A stretch of 64,000 nt of DNA from Ectocarpus siliculosus (Eukaryota; Sar; Phaeophyceae; Ectocarpales; Ectocarpaceae). Position numbers and translations under genes: made by a program. This document shows positions 1 through 64,000 of this stretch, piece by piece (position 1 is the stretch's first letter; each line of letters begins with the position of its first letter). The stretch covers positions 2,144,396 through 2,208,395 of the forward strand of contig FN649752.1 in assembly GCA_000310025.1 (NCBI GenBank). Direction: 5' to 3'. The notes beneath the pieces were generated by a model. That model saw only the letters and a list, made by a program, of their open reading frames with translations. It made no database searches and was not told the DNA's origin.

Positions 1-180
1 ATAGGAAACACTCCTGGCGTCTCTTCGATCTCAACCTCCGAACAAAACCCCGCCACCACCGCCCTCCGCCGGTGCAGAAAATGATCAAAACCACCGAGCC
101 AAGCACACACACAAGACCTCTGCCCGTCTCCCTTGCCCAGAGATCAAAGGCATAGCTGCTTCGCCTCCTCCCCTCCACAA

Positions 181-235
181 TCATATTTCCCCCCCGCTAT
201 TTCCCCCGCTTTCTAGCCGTTGGCGGCCATCTACG

Positions 236-283
<48 letters not shown>

Positions 284-3200
284 CACCCACTCACGTCTTC
301 GGGTCGCAGCGTTCCCAGCGACCCCCGCCGCTGCCTAATGTCTTCGGCTTTTCCGGACTCCTCCAGGAGCTCATCAGCCTTCTTGAGCGCGAGGGCCTTC
401 TCCACCTGGCTGCGCCGTCGCTTCTTCGCCGCCGCCGCCGCCCTCCCGCGGCGCGCGACCACCCCCGAGGCGGCCTCCGCCACCCGCTTCGCCTTGACGT
501 CCTCCCGCTTCACGTCCAGAAGCCGGCCGACCTACACTTCCGATAGAAATAGTTGATTCGGGAGGATGCCCAAGTAAGGTTTTCGGTTCGGCTTTGCATG
601 GACGGAGATGTATTGAGGGAAGATTCGCCGGGGGACGGGGCGTGTGCAAACGGGATCTGATCCTACAGATTGCGATGTGCGAGCATGTTTTATGGGTGGG
701 AAATGGGTGGGGCGGGGGGTAGAGTGCGCTTGAGGGGGTTAAGCTGGAGGGAAAGTGAATTTTCGATTTGCGCGTAGAAATAACCGTTTCTATTCTCGCC
801 TTGCTTGCCGCCTGTTTGGAAGTGACCGTTCTCGCCGCCAGAAACTTTCGGCGGGCCTCCATCCGCAGCCGTTTCGCAGCGGCAGTCCCACCCTCGCGCG
901 ACATCGTCGGCATGGCTGTTGCTCCACCACCATCAAGACCGTCAGCCTCTTCGTCGCCCCCAAACTCGAGCCTTAAGGCCCCCGCCGCTTCCTCATCTGC
1001 CTTCACCTCGTCTTCTCGTGCGTCCCATCCGGCAATGCCCGCCAGGCGAGCGGTGTCAATGCCACGGTCTTGTTGTTCCCGGAGGACCTCCGTCGCGGCA
1101 CGCCCGTCCTCTTGGGGGCCGTCGGCGGCAGCAGCCGCATCGTCCCTGCTGGACGTCCGTGCTCGCTTTGACTGGTCGGTTTTCAGCAGCGTCACGTGCA
1201 ACGTCGACCCTGCTTCTTCTCCTCCCGGTGGTTCTGGCGGCACCGGCGGCGTGGTCGTTCGCCCGCGCATGATTCCCGCTTTTGGTGTAACGTGCCCCGG
1301 TACCGTACCCTTGTCCGCCGCCGCCGCTGTCTTTTCTACCTCGGCTCGCGCGCCGTCGGTGGATTCCCGGGAGGCGGCGGCGGCGGCCATTTTTCCTTGC
1401 TCGTTTCCGTCGCCGCTCTTGTCCACCACCTTCGCCGGTGCAGCGGAGACTTCTTCCTCTCCGAATGTGGTCGGAGCGGCGGGACGAGGGCCATCGGCGG
1501 GCGTCAGGCGCGGGGTGAGGGGGCGGCCCTGCGACCCCGGGGACGGCGGCCGGCGCAGCATGGCGGCGGTGATTAGCGTCTCGTCGGCCCTGTCGAACAC
1601 CCGCCCTCCCCGGTACCAGGATCGGAACGCGGTCCAGCGGCGTTTCCGAGCGGAGGGGTTCTTGTTCGGGTTGGCTCTCCCCCCGCTTGCCGCCGCCACC
1701 TCAACCTCGGCGTTCCAGTCACCTTCCAGAATCTGAACCCCCATCATGGCGGCTTCTTCCAGAATCTGCGGTTTTATACGAACGTGAGATAGGGGGCTGG
1801 CACTTGTTCCTCTTCGATGAGGTGACCTCGAGAGATCTACGAGACAACACGTTTGGCTCCCGTGAGTGTCTCTCGGAGCATAACTTCAAATTTTCAATAT
1901 CTCCTGATCGTATTTCAAACTTTAGTGCCATACGTAGGCCATTCAGCAACGAAGTGCTCTTGGCAGACCGCAGACGCACACTTGTCTCCCCCCCCCCCCC
2001 AATCCCCGAAATCCAATCCACCTCACCCACCTCCGGCTGTTGAGCTGCAAAGACGCACTCCCTCAGCAGAAAGGCAGACCTTTCGGTGCCCCCCCCGCCT
2101 GCGGCTCCCCCCCCGTTGCTGCCCACGGCCGTCGCCCACCACCGGCAGAACGACCGCCACTTGTTCCTCGACACGGGGTTTGCCGCGCACCTCCCCGGCG
2201 CCAGGTCGTCCGCCGTCGGCGGGTCCAGCGCCGCTTCCCTCGCCGCGCGCGCCACGACGGGGTCCATCAGCGCCGCCAGTGCCTCGGCCATCTGCTCCGA
2301 CTCGGAGAGGTCCTTCCAGGGGACGTCCAGCTCTTCGTCGGGCTCTCGCTCCGTCCTGGCTTCTAGCCGCGTCGCCGCAACGAGCGCCGCCGACATGCCC
2401 GATGGAGCCGGCTCCATGGAGAACACGCCGCTGGTGGTGGGGTCCCCGCCGTGGCAGCCGTCGCCCCTGAACCCGGCCCCCAACCGGCCGCCGACCCCGT
2501 TCTCCCCGTATGCGTACAGCAGATAGTCCCGCTCGGGGGAAAGGCCAGACAACGTGAGTCGCGCGGGGACGTCCGGGTTAGCAACGGTGGCCGACGCCGA
2601 CCCAGCCACGGCCTGCGTGCACCCGCCGCCACGAGAGGCTCCGTCGCCGTCTCCGCCCAGTCGGACCGTCGCCGGTGACGGAGGGGTGCCGTGGCCGCCG
2701 CCGGCACCTGCTTCGACGGCGACGACGTATACCTCGCCGCGTTTGGTGAGGTACAGCGAGGCTGACACGCGGTCCCACTCTACGGAGTCGATGACGAACT
2801 CCTCCACCAAGGGCGGGGCGCAGGCCTTGTCAAGGGCAGACTATTGGTATATGGCGTTGACCCAAGAAAGCGGCGACAACACACATAGGGAATAACAAGG
2901 ACGGTGCTCAGAGAAATTGGAGACAAATGCTGCTGAACCCTGCAACAGGGGTCGGCCTTGTGGAGGCGGGTAGGCAGCACGGCCTACTTGTATCTCTTGG
3001 GGGCATGGAAGGCGCTTCTCGCTCTTTTCTAGCCCTTACGAGTGAATCTTGAACCAAGGTTTTCGCCTTCAAGTGCAAGCAGTGCAGACGAGGGTGCACG
3101 GTCCTCGCACTCCAGGAGACAAAACATTTTTACAATTGATTCTTAACGGTGTATATACGCATTCACCTCCATTCCTTCGTAGAAAGCGATTATGTCCCGC

Positions 3201-3653
3201 CATTCCATCTTGCCCCTATGCCGACCGCCGTGAGCTTGGCGAAAGAGAGACCTCACCTAAGGTTTCATGTTGCACGGGGGCGATAGGTATTTACACAAAG
3301 GTCATCTCGCTCGTCACGAGCAAGAGAGTGTGACCAGTACGGTGCACGTTCGCGCTCGCCGCTACTGTGGTTGTTAAACTATGATAGCCATCAACTCTGT
3401 TAGTGGCACACCTCCGACAAAAGTGACCACCCGGCTGTTGGGGTCATCACTAGTTACCAGGTTGGACGAAGTGGACCGCATCGCATATCACCTGGTACTG
3501 CGACACTAGCCCTCGTTCTATGGACCGCGCCACGTAGTCCCACTTCACCAAGGCCTCTTGCGTCAGCACGTCCCGCCCAGCCGCCAGCGTTTCGAAGACC
3601 TCTCGCAGCCTCTTCGAGCGGGGTGACAGCGAAGCCAGCTCTGCAGCAGCAGC

Positions 3654-3684
<31 letters not shown>

Positions 3685-6600
3685 GCCTCAGCAGAAGCGG
3701 TGGCTGTTTCGTCAAGCCCCACGCCTTCGCCCGCTGCCGCTCCCTGGCGCCCGCCGAAAGTCGACGGTTGTGACAGGGCACTGGCGTCTCCGGCCCAAAG
3801 ACTTCGCCGGTCTGCTGCCTAGAAGGCAATAGAATAGGGTTTGGGGGGGGCTTTGTAGCGTGGGTGCGGCCTAGGGTCAGCGAAGGTCGGCAGAAGTAGC
3901 TAGGTTATGGCCCTCACCGCGTCGTCGTGTGCTGTACAGAACTATTTCCGGCTTCGTGCCAAGCAATCCTCTTGTAGCATCACAACGAAAAAGACACAGC
4001 AGGATAAAGCATGCATACATGGGTTGGAGTCGATCGCTCGATGTCTGCTCCTAAGCCTTCGCTCCCCACCTTGTCGACCTCGAGCATCAGGATTTCGCGC
4101 CCGGTAGAGGACTCCCGGAAGTGCTTAGTCACGACGAGCCCCGTCGGGTAAACCTCCTCCGTGACGTTCCCGGCGGTCGCCGGCTCTTCCTGTCGGTCGG
4201 CAGGTCCTGCTCCGGCCCCCGTCTGCGCTGCGGCATCTGCCGGGGTGGCTTTTTGTTCGTTCAAAGTCCCGCCCCGTGGGATGAATCGACGCTTAGCTAT
4301 CTTTGTCAGCGATGTGCTCGGCGTAAAGCTCCGTTTGGCCGCCCGGAGTCTTTTTACAACAGGAGCAAAAGGAAAGCAGAAGTACCGACCCGACAAAGTT
4401 GGCTCTCACCGACGACACGTGCAAGCTGCGTAGGGCGGGGGACGACCTCCCTTCTTACCAGTGTTGTGCAGGGGAGTCGCGAGGTTCTACTGCATGTTAT
4501 TGGTCGGCATTTCGGCAGAGCGATGTGTCCCAGTGATTGACTCGCACGCACAAACACACCACCAAGACGTGTACAACATGTTCGCCTCTGTCCTGCCATT
4601 CATGCGCTCACGATAGCGAAATGGACGAAGGCGAGTCTCCGCTCAGCCCCCCCCCCCCATCCCTGCTCCCAAGGTCGGTACCGGGTGATCTTCCCCAACA
4701 TTGTGTGATCACCTTGCGTCCGCGTATCCCTTAGGTACCGCGACTCCCACGCCCGACATCCCCGAAGACGGTGCTTGAGCGGAGTCGAAGTTGAACTGGA
4801 GCCTGGACTCGTGCACGTATGACGGCTGCCGTCGACCGACAACCACCGGCGTCTCTGTCCGTCCCCGGGCGTCCCACGAATCCCTGGCGCGGCGGGCGGC
4901 CACGGATGCGGCAACGACGGCGTTCATCGGCCCCGCCAGTTTGCCTCCGTCCTTGTTGTTGTTGTCTTGGTCGCCATCTTCCGCTGAGCGACCGGTGCCC
5001 TGCTGCTGTGCCTGCTCTTCTCGTTCTTCTTCTTCGTTCGTTGCGTGCTCGGCCTGTTCACGCCGCTGCACTCTGCTATGAATTATCTCCCCGGCGGGAC
5101 TGCTGCTACGTTCGCCCCCACCGCCACTTGGATACCTCCCTCCCGTCACCACCGGTTCCCCTGAAAAACAACCATCCATCGGGGGCACTACCTTAGACGA
5201 ATAATCAAACATCGCGCCCGACTCTACCGCCCCCGATCGTACCTCGCGCAGCTCAGACCCAGAAGCCTCCAACGCGAGCGTGGCGCTGTCTTCGTTGGTA
5301 TTGGAGAGCGTCGAACCGGGTGGATATCTAAACCCCGAGGACATGGAGCCACCGCCGCCGCCGTTCGGAGACCCCGAGGTGGTACCCCCCCGGAAAGATC
5401 CCGCAACGGCGGAGAAATGTTCGTCCCTGTCCCTGGGACGGGCGCCGCTCGGCCTGCGGGAGAGGCTCGGCACGGCCAGCTCCAGGGAGTACATGCCCGC
5501 GATGTGCTGCCCCCCAGGCTCTACCTCACCGCTCCCTACTACCGATTGGGGGAGCACGGCACCGTCCCCGGTGCTCGGTTGCTGGAGAAACAGGTGGTCC
5601 CACGCGGCGGCGGCGGCGGCAGCGGCGGCGAATTCGGGGTCGATCTTTACCGTTTTCCCACCACTTACTTGCCGATATGCGTGTTGCGGCGGGGGCTTGT
5701 CGCTGATATCGTGAGTGTGGTCGGCGCGGTCGCTGTTGATGCTTGTTTCTTGGGGATCCGGCGGGGGGAAAACCGTGAGATTATTGACGCTGGGCCTAAC
5801 GGGTGTCGGTCCCCGTCGCATGGGAATTCGTTGTCCGACGCCCCCCCTCCTCGAAATCTTCTTGCGCTCGCGCTTCGATGATTCTGGCCGCAGGTCACTC
5901 GTTGGGGAGGAGGCCCGGTGTGTGCCGTCGTCGTGCGTGTCACCACCGCCATCCGCTCTGGGCAACGCCAGCCAAGCATCTCGAGAGGCAGCGGTCAGCA
6001 CCATTCTTCTCTTGCCGGAAGCCTCCCATCCCAACAGAGGCCCCTGTATTCCGCCGAAGACGTGGTACCGTCCGGCCTCGCGACCCCTTGGGCCGCCCAC
6101 CTTCCAACGGTAAGCCCCATCTCCTCGTATTGCAGTGGTCTCCGATGACGACGATCCGCCGTACGCGACGGAGCGAGACGGGAGCCGTGGTATCAAAGGT
6201 TTCCCCGGAAACGCGTTGGCCACCGCGGGACACAGGTGTCGGGATTGTCTGCCGCCGCCACCGCCGCTGCCGCTCTCCCCCATCAAAGCTTCGACCGTGG
6301 CGGACTCGAGCACGGCGACAACGCCGTCTAGCGCGGCCACGACCCGGAATGTGTTTGGCTTCCTCGTCGACGACACCCTCGCCGTCGACCCCGCTACCGC
6401 CGAGCCGGCCACCATGATGTCGACCTTTGCGAACTTTCTGGGCGGGGAAGGGCCGCCGGCGTGTCGGCCAGCAGTCCCGGGAGCGGGCTCGATATCGACA
6501 GGAGGAGGGAGGAGAACGGCGGCGGCTGGCTCCACGGAGAGGCAGTACCGACGGAGCGGCCTTATGTTGTCGCCGGGGGCCATGGACACCCAGCGCACCA

Positions 6601-9600
6601 CGGTGCGGTCGGCCGAGGTGGTCAGGATCACCCGCCCAGCCTTAACCCCGCCGCCGCCGCCGCCGCTGTGCGAACGGAAGCCCATCCCGAGCGCTACGAC
6701 GATCGACGTTACCCTCGCCTCGTGAGCAAGCGGGAACGCCTGCAGGGCCTCTCGCGTCGATGCGAGGACCCCGCTGCGGCTGGCGAACGGGATCGTCCAG
6801 ACTTCCACGGCGCCCGACTCGAACCCGCACGCCATGTGCCCCTCGGACAGGAGCTCGAGAGCCGTAAGGCGCCCGACGTCCCCACCACCACTACCGCCTC
6901 CGCCACTGCCGACAACGGTGTACCCCGCGAGGGTGAGAGGAGACATATCTTGCCTTTGTGAGGTGTCGATGCCCCAAACTTTCACCTCCCGGTTGGCGCC
7001 CGCGGTCACGACAAAGAAGGTAGATTCCCCGACAGCGTTTCCGGGGCCGCTACCGTGGCCATCGGCGGCAGCAGCCTCCTTCACCCCGCCGAGCCGCTCG
7101 AGCGGGTCCTGGGGGGCGTCCATGGCCGTCCGAATGGAAACGACCACATCGGTGTGTGCGAGAATGACGTGCCACGGTCGGCGCGACGCGCGACCCGCCG
7201 ACCACAAGGCGACGGTACCGTCGGCGCTGCCAACGAGCGCGACAACCCCGCCGCCGCCGCGGCCTGCATCGTCGTGCGGTAAGGAGCCGCCAGATAACTC
7301 AGCCTCCGAAATGAATTGGTTGCCGGCGTACCGGAGGAGCAGAGACAGGGGGATGAGCCCCACGGCCGTCGTCGAGACGCACGCGCCCCTCGCCGGCAAG
7401 AGCTGCTGCTGCGACCGCCGGAGTCGGAACGACACGGACGCCGTGCGTGGGTTCATGACGTCCACCGTACCATCGTTCCACCCGCAGAGGAGGACCCCCA
7501 GGGTGGTGCTGTGACACCACGACGTGATGAAGCAAGGGCGGTCCACTCGCGGAGCCGACTCTACTTGATCTTCCCTGAAGCCAACACGCGGGAGGAGCAA
7601 GGTTCATAGCATAGATGTTTGGGGTAGGAGAGAGCGACACAAGACTTGAACAGGTGGAACGTCTAGGTCACTAATATCGGAAACTCTGACAATAGTAGAA
7701 GCGGCTATGGCGCCCTGCGCAAGACATCACCGACGCCGAGCATTGGCGCAGAGGGAGAAAAATGGATTAGATAGTATTTTAGCGGATCTACAACGTCATT
7801 TAGGGGATCTGCAATGCAACCACAAGCACCATTCGTGCTAGCCAGTTCGCTAGGGCCCCTTTTTGTATGTTTTTGTCTTCACTTCAAATCAGCGCTCACA
7901 GTATAGGATATTGACCGGGTGGTAGCGCCCACTACATCACCAGATTATCGTCGGTGGTGCAATTTGACGCCTTTACCAGAACTTCTCCTTCGGCGCCGCA
8001 CAGAAACATACGGGTAGAAGACAGACTCCAACAGACGCGATATTGGTGAATTGCTCGCGTAGTCTACCCGTGTTCAGGCGTCTTATTTGCAATCGGAATC
8101 GGTTGCTTCACGATTCGACGTGCGAATGCGTCTTTGTTATTTTTGATTTAAGGCACACGTAGGGTGAAACTCATCACACAATAACACAGACGGGGAAAAG
8201 AAAAAGAGTCGTTCCAGAATGACGGGGTATACATCGATGTTCAGCCAATAAATATGACAAGAGTCTGGCCCGCAGAAGCTTTAATATAGCCCAGCCTAAA
8301 TACTCAAACATATCCACGGAGTTACTTTTCCGACGAAAGGTCGTAAAATCGATGTAGGTCCTAGGAACATCACTTTCAGAATGAAAACGGGTCTTTCGTG
8401 GAATAGGCGATATGTGAGGAACAAAACAAATGTGTGAGCCATAATGTCAACTGGGCCTGAAACCCCACTTAAGACCACGCCTTCATTCGTACGACCCTCG
8501 CGACGGTCATTAGCCCGAGGCCATCTACAATAAAAAAGAGCGTGATATCTTATTGGTATTTGTATGCTGATCAAAGGGCTCCCTGCAACAGCCCCGTCAA
8601 GTCTTCTACACTGCAAGCAGTCAAGTCGTCGCGTTCTTGGTCGTCATGGTGGCGCAAAATCTAAAACCCCAGACAATTAGAGGAGATATTCCACAAGTTG
8701 GTTGCCAATATACAAGGCCGTGAAGACTCCGTGTCCCCGAAATCCACATAAAAGTCCCCATCTTGGCAACGAAGAAGCCCTCTCTCCACCAAAAACATAC
8801 ACCCGTACCTATGTCTCCGTGCGAGCGAGACCTCCTCAACGACTCCAGCCCGCCCGCCACCGCTCACGTCCAGCACCTGAAACGACGGCCTCTCGGCCCA
8901 CACCAAAGCCAGCGCCTGCAGAGCTCCATGTCGAGGCACAAGGCTTCGCATTCCCAGCACTCGCGGTGGTGCCCCCGCGTTCCCCCCACCCTCTTGAATG
9001 CTGCCATCGCGTACCCCCGCCTCTTCTTCGCCAGACTCCCAGAGGATAGGGCTCTGGTCCTGCCTACCCTCTCGATCCTCAGGTAGGAAACTGACCCCCG
9101 ACAGCGCAACCCCGGCCGCCACTAGCAGTCCGGGACCAACGGCGACGTCTGGGCATCGCGAGCGACTAGGGATGACTGCTGCGATCAGAGCCCCTGACGG
9201 CAACTTTCGCGGGTCTACGGCCTCCTCCTGCTCGACCTCCTCCTCCTCAACCTCCTCCCCGAAAATATCGCCACCGTTGACAGCTTGAGTTTCAGCCGGC
9301 CTTCCCTTGTGCCTCAGTTCCGGGTGAGTTGTGTTTCTCTGTTGTCCAGTATCGTAGGGGGCACCGTCGCCTCCACCGCCGCTGCCATGAGGGGGTGACA
9401 ACGACGACCCTTTGGTGTCGGAAAAGGACGACTCGGGCCCAACCGTGGGGCCCGGCGGCGACGCAGAATCCGTCTCGCCTTCACCGGTGCGAAGTTGTCG
9501 TCGCTGTGCGGTACGCTCAGCTTCAGGCGGAAGAGTGGGTTCCTTTGGGACGCGTGGCGCCGCGGCGGGGAGCGTGTACGCCGCCACAGCGGTGGACCCG

Positions 9601-11784
9601 CCGGGGTGCAAGAGCCACGTGCGTAGCGTGCGCAGGCGGTCAACGACATGCAAGTAGGTTGAAGCGTAGCTGCAATCCATGGAAGTTGCGGGATCAGACA
9701 GGTTGTTGTCGTCGTCCCATGGCGTTGTTCCCGACGGCGGAACTTGGGCATTCGCCGCCCGGTCTGATGGACCCGCGGAAAAGCTAGCTCCGGCGACAAG
9801 CACGTCAGACATGTACGAAAGAAGCTAGAAACAAAGGAACAGGCGGGGCCACAGTTTGGCCGGGAGCAATCGACGTACAGTTGAACAGAGGTGCAGAGGG
9901 TACTGTTGAGAATTCCAAAAGGAACGATATCCAGCCCCTGATCCGTGCGGGAGTCGAAATGAACATAAATTCGAACAACGACAAAGAGAAGGACCCAATG
10001 CTGCAGCTCGCCACACTTTATAGTCTCTCTGTACGGAAATAGCAACCGATACGACATCATCATGATTCTCCTAGGAATGGCTGGACGTCAGGTAAGTACC
10101 TACGTCCGTGTAGGTTTCAACAATTGACCTCGATTTATAACCCTGCAACCGTGTCGCGTTGCAACAAAAGCATGAAATTCCACGCACCGGTATCGTAACC
10201 CTCCTCCCAACGTCGACCTGGTGTACGTCGACCCTCGACACCCCTATCCCGTCGTGATACAGCAGCGCCACCAGCGCCGTCGGCCCGTGCCACAGCACTT
10301 TCTCGACCGTGCAGCCCCTCGGTGCTATGGAGAGGGCAGTGAGGAGGGTCGAGCCTGTCGCGAGGTCCCAAACGCAGAGGTGCTGGCCCTCGGCAACTCC
10401 CACAAGAATGCCGGCGCCCGCGGCGGCCGCCACCCTGCTGCGTGCCCCTCCGCATTCATTGTCACGGCCTTCGCCGCCGAAGTCTTCCCACGAAACCCCG
10501 TCGGATGATGTCGCAAGCGAGCTCACCTGCCTGTTTACACGCTTTCTGCCGCCGCCCACGGTCATCGATACTGTATTGATGACGATTTCGTGTCGTAGTA
10601 CCGCAGTCGCTGGCCGTGTCGGTGGTGAAATCGTAGCAGATGCAGCAGTAGCGGAGTCGGGATGCTGCTGTCTCTCTTTCTCTCCTGGAACGACGACGAT
10701 GGCGCCCCGGGTGGTGCTACCACTACCAATGCCGCTTCCACTACCACTACCACTCGATAGTACCGGCGGGGGGGTTGGCAAGATCCCGTAAATCTTGACA
10801 CCGCCAGCTGCGGTCGCTATCGCCAGCGAGCAAGTGTCCGCGTTCCATGCCGCTGTCAGGATTTTTTTATCTCTTTGGGAAGTGGGGGCACACCGGGACA
10901 CAGCGAGACGTTCGGCGACGTTTGAATGACGTGCAGTGCGCGCGAAAGTACGGAACTGCAAGCCCATCCCCCAACCAAGGCTGGTGATCTTCTTTGATCA
11001 CATATAATCACCTATGCAATAATCATATGTAGACTAAAGGTTGAACCCCTCCCGCCTGCAGCCCCTTGCTTGCTTGCTTGTATTCCTCACGAAGACCGTG
11101 GTTAGATTAGAGACCGCCCTCTTGGTATCTGACGATCTTAGCAAGTGTTCACCGTGTAGCTGGTGAAAAACGTGAAGTAACAGACGTGCACGCTTGAGTT
11201 GCGACAGCCGAAAGTGTGGCCTCTTCCCCCAACTACTGAAAGCCGTACTTGTACTTGCCGCGAGAAACTGAGAAGGAATCATGTGCCACCACGGGAGGTA
11301 ATACATAACACACTCGTGGTCTACAGTATGGACGGAGTGCACAGGTGCATTGTGTATGAAAAACAGCATCCTCGTCGTGCGTGCCGCACCAACTATGATT
11401 ACAATTCGATTCAGTGGATGCAGAAGGAGTGCAAGTCACCCCTCACCTTTTCTTTCCAAGGTGCAGGAGCACATGGCGGTGCACCACGCCGCCGCCGCGC
11501 GCGTCAAACAGCACCACGCCGTCCACCTCGAAAACTCCGACCACGTAGTAGCTGTCACCTCCAACACCACGCCCCGGGAGCATGAACAGCGCCCGCAACG
11601 GTTGCCGGGAGCACGGGAACCCTTGCACCAGAGAAGGTCCTCCCGCCGCCGCACGTGAGGCTCCGAAGGACCACAAGCGAACGGCGCCGTGCTCGGCCGT
11701 TGCAATGTGGTCTCCATGAGCTCCAACAGCTATGATGGGTTGCTTGTGTCCCGTAACTTGGAAGTGCAGACGGAGGATCGTCAT
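181..11784 (-). CDS. Large WD40-repeat protein with EF-hand-like and FN3-like regions
   Basis: Nine-exon model: 11784-11447, 10980-10188, 9824-8809, 7574-4739, about 4350-4070, 3818-3492, 2825-2031, 1765-about 790, 531-181 (stop 181-183). Phases agree at every junction I could resolve; the starts/ends of exon 5 and exon 8 are approximate. The predicted protein is about 2,500 residues. WD40 blade ends are visible: AVRLWSF (exon 1), GVKIYGI (exon 2), VALWSA, VKVWGI, VEVWTI and VVRWVS (exon 4), so at least two propellers. After them come an Ala tract, an EF-hand-like helix pair near 3600-3500 (RSKRLREVFETLA, then ALVKWDYVARS) and an FN3-like strand pattern in exon 7 (RLTLSGLSPERDYLLYAYG). Two W-rich motifs recur, RNKWRSFCRWW and RKRRWTAFRSWY. 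The C-terminus is basic/coiled coil and ends in an (Arg-Glu)n tract. WD40 scaffolds assemble complexes; no specific family was recognised. The 3' half could be a separate gene, but phase continuity argues against that. Confidence 0.7.
239..281. repeat. (CT)n microsatellite inside the last WD40-gene exon
   Basis: About 21 uninterrupted CT units. On the minus strand they are read as alternating Arg-Glu codons close to the C-terminus of the WD40-repeat protein. A gain or loss of one CT unit would shift the frame and change the stop codon. Confidence 0.9.
7575..8808 (-). other. Long intron 3 of the WD40 gene
   Basis: Intron of 1.23 kb between donor GTACGG (minus strand at 8808) and acceptor CTTCAG (minus strand ending at 7575). 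It is clearly more AT-rich than its flanking exons and has no reading frame with coding character. Around 7876-7902 it holds the motif CTTCAAATCAGCGCTCACAG, which recurs at 52808 next to a tRNA-derived repeat, so it probably contains an old repeat fragment. Confidence 0.6.
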
Positions 11785-12303
11785 CGAGTAATATCCCGAT
11801 CCTCATTGAGGATCACAGACGACTACCGTATCTCTCCCTCCCTCTCTCTCGCTCTCGCTGCGCAAGCAAAGGATCCCATGAGAGGACATGAACATTGCCT
11901 TGCGAGGCTGCGGCGGAAACGGTGCCTGTTGGGGAAAATCGGTTCGGTTTCAAAGTTCCCGCTTCACGCTTCACGGGGCTCGCGCCGTGGTGCGTGGCGT
12001 CGTCTGTATGTGTACGCGAGCCCTGACTTCCTGAAAAAACTTGGGTGTCACGTATGCTTATGATTTGGCTGGATAAGGCGTGTGCCTCTGATTGAGCATT
12101 TTCATTGGGGGGACGGACCAGCTGCTTTAAAAAATAAGGGGGTACGCTGCTCGCCGCGATCGGGGGGGAGGCATTTATTTCTCTCTCAATCGTTCGCTGA
12201 CTCTCTGTCTGGTCTCTCTCTCGTTCCCACCACAACCGCCTGCCAAGAGGCAAGAACAGAGCAATAAGCGACGATTGAGAGTAGACCCGAGCAATAAGCG
12301 ACG
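11785..12303. promoter_or_regulatory. Divergent upstream region shared by WD40 gene and GGC1
   Basis: The start codons of the WD40 gene (minus, 11784) and the carrier gene (plus, 12304) are 519 bp apart and face away from each other, so this stretch must hold both promoters and both 5' UTRs. It contains CT-rich blocks (11831-11860 and 12175-12230) and no obvious TATA box at a sensible distance. Just before the carrier start, a 17-base sequence, GAGCAATAAGCGACGAT, occurs twice; its second copy runs into the ATG. Confidence 0.5.
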
Positions 12304-12305
12304 AT
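12259..12305 (+). repeat. 17-bp direct repeat abutting the GGC1 start codon
   Basis: GAGCAATAAGCGACGAT occurs at about 12259 and again at about 12289, with roughly 13 bases between the copies. The last two bases of the second copy are the AT of the initiator ATG. It could be a 5' UTR element or a simple local duplication. Confidence 0.8.
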
Positions 12306-15300
12306 GGACCCACCAAAAAGCACGACTGGTGATGGGCCTCAACGAAATTCCTATGCCCGTGTGCTGGGATCCGCGACGGCTGGGGTGTCTGAGCTGCTGC
12401 TTTTTCACCCTGTCGACACGGTCGCCAAGCGCCTGATGTCAAATCAAACTGTCGCCGTCACGGGGCAGCCTGTAGCACAAGCCATGGAGGCGCTAAACAA
12501 GGTACGCCAATGAAGAAGAGCTCGTTCAAGTGGGGTTACCGCTTCCCGCTGCCCTCAGTCGCAGAGCACAAGTCGGAGCAAGCACGCACCCCATCACGCT
12601 CGGTTTATCTTAGAGCTTTTTGAGTGGTGATTTTTCTGCTGTTGTTGTTGGGAACTTCTTCGTCGCTTCGCGTGCGCGACTGCGCCGGCACATCAGCAGA
12701 GATTGGTTTTCAGGCGTCAATGTCCACAGTAGCTCGTCCACGTTGTCGTAGGTACCCAGCCGTAGCTCTCGTCGTTGCTTTCGCTTGGTACTTTTTCTGC
12801 CAACATTGTAAAACTCCGCACAAAAAATCTGCCGACCACGCAAATCTCGATTCTCGCCTGAGGTCCGAACGTCCCAACGTGCAATGCTCAAACGTTCCAA
12901 CATCACACATTCATGTTTTCAACCTACTGCTGTACACCGGTATTGAGATACCACACGGAGAGATGGCGGCCATCCCCATCTGTGTGATGGCTGCATATGC
13001 AGTCGGGGTGTGGTGTAAATGCCAAGGTCAAAGTTGGAGGAAAGTGACTACCATGCACCTTTTTGTCTTACATGCCACGAATAGAGCAGGACTGCTACAC
13101 GAGTAGTGCAACATCAACTTGGTGGTCAACGTCAACAACGACGTTGTTGATCCGCACGTTGAAGCGTACCACCAACTACGTCAATCTCGAGCGTTAGCGA
13201 ACAGCATGTCGGACGAAGAACTACAGTCGCTACTCCTTCGCTGCAAGGACGCAACAGCAGTTACTTGCCGTGTTGTTCACAACCGGCGTTGCCGCTGTAC
13301 AACTGGATTGCCGTTACAATATTGTACTGCTGTAGGTCTCTTTGCCTTGTTCTCCCAGCTCCCGCGCTACCACCGGCACCAGGAACACCAGCCACAAACC
13401 CCCAATTACGGATGTATTGCACTGCTGGAACAATAGTTCTTTTTTGCGTTCTTCCTATTCCGTGTGTCTCATGTTACATACTTCGAAGTGTATATACTTT
13501 CCAGCAAGATCTAAAAAGTTCGTCAAAAAATGCTGGTAATTTTCGGGCGTTTGATGAAAGGAGCATGATGGAACGACACAACAGCCTATAATGAAGTAGT
13601 TACGGCTGTTAAAACCATGCAATGGTGCATTTTTTCACTGTCACTGGTGCCCGAAACGTGCGGCCTGGTTGTCGGTTTGACCTTCCGTAAATTTATGTAT
13701 GTATGAACCGGGCTGTATTCTGTGGTGGAATACAACTGGACCACAGGGCACAACCACCGAGCCTTCGACATCCCTACGGTGGTTTTAAGCAAGAAGGGCG
13801 CGCTCTTGCTTCTCTTTACGCACGGCCTGTACACGCCGCCCGCCCGTTGTTGTATTCGGAAGGAAGAACTCACGACAAAACGGTATGCTCATCCACGCCG
13901 CGGGTTTCCATATATACAGAGGGCGATGCACGCTCCGGTCGGCGCATTTTCTCACACGCTGCTGCCGCCGCTGCCACGCCAGGTTATCTTCAAGGAGACC
14001 TCGCAGATGGGCACGGTGCGCAAGTACCTGAGCCTTTTCCCCGGGCTTGGGTTCGGAGCCGGGTACAAGATTCTCCAGCGGGTCTATAAGTTTGGGGGGC
14101 AGGTGAGCAGGTAACCGCAGCGAGACCCTCTCAAAGCACGAACAATGCTGCTGCCGCTGCCGCTGCTTACTCCTGCTGCTTGCTCCTGCAGTTCCTGCTG
14201 CGTCTAGGGGGAAATCTTCGGTGTTTTTCACGTTCCATTTTTTTATATCCAACTGATAAGCATGTATCAGCATACTGTTTTGCTCGTACATGGCTGGCAT
14301 GTCTTCTGCAACTGCACCAAGCCGAGCGTATACTTTCCTCCCCGCATGTATACCCTGCCACTGCTGTCCCTTCCGGCCGCGCTTAAAATCAATCGGGACC
14401 CAGCCATTCGTACGGGACTACATGACGAGAAACCACTCCGAGCGCTTCGAGAGAGCTTTCGGCCAGCGACGGGCCAAGTCCATGATGGAGGCCACTGCTG
14501 GGAGCATCATCGGAGTAGGGGAGGTACGGTTAAGAGAAATCGGCGTGCTCCGTCGCTTAGGCGCTCCCGAGACAAAAGAGAGAGGTGGACAACGACACCT
14601 GCGGCTTTTATGCATGCCGAAATCAAACTATTAGGCCAGTCAGCGCTGACTAGTCTTGTTGTTTTGGTTCCGACACCTCTGTACCTTAGTCCTGGGGTTC
14701 GTAACCCCGGCTTGAGGTGTTGTTTTTTTCTTGAAACCCTCGCTGAGAAGTCCAATGGTTTGATTTCGGCTACTAGACGCTGGCGGTAGTACGGCTGGTA
14801 GTAGCCGGAAACAGCAGCACTGCTTGTAGGGCGTGGGGCTGGATATTTGTCTGGTGTACGTACGTCGGTGAACACGGACGGTGGGCACGTGACACATATG
14901 CAGCAGTAGCGGCAGTAGCGTAGCGTTCAAGATCGACGACATGGTGTCGACCCACAATCTTGCTGTCGGGTTGTTGTCGAAGTGTTGCTGCTGCTGCTGC
15001 TGATGCTGCTGCTGCTGATGCTACCGTGCTGTGGAACGTGGCTGTGCGGGAGGGGCGATGGTGCACCCTGCAGTAAAGCAGATGTCGTGTGTTCACCCTC
15101 TGTTTTCTAGGTCATTACAAGGATCTCGTCACGGTATTTGACTCCCACGCAGTCGTAATTTTGGCAAGAAAATGAGAATGGCGATGGATGGAAGATAGTA
15201 GAGTGCTGGTGCGGCGGCGGCTCAGACCAGCCCCTGCTGCACACCGAAAAACCCGCCTGGCAGTACCTCTCGGGGGTGCAACCTACGGATGTCTCAACTC

Positions 15301-17880
15301 ATGCGCCACTAAGAAGAGAGCGTGCCTGACGCATCCAGTCAAGCGGGGGCACAATCCTGAATACCCCCCTCCCCCCCCCTCACCCCCGCCTCTTATACCG
15401 CAATCTTAACTCTGGGTAAAAAAAAATCCACACCAGATCGCGCTCCTCCCGCTAGACGTCCTCAAGATCAAGGCGCAGACCAACCCGGAGAGCCTGGCCG
15501 GCCGCGGGGTGGTGGACATCTTCGCAAAGGAAGGCAGGGGCCTCTACCGCGGAGCCGGCTGGACCGCCGCGCGGAACGCTCCGGGATCGTTCGCGCTGTT
15601 CGGCGGCGCCTCGGTGATGAAGGAATACGTGTTCAAGCTCGAGCGCCCCGGAGACGCGACCCTGTTCCAGACCTTCTGCGCCTCCATCGCCGGCGCGGTT
15701 TCGAGGTATGTGCGTCGTGGGACCTTGGTTGTTTTTGTTTTTGTTGCCGGGCGGTGTTGTTGGCGCGGTCGGTTGGGGTCAGGAAAAGGCGCCAGGCTTT
15801 CGAGGTGGTATGCGAGAGTCGTCGGGGCTTGGTTGTGTTGTTGTTGTTGCTGGCGCGGTCGGTCGGGGTTGGGAGAAAGGCGGGAGGCTCTCGATGTATG
15901 CGCGAGAGTCGGGGCTTGGTTGTTTTGCTGTCGCTTGCGGGGATGTAGGTGCGGTGAATAGGGTCAGGAAAATCGCGGGGGGAGGGGGATTGGGGACGCC
16001 CTGAGGGGACCAGGAAAGGGGAGAGATCTCGCGGCACGCAGTTTTCTGATGGGTCAGAGAAATTTCCGTCGAAAACAAAATGTCGTTTTGTTCATTGCTG
16101 TTCCGATGGCTGTCAGCAGGGTGGTGGGCGAGGGGTAGAGGGACGGAACTGAGCGCACGGGGATTTCACCGTACATGTACAATGGACATGAAATGATGTC
16201 TCCTGAGATGATGACCGGATTATCGTTGTTATGGCCGACTGTGATTGCGCCGCGAGCCGTTGGTCAGCCGCTTTTTTTGCTCTCTCGCCGTTTGCATGGG
16301 ACCGACTTATACATGGAAACGGACGATTTTTCGTACTTGCAATCCCAAACACCGCCCGCCCGTGCCTCGAAGACACTACGTACCCTATTTGACACAGATT
16401 CGCCTGTATGATATCTCCCCCTCTCCCCCTTCGTGCTGGTCATGGCTTCACTCGATGCCGATGTTGTTTGTGCCTGTGTGTTCCGATGTAACGAACAGCA
16501 TCACCGTCGCAGCCCCGCTCGACGTGATCAAGGTTCGAGTCCAGAACCGCCCGTTCGATTCGCCCGAGAGCGGGATGGCTATCGTACGCAAGCTCCTGGC
16601 GACCGAGGGCCCTGGCGCCTTCTTCAAGGGATTGGTAAGTTTGATATTTAGCAGCAGGTGCGCCGCGGCAGGCGATTGATGCTACCGTAGAAGGGGGTAC
16701 TCATAGTCGTGCATGCCGTAGTCGTTAGACCATTGGCCTCGCATCCCTACAAAGCCGGGACTGAGCACGCCGGGTTCTCACCGGACCAGGCTCTCACATC
16801 ACCAAGCGCGAAGCGCCGTGCTACGGTGGAACGGGGGTGATATGAATATACGTCCCCCTTCGCAAATGGCAGGCAAATGACGGTTCTAGATTATTACTTG
16901 TTTGTCCGCAAACATTTAACACTTGCGGGAGAAAACGTGTAGTCCTGTTTCAGTGATCGTATGAGGACGCGGCCAGTAGGTAAAAAGATTAGGTGACCTC
17001 CCTACCGGAGCATTACTCAGGTTAGATAGGAAAATGGTATTCAACAACTTTTTTTTTTTTATGACAGCGGTGGCTTTGGCTGTACACAGCTTTTGCAGAC
17101 GCTTGTGGCATGGATGCTTCACCCCCCCTCCATAGATCATACATCGCGCACAACTCGCGGAGCACGGCATCCTATCACAGCCGCGCTTCGTTCTTGTTTT
17201 GGGTCCCAAACACCCTACGACGTTTGTTCAAATATATTTATCGAATCTACGTTGCGCTTCTTGCCGTTCTTGGAATAGATCATAGTTTCCCTCCATGTCA
17301 CGGCAGTTTTTTTCGGCGTTCTTAGCCGCAAGTGAAAACCGAAAACTCAAAAGGCAGCGGGGGGTGGAACACAAATGTTCGTCGTTTGCGGTGGTGTGAT
17401 CGATTGTGGTCTCGGCCTTCTCGCTGCTGCGTCTTGCTGCCGTTACCGCTGTAACTGGTTCAGTGACGCCCAACGCCCAACCGCGCGTTCTAGTATCTCT
17501 GCGGAGTGTTCTTTAGTGCAGCATTCTTGGCTGCGCACCTATTCTCATGGCCAATTTATCACAGTTACACCCCCATTTCCATCCGATCTTCCACACACGG
17601 CGCCTCCCTTCCTTGAAAGTCATACTTCGGTTTCGTCGTGTCGGGTCGTGCACCAAAACACACCGACGACTCCCTAAAACAACTAACAACTAATACCGTG
17701 GGGCGGTATGGATGGTGTATCGCGACTGAATGACGAAAACAGACGCCGAAGATCATCGTGGTGGGACCGAAGCTCATCTTTTCCTTCACGGTGGCGCAGC
17801 GCCTCATCTCCTTCCTGGAGCACTCGTGGGACCCCAACAGCGCCCTCAACGTTGCCAAGAGGAAGAACTCTTCGGCGTGA
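12304..17880 (+). CDS. GGC1: Mitochondrial GTP/GDP carrier, Ggc1/Yhm1 type
   Basis: Six exons with fully consistent phases: 12304-12501, 13983-14102, 14404-14523, 15437-15705, 16499-16634, 17743-17880; 326 residues, normal for the mitochondrial carrier family. The three family signatures PxDxxK are present: FHPVDTVAK (Pro36), LLPLDVLK (Pro151) and APLDVIK (Pro242), one per two-helix repeat. Beyond family features, several stretches match yeast Ggc1 as I remember it: KRLMSN after the first signature, LFPGLG and QRVYK in repeat 1, KIKAQTNPES, WTAARNAPGSFALFGG in repeat 2, and RIQNR-like RVQNR plus FFKGLTPK in repeat 3. Known role of that family: exchange of mitochondrial GDP for cytosolic GTP across the inner membrane, which also affects iron homeostasis in yeast. 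Intron 5 holds an antisense SINE. The assignment rests on orthologue-level similarity, not just the fold. Confidence 0.92.
16692..16820 (-). mobile_element. 5'-truncated copy of the C-tailed SINE
   Basis: Read on the minus strand, this matches the 3' two-thirds of the elements at 30332 and 44882: the block GGCGCTTCGCGCTTGGTGAT, then GGTGAGAACCCGGCGTGCTC, then the tail AATGGTCTAACGACTACGGC followed by GCATGC, GAGTACC and a C run. It lies in intron 5 of GGC1 in the opposite orientation to the host gene. The 5' part of the element is missing. Confidence 0.85.
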
Positions 17881-18027
17881 AAAAGACGGCAGTTTTTTGC
17901 CTCGCAACGACGACGACGGCGGAAGGGTAGAACCAACGGTTCTCACTTCCGGCTATGTGGCATGGGGGCGTGTCCGCGTATGTGACGACAAGCGAAGCGG
18001 GCGGGGGGGGGGGGGGGGGGGGGGGGC

Positions 18028-18135
18028 NNNNNNNNNNNNNNNNNNNNNNNNNNNNNNNNNNNNNNNNNNNNNNNNNNNNNNNNNNNNNNNNNNNNNNNNN
18101 NNNNNNNNNNNNNNNNNNNNNNNNNNNNNNNNNNN
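18028..18135. other. Assembly gap of 108 N bounded by G runs
   Basis: 108 N lie between two long G homopolymers (18003-18026 and 18136-18161). The real length is probably unknown. It lies about 150 bp past the GGC1 stop, so that gene's 3' UTR may be affected, but no coding exon is. Confidence 0.95.
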
Positions 18136-18161
18136 GGGGGGGGGGGGGGGGGGGGGGGGGG

Positions 18162-20480
18162 CAGCCGGCTAGGGCGAAATAAGCGGCGGCCCACTCAAGA
18201 GGACTTGCGGTGTGTGAGTGGGCGTGGCCGTGGGGCGCGACAACGGTCGCCATGTAGGCGGGGGTTGGAGGCTGTGACCGAGATGAGCGGGCACTTGAAT
18301 AGTACCCGGTGGGTGGAGTGAGCTGTGAATGTCCATGGTTTCGCGCAAGAAGTTACGTTTTGCCTTTTCTAGGTTGAAGAGAAAGGGTGACTTAGCTGTA
18401 AATGAACCAGGGGTCCTGTTATTGTTTCTGGTTGATTTTTTCTGGTGTTTTTTTCTTCGCGCTCGCTCCGCTGGTGCGTGCTTGTGCTGCCGTACTGCTG
18501 CTGCTGCCGCTGCCGCTGCCGCTGCTGGTGCTTGTGCTGCTGCTACTGGCACGGATACGATATCTTGGGAAGAAAAAATAAAGGTGTTCTGGTCGTTCTT
18601 GAGTTTCATCCGGGGCGGGGGGTGTTGATGCCACCGCCGGTGTAGAATGCATGTGTGTGTGTGTAAGAGTGACGAGATTTGTGCAATGTTTGGTCGTTGT
18701 GTCGTGTGGGAACACCTGATAGAGCTAGAACTCGGTATGTGTGCGTTGATAACAGTGTCCACGGTACCAGCACGATGTTGTTGGTCGTGTAAAAAGTTAG
18801 TGTGTGTTTTTTCGTTCTTGTGTCTGTCGGATGGGCCTGTAGGTTGGGTTCTTGTGTCTGTCGGATGGGTCTGTAGGTCTGTATGACGTCACATCGCCTC
18901 TGCCGATTGCTTGGGCAACTCCACGGTTATATCGCGCGCATGGGACTTTCGTTGGTGCCAAGAGCGAATTAGATAGGGGGTGACGCAAATGAGAAATTGC
19001 CGGGGGGGGTTGCTCTTGTTGTTCATTTTGAAACGTAAGCGGTGAGTTTGAAGAAGCTCCTTCATTTGTAATCATAATCAGTCGTATCCAGACGTAGACG
19101 TCACCGCATCCGTTTGGTCCAATGTTGATTTGATATTATCATTTTCGACCTATCTATGCAAGAGAGGTCGCACACACTTTACAGAAGGGCTGGATTTGGA
19201 CATGGAATCTCGCTCCATGGTTTTGGCTCCCTACCGGTCATGGGCGAGGGTTTGATGTAACACTGACGAAGGGAAGTGAATCTCAACATTGTAGCGGATG
19301 CCCTTATTCGAGCGCACTTTGTGTACGGCGTCACGATGGGAATCTATTGCGTTGGTTAAGTTGTTTGTGACGTCTTATGGGCGCTCCGTAAGAAAGAGCC
19401 GTATAAATGCGTTCCGAAAGTCAGGCTCAATATTTGGAAGTAATTTCTCTTGTGAGGATTTTCGCCTGCATACCCTCGTTGAGAGCCTGGCGTGTTCGCA
19501 GTCATGATACATACTCCTACGCAGAAGAAGCGTGTACCATTGTCTTTTCAATTTCGTTTTCGGCAGTTCTTCTTGAAATACATACGTCGATCGTCGTATC
19601 TCGACTCTGTCTGCACACGCCTGTCTATGCTCTGTGCTCTAAATTCCGATATTTCGGCGACGCCGATTCCGAGCGCATAATAACCTAGCAGTCACTATGT
19701 AGTTTGGTGAATGAAACCCGAAAGCACGTGAAAGCACGTGTGGTGTGATGAAGAGGTTGAGACTTGAGTTGACATGACAGCATATCGCTAGTTTATTCCT
19801 GAGCGCTGAACGGTCCGAGCCTCTCTTTCTCCCCCCCCCCCCCCCCTCTCCCGTGTCTCTGAATCTTGGATTCGACCCCGAAGAGCGAGGGGGGTGGGGA
19901 TGTCCTGAATTTAATTACCACCTTGAAGAACTGTCCAGGCTAGCCCTCACAACAGGGCCCGTCCCTCCCTACACCTTCCTCCAACGAGTTAGCTCTCTTA
20001 ATTTAGAGCACTCTTTACGTACGCCATGTACTTGCCGATGAGACCTTTTATCCGGCCCTCTCCTACGGAACCAACCAATCATGTTGACGATCTTTTCATG
20101 TAGACGACGATTGATTTTAGTCATCGTTCGTTGTTCGTTGTTCGAGTGATGTGTGTGATTGGTACTACTCGGGGTACACAACTATTGTCCCGGGGGTTGT
20201 CTATCCTAGATGCAAGATATGAATATTCGGAGGTCATGGTACACGTATCTGTATCCAACAGCACACTAGTGCTCGTGACGGGCACATTACGGTGCGACGT
20301 GAATTATGCACTAGCTACAGGCACCAGGTGCATTGTAGAGAGGGGGGGGGGTGATGGTTTTATGGGTGTGTGGTATGCTATCACACCTTCTCTACTCACG
20401 GAACCCCCGGAAACAAATCTCAACAAATCAGAATGTGATTAGGGCCAACCTCACAACACAACACACAGCAGACAGCGACG
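18162..20480. other. Intergenic stretch without a recognised gene
   Basis: No frame with convincing coding character was seen on either strand. Local features are a tandem duplication of about 34 bp at 18814-18880 (unit TTCTTGTGTCTGTCGGATGG), a doubled GAAAGCACGT at 19720-19742, and a C run at 19831-19846. The region probably holds the GGC1 3' UTR and the upstream region of the creatininase-family gene. Confidence 0.5.
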
Positions 20481-23400
20481 ATGGTGGTTGCACGAACACC
20501 AGGAGCAGCAACCAGTCATCGGCGGGCATGGACTTTGACGACGACTACGACGTTGTACATGGTCATAGCAGCGTCCTGTTTTGCACGCCCTTGCGGAGCC
20601 TTCTTGGTCCCATCTCCGACCGACAGCACCAAGTTGCAGTTGACGCATGACACAGCGAGCCGTTCGCGGTGCCGTCGTCCATGGAGTGCCACGAGGGGGC
20701 AAACAACAGCGGCAGCGAGCCAAGGCCGTAGCAATGTTCGGGAAGAGACGGAGCTGCGGCTGATGACTTGGATGGAGGTGGAAACCCGCGTCAAACGAGA
20801 TACTGCCGAGGTAGGGCAGTTGTATCTGTTTTTGCCCTAAAATCATCAACAGAGATATGCACAAAGGGCAGCAGGTCACAGCTTGTACAGCAGTAGTAAT
20901 GTACACCAGATGATACTAACTGTTTGCTCGTCACCACCAGTGATCACGTTGTGTTGTTGCTACACATGCGTGCGCGTCGGTGCTTTCCGGTGCTCGACTT
21001 CGGCGACTCAGACGCAGCGGTACATCGGCAGCAGCATCTGCTTCGCCTGGGGTGTGGTCTTGGCAAGACAAATGCAGAGATCTGAAAAATGTAAACTACT
21101 GTACGGGCAGACCACCCGTGGTACTGCTGTACCGAGCTTGTTCTGGTCGCTGCCGTGCCCAGTTCAGATGTTAAGGAAAAGAAAACTCTCCTCTATGCAG
21201 CCTTCGCCGTGGGTGGCTCCGGCCGGTACGCCCAAAGACGTACCGAAAACAGTGGCCACAAGCGCGCCCTAGGCATACATATTACGCCAGGATGCGAGTT
21301 TCACAATGCACGACGCGCACGCTACTGTATTTCTCCGATGACTGTCTATTCATAGCCGTGGTGGTAAGATGGTTGCAAGACAGCACGGGAGTGATGCGAG
21401 AACGAAAAAAACATGTTCTACAACAGTTGTGTATATCGTGAAAAAACATCACGACATACATAACTGCGGAGTTCCCAAAAAAAAAACAGAGAGGCTGTTT
21501 TAATTGAAAGACGACGCCGTTGAGGGTGCCGCGATGGTGCTGGTCAACATTGGGGCCAGGCCCTTCCCAGCGATGCTCGCCGACCATGGGCTGGTTGTGG
21601 ACTTAGACCTCTTCGATTTCTGACGCCTTGAGCGCGTTGTTGAGTTTCACCACGAGCAGGAGAAGGACGTAGTATTTCCAGAAGACAGAGATGAGGGCGG
21701 CTGTGCCAGCTTCCGGACCAGCATACGCGCCCACATAGCTGGTAACGATGGCAAGAACTGGAGCTCTAGAGAGGTGGAAAAAGTCGTCGGAGTTGAGCTT
21801 TCCCTTCGAGATCCAGTAAGCGATGAGCGCCGATGATCCCATGGTCGCGCCAATGGCTGTACCAGAGAAGTATTGGTCGAGTACTACATCTCCCGTTGCC
21901 CGGTCTTGGCGATCACGTAGATGCTCATGGCGTTTGCGAAGGCTGCCGTGGTGATCATGAACGCGGAAACTCCGTACTCGTCAACCGCGGGTGCTGTGAG
22001 CTTGTGAAATGTCTTCTCCATCTTGGCCGTATGCCCTGCCTGGTCCTCGTGCAAGTTGAGCAAGTGATTATTGATCCCGGCCTGCATCTTTGCTTGGTCT
22101 GTCATCGTGGCTCGAGCGGTAATGAACTCATCAGAGCAGCCGGCAGGAGGCTGTCCTGCACGGTATTGAAGATCTCATCCGGCGAGAATTTCTGCGTGCT
22201 TTCGATGAGTTCACGCGCCAGTTGAAGATGGGATTTTTGTGGGCTGCCTCCTCCTACATCCTTCGCCTTGGAAGCCATGTTGCTGCTGCTGTTGCTGTTG
22301 TTGCTGTTGCTGCTGCTTTGGACTGAGGAAGGCTTTTGAGAGTTGTGGGCGACCTGGGGCTGCGCTGTCGCGTGGGAAAAATGCGGCGGATTTGTTTGAG
22401 ATGTTGGATATAGGGGGGATGTTTTTCCATGATTATCTCACGCGGTATGTGCAACGATTGGCAGTGGTTTGTTATTGTTGGTGTTGGTGTTGGTGTTGGT
22501 GTTGGTGGTGTTGGTGGTGGTGTGGTCGTATTCGCAAAAATACCGCATTTCGGACCTCCACCTCCGGTTCCAGACTCCTCTAACGCTGGTGCTCCTGGTT
22601 CCTTCTCTCTTTCCTATTTCTACACCGTTTCGTGTTCTGCGGTGTTTCCCACGAACCCTACCCGCGGATGGGGAGGCAACGCAGACTGGCAAGGCCGCCG
22701 TGATCGTTCCCGTCGGCGCCACGGAGCAGCACGGGCCGAACGGGCTCATCGGGACCGATCACATGACCGCCGAGGTGATGCGCAAAGACTTCGGGGGCAT
22801 CGTACGTTACTACAAGTGTCGAACCGACCTTCTTTTTTCGCTGAACTCTGAGCCATGGTATCTCACATCGTTTTGTTTTGACGAGGTTCCGATCGTCTGG
22901 ACGGGGAAGGGTTTTCTCCTGGGCGACAACTGCTGTCGCTTCATCGACGAGACGAGTTATCAACACCACATGCTTGAGACTCTTCCCCAGTAGTGTATAC
23001 ACCAGCACAAGTTAGTTTGTGTCCAGCCCGGCACCGACGTGTGTTCCCCCCGACCACCCCCCTCTCCCCTGCGTGTACGCCCTCATCTCAAACCAATTTT
23101 CATATCATCTTTGTCGCCGCTGGCGTTGAAAACAACACTGCTAAATAGGCCGTCGCCCGCGGTGTCTGCGAGATGACCGGCGCGATCCTCGCCCCTACCA
23201 TCAACTACGGCATGTCTCACCACCACGAGTCCTTCCCGGGGACGGTGACCCTGAGGCCGGCGACGTTCGTGGCGGTGGTGCGGGACGTGGCGGCTTCCCT
23301 CTCGGGGGCCGGCTTCACGCACGTGCTGTTCGTCAACGGTACGTCGAGGAGTCAGCCGTACCGCGTTGTCTTTGGACGGTGTCCAGGTGAATGGGCATCT

Positions 23401-25396
23401 CCTCTTCGCACGGCCAAGCCAGTGTTCCACGATGCGCGTGTGTGTTGTATGCGCGGGGTTGAGCAGGCTTGGTACATAGCGTTGGTCTCGGGCGTTGGGG
23501 CGGTCGGTTGGCTCAGGCACATGTGACGCGTCACGCAGTGGTGCATCGAATTATAATCACACTTTGTTTCCTTCCCAGCTTCGGCCTCCTCTTCTTTCGC
23601 CTGATCCAACCAATAACACCATCAAAAAGTAACCACCTTCTCCTTCTCCTAACGAATCCGAAAACAACAGGGCACGGCGGCAACGTCGGCCCCGCCTTTA
23701 AAGCGTTCGCCGACTTCGCAGCGGAAAAACAGCAAGCCCGAGAAATGGAGGAAGAAGAAGCAGAAAGCAGTGGCGGCGGCGGCGGCGGCGGCGGCGGTGA
23801 CAGCACGGCTCGGGTAAAGCTGATTAGCTGGTACGCGGGACGTGAGTCCTCGACCCTTGCCAAGGAGCTGTACGGGGGCGAGGTCGGGCAGCACGCCACG
23901 CCGGACGAGGTGTGAACAAAGGAAATTTCAAGGAAATTTCAGCTGCTACACTGGGCACACGGCGCGCCGAAGATTCCGAACCCTCACCTCGCCTGGCGTT
24001 GTACAAAGTCCCCCTCTACGGTAAAGCAAGTCGTTGTGATTGGGCTAGCATCGCCGTCTTCTGTGCTCCCGCTGTCTTTGTTCTCGACAGGTCCTTACAT
24101 TTTTTCTCTCGTCGCACTCGCGCTTCTCTCCCTCTTCTCTGTCGTTTCCCTGGCTGTCTTTTATCTCTCCAACTTAACGGTACTCGGAGGAGACCGGGAC
24201 GTTTTTGGTGTGAAGGCAACAGCACGGACACATGATGATATCTTCCTCTATGATATCTTCCTCTTATTGTGTGCATCTGTTCCCCGCTGCTATCTGCCTC
24301 CTGTTCCTGTTTCTTCACATTCGCTCGTCGTAGGTTGCGGTGACCCAGCACCTATTCCCGGAGTCTGTGAAGTCTGGGGTCGAGCTAGACCCAGCCGCAA
24401 TCCAGGTGAGCAACAAAATCGTCAGAAGAGTGCCTGGTCTCACCCAGTTTTTGTAAGTTTGTTGGTTTCTACGTCACGCAAGAGCGGTCGTACGTTGATG
24501 ACTGTTCAACAGAACAACAGCAGCAACAGCAGCAGCAGCAGTAACAGGGCTTGGTACCAGGGACAAACGCTGGCACTGGCATCGTTATCTTCTGTTTGTA
24601 ATGATATGCCGTCAGGAACATCTTCCGTCGCATGGACGAGAAAATAGCCCGTGGGAGGCGAAAAAATTCCATGGGTCGAAGGACGGGGTCGAGGCCGCTT
24701 GAAGACTGCTCTCCATACAGAGTGAAAACCGCCACAAGACGAAAATGAACCAGATTTCCTCAAAAGCTTCGAAACAAACAGACAACAAGCGCACAAAACA
24801 CACGCGTCGTCAACCAAAATCCTGTGTCATCACCACGACCCCAGGTGGCGAAAGACCTCGGGGGCATGACGAAGCGGATCAAGGATGCGGAGACGGGGCT
24901 CTCCGTCATGGACGTCCAGGACTTCCGCCGCCGCTTCCCCGACGGCCGCATGTTCAGCAACCCGGCCCTGGCCACCCCGGAGCACGGCCGACGCCTCCTC
25001 GAGGCCGCCGTCAGAGATGCCACGGACGCCCTGGGCAAGTTCTTGTCCGGGCAGGATGTAGTGGAGGAGGATGAGGCGAAGGCCAAGCGGGCGGCCGCTA
25101 TGGCAGCAGCAGCAGCAGCAGCGGAGGGGGCGGCGGCGGCGGAGGGGAAGAAGAAGGCGGGCAAGACATCGTTCACGCCACGTGCTCGGTGGGGCGACGA
25201 CGATGACAGCAGCGGCGGTAGTGGTGGTGGTGGTGGTGGTGGTGGTGGACGAAGCGGTAGCGGTCGAGGCCGGGGACGAAGACGTGGCGGCGAGGGCAGC
25301 AGCAGCGGCGGCGTACGGCAAGCGGCAGCGCGACGAGCGGGGGGGGAGACAACAAGGGCCGCCGCCGCCGTTGTGACAGGACCTGCCGTGCGATAG
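20481..25396 (+). CDS. Plastid-targeted creatininase-family amidohydrolase
   Basis: Six phase-consistent exons: 20481-20810, 22685-22801, 23149-23338, 23671-23909, 24334-24405, 24845-25396; 499 residues. The N-terminus has a hydrophobic signal sequence followed by RPCGA-FLVPSP, an ASAFAP-like plastid leader. The creatininase fold (PF02633) then shows its metal-site motifs in order: EQHG and GTDH (Glu124, His126, Asp135), HHESFPGT, VNGHGGN (His214, codon split over intron 3) and QHATPDEV (Glu292), in place of the HAGE of classical creatininase. These residues fit a two-metal hydrolase acting on a cyclic amide or similar C-N bond; the substrate is not predictable. After about residue 420 a low-complexity Ala/Lys/Asp/Gly/Arg tail follows. 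Intron 1 (1,874 bp) contains an opposite-strand gene. Exon 1 is joined on the evidence of phase, leader and the family's usual pre-motif helix (LMTWMEVETRV). Confidence 0.85.
21603..22278 (-). pseudogene. Nested small membrane-protein gene with two frame breaks
   Basis: Lies inside intron 1 of the creatininase-family gene on the opposite strand, with no intron of its own. It starts at ATG 22278 (MASKAKDVGGG) and reads in one frame to about 22130. It continues in a second frame (DEFITARATMTDQAK) to about 21895 and in a third (GDVVLDQYFSG, MGSSALIAYW) to the stop at 21603. Each change needs a -1 shift and both flanking pieces look coding, so the original protein would have about 210 residues. 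It has an amphipathic N-terminal half and hydrophobic segments (FMITTAAFANAM; APVLAIVTSYVGAY; YYVLLLLVV) suggesting two to three membrane helices near the C-terminus. Family not recognised. It may be a pseudogene or an intact gene spoilt by two one-base sequence errors; short introns cannot explain it, as no GT-AG pair fits. Confidence 0.6.
22476..22525. repeat. (GTTGGT)n repeat in creatininase intron 1
   Basis: Imperfect hexanucleotide array of GTTGGT/GTTGGTG units, about 50 bp, ending 160 bp upstream of the exon 2 acceptor. No coding role. Confidence 0.85.
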
Positions 25397-26914
25397 CGGG
25401 GCCGCACCACCGCGGCTACTGCGGTGGAGTGATTTTGCGAGGGGGGATTGAAGGCTCAGAAACAGTCGGAGGTGATCAGCCGTCGCATTTTAGCGGCGAG
25501 ATGGAAGCCTACCGGCAAGGCCGGGTTGCGCCCGCTGTATAAAGTTCTCTCCCGTTCAGCAAAACAGAAAGACCAATCTCCCCCGAACAAGACGCAGAAT
25601 CTCGTTTACATTGTGCGCAGACAAATGGCGGTAGCCTTGAACTCGGGAGCGGGGCGGCAAGCTGCACTGATGCTGTTACGCGCGAAATTTATGTGTCCAA
25701 CTAGCTGCAGTAGCCTGGATGCTGAGGCTCTGATTGGAGTGAGGGAGTTGGCGACAAGAATGTTTGGTCCACCCATCGCAAAACAGTTCTTGACGTCGCC
25801 CCATGGACATGAGCGAACATTTTGGCGGTCCATCGTCGGCCTGGAGAATTGAGTAGGATGCAGAGAGCGCAGTGCCATGGAGAGCGGCGCTTGGCAATGC
25901 AATGTGTTCAGCGCAGTGTTACGGGGAGCGCTTGGTAATGCAATGTGTTTTCTGGCTACTATCTTAGGGAAAATAGGAAACCGCGGGACCTACGGAAATA
26001 CACCTTGAGACATGTTCTCCATTGTTTCTCGGGACCCCGGTGTAGTACTACTGCTACCTGCAGCCAAAACCAAGTGTTGGACGCGGCTACCTGGCGTCCA
26101 AGACGCCGCCCGAGCTGAACCTGCCATTGCACCAAGCACAATACTGCAGGAAGCCACGGCAGCTACACGGTGCACACACCGTGCAAGCTCGAGAACTCGG
26201 GGCCGTGGATTCGTAGCACTCGCGATAGCTCATTGTCGAAAGGGTTACCACACCATCTCGTCTTGTGCCCCGCCGCGAACAAGGCTATCATACAACGAAA
26301 GACAGGTTTGGCGGCTTCTTGGAGTCTACGCGAGCGAGTGAACATGGTTTCTATGCTCACTCTCCGTTCGCACGGGTCCAAGCACCATATCAACAGGTAA
26401 AGAGAGGACGGGGGAGGCGGGCGCGGGCACCGACCTACTCCACATGTTTTGGATGATCGTGCTCTTCCTAATTCCATGCTCCGTGCAACAGGGGCTCTGT
26501 ATGTCCACAACAAAAAGAGATATCGCGTTCATTTCACTTCACACCGACAGCATAGCGCGCTAGGTAGGAATGTACACAGAGAGTGGATCCGACCGGACAA
26601 AAGGCACTACAGCTACTCGGAAAGCCCTCGGACACGTAAACAACGGTACCCACACGCATGCTCAAACACGAGCAGGCGTATTTATTCGATGGTCGTGGGC
26701 TAGACCCGCAAGAGACCCATACTACACCAAGCATTTGTCCCGTCTTGCTTTGGGCTAACCCACCCACCCACCCACAAAATAGTCAACCTTAATGTTCCTC
26801 TCGCCGGACTGTTGGAGAGAGATAAGACCACAAATTCACCCAACCATACGACCATCGCCAAAAAAGTGTTAAGCGTAAGCCGGGCGTCCCCCCCGCCGTG
26901 GCCACCAGCCTGCG
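25397..26914. other. Convergent intergenic region between creatininase and MnmA genes
   Basis: The two flanking genes converge here, so both 3' UTRs lie in this stretch. No gene was recognised. A tandem duplication of about 43 bp lies at 25867-25951 (shared core AATGCAATGTGTT). A (CCCA)n tract is at 26759-26774. Confidence 0.5.
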
Positions 26915-29900
26915 CTATTGCCTGATGGCAGCAGCAGGAGCCGCCGCCGAAGCGGTGCCTCGGCGCTCCAACACACCACCGCGTTCCTCCTCCAGCCGGC
27001 GAAGCGCCAACCCCCCTTCCGACTCCAAGCCGGCGGCGATCCCCCCCTCGCCACCGGCGACGACGCCGACGGCGGCGGCCGCGGCAGCGGACCAGCCGCA
27101 CATGACCCCGGACCCGACGCACTCGCCGCCTAGGTAGAAGGCCGCGAACTGCCCGGGCGCCAGGGCGGAATCCTTGCTGTCGAGGTTCACGTATCCCCTC
27201 GTCGGCGAGCCAACGCGGTCTTCCACCGTCGCTTCCGCGCCGCCGGCTCTGCCGCCGCTGTCGCCGGGGGCAACCTCCGGCACAAGGCGCAGCAAGCAGT
27301 CTCTCATCTGCGGGCCGTGACGAGTCTTCACCCGCAAGCGCATGGACCTGTCCCGCGCGAGCTCGGCGGGGGGTCTCCCGGAGATCCACTGAAGTGCCTC
27401 CACCTGCGGCAAACAAACGGTCACGAGACACCCGTTCCATGTCACCATCGAGACGGCCCACACGGACTTTGCCTTTCGAACAACGGTATGCCGCGTGTAT
27501 GTGGAGAACTACGTAGGACGACTTGCATTGCAACCCCATGGCAGTGTGAGCATGCACCTGTCACGAGGCATCCCCGCAAAAAGCTTAAATCCGCGCGATA
27601 TCCGCAACAAACTCTCAGGCACACGACAACCGCTGTTCGCAACACGCAAGACCGCGGTGGTGCAACGGCACGGCAGTGTGAAAAGAGGGAATCGTCCTCG
27701 ACAGAAGTTCGGGAGATTTTACCCTTGCGAAGGACATCTCGACATTTCTCCCCCCCCCTTGGTAGGCAAGGAGGGTTCTAGGGGTAACGGGAACCCGACT
27801 TGAAGCCAATGAGAAAAGAGGGTATCGTCCTCGATAGACGTTGGGGAGTTTCTACCCTACATGCGTTGGGGAGATTGTATAACCCTTTATGAAGGGGATC
27901 TCAAAAAAAAAAAAAAAACACACACACACACAGAAATTACGCACCCTGAAGACCTCCCTCGGGCTCGCGATAGCCTCGCGGTCGTTCGTCACCACGAGCA
28001 CGTTGCGCTCCATGTCCTTGTCGGCGACGTACCACGGGCCGAGGTTCACCACGCCGGGCACGAGGCCCGGGCCGACGCCCTTGCGCTGGCCGATGGTGTG
28101 GAACCAGAGCCCCTTGTGCTCGCCGATGTGCCGCCCGGTCTGGTCGACGATCGCGCCGGGAGAGGTGCCCAGGTAGTGCTGCAGGAACTCGTCGAACTTG
28201 AGCTTGCCGAGGAAGCAAATGCCCTGAGATTTACGTCGCGTCGACAAGCGATCGGTTGGTGGAGGCAAGACGCCCCCCGCCACAGGACAAAAGCACAAAA
28301 AAGAGAAATCGTGACGTGACAGAGGGTGTCAAAAACAAATAAGTCAATAGGCAAAAGACGAACAAGAAGACAAGACTAGGTGAACATGTGACGGGACGTT
28401 TGATGGTTTAGTTGGGAGAAGGGAGACGGGTGGGGAGTCTGTCGTTGCCAGCCGCCGCCGGTGGGATGGTTGTGGCTTCCTGCCTGCTCCCGCAGAGAGC
28501 GTGGGTGACAAGATATCAGTGCCTATCAACCCGACTCGCGTGGTGCGAACAAGGCGCTGAGGGACTCACTGCATCGGTTTGAGTCAGGCTCTCTGTACCG
28601 TCAAACCGTTTGGTACACGGAAAAACATAGCGACAAACTAATCGCTTCACGTATCTACGAGGCAAAGACACGAAGAACATCAGCATGAAAGGGATGAAAC
28701 GGAAAAAAAAAGAGGTAGTTTCAATTACGGCAATATCGCCAACAGCGGCAATATCGACAATAGCGTACAAGCGTGGGTGGCGACGCAAGAGGGAGTGGGA
28801 AGGGTGCTCTACGCTCAACGTTCCTAAAGAGCAAAGAACTATATAAAAGGAGGAACTCCCTCGCCCCCGCCTCGCCCCCGTGCCTCACCAAGCCATTCTT
28901 ATTGTTGTTTTGACATTAAAACCAGTTCCGGTCCCTGCTCAATCCCTTCTACTACCCGTGCCGGACCACTATGCAGACGCCTTCCGTGGCCATGAAAAAT
29001 AAGCCGCACACAGCTACGCAAAAATTACCCTCCTCCGCAAGTTTAGCATTGTACCTGCGAGTCTTTCCGGTGCTTGGTGGGAAGGTCGTAGCTCTCGGCC
29101 AGCTCCCGGATCTGGTCCTTGGTGTACACCCCGAGCGGGAACAGCGCCTTCCGCAGCTGGTCCTGGGTCAGCGCGCACAGGAAGTACGTCTGGTCCTTGA
29201 CGGCGTCGGGGCTTAGGAGCAGTCGGACCCGCCCCCGGTCACTGCCGGCGGCTACCCTTACCGGAGGCTCTTCCGTTCCCGCTGCAGCTGCAGCTGCCGC
29301 TGCACTGCGATCGCTAGGGGTAGCATTGGCGTCGTCGCTGCCGCCCGAGTGCTCGAGCCTGGCGTAGTGCCCGGTGGCGACGTGCCGGAAGTGTTTCCCG
29401 ACGTGGTCGTAGAACATGCCGAACTTGATCCTGCTGTTGCACATGACGTCCGGGTTGGGCGTGCGCCCCTCGCGGGCCTCCCTCACCGTGTACGACACTA
29501 CCTGGTCCCAGTACTCCCTCTGCAGCGGGACGACTTCCAGGGGGACGCCCGCCTGCTCGCACACCGCCGTGGCGTAAGCCAGGTCTTCCTCCTGCTCGTG
29601 GCAGATAGATAGTGGTAAAGGAAGCCCGGGGAGGTGCTGCTGTAGCTTGCGTTGTACGTTGTCGTTCAAAAATTAAGGGTGTCTCGGAGACGATTCAAGA
29701 GCAAGAGAGCAAGTCTGGGTGCTTTGCGGCAGTCGGGGGAAAACCAATCGACCAATCGACCAGAATCAGCTACCGCTGCAGGCACGGAGTTACTACCTCA
29801 GGGCTACCCCCCCCCCCCCCCCCGCTTGGGCCTGTAGGCTAATGGATAAGCCGCCACGCTTCTAACGTGGATATTGCGAGTTCGAGTCTCGCCAGGGCTG

Positions 29901-32089
29901 CTTATCCTGCTCCGGAATTTTTTAATAACATCCCCCCCGGTGTTTGTCATCCGGGGTAGGGTTTTCGTCGCTTGGCAAACGACGTTGTAAAAAAAGCCGC
30001 CCCCTCGGTGTTTGCCATCGGGATTGGGATCTCGTCGCTTGGCCACGACGTTGTAAAAAAAGCCAATTCACTTCGTGAACTCGGCAACCAGGTCACCGTT
30101 TTTTTTTTTACTTCTGTTTTTTTTTTTTTGGCGGTAACCATAATGGTGGTCGAGTAGATCATGTTGTGCGGGGTCGAAGAACCCTCACTCCGCGCAACGG
30201 GGGATGATCGCACCACGTTGTGTTAAAATGGTCAAGCTCCCTCGAGGCAGTTACACAGTGCTTACAACCGTCTCTGGAAGTGAAAGCACCAGAAAATAAA
30301 TTAAGTCATACGTAGCTGTCATCCGTACGCAAGGAAGTAAGCACAAGATGCCGAACACCCTTAGCAGGATGCAGCTCACCCTTCATGCGACTCGCCAAAT
30401 ACCTCACGGCGCTTCGCGCTTGGTGATGTGAGAGCCTGGTCCGGTGAGAACCCGGCGTGCTCCGTCCCGGCTTTGTAGGGATGCGAGGTCAATGGTCTAA
30501 TGACTACGGCATGCACGACTATGAGTACACCCCCCCCCACCCCGCTCTTTCTACGTGCTCCCGCGCGACGGAGGGACACCATGCTTGGGGCTTGGAAACA
30601 ACCCGATCACTGACACTCACGGGAGCCAGGGCAGAGGCAGACACACGAAATTCGAAACAACAAGTTGAGAGTGTCACTCGCCAAGAGACCCGAGGCACCA
30701 CAGAGAGCCAGCGGGCACGCAAACGAAAGCAAAGAGCAAAACAGTTCAACTCACCCACGGGCACTCATTGAGGTGAGCAAGCTCGTCCTCCAGCCAGATC
30801 TTGAGGTAAAACGCCCGGATCTTGTACCCTTGGTCTAGGAGAAGCCTCATCGCCACCGACGAGTCCACGCCCCCCGAAAGCAGCATCGCCACTTCGTTCT
30901 CCGCGCCCGGCAGGGGGTACCAGCCGCTCGCGTCGTCCCCCCAGCTACGGCTGGGGTCCAAACCAGCGGTGGTTGTGGTGGTTGTGGTGTCGGCAGTAGT
31001 GCCGCTGCTCGACAGACCTGCTGCAGACGCTGTTGCTGCTACCACTGGTGCTGCCCCCCTTGTCGCGGCTGCTGCTGCTTCTCCCCTCACTCGCGGCGGT
31101 GATGTCGACAAGGCTGCTGCTGCTGCTCCGCCTGCCGGAGGCACCGCCAGCTCTCTTGGCGCCGGCGCCGCCGCTGCTGCTGCTGCCGCTTCAAACCTCC
31201 CTGCGTTGGTGGCCGCTAGTGGGGTAGCTCCCTGCACGGCCGTCAGGTCTACCAGGGTCGGGCGCAGGGTGTCCGCCGCCCCGGCGGCGGCAGAAGCGGC
31301 GGCAGCGGCGCCGCGGAAGTACCCCCGGACTTGGTCCTGGATCACCCCCAAGACGTTCCCCAGCCCGTTGATCCGGCTGGAAGTGAGCCCGGCCCTCATC
31401 CCCACCGCGGCCGCGAGGTCCTTACCCCGCAGGCTCAGGACCGTGCGGGCGCTCTGTCCCTGAAGGCCGAGGGCCAGCAGGGCCAGCAGGCCGCGGCTGA
31501 GCCTGGCGTCGGCGGTGCCTCGAATGGAGACGACCCCTCCGCCGCCGCCCGCTCCGAGAGAATCGTCCGCCCCCGCCGTCGCCGCTCCTCCCGGCGGGGA
31601 CGGCGGCGGCGGGCTCTCCTCCACGCAGACGGCCACGTACACCTCTGAGACGCAGCCGGGCACCTTTTGCGCGTGCCAGCCGTCCGCCGAGGCTTCGTTC
31701 ACCGTCGTGCTGTCGCCGGGCACCACGACGGGCAGCACCGCGGCGTCGGTGTTCGCGAAGGCATCTCCGAGTTCTACGAGAAGCTTGCTCTTCGTCTTGA
31801 GGTCGGTGTCTTGCCCGAGCATGTCCACGGCTGCTTGGAGTCGCGGCGGGAGGCCCGGCGGAGGAGGGGGAGGAACGAGGCGTCCCTCGGTAGCACTAGC
31901 GGCAGAGACTGCGCCGTCGCTGTCCATCCGGGTTGTTCGCGGGCGCTTGCGGCTGCGTGTTGGTGGCAACGCTGCCCTTGTTGCAGCATGATTTTGAAAA
32001 CGCTTTGGCAGAGGAGACGGGTGCGGTGCGAAGCATTCAGCTGTGCCTGCAAGCAATGCTGCGGAAACTAGCAGGGCGTCGATCTTCAT
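26915..32089 (-). CDS. mnmA: Plastid SufE-MnmA fusion, tRNA-specific 2-thiouridylase
   Basis: Four phase-0 exons: 32089-30755, 29591-29055, 28223-27945, 27403-26915; 879 residues. Residues 1-25 form a plastid leader (MKIDALLVSAALLAGTAEC then FAP). Residues about 82-260 are a SufE domain: persulfide Cys146 in VPGCVSEVYV, then GTADARLSRGLLALL and LTSSRINGL. A Ser/Ala/Thr-rich linker leads to the MnmA/TrmU part: PP-loop LSGGVDSSVA (405-), nucleophile Cys496 in NPDVMCNSRIKF, TGHYARL, KDQTYFL, second catalytic Cys627 in KDSQ-GICFLG, then GQRKG and C-terminal APGQFAAFYLG. Known chemistry: MnmA adenylates U34 of tRNA for Lys, Glu and Gln and replaces O2 with sulfur from a persulfide chain; SufE accepts sulfur from the desulfurase SufS. 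The fusion should pass sulfur from SufS to MnmA in one polypeptide (inference). Introns hold a tRNA, a SINE and local duplications. ATG 32089 is chosen over in-frame non-ATG codons upstream because the leader begins there. Confidence 0.93.
27679..27858. repeat. Two diverged direct repeats of about 48 bp in MnmA intron 3
   Basis: The segments 27679-27726 and 27810-27858 share AAAAGAGGG, ATCGTCCTCGA and GGGAG followed by a T-rich TACCC. They lie in intron 3 of the SufE-MnmA gene. The second copy is about 90 bp from the intron's 5' end, after a poly-A and (CA)n tract at 27903-27932. Confidence 0.65.
29828..29900 (+). tRNA. tRNA-Arg (anticodon TCT)
   Basis: 73-nt cloverleaf: acceptor GGGCCTG/CAGGGCT with one mismatch (G3-G70) and one G-T pair, D stem GGCT/AGCC with loop AATGGATA, anticodon stem CCACG/CGTGG with loop CTTCTAA (TCT), T stem GCGAG/CTCGC with loop TTCGAGT, discriminator G. 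A and B boxes are intact. It lies in intron 1 of the SufE-MnmA gene, antisense to it, after a C run. Flaws in the acceptor stem leave open a tRNA-derived repeat, especially as the sequence just downstream is duplicated. Confidence 0.8.
29939..30064 (+). repeat. Two tandem copies of a roughly 60-bp unit after the tRNA
   Basis: Copies 29939-29999 and 30007-30064 share GGTGTTTG-CATC, TCGTCGCTTGGC, and ACGACGTTGTAAAAAAAGCC. They start 38 bp past the tRNA-Arg and are followed by T runs at 30099 and 30117. The arrangement could be the body of a tRNA-headed SINE. Confidence 0.75.
30332..30545 (+). mobile_element. C-tailed SINE, near full length
   Basis: About 210 bp, starting AAGGAAGTAAGCACAAGATG and running through ACGGCGCTTCGCGCTTGGTG and GGTGAGAACCCGGCGTGCTC to the tail GGTCAATGGTCTAATGACTA, GCATGC, GAGTACA and a C run. 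It is over 90% identical by eye to the copy at 44882 and shares its tail with the LINE at 50.5-51.5 kb. It sits in intron 1 of the SufE-MnmA gene, antisense to it, with its C tail about 210 bp from that intron's donor. No clear pol III B box was seen. Confidence 0.85.
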
Positions 32090-33137
32090 CTTGCTGTCTC
32101 GCTCTTTGTTTCCCGTTCTTTGCTCTGTCTCAGCATCGAGCAAGCGGGGCAGGAAAGTCAGCAACGTGCCCGACGGCGAGCGAGACCGCGCGAGCACATG
32201 TGTGGGCGGGGGCGCCGGCACTTCAGTAATCTCCGAAAGGGGTTTTGAGGAGAGAACGGTTCGCTTGTTGTTGAAACCGCTTCGTAGACTCAACTTCGAC
32301 CTACGACGCGGCTCGAGGTTTCTTGGCGCTCGCTCGGTGGTGGCTGGTGGCTAAGCCACGGCTTGTGACGTGCTAAGCATTGGTACTGCACACCTTGAAA
32401 CGCTCATCGTACCAGACCGACATGTGAGTTTGAATGGAAACGCTCACATCTGCAACAACAGCAGTGTACCGCCGCGTAAAAAAAACTCATTGCGCAGCCC
32501 GCCAGTGTGCGTTCGAAATCGGAACATGGGGTTGTTTGCCGAGACGTTAGTTTGCTGTGTGTCTGGGCTACGTCGAAGCTTGCCCCAGCTGAAAAGTATG
32601 TGAGGAGAGTGTAGATACAAAGCGGTGGATATTCTGGGAGGATGGCACATGAACCTCACATCGTTTGCGTCTGTCCTGACCGTTCCGACATCTATCGCGT
32701 GCTCCCTGTTCCCCTTCTATCCGAAGGATCGGTAGAAACACAGGCAGATAATGTGATGACATTATGAATCCACCCCGAAATGATCCTGGATTTCTACCTA
32801 CATGTATACTGTTACAGTACAGCAGTAGTAGAGATGAGTTTGTTTCGTCAAGTACTTAATAAGTACATCAGACGGCTTTTTTCCAACTTTTTTCTATAAT
32901 CGTCACATCCACATGTATGTGCAAACATATGGTACGATCCACATTTATTTACGGTTGTATCTTGGGGACAGTCTCTAGACCTTCTGGCGTACAATGACAA
33001 TTGTAATCTACAGCAGTATACAGGCCATCCTATGGCATATATGTAGATGAACTTTACAATACATCACTTTCGTTCGCTGTGCATGCAGCCCTCATTAATT
33101 GATCGACCGTGCCCTCTTGCTGGTCAATCCCTCGCAG
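32090..33137. promoter_or_regulatory. AT-rich divergent region between MnmA and VWA/Tudor genes
   Basis: Contains the upstream region of the SufE-MnmA gene (minus) and whatever 5' exon and promoter serve the VWA/Tudor gene (plus). From about 32760 it is markedly AT-rich (TATGTA-type sequence) and has no coding-like frame. The inverted repeat GTACTTAATAAGTAC lies at about 32852-32866. Confidence 0.4.
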
Positions 33138-35744
33138 GGTTCAGCAGGTGGAAACAACAGCAGTGTTGCCTGAGGATTTGGCAGCAGTCCTACAGCTGCA
33201 GACACCCATTGGCCAATGGAAGCTTTGCAAACGTCTTTACCGTGCTCTCGGACACACGCCCGCTAGCATACCGTCTCCTCCCGAAGGGGTCAAGGACGGG
33301 CGCTGGGCGACAGCGTTGGCAGTGACCTTCTTGCGGCGCCGGCCAGACTTGATCGACCTCACGTATGAGGCTTATAGGTGAGCAAAAAAATGGTAGTGTA
33401 GTTCTTCCATCAAACCGGGCTTACAGGTGTGCGAACGGCGCTGAACCGTCAACAGTAGTAAAGAAACAATCGTACACCTCTGCAGTAGGTGGTGGGATCC
33501 TGATGTATGTTACCCGCAATGCACGGGTCCTCAGCCAAACCTTTGCACGTCTTTCCTTACTGCGACGCACGAATTGTAACGTTGGTCTCGCCGTCCCACC
33601 TCTCAGACTATTCCCCGCCCAACTCTTGTCCGCTCGACCAACGTAACAGCCGAGCGATCGCTTGGGTCGACGAGCCGCTCCTCGCGCAGGCACACAGCCG
33701 TCTGCCGCCAGCCGACCTGTACTACCCCGTGGACGAAGAGGCGTCACGGCAAGGCCGATGGCAGCAGCAGGCCGAGGAGGCTCTAGAGGAGTGCGGATAC
33801 GCCTATTTCTTGCCTTCGCCCTCTACTGCTGCTGCAGACCACGGCTGCGGCGGCGGCGAAGAAGGCGATGATGGTGCTGCTGCACCCCGCCGCCACGTCC
33901 CGACGACCTCGAACTTGTCACCGGCGCGTGCGATATCCGATAGCAGCTGCAGCAGCAGCAGCAGCCGCGTCCCCGGAGAGATGGAACGCAAGGGGATGAA
34001 GGTGTACCCCTCTGCTGCCGCTACCGCTCCCTGTGTAAGGAGACGAGGTCGACGGCGGGGGGTGTCGGCGACGTTACGCCTCAAGGCCATGGCGGCCGCC
34101 AGGCATCAAGAAACGCTTGAGCAGCAGTCGCGAGGCCTACACCTAGAGATGAAGCGCGCCATGAAGGTGGCCACCACTACCTTCAGAGAAGGCGACAGGG
34201 TGGAGAGCCGCTGGCGCCGTCCCACCCGGCTCGACAAAGCGAAGATCGATCCAGGCGCCTGGCACCCCGGCCGTGTGGTCCAGAGCCACAAGGACGGCGG
34301 CAGGGTAGACGTGGTGTTCGAGGACGGAGACGGCGAGCGCCTGAGCGGTATATCCACCAAGCATGTCCGACTAGCTCCGCCCCCTTCTTCCTCAGAACAG
34401 CATCCTCTCGTGAGCTCAGGTAGGGACGACGATGACGTCATGGCTGCCGGGGTATCGGGAAGAAGAAATAGCTGCGACCGACGGCCGTCGTGCGTCCCGA
34501 CGTCCGCGCCGACCGACGAGCTGGTGTGCTCGGCGAGCCGTGGCGAGCTCGCGCACATCGCGTGTGCGACCAAGTTCTTGCGTTGCACCTGGGAAGACCC
34601 AGTGCCTATCAGCCAGGAGATGGCGAGGCTCAGGATGCTGGAGGAGCGCAAGATGCGCGGTCGGCCGGAATGGCGCGGATCGTTTCCCCTGGTCGACTTC
34701 AGCGCGACGAAAAGGCTGCCATTCGGGGCCGGCGGGATGGCCAGGACGGGCGGGCGGAGAGCAAGAAATGCCGCCGCATCGGCGGCGACGGCGGCGGTAG
34801 CGACTCGGGATCGTCAGCTCCAGGCGCAGGGTACCGTTCACGACGATAGCAGGACGAGGTTGCGAACGGTACAGTGGTCACCCTCGTCCTCACTCAAGAT
34901 GCCGACGACGGTCCCACAAGTACATCGAGAGGAGAACATCGACCGTGACCAGGGGCAAGGAGACAGGTGCACTTCCACTGACGACAACACGGTCAAGGAG
35001 ACCAACGCGAGGAGCGCCGGCAAGAGGCGTTCTTCATCGTCCTCGCCATCTCCCGCGGCGGCGGCGGCGGGGGCGGAGGCGGCAGGAGCGACGGCTCTCT
35101 TAGAGGCACAGGCGAAGCTCGTCTCCGCCGCCTTGGCGTACGACAGGTACGTGGCCGGCGCCCGCGACTGCCTCGACAGGGGCTGCGCCGCGTTCCGCCT
35201 GGCCCGCACGTACTCCGAGCAGCAGAAAGCTTTCGAGGAGTCGACGGCTATACTAGGCCCCGCACAGCCCGCGCGAGCCGGCTACACGGACTGGCGAGGC
35301 AGTCCCGTGGTGGGGCTGCAGAGCGCCACGCTCGATGTCGTGGAGGCCATGGACGCTTGGGCGGCGGAGTGGGCGGCGGACAAGGGTGGCAAGCCGGATA
35401 CCGGGGGGGGAGGTAACGCGTTTGCGGAGGAAGGAGTCGTACTAAAAGACGGCGCTGTGGCAGAAGTCGCTGTCGCAGCGCCGCCGTTCCTGTGGGAAGG
35501 ATCGCCGCTGGTGTCAACGATCATCGGCCAAAGCGCCAAGCTTGTTGCCGGCGCGCCGGAGCTCAAGGGGTGGTACGGTCCCGGGTTCCCGATCGAGAGG
35601 AACCCTTTCTTTCTCGCTTATCCGGTGGACGATCGACCCGTTACCCCGCGCAGCGCTCTCGTCCGGGCTTGGGTGAACGGGGAGGTAAACGTTCGGATGG
35701 TGGTGGATACGAGCGTGTGCAACAAGGAATTCGTCGCTGAGTAG
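33138..35744 (+). CDS. VWA5-type C-terminal region fused to a Tudor-like domain
   Basis: Two exons seen: about 33138 (or 33148)-33377 and 33650-35744, joined in phase 2 across GTGAGC...AACAG. The 5' end is not resolved: the first exon has no convincing in-frame ATG, so an upstream exon is likely missing. Exon 1 reads like the helical tail of VWA5A-type proteins (LQTPIGQWKLC, then GRWATALAVTFL, continued by AIAWVDEPLL). Exon 2 adds a Tudor/Agenet-like domain at about 34180-34375: FREGDRVESRWR, WHPGRVVQSHKDGGRVDVVF, EDGDGERL. Long charged low-complexity stretches follow, then a conserved-looking C-terminus (GWYGPGFPIERNPFFLAYP). Tudor-like domains usually bind methylated Lys/Arg; the combined function is unknown. 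The gene is divergent from MnmA. Confidence 0.6.
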
Positions 35745-36098
35745 GTCTGGTTCCCTATCGCATACTATCTCGACCACAGCGGCGATAGAATTAATCACGT
35801 GGACGAGGGTATGTACGCACCTACACCCAGCTCAAAGAAAACATGCGTGACGTACGATGCCCGATCCCCAACAGACTGAGTCCATTGTTTCCCTGCGTGC
35901 ATACGAAGCACTTCATAGCCCAATCGGCTGCCGATAATACACCCAAACACGAAGCAGAGGTGTACCTCTCTCGCGCGATGTGCATCAGACAAAACAAGCT
36001 AGTCGCTGCGTATCTATGAGTCTCGTCCCTGCGTATCTATGAGTCCCATGCCCCACTTCTGGCTCTTGCTATCCCATTGCTTGAACCTGGAACCGTAG

Positions 36099-36320
36099 AT
36101 GGCTACGACGGTCAGCCCAATGCTTTTGGAAGAAAGAGAGAAGGAGGAAGCGGCCATGAAAGCTGTTGTCGACAAGCAGGCCTCCGCCCCGTCCTGGTGG
36201 CCCACCATTCTGGGGGCGTTGGGGGGCGACGCGCACTACCAGCGGATACGCCGGGCGGAGAAAGTCATCGCTCGCGAGGAGGCCCAAGTAATCAGAGACA
36301 GGGAACCACCAGCCACATGA
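36099..36320 (+). CDS. Possible small 73-residue protein
   Basis: ATG-started frame of 73 codons, 355 bp past the VWA/Tudor stop and on the same strand. The product starts MATTVSPMLLEEREKEEAAM and is rich in Glu, Ala and Arg, with a central SWWPTILGALGG and an alpha-helical C-terminal part (RIRRAEKVIAREEAQVI). Composition is more protein-like than in neighbouring random frames, but no family is recognised. It could be a distal exon of the upstream gene. Confidence 0.35.
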   Translation: MATTVSPMLLEEREKEEAAMKAVVDKQASAPSWWPTILGALGGDAHYQRIRRAEKVIAREEAQVIRDREPPAT

Positions 36321-37738
36321 AAGCCAGGGTCCCCCGGATAACGTATTGGAATGAGGAGCACTCAAACCTGTCGGTCAGCGTTCGACAAAATCCAAATATT
36401 GTACTGAATCTGTACAGCTACAGAATGCAAAACCGAACGGAATGGTGGCCTCCGAAGCTCGGGTTTGACTTTTGGGGCTCAATTTTCCTATGAAGAACAA
36501 CCGTGGTGGTGTTGAGCATTTTTCTCTCGTTTGGTGCTGTGGCGGCAGGCAGTGGTCTGCGACCCGTAGCGAAACCGCGTGGTAAGGTTCTCTGTTGTGT
36601 GGTGTGCACAGGGGTGTCGCGAAGTGGTAAAGTTCTCCCGTTTATCTTCGTCCTGGCCAGGAGAAGATCGTGATGTAAATTCTAGAGTTACGCTGCTTAG
36701 CTGGAGCTTGTGGTGAACCCATAGTTTTGCGCGCCTCGGGTTTGACGGGGATCAAGCGTGTCCCGCACCATGCGCGAACACATCGACGATTGTTTCCCGG
36801 AGGCAGAACTGCGGTTGTTGGCCCTGGTCTCAAAACATCGGGTGTGGGAAAAACACCAAAGTTCGTCTGTCGGGATGGGAAAGAGGGCTACGTTTTGCTC
36901 TTCGTTGACGACTAATTCGATCTCACGGTCTCAAGGCCTGAAACGAATTTCTCAATTGGTGACAGGTTCCTGGCGGGCAAAGATTGCATGACACTTGTAC
37001 CAACTCCTCAAGACACAGGCCATCTCCGTAAGATTGCTTGGCACAACACCAGTCTGTAGTTTCAGGCGCTACATCCCCGTTCCTGTACACAACCCTAGCC
37101 CTAAACACGAGCACAGCACCGGGAGCTCTCGTCGCCTAAATTGGTGTCTCGAGAGTGTCATGCGCTACGGGGGGGCACGCCACTCGTCATTGCCTGGTGG
37201 CCTACCCAACATAACATCCACGAGGCCCTCTGTTCGAAGCAATTAATTGCAGTCTTGCCTGCGGCACGTGGGGACCTCAGGCATATCCTGAGTCTGCCGG
37301 CCTCACAAGCATTGAAAACATAACCGTCCTCAGGGCAACCGTGTACAAAGCCGGACCCCGGTATACCAGTTGGACGGGACGGGAGGTGACACCGAGCGTT
37401 CCCTTCTAGACGCCGCACAAAGAAGGACTGCATCACAAAGCACCTGTCGCTGCCACTGCTGTCGCACGATCACCGACTTCTTGAACCGATTCGGCTGTGC
37501 GGAGAATGGGATTGAAGAAACTGAGCAAACGCGTCTTTTCGCATATCTTCCACGGAAAGGCGGACCTACGAGCGACAGACCCACAAGACCGTCCCGATCG
37601 ACACGGAAACACCCAAACCTTGCTTGCGCAAAGTGCAACCTCCGGAGATCGAGACCTGCCCCTTGATCGCAACGCGCAGCGGCCGAGACCCATCCCTTCA
37701 CGCTCCGCCACCGCTGCTACTGCCACCATTGCTCCCAA
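36321..37738. other. Intergenic stretch, possible retroelement relic
   Basis: No gene recognised. A short frame at about 36850-36915 ends in YVLLFVDD followed by a stop, which resembles the catalytic box of Ty1/copia reverse transcriptase, but the flanking frames do not extend the match. The 3' UTR of the UPF3 gene must begin within the right end. Confidence 0.3.
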
Positions 37739-40700
37739 CTATTTCTTCGACCTATGGCTGCTAGACGAAGACTTTCCACCAGCTCGCCCTTTTCCGCTGC
37801 CTCCTCCCGCTCGTCTCCCGCTGTCGACGCCGCCGCTGCCGCCCCCGCTTCGTGAGGGTGGGTTGGTAGTTCCTGTCGAACCCTGAGCCGAGGAAGTCGA
37901 GGCTGCCGCTGTCGCCGCCGCCGCTGCCGCCGGAGGTTGACCTTTCGTCACCGACTCCTTCGCCCTTGACAGTATGCGCGGTGTTGGTGGCCCGGCCGAC
38001 GCGCTGCTTTTCCCCGCCGTTTTGCTGCCGCCGCCCCTCGCGGAGCCAGAACGGCTCTTTGATGCTGCCGACGGAGCCTGTTGTTTGGTGGCCGGCGTCG
38101 ACGCCGCCGTTGGCGCCGCCTTGGTCGCCTTGGCCGCCGCCGCCTCCGCCGCCGCCGCCTTCGCCGCCCTGTACGACGCCGACATCACACTGACTCCCCC
38201 CGCCGACCCGGTTGTTGTTGTTGTTGTTGTTGCTGCTTTTTGACTTCCTCGCGGAGCGGCGGCCGGTGGCGGCGGTGGTGGCTGGGGCCGCGAAGAAGAC
38301 GATGACGCATTCTTAGCCGATGATGTTTTCGCCGTCGTTGCCGATGTGGACCTTGCCGCCGCCCTCGTCGCCGTCGCCGACCCCGTCGCACCTCCCCCCG
38401 TAGTCCTCCGGCTGCTACTCCCGCCGCCGCCGCCGCCGCCGCTACCGCGACTCGCGGAGGAGCCGAGCGCCGCCGCCCGCTGGCTATCCCTGACCCTCCT
38501 CGCGCCCCTCTCGCGCAGGAAGTCGAGGAGAGCGTTCTGCGGCTTGGGCTCCTCCTTTCCCTCGGACTCCCTGATGTCGGCCTGGACGTCCGCGCTCGGC
38601 AGCGGCTGCGCCGGCGACTGCAGCGCGGCGCAGAAGGCCTTGTAGCTCGCGTCCTTCTCGATCGTGCCCACGCGAACGTCCCGCTTGGGCTTCTGCTTGA
38701 AGAGCTGTTTTGTACGGGCGACGGGTCGGGGGTTCGGTTCGAAAGGTGAGACCCAGGTGGTGTTGGGCATGGCGTCAGGCAGGGTTGGAGAGGTTGGCAA
38801 TCACCAGCTCGAGAGACAAAACATTATAGCAACACAGACAGCCGAGACAAGAGAGACACAAAAAACAACGCCTCCTCCTTACCTTCTGAAACGGGGCGGC
38901 CTCAACCGTCGGTCCCGCGGTCGCCGTCGTCGACGCGACGCCACCCCCGCTCTGCTTGCCGCCGCTTCCCTCCTTCGATGAGGAAGACGCAGGCTCCGCG
39001 GCCGGCGTCAAGGCGTCGGAGGCCGAAACCGCGGCGCGCAGCTTGGACAGGCTCAAGTCAGCGTTGGCCCCCCGCTCGCGGTCGATGTGGAGGTACGCCG
39101 TCCCCGTCACCTGTACATTGGCGCGCACGTATGCATAGGTACATTTAATGTTGGTCGCGATGATCGGCAAGAGCGTGATTTTTCACCGAGGTTTTGGGCG
39201 CCAATGACCGCGATGGCGCACCCAACTAGAGAGCAAACAAGAGGACGGAGTCCCGCACACACACACACACAGAGTCCGACGAAATAAAGGCTTCAGTCGA
39301 AGCGGTGCCACAAGTAGCAAAAGGCCGTCGGGCCGAAGTTGGAAAATACAAAAAGGATGCAATCACCCCCGTGTTCGTTCCGTGCTACAGTAGTGTCTAC
39401 GGCGTGTGAACAGCTCCCTCACGGGTAGCAGGAACTCTTCTTAACAAAACAACAGATCAGTGAGAGCAGCCAAACGTAGGTCAAGAGCCTCAAAAGTGAG
39501 ACGGAGAAATTCCCTTGCTCACCCTTCCTCTCTTCTTGCTCATCTTGCCCGGCGTGAAGTACATGAGGTCCCACGAGCCCCCCCGCTCCCCCATCCCCGC
39601 GTCAGAGGCCGCCGCTGCCAGGGCCTCGACGAACTCCTCCTCCTTCATCTGGTGGGGAAGACGTCGCACCACTACCTGTTGGTTCCGAAATCAATGGGCG
39701 CGCCGGGGGGGGGGGGGTCAGGGGCACTTGATCTGCTCATTTTGGAGACGAGGGTTGCCGGCGCCGGGGGGGGCGTACTCATGTCTTGCATGCCTTAGCG
39801 GTTAGACCATTGTCCTCGAGAGGACGGAGAGGGGGGGGAGGGGAGGGTCAGAGGGGCACTTGATCCACTCAATTTGGAGACTCGGGTTGCCGGCGCTGGT
39901 GGGAAGAACTCTTATGGAACATGGCTGAGGGCGTGCACAGCAGGAGCAAGGTGGTGGGAGGGGCTCAACGAGAGAGCAAACACTCTAGCCTCTCTGAGGA
40001 GTGCTCGAACGAAAGAGACTAGCGGCAGCTGGTGAACAACACAAAATATGCGACGAGAAGTTTGGCATGTCTCATTTAGTTGGCTATTGGCAGCTACATA
40101 TCTGAAGCTGAGGGCCGCGGCCTGACACGTCGTTCGCGTGGGACGCACAAAACAATGGGGACTCGGTGTTTGAAATCTGTTCGCGGCGTTTCATAAACAT
40201 GCGTACACAGATCCCGACAACGTTACGAGGGGGGAAACAGTCAACTACATTATGAAGTATAACTTCGAAGCCAAGTAAGGAACCAGGGCCGTCGAGTGTC
40301 ACATTCAAATGTGTCAATTGCACGTTGCACCTCCTTGCCCAGACAACTGGCCTGGCCTGGCCGTGTTCTCTTGTGCCGGCCACGCGGCCATACACAGCGC
40401 GTCAGCTTTTCCGCGGACTTGTTGTTGATGCCTTACAGCAGCAGAACGGTTACCGGAACCAAAGGTGAAAGAAGTGACCCGCGACGAGGAATACGATTAA
40501 ATAATGGCCCTTAAATAATTTACTTGTGAGTCAAGGCCCTTGTAGTGAAAGCGTCTTTGCTGCGCTGGTGAGGAAACGACGAATCGAATCCAAGCGATCT
40601 TCGGAGATCGGATACTGCTGTACGAATATAGCACAAGTAATCGCTTCATCATGACATAGGACGTAGGACGTCGAGCAGGGACAAAATATCAGCACGTCGT

Positions 40701-40890
40701 ACAACGCAGCTGCATATCATTTCTCATTGCCGTGTGGATAAAGACATTGGTGTACTACCGGCCTGGTGCTACATACGCCAGAATCTTTGCGCCCGAACAA
40801 CAGACCAACCTTGAGCAGCGAAGGCGACGACCTTGCAGACTTTGCTTTCGAGGGCGGCTTGGCGCTTTTCTTCGCCACGTTGCTTGTCAT
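37739..40890 (-). CDS. UPF3: UPF3, regulator of nonsense-mediated mRNA decay
   Basis: Four exons, all phase 0: 40890-40810, 39675-39523, 39110-38883, 38704-37739; 475 residues. Residues 28 onward form the Smg4/UPF3 RNP domain: VVVRRLPHQMKEEEFVEAL, WDLMYFTPGK, then TGTAYLHI and EAAPFQK (family: EFAPFQK) across the intron to LFKQKPKRD and GTIEKDASYKAFCAAL (family: GSIEEDPEYKKF), and LLDFLRERGARR. Known role: binds UPF2 through this domain and links exon-junction complexes to UPF1. The middle of the RNP domain carries an Ala/Ser/Gly insert not usual for the family. The last 200 residues are Ala/Ser/Thr/Gly low complexity, and I see no exon-junction-binding motif there. Intron 1 holds a LINE 3' fragment. 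The gene is divergent from SLX4. Confidence 0.9.
39716..39900. repeat. About 55-bp direct repeat flanking the LINE fragment
   Basis: The segments 39716-39768 and 39846-39900 share GGGTCAG, GGGGCACTTGAT, CTCA-TTTGGAGAC and GGGTTGCCGGCGC, with a handful of differences. They lie on either side of the LINE fragment in UPF3 intron 1. The arrangement could be a long target-site duplication or an older tandem repeat that was later split. Confidence 0.75.
39764..39831 (-). mobile_element. LINE 3'-end fragment in UPF3 intron 1
   Basis: On the minus strand, CTCCGTCCTCTCGAGGAC, AATGGTCTAACCGCTAAGGC, GCATGCAAGACATGAGTACG and a C run match the 3' end of the LINE at 51405-51490 almost base for base. Only the last 70 bp of the element are present. 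It is in the same orientation as UPF3 and its tail points at the exon 2 acceptor (39676), about 90 bp away. Confidence 0.85.
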
Positions 40891-41365
40891 GATGAACTCA
40901 CTCGCTGCTGTCCAAGGCACTGGGTTCTTTATCGCTCACGCTCTCCTCTCCCACCCCCTCTCTCTCGCTCGCTAGCTCGTGTGCCCGCTGTGCGGGCCGC
41001 CGCTCAGGGGGGGCTCACAGCGTGCGCCTAGCGAGATACTGCTATCCCTCCGTTCCTCGCCTGTTTTGCAAATTCCAGACCCCGGCTCTCTGTGCCCACC
41101 GTATCTCAGCTCCAGTCCCTTTCTTGCCGACTTCTCGCTCCCCAGCCTACATACGTACTGCTGTAGCTGCTGGTGGGTGCTGGTGGACAGATAGCAGGTC
41201 CGGTGTCCTGCGGTCCTGTGGGTGGGTGTTCAATTTGATTCACGGAACCCCCCGCAAAAGTTGACGTTTGTCGCCGTTGGACTTCATCCGCACGATCTCA
41301 CCGCTGCTCGTAGCTAGCTGCTCGGCAACGACAAAGCAGCAGCTTTTCGCACCGCTTGGCGCGAC
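40891..41365. promoter_or_regulatory. Divergent upstream region shared by UPF3 and SLX4
   Basis: 475 bp separate the ATG of UPF3 (minus, 40890) from that of SLX4 (plus, 41366). The stretch is pyrimidine-rich on the plus strand (40940-40978, 41090-41170), typical of 5' UTR sequence here. No TATA box recognised. Confidence 0.5.
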
Positions 41366-44300
41366 ATGCTTGCTGCTGGCGCAAAGCCGAAGAAGAGAAG
41401 CCGGCTGGCTCTACCACGGCAAAGAGGAGCACGAGCTACTTCGAATGGTAGCGCGCTGCGCTCTAATAATAGTAAGGCAAGTGAACAACAGCAGCAGGGG
41501 TCAGGACAAGCACGAGCGGGTGTCCCTGCTGACGGTGCGACGACCGCTGTCAATGGCGCTGCTAGCGGTAGCGCCGGCGGTGTGGCAGTTACTCCTCCTG
41601 CTACTGCTTCTTCTGCTTCTGGTCTCCCCTCTGCCCCCACCACTGCAGGCGCTGTTGGGCGTGCAAGTGCAGCAGCAGCAACAACGAGGGAAGAGCCTCT
41701 TTCTCGGGCGCGAGCACCGCAACAACATCGTGTCCCGAAGTCGGACGGGGGGTCGGGGTGTGGCGACGCCCTTGTTACCACGGACAAGAACAGCAAGTGT
41801 ACAGCACACCAGCCGGCTACCTCTCCCTCCAAAGGTCCGGGGCAAGCAGGGCGCGACACAAATAGCCAGGGAGAGAGGGGTGGTGCCCGCCGACCGCCTC
41901 TGCTTGCCGTCCCTTTGAACGTGCGGTCGGAAGAGGGGACCACCGCAGGCGCGGCTGGGACAGCCAAGCAAGACCTCTGTACCGCTGCTGCTGCTGCTGC
42001 TGCTGCTACTATTGCTGCTGCTGCGTCTGAGGTGACGCGGCTGTTGGACAGCCTGACACAGAACAAAGATGGCTGTGACGAAGAAGATGGCGAGCTTCCC
42101 GGCGAAGCTGTGCGCAAGACACCGCCGGCGGCCGCAGGTCCCAGCAGCAGCGGAGGGACCAAGGACGATCAACCAAGCATGAACAACGGTAGGGCGAGCG
42201 GAGCGCAGAGCGACCTTCAGCAGCAGCAGCAGCAGCAGCCAAGGAGTCGAAAAAGGGGACGACTCGGTGACACCATGCCGTCCGCCGCATCGCCAAACCA
42301 ACCGATTTTGCGGTCTTCACAGACACCGACACGGCAACGACTCGCGACAACACCGCCGGGAAAGCGAGGCGCAACAACAACGCACAACGGCGTCGACGGC
42401 ACCCCCTCACACCCCGCCGCGGCAACGGCCGCAGAGCACGGTGAACATGAGCTGGTAGAAGAGTCGGCTAAAAGCGTAGGAGGAGGGGGGAGCGGCAGCA
42501 GAGCAGCCGCAGAACGGCGTCCTACACCCCCATCCTCTGCTGTGGGAGAGCCTTGTTTGGGAAAGCGACAGCGGTGTCCGGTGTGCGGCAGCGCCGTGTG
42601 GGGGCTTAGTGTCCGAGCACGACAGGCAAGGGATTAAGAAGCTTCGTCTTCGGACGTGTAATTATTTGCTTGCTTTGCGGAGCAGCTGATGCTGTATAGT
42701 GTGTGGAGTGTCCTGGCAGCGCGTATGTGTTGCTGTGCCGCGCAGGGAAAAAACGTGTAGTGCCCTCGCGTGTCCGCTGGAGATCTACCGCAATAGGTAC
42801 CGCATGTACATACCCGCCTCTCTAGCTTCCGATGTTTCTTCTCTTCCCTCTCTCTGTCTGTTCCTCTCATTGGCGGTATTGGCTATGACGTTGCTGTGCT
42901 TGTTTTGGTGCTCCCGGTTCCGCTGACAAGAACACCCTTCGACCAACGCCCGCGGCGTCCTCGTTCTCTGCGGGTGTTGCCGCTGGTGCTGCTGGGTCCG
43001 CTGACCGTCGTCCTCTCATGGTTTAATGACAGATGCACATCAACTCTTGTCTAGACGGCATGGCGGCGGGGTCAAGTGCCGTTGGCGGGGGTGGAGCGTC
43101 CGCACGGGGTGAGGAGGCGGGGGCGAGAGGCTCGGGGGACGGGCTTTCGGCCCGACGATGTGAGGAGGCGTAGCAGGAAAGCTGTGTAGAAATCCAGAGG
43201 CCTGCACACTGCTGCTTTCTTCTTGTGCAACACCCTTTTCACTCTGCCTGCGTCTGCAGTTTTTGAACGACGTCACCCCACAAAGAATATTGCAAACAAC
43301 ATTGTTGTTGTTGCTTGCGGGCGGGCAACAGCGGCGCCACCGATACCCTCACCGCCGTTGTCTTTTCCGCGGATGTCGGTAGTGTGTTTTGGTGACAAGA
43401 GAGAACGATCCTTTCCAAATAGCATTTCCTACACGGGCATAGACACCAACGGTAGGAATCACCCCCCCCCTCCAATATCGAATACCACGTACGAGCAGCA
43501 AACTCTGGACTCTTTGTGCGATGAACTTACGCCCCGAACCAATAGAAAAACCCCAAACCTGCTGAAATGAAACAAAAAAAAACGCTGCAGCGTCGACGGA
43601 GGTTGCCAAGACCCCCAAGACGGAGTACCAGGAGCACATGCAGATGGCCAGGGCGCTGTCCAAGTCCCTCGTGGCGCCCAAGGCAACAGCGGTCCAAGAT
43701 GAAGCGAGCGAGGAGGTAAGATTGCCAGTGCCATTGATGCAGCAGCAGCCATTTTGCGAAACGGGTGTTTGATTATATAAGCGAACCTGCTCTGTACTTG
43801 GGTGGGGTGTTGTGAGACGTAGGCAGTCGGCGCCGCTGTGAGCGAGCGCACTCGATAGTGCTTGGTTGAAAAAATGGCAATCAAGCCGTGAGGAGGATTT
43901 TAGGGACCTATAGCAGTAGCACAGCAAATGGCTGGGTTCCTGCATGACGCAGAGCCCTCGCGGGTGAAAATATTTTATATCGTGTTTGTGGTAGCAGTTG
44001 AGATGCAAGTCCTTTCACAGAGGGCCCACCGTGGATTTTTCTAACGAGAAAAGGCATGTAGGAGTGTTTAAACGGGTATTTTGTTGGTTATACGTTGTGT
44101 AATGGTGTTGCTGGTGTTATTTACCTTCAGTTGTACAAGCACAGCTACGTGGAAGCACAGGTTTGCACAAAGTTGAGCTCATGTGCGCACATTTCGTTTT
44201 TGGGAGGTTGAGGCTAAAGTTGCTTCTCCTGCCTGTTGAGAGTATCCGAAACAAGCGTACATTCACGCATGCTTAACAAAAGAAGGGCCATCTGTTCTCT

Positions 44301-47300
44301 TTGTTTTCGTGCCTCTATTTGCCGCTTTTAGTGCAGCTTGCCCGAATACGGCTTGATGTGCTGCGAAAAAATGCCCCCTCAGCCGAAAAGGGCAATATTT
44401 CGTCACCTCTACCGACTGTTACCACCCCTGCGCCCCAGTCCACCCAAATCAACGAAAACCGTCGAGATGCTACGCACAACGTACTGGAAAGGGGCCCGGT
44501 GCCTGTGAAGGCCTGTACTTTTCGGATAACGGGGTTTAGTAAGGATAAAGGGGTCGTCCTCAGCGACATTGTCTGTGTGGTCATTTTTGTGGAGAGGGAG
44601 AGGGGTCTGGTTTGACTTTCAGCAGCAAGCAACTACATGTGGAGTATGGCGGCCTACGATTCCCACCGCTTGTTGAAGCGGTGCCAAAACTCGTGCTTTC
44701 CCGCTGGCGTCTTGTTCTTTCTCCAAGCACCCTCTGCCCCCTCCTCCTCGTCGACCTCCTCCTCCCCCAGGCGGCGCGCCCTTACGACCTGATCGGCAAC
44801 ACCCTCAAACACTTGATTCCCGGTCTGAACTGTACAATTGTCACACGGCCGCGGGCATGCACGATACCCTCCCCCCCTCCCCGGAAGTAAGCATCAAGAT
44901 GCCGAACACCCTTGGCAGGATGCAGCGCACCCTTCATGCGACTCGCCGAATACCTCACGGCGCTTCGCGCTTGGTGATGTGAGAGTCTGGTCCGGTGAGA
45001 ACCCGGCGTGCTCCGTCCCGGATTTGTAGGGATACGAGGTCAATGGTCTAACGACTATTATACGGCATGCACGGTACCCCACCCCCCACCCCCTGCACGT
45101 CCCGCTCTGGTCCCTGGGTACAATGCACGACGAAGGAGTTGGCGAGGAACCCGGCTGCCTTCCGCGCCAAGGAGAGACGGCTGGTGGGGGTGCTGAAAGA
45201 CCTGGACGTAAAGCTGGAGCGCCTCAAGAAGGACCGGGACTCCGCTCTCAGGAAGTAAGTTTCCTAGAGAGTTTTGCTGTGAATAATAGAACGCGGATAA
45301 AAGGAATGATGTTGACGCCCAACACCAACAACAAGTGCTACTATTACTGTACGATACGGTGGCGCGCTTCCTTCCGCCTTGCTGCGATTGCACAAGGGAC
45401 AGGTGTCACCCGCGTACGTAGTAGGCACCGACGCGACGGCCTCCTTAGTCCCGTGCTCTTGTATTTTAATCCGTACCACCCAGGCTTGCGGCCCACCGCA
45501 CTCTCGGTGCGCGTTTGTCCGCCGGGGCAGGCGGGGTACCCAGCGAGAGCGGCGGCGGCGACGGCGGCGGGCCCCCCAAGACCGCGGAGGAGGTGAGGCA
45601 TCACTGGTTCGGCGGCGGTTCAGATCACAGAACAAGGCCCAATTGTGCGTCTTCTCGTTGTTGTACATATGACCCCAGGTGGGGCCAGCCCGCGTTGTTC
45701 CTTTTGCTGGAGAAGAAGGCGTGCGGTTCAGGTGGGGGGGGGGGGGGGGGGGGCACTGAAGTTTATGGTTTCAGTTGGAGACGGAAGCACAAGTTTTCAT
45801 GGTGTTTCTCTGCAAAGGTTCTGATTGTCTGCCCCGCCGTCTTTAACTCCTTTCCGGTGGCGTCACGTTTTCTCTCGTCGCTTGGGCGTTGAAAAAATCG
45901 CCCGAAAAAGGTTGTGGATATCATTTTCGCCGATGAGCACGGAGCCACCGCCGCCGGCGGTATCGGCGGCGGCGGCGCGAGAACGCCGTTACCTGTGTCG
46001 ACGAGCGGCCTGTCCGAGGGGGGGCGTGCGCAACAACGGGGAGCGGGGTTGCTGCCGCCGTTGTCGTCGTCGTCGTCGTCGTCGTCATCTCTGGTGTCTT
46101 TGTTGTCGAAAGGGACGGCAGTCGCTACTGCTGCTGCTGCTGGTGGCTCTGATGCTGGGTCGGGCGAACGACCGACAACGGCACCACGACGCAGCCGACG
46201 AGAACGGGCTGAGGGAACTCCCGCGCCCCTCCTCGCGGCAGAGGAGGACGGTGCGTCGGACGGAGCGGCCGAAAAAGGAGGAGGAGGAGGAGGGTTTGTT
46301 GCTGGTGCTCGCGGTACACCCCCCTCCGGCGATAAGCGTCGGTGCGACGACGACACGGGTTGTTGCGGCGATGATGACGACGATGATGAAGACGACGACA
46401 CAGGAGTGGGGAGGTTGATTCGTCGTCGGAGTAGTGGGGGCGCTAACGACAACGGGCAGCGGTCGACGCCGGGCGGAGACGGGAGTAGGGTTAGGCGTGG
46501 GAGGACGCTGTGGGCCATCGCTCAGGGGGCGGACGAGCTGAGTCAGTCCAATTTCGTTACGGGAGTGTTCGCAGACATCAAGGCCAACTCCATCGGTAGC
46601 GTGGGAGGAGGGGCGGGTGGGAAGCCGCAAGCCGCCAAGCCGGGACGTCGGGCGGCAGTGACGGCTGCGGCGTACGGCGACGCGAGGTTGTACAACCGCC
46701 GCGTTGGGTCTTCCGCCGCTGCTTCTGCTTCGGCGTTGTCTTCAACCTTGTGCTCCAACCGAGGAGGCATCGACGCTGCCACTCGCTCTGCCGACGCTGC
46801 TGACACCGACAAAGGAATGGGCGGGGGTCGACCAGGGAAAAGCGAAAGGGAACAGAGCGTGAGCCAGCTTAACCCTTCAGATGAGAACGGTGGTGGTGGT
46901 GGTGATGGTAACGACGCCGTTGATGACGCCATTCAGCTGCTGTCGCAAACGCTGTCGCAAGCTTCGGTGTCGGGTCGCGGCGGGACGGCCTCCGCGCAGG
47001 ACGGAGGACAGGAGAACAGTGGCAAGAAGCAAGAGGAGGAGGCGGAGAGGTCCGCCGCTAGGCACATCGCGCGGGCGCCGGTGTCGGCTCTCTCCGGGCT
47101 CTTCCCCAACTGGAAAGAGAACGTCATTTTCGTGTTCCGGCAGGGAGCGGCGGAGCTCCGCCTAGCGCTGCAGGGCATCGTAGCCGCGTTGTCCGAGGAG
47201 GAGGAGGAGAAAGCGGCGACGGCCGCAGGCGGGGGAGGAGGAGGGGGGGGGGGGGGGGCGGGTCCGGAGGGGCGCCCTAGTGGTGTTCGTAGGAGAAGCA

Positions 47301-50300
47301 GAAAGGCGGAGGCGTTGGTGTTCTTCGAAGGCGTTGTTCTCGAGGCGTTGGAATTGAGGGGCCCTGCTTGTAGTAGACGGTCGGCTTCTTTGGGGGAGGA
47401 ATCAGGCCGTGAGGATGGCAGCCGCAGCCCGGGGTTCGAAGCAGGGTCCCGGCAGACACTGCACCGTGGGAGTGAGGGTGTCGGTGATGGTATAACTAGC
47501 GGTGACGCCGCAACACCTGGAAGCGATAGCCCCCCCCGCGGTGGCGCGAGTAGCGTTCAAGATAACGTTTTCGCGTTAGAAGAGCAGGAGGAAAGCGCGA
47601 GAAAGAGAGACGACGGCGCCGGCGCCAGCGAAGGCGGTGTAGGTCAGGCCGGAGGCGACGGCGAGGATGGAGATCACCTTTCGGTTGCCGATGAGGCGAT
47701 GGGGTTCGAAGAGACGCACGCCGCCACCGCTGAGAATGATGGCCATGACGCCGAGCCTGCTGCTGTTGGAGCAGACGACGGCGACGCAGGCATGCGGAGC
47801 GTTGGGCACCCCCATCACGGAGACAGCAGCGTGGAGGCCATCGTGCTCAGCGGCGACTCCACCGCGTCAGCGGTGGTCACCTTCGACCTCACGAGCTCGG
47901 AGGCCAGCAAGCGTTGTTCTTCCGCCGGTGACACCGCCGCCACCGCTGCCGCCGGTGGCGTTGCCGCGGCAGGGATAGCAGAGTACCCGGTCGGTGCTGA
48001 CGGTAGCGGTCGGAACTCCGGCCGAGGCGTCACGGCAAGGATAAAGAACGGTCAAGAGGAGGAGGAGGAGGAGGAGGAGGAGGAGGAGGAGGAGGAGGAG
48101 GAGGAGGAAGATTACACGTTTGTGATCGTGGGCAGGGGCGGCGGCGGCGGCGGCGGAGGTGGAGCCAATGATGCTGACAGTAGTAGTCGGAAGTCCCACC
48201 GAGGCGTCACCACAAGCGGAAGGAATTGCCAAAGGAAGGAGGAGGAGGAAGAAGATGACGAGTTTGCGATGACGGACAACGGTGGCGGAGATGGCGCCAA
48301 TGGCCCGGGCTCAACCGACGAGAGAGGCGAAGCTAGCGGTGACGGTAGCGACATCATCGACCAGTACGCCCTGGAGGACGAATACGGCTTCGACGACCAC
48401 AACTATTGCGCCTGGGGTGACGAAAACGACTTGTCGTTTGTTCCCTCTCCCGACAGCGACGGTGTCGCCGACGAGCGGCAGCCGCCGCCGCCGCCGCCGC
48501 CACCGTCACCGCCGCTTTCGCCGACACAACGGCCCCCCGATATCGATCCCCCCGCTGCTGCTGCCGCTGACAAAGCCTCCCACGATTCAACGTCCGCGGT
48601 GGGGGACGAGCTGCTGGATCTCACTCAGGTAGCGCCGCTGCCGTCCCCGTCGCCGAGACGCTGCCGTGAGCCTCTAGACGCGGCAGCGGCGACATCGCCT
48701 ATTGGTCGGGGTCGGTCGCAACATCGCGGACTTGAAAGTCCGGCGGCGGCGGCGGCGCGCAGGCATCACCGCACACCGCCATCTTCTCCGGTAGAGGAAG
48801 AGGAGGGGGCTCCGTCTTCGAGTGCCGGAGGGGGGAACGGGGACGATGCCGAGCTGCGGGAGGTGATGCCTTCGTTCGGGCAGATGACGCTCCAGGAGCT
48901 GGCCGGGATGATGGCGGTGTACGGGCTGAAGAAGAAGTCTAAGAGGTTGGTGTGCCTCTTGTTCGCGCATCCTCGTCGTGAGGTTTATCGTCGGTACAAT
49001 GTATGAATTCGCAGGAATTTTTGCATTGAGCAGATTCCGCAGCATGTTGGGAGGGGTGTCCAACAGGGGTACTAGCAGTGCTCCGTCTTGAATAGATGTC
49101 TACGAAATACTTCGGCTCTCTTGCTTTCGCTCTCTTCATCTGTATTTTTCCCCAAGGTTGTGTATTTGCAACAGCAAGGCATAGCGCGTATCCTCATGTT
49201 GCTTGCCAAACAGAAACTGTTGGTGCATTGTACCAGCTCCGTTTCGAGGCACCTCCCTCACATACCCTTCTTGTCCTCCAAACGCCCCCTCCGAATGCCC
49301 AACCCCCTGCGATCCCTAGGGAGATGACGGAACGCCTGGAACACATCTGGAAGACCCTGCACCCCGCTGCCGTCGAAGGAGGCGTGTCTGCGGCGGGGGA
49401 CGGAACCGCGACTTCTTCTTCTTCGTCGTCGTTGTCCAGCAGAAGCAGAAAGCGAGACGCGCCGTCTCGGGATAGCGGTGGCGGTCCCTCTTCTTGTCTG
49501 TCGGCGTCTTCCCAAGGTCGTCGGCGCGGCAGGGCGGCGGCAGAGGCGAGGCCCACCTCTTCACCAGCGGCGGCGGCGGGGGCGGCGGTGACGTTATCGA
49601 CAAGCATTCCACGGCGCCCTCCGGTAAGCCAGCCGCTTGCTGCGAAAGAGAAAAACACGTTTGTTGCGAATATTTACTCTGTTTGAAGACGATAAGGACT
49701 ATTCGAGTACAAATGTGAATGTCGCAATGGCCCCGACGATGTTGCGACACCTTACTTTGTCGATGATGCTGCGGTGTTACTTTTTTTTTTATGGTGCTGC
49801 GGTGCCTTATTGTGTCGATGATGCTTCGGCATGTTATTTTGTCGATTGATGCTGCGGTGCCTTGTTTCGTCTGTTTTTGTTTTGCGCCTCCTTCGGACTG
49901 GTCCGCCGCCACTTCGAAACAGCTTCCGAGGGCACCCCGAGGTGCTGGTGTCCCGGGTGCTGGTGGTAGTTGGGGGGGTAGGTTTTCGCAGGAAGAAGAG
50001 GCGGTGCCCCCGCTGCCATCGACGTGCAGGTCTCAGCAGCAGCAGCAGCAGAGGCAGCAGCAGCAGCAAGGGTTTATTGCCGAGAACGGCAGCGGGAGGA
50101 ACGGGGGCGACGCGGACCTCGGGGAGAGTATACGCAGCGTGATCATGTAAGAGTTTTGTCACTCGCGCGGTGGGAGGGAGGAAGGCGTGAGGGTGTACTA
50201 ATGTAGTGCGTGCCTTCGTTAATAGGCCATCGGCATGCGGGGGGCATAGAACTACGAGGAAACGTAAACAAGTGTAGTTGGAAGGAGAGCGATTGTTCCA

Positions 50301-52435
50301 TGTTTCATGACGGGCGCCGCTCCATTTTTTAGAGGTGGCCCGCTGACATTTCTTCGACGACGGATTCAAAGATGTTCCACCAACGTTTCCTTTCTAAAAC
50401 ATGAACCAACTACACAATGTACATTTTTGTTGCCCCCCCCCCCCCCGTTGATACACGCATCAAATTGGCGGTTTTGAAGAGTGTAATCGTTACCGCCGCT
50501 AGAGTACGCCGGAGAAGTATGGGAAGGCAATAAGAAGGTAGTGAAAGAACTCGAGGCGGCGCAGATGAAAGCAGCGAAAAGCATCCTAGGATGCTCCAAG
50601 CGCACAAGTAATGCAGCCGTAAGGGCAGAATTGGGGATCCAATCCCTACGGTCGGGAAGAGACGCAAGGAAGATGACATGGCAGTATCGCATGTGCGGGA
50701 TGGGAGAGGAGAGGTTGCCGAAAATAGTATGGGAGGCGAAGTGGGCAAACAAAAAGAGGGGTAGACAACCCACGGAATGGGTCAAGGTTGTAGAGGACGT
50801 ATGGAAGGGGTTAGACATCGACGAAGATGAAACGCTGGAAACGGAGGGTCTACAGGGGTTCAAGGAGAAGATATCTGTTGCTTGTGCCGAGAGTGAAGAA
50901 CAGAATCTAAGGAAAGAAACCAAGGATAAGGAGGGTCTAGAAGTGTACGGAATGTTGAAAGAAGGAATAGGGTTCAAGGATTACCTACATGGACCAATGG
51001 ATGCAGGGACAAAGCTGAAGGTCAAATTCAGGACCGGGGACACATGCCTTCGAGAACGTCGACGAAGATATAGGACGGTAGACGACGAAGACGACAAGTT
51101 CAAATGTGATTGCGGCTTCGAATGCGAAGACCGTGTTCATGTAGTCGCGGAATGTCTGTGGTACGAAGAGGAGAGGGAAGTGTACATGACTGAGCTGGGA
51201 AAAATACATGGGACGTACAGGGAGATGTTTGAGGCATGGAATAGAGAGGAGAGGACGGTAGCTGTACTGGGGAGTAGGAAGTGGTTTGAAAAGGCGGGAA
51301 GGGATATCGTTAGGATAGACAGACTAGGGAAGACATGTTTGAGCCACCTTTGGCAAAGTAGGAAGGAACGATTGGCCATCGGTGATCGGTCCTGTGGGAA
51401 CAATGCTCCGTCCTCTCGAGGACGCGTGGTCAATGGTCTAACCGCTAAGGCATGCAAAACATAAGAGTACGCCCCCCCCCCCCCCCCCGGTTGGCTCGTT
51501 TGCCTTCCCGGCGTTGTTGCACAGGGGATACGCACCACTCTATGAGGATGTTCTCCTCCCTTAAGGTGAGTCCACGGTAAGCAGAGTACGATTGCTGTTG
51601 TATAACTAACTGTTGTATAAATAATATGGTAGAAACTACCGGCCCTCGTGATGGGACACAAAACCTGCCGGCACCCTTCCTTTTTTTTTGTGTCTGTGGG
51701 CGCGGATGCCGAACGGGCGACCAGGTATGGTAGATTGTAACACGTGTGGGCAACGATGTGGCGTGACTGGTGTTTTGAAACCGCCGTCCTTTCTCTGGCT
51801 CTCGTTTTTTTTTACTGCGAAGGGTTGAAAGACTTGCGATGTGTCCCATCTTGTCGTGCGTGACACCGGCGGCGGCAGCATGACACCCGCTCCCTCGTGA
51901 CTACTCTCGATCTTTGTTGTTGAGTGGCACAAAAAATACAAATTAATACCTCGCCGCCCATTACCTTTTTCGGTGTTTCAGTATGCTCCGTCCGGGACAA
52001 TACTTCTAGTTGCGTTTCAGGTCATAACTTCCGAAATACCTTGAGTTGGAGGCAAATTCAGCCATCTTAGTTATGCCCACGTCAAGGGGAGGGGGGGGGC
52101 GGTTTTAAGTTTTAAACCCGTCGATGAAGCCGATACCCTCCCCCCTGTTACTTCAGACTGTGGATCTGTCCGCCATCCACACGTTGATCAAGAACGCCGG
52201 GGTGAAGTGCACGAAGAAGGACCTGGCCTCCTACCTCGACGCCCGAGGGATAACGTTCATTGACAGAGGGGGGGTCAAAAGACGCGCCCGGGGCGGGGAG
52301 CGGGAAACCGAAGGAGAAGAACAATCGCAGCGGAATAAGAAGAAGCAGAAGAAGAGGCGTCCTGGGGCGACGGGGGCGGCGGCGGGGCAAAGTGCCGCTG
52401 TGTATGTAGCACGGAACGGTACTATCTGTAGATAG
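41366..52435 (+). CDS. SLX4: SLX4, scaffold of structure-specific endonucleases
   Basis: Ten exons: 41366-42625, 43033-43108, 43591-43715, 45136-45254, 45484-45592, 45911-48945, 49320-49623, 49923-50146, 51525-51565, 52157-52435; about 1,850 residues. Evidence: a UBZ4 finger split by intron 1 (CPVCG: Cys404, Cys407; then MHINSCL: His422, Cys426); an ALSKSL helix in exon 3; long acidic/low-complexity exon 6; a SAP-like domain (MTLQELAGMMAVYGLKKKSK, continued by REMTERLEHIWKTLHP in exon 7); and the SLX1-binding C-terminal domain (LYEDVLL in exon 9; TVDLSAIHTLIKNAGVK, then LASYLDARGITF in exon 10). Known role: recruits SLX1 and other nucleases to Holliday junctions and crosslinks. Intron 1 has a GC donor (CAG|GCAAGG). 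Phases agree at all junctions except exon 9/10, where one extra base puts a TAA before the donor. Introns 3 and 8 hold a SINE and a LINE. Confidence 0.9.
44882..45092 (+). mobile_element. C-tailed SINE, full length, in SLX4 intron 3
   Basis: Runs from GGAAGTAAGCATCAAGATGC through ACGGCGCTTCGCGCTTGGTG to GGTCAATGGTCTAACGACTA, GCATGC, GGTACC and a C-rich tail. Near-identical to the copy at 30332. It follows directly on another GCATGCACGATACC plus C run (44853-44883), so it seems to have inserted into the tail of an older copy or a C tract. Sense to SLX4; its C-rich tail ends 44 bp before exon 4. Confidence 0.88.
48052..48109 (+). repeat. (GAG)n tract coding for poly-Glu in SLX4
   Basis: About 19 GAG/GAA codons in exon 6 of SLX4 (poly-Glu). 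Further acidic and Gly/Ser homopolymers surround it. A replication-slippage site rather than a defined domain. Confidence 0.85.
50195..50240 (-). mobile_element. Degenerate SINE/LINE 3' tail
   Basis: The minus strand reads GCATGCCGATGGCCTATTAA, GGCACGCACTACATTAGTAC, ACCC. This is a diverged version of the shared tail (AATGGTCTAAC, GGCATGCAC, GAGTAC, C run). It lies in SLX4 intron 8 just after exon 8, antisense to the gene. Confidence 0.5.
50450..51490 (+). mobile_element. 5'-truncated non-LTR retrotransposon (LINE), C tail
   Basis: Lies in SLX4 intron 8, sense to the gene. From about 50507 one frame runs 318 codons to the stop at 51462-51464. It starts with the region after the reverse transcriptase palm/thumb (LEYAGEVWEG, KELEAAQMKAAKSILG, AAVRAELGIQSLRSGRDARK) and ends with a zinc-knuckle-like CDCGFECEDRVHVVAEC typical of LINE C-termini. 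The catalytic reverse transcriptase and endonuclease parts are absent, so it cannot move by itself. A one-base shift at about 50505 separates an upstream coding scrap (AVLKSVIVTAA). The 3' UTR is very short: GTCAATGGTCTAACCGCTAA, GGCATGC, GAGTACG and 17 C. A C run at 50434-50447 borders the 5' end. Confidence 0.85.
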
Positions 52436-52790
52436 CGGTGGGGGGGAGAGAAGCGAACCCGGAAGGTTTAAGGAGACGCATGCGGCAAGGTTGTGTGTGC
52501 TTGGGTGGTGTCGGTGAAAAATGTTGCACTTCATTTGACACCGTGTACAAACGATATGTGTATGTTTGAACTTTCCCACGAAAAATTGTAGGGGGGAGAA
52601 CGAGGAAGAGAGGTGGGATTTTGGTACAGCTACTACTGCTGTCAAGAATGTCGACGACAGTCTTGTGGTGCGTGTACATCTGCGTCTGTTTTTTTTTGTT
52701 GTAGTCTGGACCGTGTGTTGTTCCGTTCTTTTATTTTCGTGTGATTCGTAGGCCGACCCTCAAGAGGTTTGGGGCACTTTTGGCCAGTGC
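52436..52790. other. 3' flank of SLX4, no gene seen
   Basis: Follows the SLX4 stop; probably the 3' UTR and spacer. T-rich patches at 52689-52740. Nothing with coding character. Confidence 0.5.
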
Positions 52791-53125
52791 GTTTTTTTTG
52801 TCTTAACTTCAAATCAGCGCTCACAGCGCACGTGTGCCGTTTACTCCAACCCGTGGTCACTCACCCAGAAGGGTGCCCCTCCCTGGGGCACCCTACCCAG
52901 CCCTCCTGCGGTACTGCCTTCGATTCGTAATGCGAGAAGTGTGCAGCACTCTCTTCCCTCCGTATACACACGAACTAGCGCTTTCCACCAGACAAGGAAC
53001 GGAAGCGAGAGAAACTCACTTTGCAAGAAGAGCTCGCTTACGCCGGGATTCGAACCCCTGACCCTGGGCACTACTGTAGAAGGTTTTCGAGGATACCAAC
53101 CAGACTACCGGGGCGACCGGCTAGC
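52791..53125 (-). mobile_element. tRNA-derived SINE-like element
   Basis: On the minus strand, from about 53120: CCCCGGTAGTCTGGTTGGTA (A-box-like), then after about 40 nt GGGGTTCGAATCCCGGCG (a good B box). The T stem pairs only in its inner part and there is no clean anticodon stem, so it is not a working tRNA gene. About 200 bp of unrelated body follow, and the far end carries CTTCAAATCAGCGCTCACAG (plus strand, 52808), also present at 7881. The shared end and the tRNA-like head suggest a pol III retroposon. Confidence 0.5.
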
Positions 53126-54969
53126 GTGGCTTAGCACACCATCGTCCTTCTGTAAGAAGCGGTTGGGATCAGTTCGAGGTAGGCCAGGAGAGAGCTATAC
53201 CGCTCATCTAGCGTATGGCTCGTCATCTTGTTTCTCCCTTTCCGTGCGTGCTGTCGTGCCAAAGACCGCCCACGTTTTCGATGTCAAACGGAAACCCACG
53301 CACGACTTTTGTTGTGCTATGCGTCACGCCCGTGTAATTTTTGGGAGAAGGCCATTCATTGCTGTCGGCACGCCTTGAAAAAAGTGGCGTGCGACAGCAG
53401 CAGTGGATGCTGAACGCTGAGAGGTTGCGTCACATGCCTCCGACGTCCTTGTACCTCTGTACGTGCGTTTTTGTTGAAAGTTCGTTTTGTTTTCGTCTAC
53501 CGTACACAAAGTAGACTGCCTGCATGTGGGAGACCGATGCTTGTTGCGCGATAACCGTATCGATCTTCCTCAGTACGGCTAGTTAAACCATCTGCTAGGT
53601 GCGATTAATAGATGTCCAAGATCCCCCCCCAAAAAAAAACAGTAAACAAGAACGGAGTACAGACGTTTCCCCTTTTAGTGTCGGTTGAACAGTGCCAATG
53701 CCCGGTATAGTGACAACGTTTTCGGCGGGCACGCACCGAATTTCCAAGTCATTGTTTGTACTTTGAATCGTTCCGGTCCGGTATTGTATGTAGTGCCGAT
53801 GAATTTCCAGGGCGCATGCCAGCACAAAACCGGGACCCCCACTGTATGTCTTCAATGCGCCTCACCCCAATTATATCGTCGGAGCTCCCCCCCTTGTTCC
53901 GAGGCAGCAGCACGCCGTAAGCCAGCCTTGCAACACTCGAGAACATCAACACGGGGTAAATTCCCGGCGGTCTACCACACCTCCGATTGCTGCGTTGGCA
54001 TCGATCCTGGGAACATTCCTCTTCCTATGCTGTGATAAAAAAGCAAACATTGCTACACTCGACGAAAAGCCTCCCGCGTTTCTTGTGGTCTACTGTTTTC
54101 CTACCACCTGGAACGTGAAACGAAAAAAAAAAAAAAGTTGCTAATTCTGAAAGAAAAAAGTCAACTCCCAAAAAACAACAGAAAACCAACACCACGAGGA
54201 AAAGGGTGGCCGCTGTCGTCGTTCTCGTCCCGCTTGTCGTCCAAATTCTTGTACAGCCTTCCATCCATCTACCTGTCTATCTATCCTTTGTTGTTGCTTG
54301 TTGCGCTGCAGCGGTGCTGTTCATCCGAAGAACCTTCGCGGTGGACCCTCACGTTGTGCCTTATGGTGCCGAGGGGGGAAGGGAACAATAGAATCGAAAG
54401 CAGATCGGATGGACAGCAGGTCTCGCTCGGAGTAAGGCTAGCGAATTGGCAAGGCAAAAGAAAAAATCGCAACAAGATTAACCGATAAAAACGTATTCAA
54501 ACCGAAACAAAGATTGGATGGACAGCAGGTCTCGCTCGGAAATAGGCATGCTGCATTGGTTCAGCCACACGTGTCGTGACGATTGAGCTCTCGTAGACGG
54601 GGGCGGCTTGGGGTGTGTTGGCCTGGTCGTTCAAGGCGTAGAGTACGCTGCAGTTGAGCCACATTGTGTATTACAAGGGCATACCTTCTTTAACGCGTCT
54701 GATTCTCTTTGCAGGCATTCCTTGTAGCGCTCGAAGAACGGCCCGCAGGCGTTCTGCCGACGTTGGCCGTGGCGATGAGTGGGCGGTGCACGTGTTAGGG
54801 GCCCGCAGGTGACACCGACGAGAACAGCGGCGGCAGCAACAACAACAAGAAGCGTGAGACGGCCGGATGATGTTGTGCCCGCATGGATCTGGCTGCATCA
54901 AAGTAGCTTGAATCAACGGAACCCTTGGCAACAAAGCCCTTGAGGCATCGACAAAAAACTGAACTCTGT
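53126..54969. other. Intergenic stretch with a 29-bp direct repeat
   Basis: No gene recognised. GGATGGACAGCAGGTCTCGC with flanking bases occurs at about 54403-54431 and 54512-54540. An A run lies at 54122-54135. The right end may hold the missing first exon(s) of the coiled-coil gene. Confidence 0.4.
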
Positions 54970-57900
54970 AGTATAACGCTTGGCACGCGAGCGCTCTGGA
55001 GTAAGAGGAGATGCTTGACGGAAAGATTGACGTATTTTCAAAGGGAGTTAGAGGGGGATGACCCAATCTACTATATAGACGGTAAGTGTGCAAGACACTA
55101 CACACTGCTGTAGCACGATAAACAGCAGTGTGGCGTTGATGCCAGCGGATGTACTTTGAACAAGTGAATGGCTACGCGGTGTGAACGTTCCGGAAGGCAT
55201 ACGAGATAAATAGATGTATCTTGTAATCTGCAGCGGAAAAGGCTATTTTTTATTTGTTTATTTTTTTCAGCAAATACATACCAGTGAAACAAACACGAAA
55301 ACGTGTCGGCAAAAAATGAGTCCCATGGGGGACTCCAACAAGGATCGTTCATTCTCGCGTGCTATGTAACCCTCCTACAGTACCTTGTTAGTTACCTGGT
55401 ACAGGTTTTGAGTCCAGAAAAAATCACGTCCGCTCATTGGGAGAGGCTGTACAGTCCCGAGGGCCGAAGGCTGGCATGGTTCGGTATGGATTGTGTCCCC
55501 AAATGCACTGGGGACACTTTCTACAATGAAGCCAAGCCAGCATATTTTTCCAGTACTAGGCTACGTACAGTTTTACCAACAAGGGGACCCGCGGCTTAGG
55601 AGATTGTGTACAGCAAGTCAGAGGTCCAGGAGAGGCACACAGGCATCACACGGCAGTAATCACACGACGTCGTACCACCTCACACTCAAGCATGGTGGAC
55701 CAAGGTTCCCCACGCACGTTTCATGCAGCAGAGCATAGTGGCGACCACGGTGCGGGAAAGAGGCATTTGAGTGCTGTGTCCCCAAAGTGTCCCCATTTGG
55801 GCTTCCAGTATCCCTCACCAGGAGGGTTAACCGCTTCGCTGTTCAGCGGTAAAGCATGTGTCTTCATGTTTTCACATGGGCACGTCGTGCGACAGAATTT
55901 GCAGACAAACTTGACACGTTGGAAAAATTTCCCATGAAAAAATAGTACAGGAGCGACCCATGTGAGAGGTGACAGCAGTGTTCAAGAACGACGATGCTTA
56001 TCTATGCGACACAGAGTTGGTCGGCGAGTACTTCACAATCGAGAAATTGATTCCTCCATCCCATGCGCAATCCAAGACGAACAGCGAACGACCGACACGA
56101 TGCCTCCTTAGCTATGGGTTCGAGTCGCAATGAGTGCGTCAGAGTGCGATCTGACGTTGGATCATCGATATTCGCCTTACAGGAACTGACAGGGATGGGT
56201 GGAAATGGGTGTGGCGTACGGTCTTGACCGCTGACAAGTATTTTGGCAAGTGGTTGATGGTGTGCACAAGCAGTATTATGCATGTTGTACAACGAACATC
56301 AACATCACACCTTTGCCTTTTCTCGATCGGTGCCGAAGCTTTCCATGCACTTAAAGCTTTCCGCCGCGAATTCTCTGCACTCCGACTCCATCTTGCTTGC
56401 CGTCATCGTTTCGCGCGGTTTGAAGCTAGCAGCGTGAGCAGTACAGGCCTCTGCTGTTGCTGTGTCGGGGTTATCCGTCCAGCATCGGGTGCGGTGTAAT
56501 TAAATTCAAAGGTACCCCCATTTTGAGCGTGAACCCGCGTAGCCCCTCTTGGTTGCCTCGCTTTGCCATCCCCAACCGAACATGGAGAACCGGGCCCTTC
56601 GGCTGCCACGGGCGGAACCGTTGCTTCATGTGCCTGTTTCGGCTATCGTCGAGTTCGTATCCAACAGAAGCGAGGTGGGGCTGTGAAATCAGGGCTTAAA
56701 ATATTTTGAAATCCAATGAACAGGCTTGACGGTACTCTGAATCCAAGACAAATATTCGAAAACATTCATCGGCTCACCAAGTGTTCACATCGAAAGCGTT
56801 CATGTTGAGCGGGTACTAAGTTGGTAGAGGACGTAATGGAGCAGCGATTTGCACGTTGGCATGCCCAGATCTGTTGCCGGGGCCGCGCGGTCGAAGGCTG
56901 CAGCTGCCGTCCGAAAACTCCACAAATCTATTGTCCACACAAGTGACGATCCATGCTGCTGTACGCGCTGTCGCAGATAACAGATCTTCATATCATGCAA
57001 CCCGCGGGCGGGTGTACAGCAGTGTTAGCTCACACCAGATAGCCTTTGGACGACCCGCGATTCGGGGGATTAGTAATCGCACGTGGTTCCTTTGCTGTTC
57101 CTCGTGTTTCCTTCGGTCTTTTGTATGTTTCCCGATGCGTGCTATGTAGGCTGAAGTGCTGCTCCGTATCGGAGACCTGGGTCACGAGTTCGACCACCTG
57201 ACGCGCACCCTTGTGCAGTGGCTCGAGCACGAGCAGGTAAGAGACACTCTTTGGGAGAGGGCACACGTAGTCTATTTGGGCACACACACGAGCAGATGTT
57301 GAGGTTCAGGTTTCACCTCGGTATAATGTAGCTTCGTGTATATCACACCCCGCCCACCTGATGTATGTATGATCAAGTCTACGGCGGTATGTCGATGGGC
57401 GGTAAGTTCTTCGTCCGGAGGGGGTGCGAACGCGGTACGATTCGGAGTGGATTTTTGGCGTGTTGTTGGCCCACCGGATGAATCCCTACCAATGAGATGT
57501 CTCTCATTCCCTCCTGCGGTAAATCCTTGGTAGACATACCTCCCTCCCCTCTTCTTTCAAATCAACTCACGCCGGACGGCTTTTTCCCGTGCCGTTGCGG
57601 AACACGATGATAACGAACAGCACCTGACGGCTGATGGCTGTCTGCAGGAGGAGCAACAGCCGGTGGAGGACTCAGGAGAGTCGCTGGTCTTGTCTCTCGT
57701 CCCCCTCGCACGTGAGCTTCTACCAACCCCCTCCCACCAGTTCCAGCGAGAAGTCTGAGGCATTAATAGCCGGGAGAAGACGGTAGCTATAACTGGGGCA
57801 GAGGAAGTGGGCTGAAATGGGCTGAAGAGGAGGGTAATGTTATCGATAGGATAATGAGTGGTCAAGATCTAACAACGAGGGCATGCGAACCATGAGTACG

Positions 57901-60900
57901 CCCTATCCCCGCCCCCCTCCTCCCTGCCTAAGGCGTTTTTGTCTGTGCACCACTATTTTGACATTCATCACAAGACGGCCGCGATGCCGACATGGATCGG
58001 ATTTTTCGTTGGCTGTGGCGTCGTTGCGTAATTTTGGTGAATTTATTCTGCTTGGTTACGGCTCCTGCAGGTGTTCAAGCACCAACAGTTTTGTTTGCTG
58101 GCGTTGTGGTTGCTCATGGTGGTGGTGTCACTGCAGATGAAAGGGCTCCCGTCGTGTGGTCGGCCGATGTGTACGGTTCCTCTGTCCGGGAAGGCTGTCC
58201 GTGAAAACTGCCGAAAATAGTCTGGCGGAATACTCCGTACGCTGGTGGTCGCTTTCGTTTTCGAGACGAACCGCTTGGCTACACCAACACTCCCTATCCG
58301 CTCCAATGCGCAAGTCTTGTCAGGTAGTGGTTTGGTATTTATTTTCCTCACTGTGCCGACGACACCGGGTGGAGTTTGGAGTAGGAAGCGAGACAACCGA
58401 CATACCACAGTCAACGACGTCAACCTACCCTGTCCGTGGGGTGGTGGCGAGGGCTCAGCGTCGGCTTGCGTCTGACGACTTGTGCTGCGGCCTCTTGCTT
58501 GTGTGTCGTGATTGATCCATGTCCCAGACCAGGCGCGGGTGGTCAACAGACACGGAGTCAGGGTGCTGCAGGAGAAGATAACCGAGTGCCTGCAGCAGCT
58601 GCAGAGATACATGGTGGGTGTAGTTCTGAGCGACGGCTTGGGAAAGTGAACCATGTTATTTTACCGTATACCGTCCACCGTGGACCGAGTCTTGACGCCA
58701 GGTTTCGACACACAAAAACGCTACCGCCGAAGATGGTTATTCAGCAGTTTTTTTGGGAGATTTCCGCCGACGCCGTCTTACGGCAGAGACAGGCATCGGG
58801 ACAATCATCACGTGCAGAACACGTCGTGCAGAACACGGGCACCACTGCTGTTTGGCCACAGGGAGAGAGAGCTGGTGCCTTTCGCCACCGGCGATATTTA
58901 CATAGCTCGTGGCTATCGTTATCCTTGAAAAAAAATAAATGGGGCCTGTACACTGTATTATTTGTTTTGTTTTCTCAGATTGCGCTCGTGGTTTGTTTCC
59001 GCACTGCAGAAGAAAGAAGAAAAACAGTAATCATGATGACCGGTCAAGCCGTAACAAGTCGTCTCAATCGGCCTCTTTGCGGTACTGCTGTTTTGTGTTT
59101 TACCTCATTTGCGTGCCATCTGCCAACCTTTGCCGACCCAATACCGCTTTTTTTTTCTGCACAGGACGCCGTCCAAGTTTTCGCCAACCAGAATGCTTCC
59201 TTCTCGCAAGAGCTGCGCCTCTGTGGTCTGGGGGATCGCGCCGAGCAGCGTCGCCGATTGTGAGAGAAGCGTGAATCTAACAGATTGGTACCTGCTGTTT
59301 TCTACTTCGTGGCATGCATTGTTTTTAGTCAGTATCCAAGCAAGAGCGTTTTTCTTCGTTTTTCCTGGTGGAGTTGGAAAGAGGGAAGGTTAGTGTTTAT
59401 TGTTTGCGCCCTCCCCCCCCGTTACCATTTTCGCCACGTGTATCGTGGTTGGTTTCTCCTGCCCCTGATGCTGTGTATCATAAACACTCTGCTTGATTCT
59501 CACGCCATACGCTATGCCTCCCCCCCGCCCCGGCATACTCAACGAATTCCTTTCCCTTGCCACACACCCGGGGGCATCTGTTGATCTTGACGGAAATGGG
59601 CGGCGCTATCATTGTTGTTGTGGTGCGCAGAGCGGAGACCGAGTCGGCCCTGGTACGTCGGCTTGCTAAGTTTCTCGGTGGTTGCGACAGCTTTTACGAC
59701 GAACAGCCGCTGCCCTTGGCGATGCAGTTCGCCGCCGCAGAAGAAGCGGCCGCGAGGACAGCAGTCCCGCCGGCGGAGACGGAGGCCGTTAAATTCAAGC
59801 AACCGGCACCGGTAGTAGCTCCCCGAGAAGGAGCAGCGGCATCCTTACCAGTAGCAGCGCCACAGGAGGAGGAGGAGGAGGTGGTGGTGGAGGAGGAGGA
59901 GGAGGAGCATAGGAAGAAAAAGCGGCACGCCGGCGCGGGGGCGGGAAAGTCGTGCCCGGCGGACGGCCACGACGATGAACCGAAAAGCAACCTCGGCAGC
60001 CGTACGGCTACTACTGGGGGCGCTGCGGGGCGCAAACGCCCCTTGCCACCGACAGGAAGGTCAGTTGTGGCTGTCCCAGAAAGCACCGGCGCCGGCGCCG
60101 CTGGAAAGTCAACAATTGAGCAGCAGCAGCAGCAGCTCTCGCAAGACCAGGAGGGCCGTCTCCACAACGACCCCCCTTTCCTCACACCTCCGGCGATAAT
60201 CGCCGTCGCGCCTGCAACTGGCGGCGGTGGCGGTAGTAGCAGCAGCAGCAAGAACGCGGCCACAAGCGGCGGCGGCGGCGACGGCGGCGGTACCTCCGTG
60301 GGCCCGCGCGGACCGCTCGTAGCCCCGCCCAGCTCCTGCTCGTCGTCGGGGTCCACTCCGAGCAGCGCGTCTATGTCCCCGGCGCTTGTCGGTCCTTCGC
60401 CCTTGCCGACGCCAAAGTTGCTGGTGATGCGGAGGGAGGAGGGCGGGCCCGGCGCCATTTCTGCCGGGGGCACTGCTGCCTTCCGTGGTTGCAGCAGCAG
60501 CAGCAGCAGCAGCAGTAGCAGCAGCAGCAGCAGGAAGCGGGCGAGAGTCGGCGGCGGCGGTGCAGGATTCGCCGAAGCCACGCCCGCGCTCGCTCCTACG
60601 GCCGCTGCCCTTGGTGCTGATGGTTCTGCGCCTCTTTCGGAAGAGCAGCCGAACTCGTCGCCCGGCTCTCTTTCCCCGACGCCGCCCTCGACGAGGGAGC
60701 CGTCGCCGCCGCCGCTGTCCACTCGGGAAGGCTCGGCGGCGTCCTCTGCGACGGACGGCAAAAATTGCGGCGACGACTATTACGACAGTCGTCAAGACCT
60801 TGGGGACCGCGACGACGGCGGCGGCCGGGGGCGCAAGCGGAAGGAGAGGGAAGAGGAGACGGCCGCCGCGGCAGGGAGCGGAGTGGGTGGGGTCGCGGCT

Positions 60901-61506
60901 GGCAGCGTTTTGAGAGGCGCACGCGGTGCCGCCGCTGGCACTGAAGGCGCAGCCAACGACGGAAGAAGTGCGATGCTCGTGTCAGGCGATGGTGGTGCTT
61001 CAGGGTTTGTGTTGCGGGTGCCGGGCGAAGCAGCGGAAGACGGCGGAGACGCTCAAGCAGGCGTAGCCGTGGCGGCGGCGCGAGGGGGGTTGCGCGCGTG
61101 CTCGGCTGAAAAGCCACCGAAGCTGAAGCGGCAGCGGCAGCAGCAGCAGCAGCAGGCAAGCGAGGCACCACGAGCCGACGAGGTAGCAGGGATGCAGGAG
61201 CGTGGGCGGAAGAGCGGAGGAGTAGAGGAGGAAGAACACGAAGAGGAGGAAGAGGAGGAGGGGAAGGAGGAAGAGGAGGAGGAGGAGGAGGAGGAAGAGG
61301 ATATGCCCGACACGGCGGAAACGGTGGAGGATAGCGTGATCCCGGAAGCGGCAGTGGGGCCGCGGTGCTGGGGATCACAGGATGGCGCAGATGAAGCGGG
61401 TGGGACCGATCCCGAAGCGGGCGTGATGGGCGGCGGTGGCAGTGCACGAGTAGGGCGGCGGGCTGGTGAGGCGGGGCGCGATAGTGCAGACCACGCACCC
61501 CGATAG
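54970..61506 (+). CDS. Unrecognised coiled-coil and low-complexity protein
   Basis: Phase-consistent exons: 57150-57236, 57648-57711, 58528-58613, 59165-59259, 59631-61506 (stop). A further exon at about 54970-55081 (LTERLTYFQRELEGDDPIYYID, donor GTAAGT) is probable, but its phase does not join directly to 57150, so an exon between them or a separate gene is implied; the start codon was not found. The N-terminal part is helical: EVLLRIGDLGHEFDHLTRTL, VVNRHGVRVLQEKITECLQQ, DAVQVFANQNASFSQELRL and ESALVRRLAKFLGGCDSFYD. Exon 6 continues into about 600 residues of Ala/Gly/Ser/Glu/Gln low complexity with Arg/Lys-rich patches and a poly-Glu tract (61240-61310), then ends before a plain stop. Long helices plus a disordered tail suit a structural or complex-bound nuclear protein; no family recognised. 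Confidence 0.55.
57759..57918 (+). mobile_element. Degenerate LINE 3' fragment
   Basis: GACGGTAGCT, ACTGGGG, GGAAGTGG, GTTATCGATAGGATA follow, in order, the end of the LINE coding region (51255-51325). A deletion then joins this to a worn tail: GTGGTCAAGATCTAAC, GGGCATGCGAAC, ATGAGTACG, then a C-rich stretch. It lies in the intron between 57711 and 58528, sense to the host gene, 48 bp after the donor. Older than the copy at 50.5 kb. Confidence 0.7.
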
Positions 61507-63040
61507 CGTCACGCCTTCGCCTGCGCCCCCCTGCCTGAGGGAGGAAGGGTTGGAGGGACACAGACGGGCGGGGGCGAGGTGGAGTGTTATCTGGAGATTT
61601 TTCCTCCTCAAGTCGTTCCGTCCACCATTGTATCCTCATGCCCACGGTGGTCGTCCTACCCAATGTTTCGACTTTAACGCAGATGAATTCCTTGAAGCAC
61701 CTCAATGGTTTCACGTATCCGTTATGTTGCCACAGAAGGCTTCGCGCTGATTTTCGAACAAACTTTTAACAACCATAGGGTCGAAAACTACTGCCATACT
61801 TGTGTCGTGTACGGGCGCCATCTCGCGCGTGTGCGTTTGTATGCGCAGGGTGGGCGCACCCTAGCCAAGCGTGAAATGGCGACCGCTGGGGACGCATATG
61901 CGTGAAAGTAGTGTTGGATTGGCATCATGGTGCCACATGTTCTTTGGCATCGGGGTGCTGGTGCTGAGAACAAGTGTTTGTACTCCTATTTGTATGGAAG
62001 AAATTGCTCTCCACTGCTGTAGACGCTGGGGGTGGTGGGGCTTGATGATGCTGATACTGTCCTTTTCGCTCGTACAAAAGATTGGACCCTGGATGACAAA
62101 ATGTTAAATAAAAAGGGGACGGCGGACTTCAAATGGCACATGTGCAGTATGTGCCATCAAGGCCTGCCTCGAAAAGCAGTGTTCGCAATACGCATCGTGT
62201 GGGCCAATAACAAGATCAACAAATAAACGACAGACCGGTGGAATCCAACATACGTTACTATTAACTGGTACATTGGGACGACCTACACAAAATTTCTGCA
62301 AACGAGAAGGGCAACAGAATAGAAAACAGCTGCCAAGATTTTTCTGGAGTACGACACACCCCGACCCACACGAAAAAATACTCAAGCGCCAGAAGACTTT
62401 CTTCATATAGGCGCGTGACAATTTCCAACCGTCTTTGATGCTACGCAACAGACAAGTGCCTGGGACGGCGAGCGAGAGCGGGACGCAAAAAAAGGAAGCA
62501 AATGTTCGTGATGGGAGCTCATCACCGACCACGCGGAGCAACACTAGTGCGTAGTCAGCTTGAAGCAACGCTCTCACGATTCAGGCTCATTCCAAAAAAG
62601 GTGCCCCCGTGCCCCGACCTGCTCAACTCTTGGTCATAGCATATGACCTCGAAGACACATGCAAACATTGCGGACGGATGCGCTCTGCTGTAGTGTACCC
62701 AAATTCTCGTGGAACTCCCTCCTTTATGATGACGACTCTTCCTTCACGCATCGGCACGTGGGAGGTGTGCCTATTTAGCAAGCAGAAATAACTCATCAAG
62801 CGGGGGGACAACACCGAAGCCGCCCGGGCATCTCCGCGTGAAAAGAGAACAAAACAAGGACATTGCCCCCGAACAGCCCACTGCTTACGTACGTCGAAAA
62901 CATCACCACGGACGCAGAGCACAAGAAATGAATGCGCGAACACAGTCGATCGAGACGGCTGCCGATTTCAAAGAAAACAAGAATGCCCCCGCCCGGATAA
63001 GTCAAACACCCTTCCCCCGACAAAAACACGCCTCCTTTCA
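61507..63040. other. Convergent intergenic region
   Basis: Lies between the stop of the coiled-coil gene (plus) and the stop of the partial gene at the right edge (minus); both 3' UTRs should be here. No coding-like frame recognised. Confidence 0.45.
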
Positions 63041-63205
63041 TTACTGCCCGAGCATTTTCCGGAAGGCGTTCTTCTCCTCGTCCGAACCCGCCTGGGCCTG
63101 CGCCATGAGCAGGGCTCGGTTGTCGTGGAGCGTGATAACGTGGCCCGTTTGGAGGTCCTGCACGCACAGGTACACCCATTCCCCCGACTCCATCTTGTTT
63201 GACAC
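63041..63205 (-). CDS. Last exon of an unrecognised gene (partial)
   Basis: 54 codons and a TAA at 63041-63043, preceded by the acceptor CCGCAG (minus strand). It reads VSNKMESGEWVYLCVQDLQT, then GHVITLHDNRALLMAQAQ and ends RKMLGQ. The frame is too short to stand out by length but is compact and protein-like, with a good pyrimidine-rich acceptor. The rest of the gene must lie upstream on the minus strand, beyond 63205 and probably beyond the right edge. Family not recognised. Confidence 0.6.
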   Translation of the reverse strand: MSNKMESGEWVYLCVQDLQTGHVITLHDNRALLMAQAQAGSDEEKNAFRKMLGQ

Positions 63206-64000
63206 CTGCGGCCGACGACGGCGGCCGACAGAGAAATGAAAAAAAAAAAAATGAAAATCATGCGGGTGCTATTTATGCGCATGTCACGGCCGGGGTAAGC
63301 CGCTTCTTGCTTAGACCACCCTCTTACATGCGAGACCTGCAACAACGGTCCCCTTCGTGATGCATGTTCGTTCAACTCTTATCAAGCGGGCACGGCTGTG
63401 GTTGGCACGAATGGATCGTGACGCCTTGTTGTCTACATCCATGGCGCGCAACCGAGACCATCCTGCTGTGCATCGTGGCGCCATCGCCTAGATGGAGGAT
63501 CCGCATGGATGCTCTGTACGCGCCCGAAAACGGCAGCACAACAGCCGCTCTCCCAACCGACTCCGATGACACTACTCTCGCCCTTCAACACACCACACAC
63601 GCACACACACCCTATCGGTAGAACCCCTTGATGTGAGAGCGTGTTCCCGGCCGCTTCTATCCCGCTACGAGCATTGGTCGGCCTGAAATAAGCGCGGTCG
63701 ATGCAAACAAACAAAAAAAGCACGCACCCCCCACACACACTGACGGTGGATAGTCAACTAAAAATAGGCACGCACAATACACGCACTCTGACGTCATTTC
63801 ATAGGTCAGCTGTTAGCGCGGTCGATGCAAACTACTGAAAAATACGCGCGCGCGCACACACACACACACATTTGGAGTGCGTTCACCGTCATCCTCGTTC
63901 CTTCCAACTCTATCGTTCTCATGGTCGTTTTCACAGCAACTTCTCTCGACATTTCGCCTCTAGCCCTGCGTCGTTTGTGGTGGGGAAGAGCAAAACTATC
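63206..64000. other. Probable intron, with CG/CA microsatellite
   Basis: Most likely intron of the partial gene to the left. Holds an alternating (CG)n(CA)n tract at 63844-63870 and shorter (CA)n tracts at 63594-63612 and 63730-63740. GCGGTCGATGCAAAC occurs at 63696 and 63818, each followed by an A-rich, then CA-rich patch. No exon recognised. Confidence 0.4.

Follow-up and report, generated by a model that had tools for sequence, protein, structure and literature searches.

Work on apicomplexan parasites has described the systems that most closely resemble the gene considered here. The MnmA of Toxoplasma contains one SufE domain (519-589) together with three tRNA_Me_trans stretches (PMC9420914), and the N-terminal extension of Plasmodium MnmA is described as a SufE-like structural domain that could pass sulfur from SufS to MnmA (PMC10219651). 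The authors of the latter study favour direct transfer from SufS to MnmA, like that of YrvO in B. subtilis, and their methods section also compares the N-terminal regions of MnmA from Babesia, Theileria, Toxoplasma, and Eimeria. According to the same report, the apicoplast survives deletion of stand-alone SufE, while SufS and MnmA cannot be deleted, and of four attempts to replace the Plasmodium enzyme by B. subtilis MnmA without YrvO, one succeeded; because of this replacement, an attached SufE is not indispensable to every MnmA. For algae, a survey of 25 microalgal species lists two forms of SufE: SUFE1, in which BolA may be present or absent, and SUFE3, which carries NadA (PMC8003979). It finds the SUFE1 prototype in all microalgae analysed, credits Ectocarpus with SUFE1 and SUFE3, and does not use the word "tRNA" in its main text.

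The window analysed here (the whole stretch of DNA, 64 kb in length) contains a gene in which SufE and MnmA are joined. The sequence-only reading of this DNA held that no SufE-MnmA fusion had been described. This is wrong; because both the architecture and the idea of a relay have been reported for the MnmA of Toxoplasma and Plasmodium (PMC9420914, PMC10219651), neither is new. Among the matches listed from open-access main texts, none describes a SufE-MnmA protein in any photosynthetic organism, and in the literature searched the fusion is apparently unreported for algae. The algal fusion is real, its chemistry is ordinary, and its kind is already known from apicomplexan plastids; its value lies in evolutionary inference and in providing a protein for the study of sulfur delivery to plastid MnmA.

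Gene model, leader and linker

The gene (Table 1) has its start ATG at 32089 and the end of its stop codon at 26915 on the minus strand, exactly the coordinates proposed earlier. Its introns of 1160, 831, and 541 bases have GT...AG ends and lie in phase 0 at every junction, which, with the Pfam and NCBIfam matches given below, confirms the earlier claim of a SufE-MnmA fusion within one gene with clean splice phases. The acceptor sequence of intron 1, CACGAG/CAG/GAG, presents a CAG/GAG choice (29591-29594). Exon 2 may in fact begin at 29591, 3 bases downstream, because Gln446 faces a gap in all nine bacterial MnmA relatives aligned (alignment A1; 9 of the 80 loci fetched); the protein may then have 879 aa, with later residue numbers shifted by one. 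Intron 1 also contains, on the opposite strand, a tRNA-Arg(TCT) gene (29828-29901, +). Elsewhere in the window, long open frames at 33507-35744 (+), 45914-49006 (+), and 4709-7600 (-), of 745, 1030, and 963 aa, have zero Pfam matches, and no match was obtained in any of the nine long open frames scanned (9 of the 35 listed).

Table 1. Coordinates of the SufE-MnmA gene and its parts within the window
Feature	Position	Strand	Description or basis
Whole gene, SufE-MnmA fusion	26915..32089	-	880 aa (879 with the alternative acceptor) from 4 coding exons
Exon 1	30755..32089	-	leader, SufE, linker, and first ~50 MnmA residues including the PP-loop, in a single open frame
Exon 2	29055..29594	-	MnmA HUP domain with Cys497; acceptor possibly 3 bases downstream
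Exon 3	27945..28223	-	MnmA, with Cys628
Exon 4	26915..27403	-	MnmA C-terminal barrel, Ala/Gly-rich tail, and stop codon
Bipartite plastid-type leader, residues 1-75	31865..32089	-	sequence, hydropathy
SufE domain, residues 76-256	31322..31864	-	Pfam, conserved residues, structure model with fold match
Cys146, predicted persulfide carrier (VPGCVSEV)	31652..31654	-	alignment
Linker, ~139 residues (257-395)	30905..31321	-	46 Ala (one third); in-frame stops absent
MnmA start	30755..30904	-	PP-loop SGGVDSS and KIWLEDELA..CPW motif
Cys497 (NPDVMCN)	29439-29441	-	counterpart of the NPDILCN cysteine of E. coli MnmA
Cys628 (GICFLG)	28215-28217	-	counterpart of the GICFIG cysteine of E. coli MnmA

In heterokont plastid leaders, a Phe is expected directly after the signal-peptide cleavage site. 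By sequence and hydropathy, the leader of the fusion has a hydrophobic start followed by ...TAEC-F-APHP, whose Phe we take to be the expected post-cleavage residue. Comparable leaders are present in the same genome on the SufE-BolA protein (GEA-F-VTPN) and on a frame upstream of the SufS exons (VDA-F-MMPP). The plastid leader assigned by the sequence-only reading fits these features, and a plastid location is predicted for the protein. The linker is low-complexity and GC-rich; its third-position GC is 0.63, with 0.52 in the leader and 0.82-0.97 in the SufE and MnmA stretches.

The MnmA and SufE domains

The MnmA half matches the Pfam families tRNA_Me_trans (220.2 bits; cut-off 20.6), tRNA_Me_trans_M (68.4 bits; cut-off 27), and tRNA_Me_trans_C (44.2 bits; cut-off 20.6), as well as the NCBIfam trmU equivalog (326.8 bits; cut-off 236.95) and NF001138 (319.5 bits; cut-off 284). 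The fusion aligns with E. coli MnmA (2der) across the PP-loop and both cysteines; the roles of Cys497 and Cys628, and which MnmA cysteine acts first, we assume to be those of the E. coli enzyme. With SGGVDSS, the two cysteines, the three Pfam domains, and the trmU match all found, the earlier description of a complete MnmA with a PP-loop and two catalytic cysteines is borne out, and the fusion is predicted to be an MnmA-family tRNA 2-thiouridine(34) synthase that thiolates U34.

The match to Pfam SufE (PF02657; 48.3 bits, cut-off 27) spans only model positions 56-120 of 121, that is, the C-terminal half; the Cys-bearing half lies outside this match and is backed by alignment and by a structure model. 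A SufE fold is found in the structure model (model and fold match), and the domain has an extra loop of ~27 residues following the Cys-bearing strand. A single-sequence fold prediction for the domain was unsuccessful (pLDDT 39.7). Cys146 lines up with the GC conserved in the SufE paralogue and in 31 SufE sequences from viral contigs, and the G, C, and S of the GCxS loop are invariant across all 32 aligned rows, the fusion included. The persulfide cysteine that had been read in VPGCVSEV is therefore present by alignment, and Cys146 is predicted to accept sulfur from SufS as a persulfide. Judged by its residues, the domain is divergent: it retains 10 of the 17 positions that are invariant in the other 31 (viral) rows and departs at 7, of another 18 positions with >=90% conservation in the viral set it retains only 4, and blastp against the SufE paralogue of the same genome gives an E value of 0.10. 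Pfam finds neither a BolA nor a NadA domain within the 880-aa protein, which is thus neither SUFE1 (SufE-BolA) nor SUFE3 (SufE-NadA). As a separate observation, 65 viral contigs (L105-L169) encode SufE relatives, and the loop GC[MIV]Sx[IV]W occurs in 31 of the 31 aligned.

The host genome and bacterial relatives

The assembly comprises 189 Mb in 492 contigs. SufE matches fall at two loci. One is the fusion gene; the other, on C16, has exons that join to encode SufE-BolA, a protein of 317 residues that carries a leader of its own. For MnmA there are likewise two loci with matches: the fusion gene and, on C7, a gene of several exons. The C7 locus yielded no SufE match and presumably encodes the mitochondrial enzyme. 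SufS-type exons are present on C21, below the family's cut-off because single exons are scored against a whole-protein threshold. In searches made exon by exon, which a strongly fragmented gene could escape, there was no match in the genome to TusA (found in 11 of 14 control genomes), DsrC/TusE (1 of 14), or NadA (12 of 14). The lack of a NadA match, set against the SUFE3 credited to Ectocarpus (PMC8003979), could mean that the species differs, that the gene was missed, or that NAD is made by another route. Light-harvesting proteins give 87 matches, one of which covers all 181 residues of FCP17 (9ygv; 380.7 bits), with fucoxanthin-chlorophyll proteins next listed; by these matches, the genome is that of a fucoxanthin-type alga, perhaps a brown alga to judge by its size and introns. 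Twenty light-harvesting matches score an identical 127.6 bits (C92, C232, C488, C11, and C18; 18 of them on the first three), the result of either a recent expansion or a repeated assembly.

Bacterial MnmA was represented by the best 80 of 571 relatives (at least 591 stretches; six short peptide patterns); these 80 loci include no cyanobacterium, and the trees were built without cyanobacterial or plant MnmA. The 25 best loci (L016-L040), a distinct MnmA subgroup marked by a KIWLED...CPW motif, belong to Peregrinibacteria, Babeliales/Dependentiae, Verrucomicrobia, Lentisphaeria, Planctomycetes, Calditrichota, and Acidobacteriota. Identity to the fusion is 49-55% for 9 loci (MAFFT alignment A1) and 41-49% for 25 loci (blastp), and the KIWLED motif is present in 24 of the 25 best loci and in 0 of the 55 others among the best 80. 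Quick trees place the fusion with the 25 loci (SH-aLRT 99 and 100); its position relative to them has a support of 63 in a quick tree, on a long branch. The second MnmA of the alga, entered as concatenated exon pieces with inexact splice sites, also has a long branch, and its place moved between trees; one tree dropped this C7 sequence, L078, and L083, and the other dropped the fusion and L078.

Among the 25 genomes whose MnmA is nearest to the fusion, SufE was detected in one (a 154-residue frame; genome completeness not given). Because the other 24 show none, MnmA of the KIWLED subgroup can work without SufE and, on this genomic evidence, probably does so in bacteria; it is therefore more likely that the fusion was made in the eukaryotic line. 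A ready-made bacterial fusion is unsupported in the loci sampled. No SufE-like frame was found by blastp in the fetched flanks of the 80 MnmA loci (a weak test), SufE was recognised in none of the relatives' MnmA open frames, and inspection by eye, not with Pfam, of long frames lying upstream at five of the 80 loci (L034, L049, L056, L068, and L074) showed no SufE-like sequence. In the phylum to which G008 belongs, 40 genomes yielded 14 SufE matches, spread over 13 of them; these cannot hold an MnmA because the frames have only 140-178 aa. Viral contigs gave zero matches to the MnmA part, and against alignment A1 two distant MnmA loci at 30% identity; tblastn against plasmids gave 76 records, all <60% identical and bacterial among the 40 matches listed.

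Sulfur transfer, alternative readings and origin

We consider it probable that the fusion is a nucleus-encoded, plastid-imported tRNA 2-thiouridylase with a built-in sulfur acceptor, in which sulfur is relayed from SufS through Cys146 to MnmA. Plastid SufS would load a persulfide on Cys146 of the N-terminal SufE domain, and the tethered domain would then swing over on the linker and pass its sulfur on to the GICFLG cysteine of MnmA, from which MnmA would transfer it to adenylated U34. The fused SufE would in this way replace the Tus relay of E. coli, and Fe-S assembly would be supplied separately, by the SufE-BolA protein. Because the SufE-BolA gene is separate, such a division of labour, with one SufE for Fe-S clusters and one for tRNA, is plausible. 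The sulfur flow, the roles of the two cysteines, and the tRNA targets are proposed by analogy, the steps beyond the architecture being modelled on the SufE and MnmA chemistry given in PMC10219651. The SufS-to-tRNA route suggested by the sequence-only reading fits the architecture, the conserved catalytic residues, the modelled SufE fold, and the SufS exons.

The main rival of this relay, which we regard as doubtful, is that the SufE part is a docking or activating module that binds SufS and boosts its activity, with SufS giving sulfur directly to the MnmA cysteine. Transfer from YrvO to MnmA is direct in B. subtilis, the same route is preferred by the authors for Plasmodium, and SufE stimulates SufS (PMC10219651); in addition, the fusion has lost the 7 of 17 positions noted above. 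However, the 10 positions that it retains include the cysteine and the GCxS loop, which docking alone would not need. It is quite improbable that the protein is bifunctional, with its SufE part also feeding SufBCD and thereby coupling Fe-S assembly and tRNA thiolation through a shared carrier. SufE elsewhere does give sulfur to SufB (PMC8003979), but in this genome SufE-BolA is encoded by a gene apart, complete with a plastid-type leader, and the survey's finding of the SUFE1 prototype in every microalga analysed also argues against a shared carrier.

An artefact of the gene model or assembly, or the production of two proteins from the locus by an alternative promoter, splicing, or linker cleavage, seems very improbable. 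The model is known from genomic sequence alone, and the linker, with its low complexity and high GC, contains several CTG, GTG, and TTG codons that, like the ATG of Met402, could start a slightly shorter MnmA. From Met231, inside SufE, to the PP-loop, however, Met402 is the only ATG, and it lies 3 residues ahead of SGGVDSS, inside the MnmA start; an MnmA begun separately there would therefore lack part of its first strand. Neither a pair of separate genes nor a join created by chaining exons is tenable, because both domain joins lie inside exon 1, within 1335 bases and one frame, and the identical domain order reported for apicomplexans (PMC9420914, PMC10219651) also stands against an artefact. 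A run of 534 codons free of stops would arise in this frame by chance with a probability of ~4e-6 (a rough figure from base composition alone); the domain matches are far stronger evidence for the gene than this stop-free run.

That a photosynthetic alga has the fusion suggests that the architecture may be older than malaria-type parasites, and that an essential feature of the apicoplast may predate parasitism. In a broader proposal, on which our judgement is evenly balanced, SufE-MnmA belongs to the ancestral equipment of red-alga-derived complex plastids. A single fusion event would have preceded the divergence of photosynthetic stramenopiles from apicomplexans and linked a plastid SufE with a non-classical bacterial-type MnmA; SufS would thus have been permanently wired to plastid tRNA thiolation, and the parasites would have inherited this arrangement. 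For the sulfur route to a Tus-less plastid MnmA, the Plasmodium study left a choice between direct transfer and the SufE-like domain (PMC10219651). The algal SufE part, detected by a curated model and with its cysteine, favours a built-in relay, and the fusion is a non-pathogen protein suited to deciding how plastid MnmA obtains its sulfur. It also represents a third SufE architecture beside those named for algae in PMC8003979.

As a catalytic enzyme, the fusion is the same as the MnmA of E. coli and of B. subtilis, and it has the PP-loop and both cysteines in common with the former, but the supply of sulfur differs: TusA-E serve in E. coli and a dedicated desulfurase (YrvO) in B. subtilis (PMC10219651), whereas the alga has a fused SufE. 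The KIWLED-type bacterial enzymes are 41-55% identical to the fusion, with no SufE recognised in their frames and SufE in one of 25 genomes. Plant and algal SUFE1 and SUFE3 likewise join SufE to a partner in a plastid protein, the partner being BolA or NadA instead (PMC8003979). MnmA of Plasmodium falciparum (PF3D7_1019800; PMC10219651) likewise has a SufE-like N-terminal extension and an MnmA C-terminus, and is described as an apicoplast protein using SufS sulfur, for which the authors did not find Tus proteins; its SufE-like domain is a structural likeness from detailed analysis, whereas the algal one passes the Pfam cut-off. MnmA of Toxoplasma gondii (TGGT1_309110), whose loss damages the plastid, is likewise a nucleus-encoded plastid protein with SufE before tRNA_Me_trans (PMC9420914), although it comes from a parasite that does not photosynthesise, has a greater length (PMC10219651 cites residues as high as 1598), and is likened to the algal protein by its description. 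The order reported for these apicomplexan proteins, SufE at the N-terminus and MnmA at the C-terminus in one reading frame, is the same in the algal fusion.
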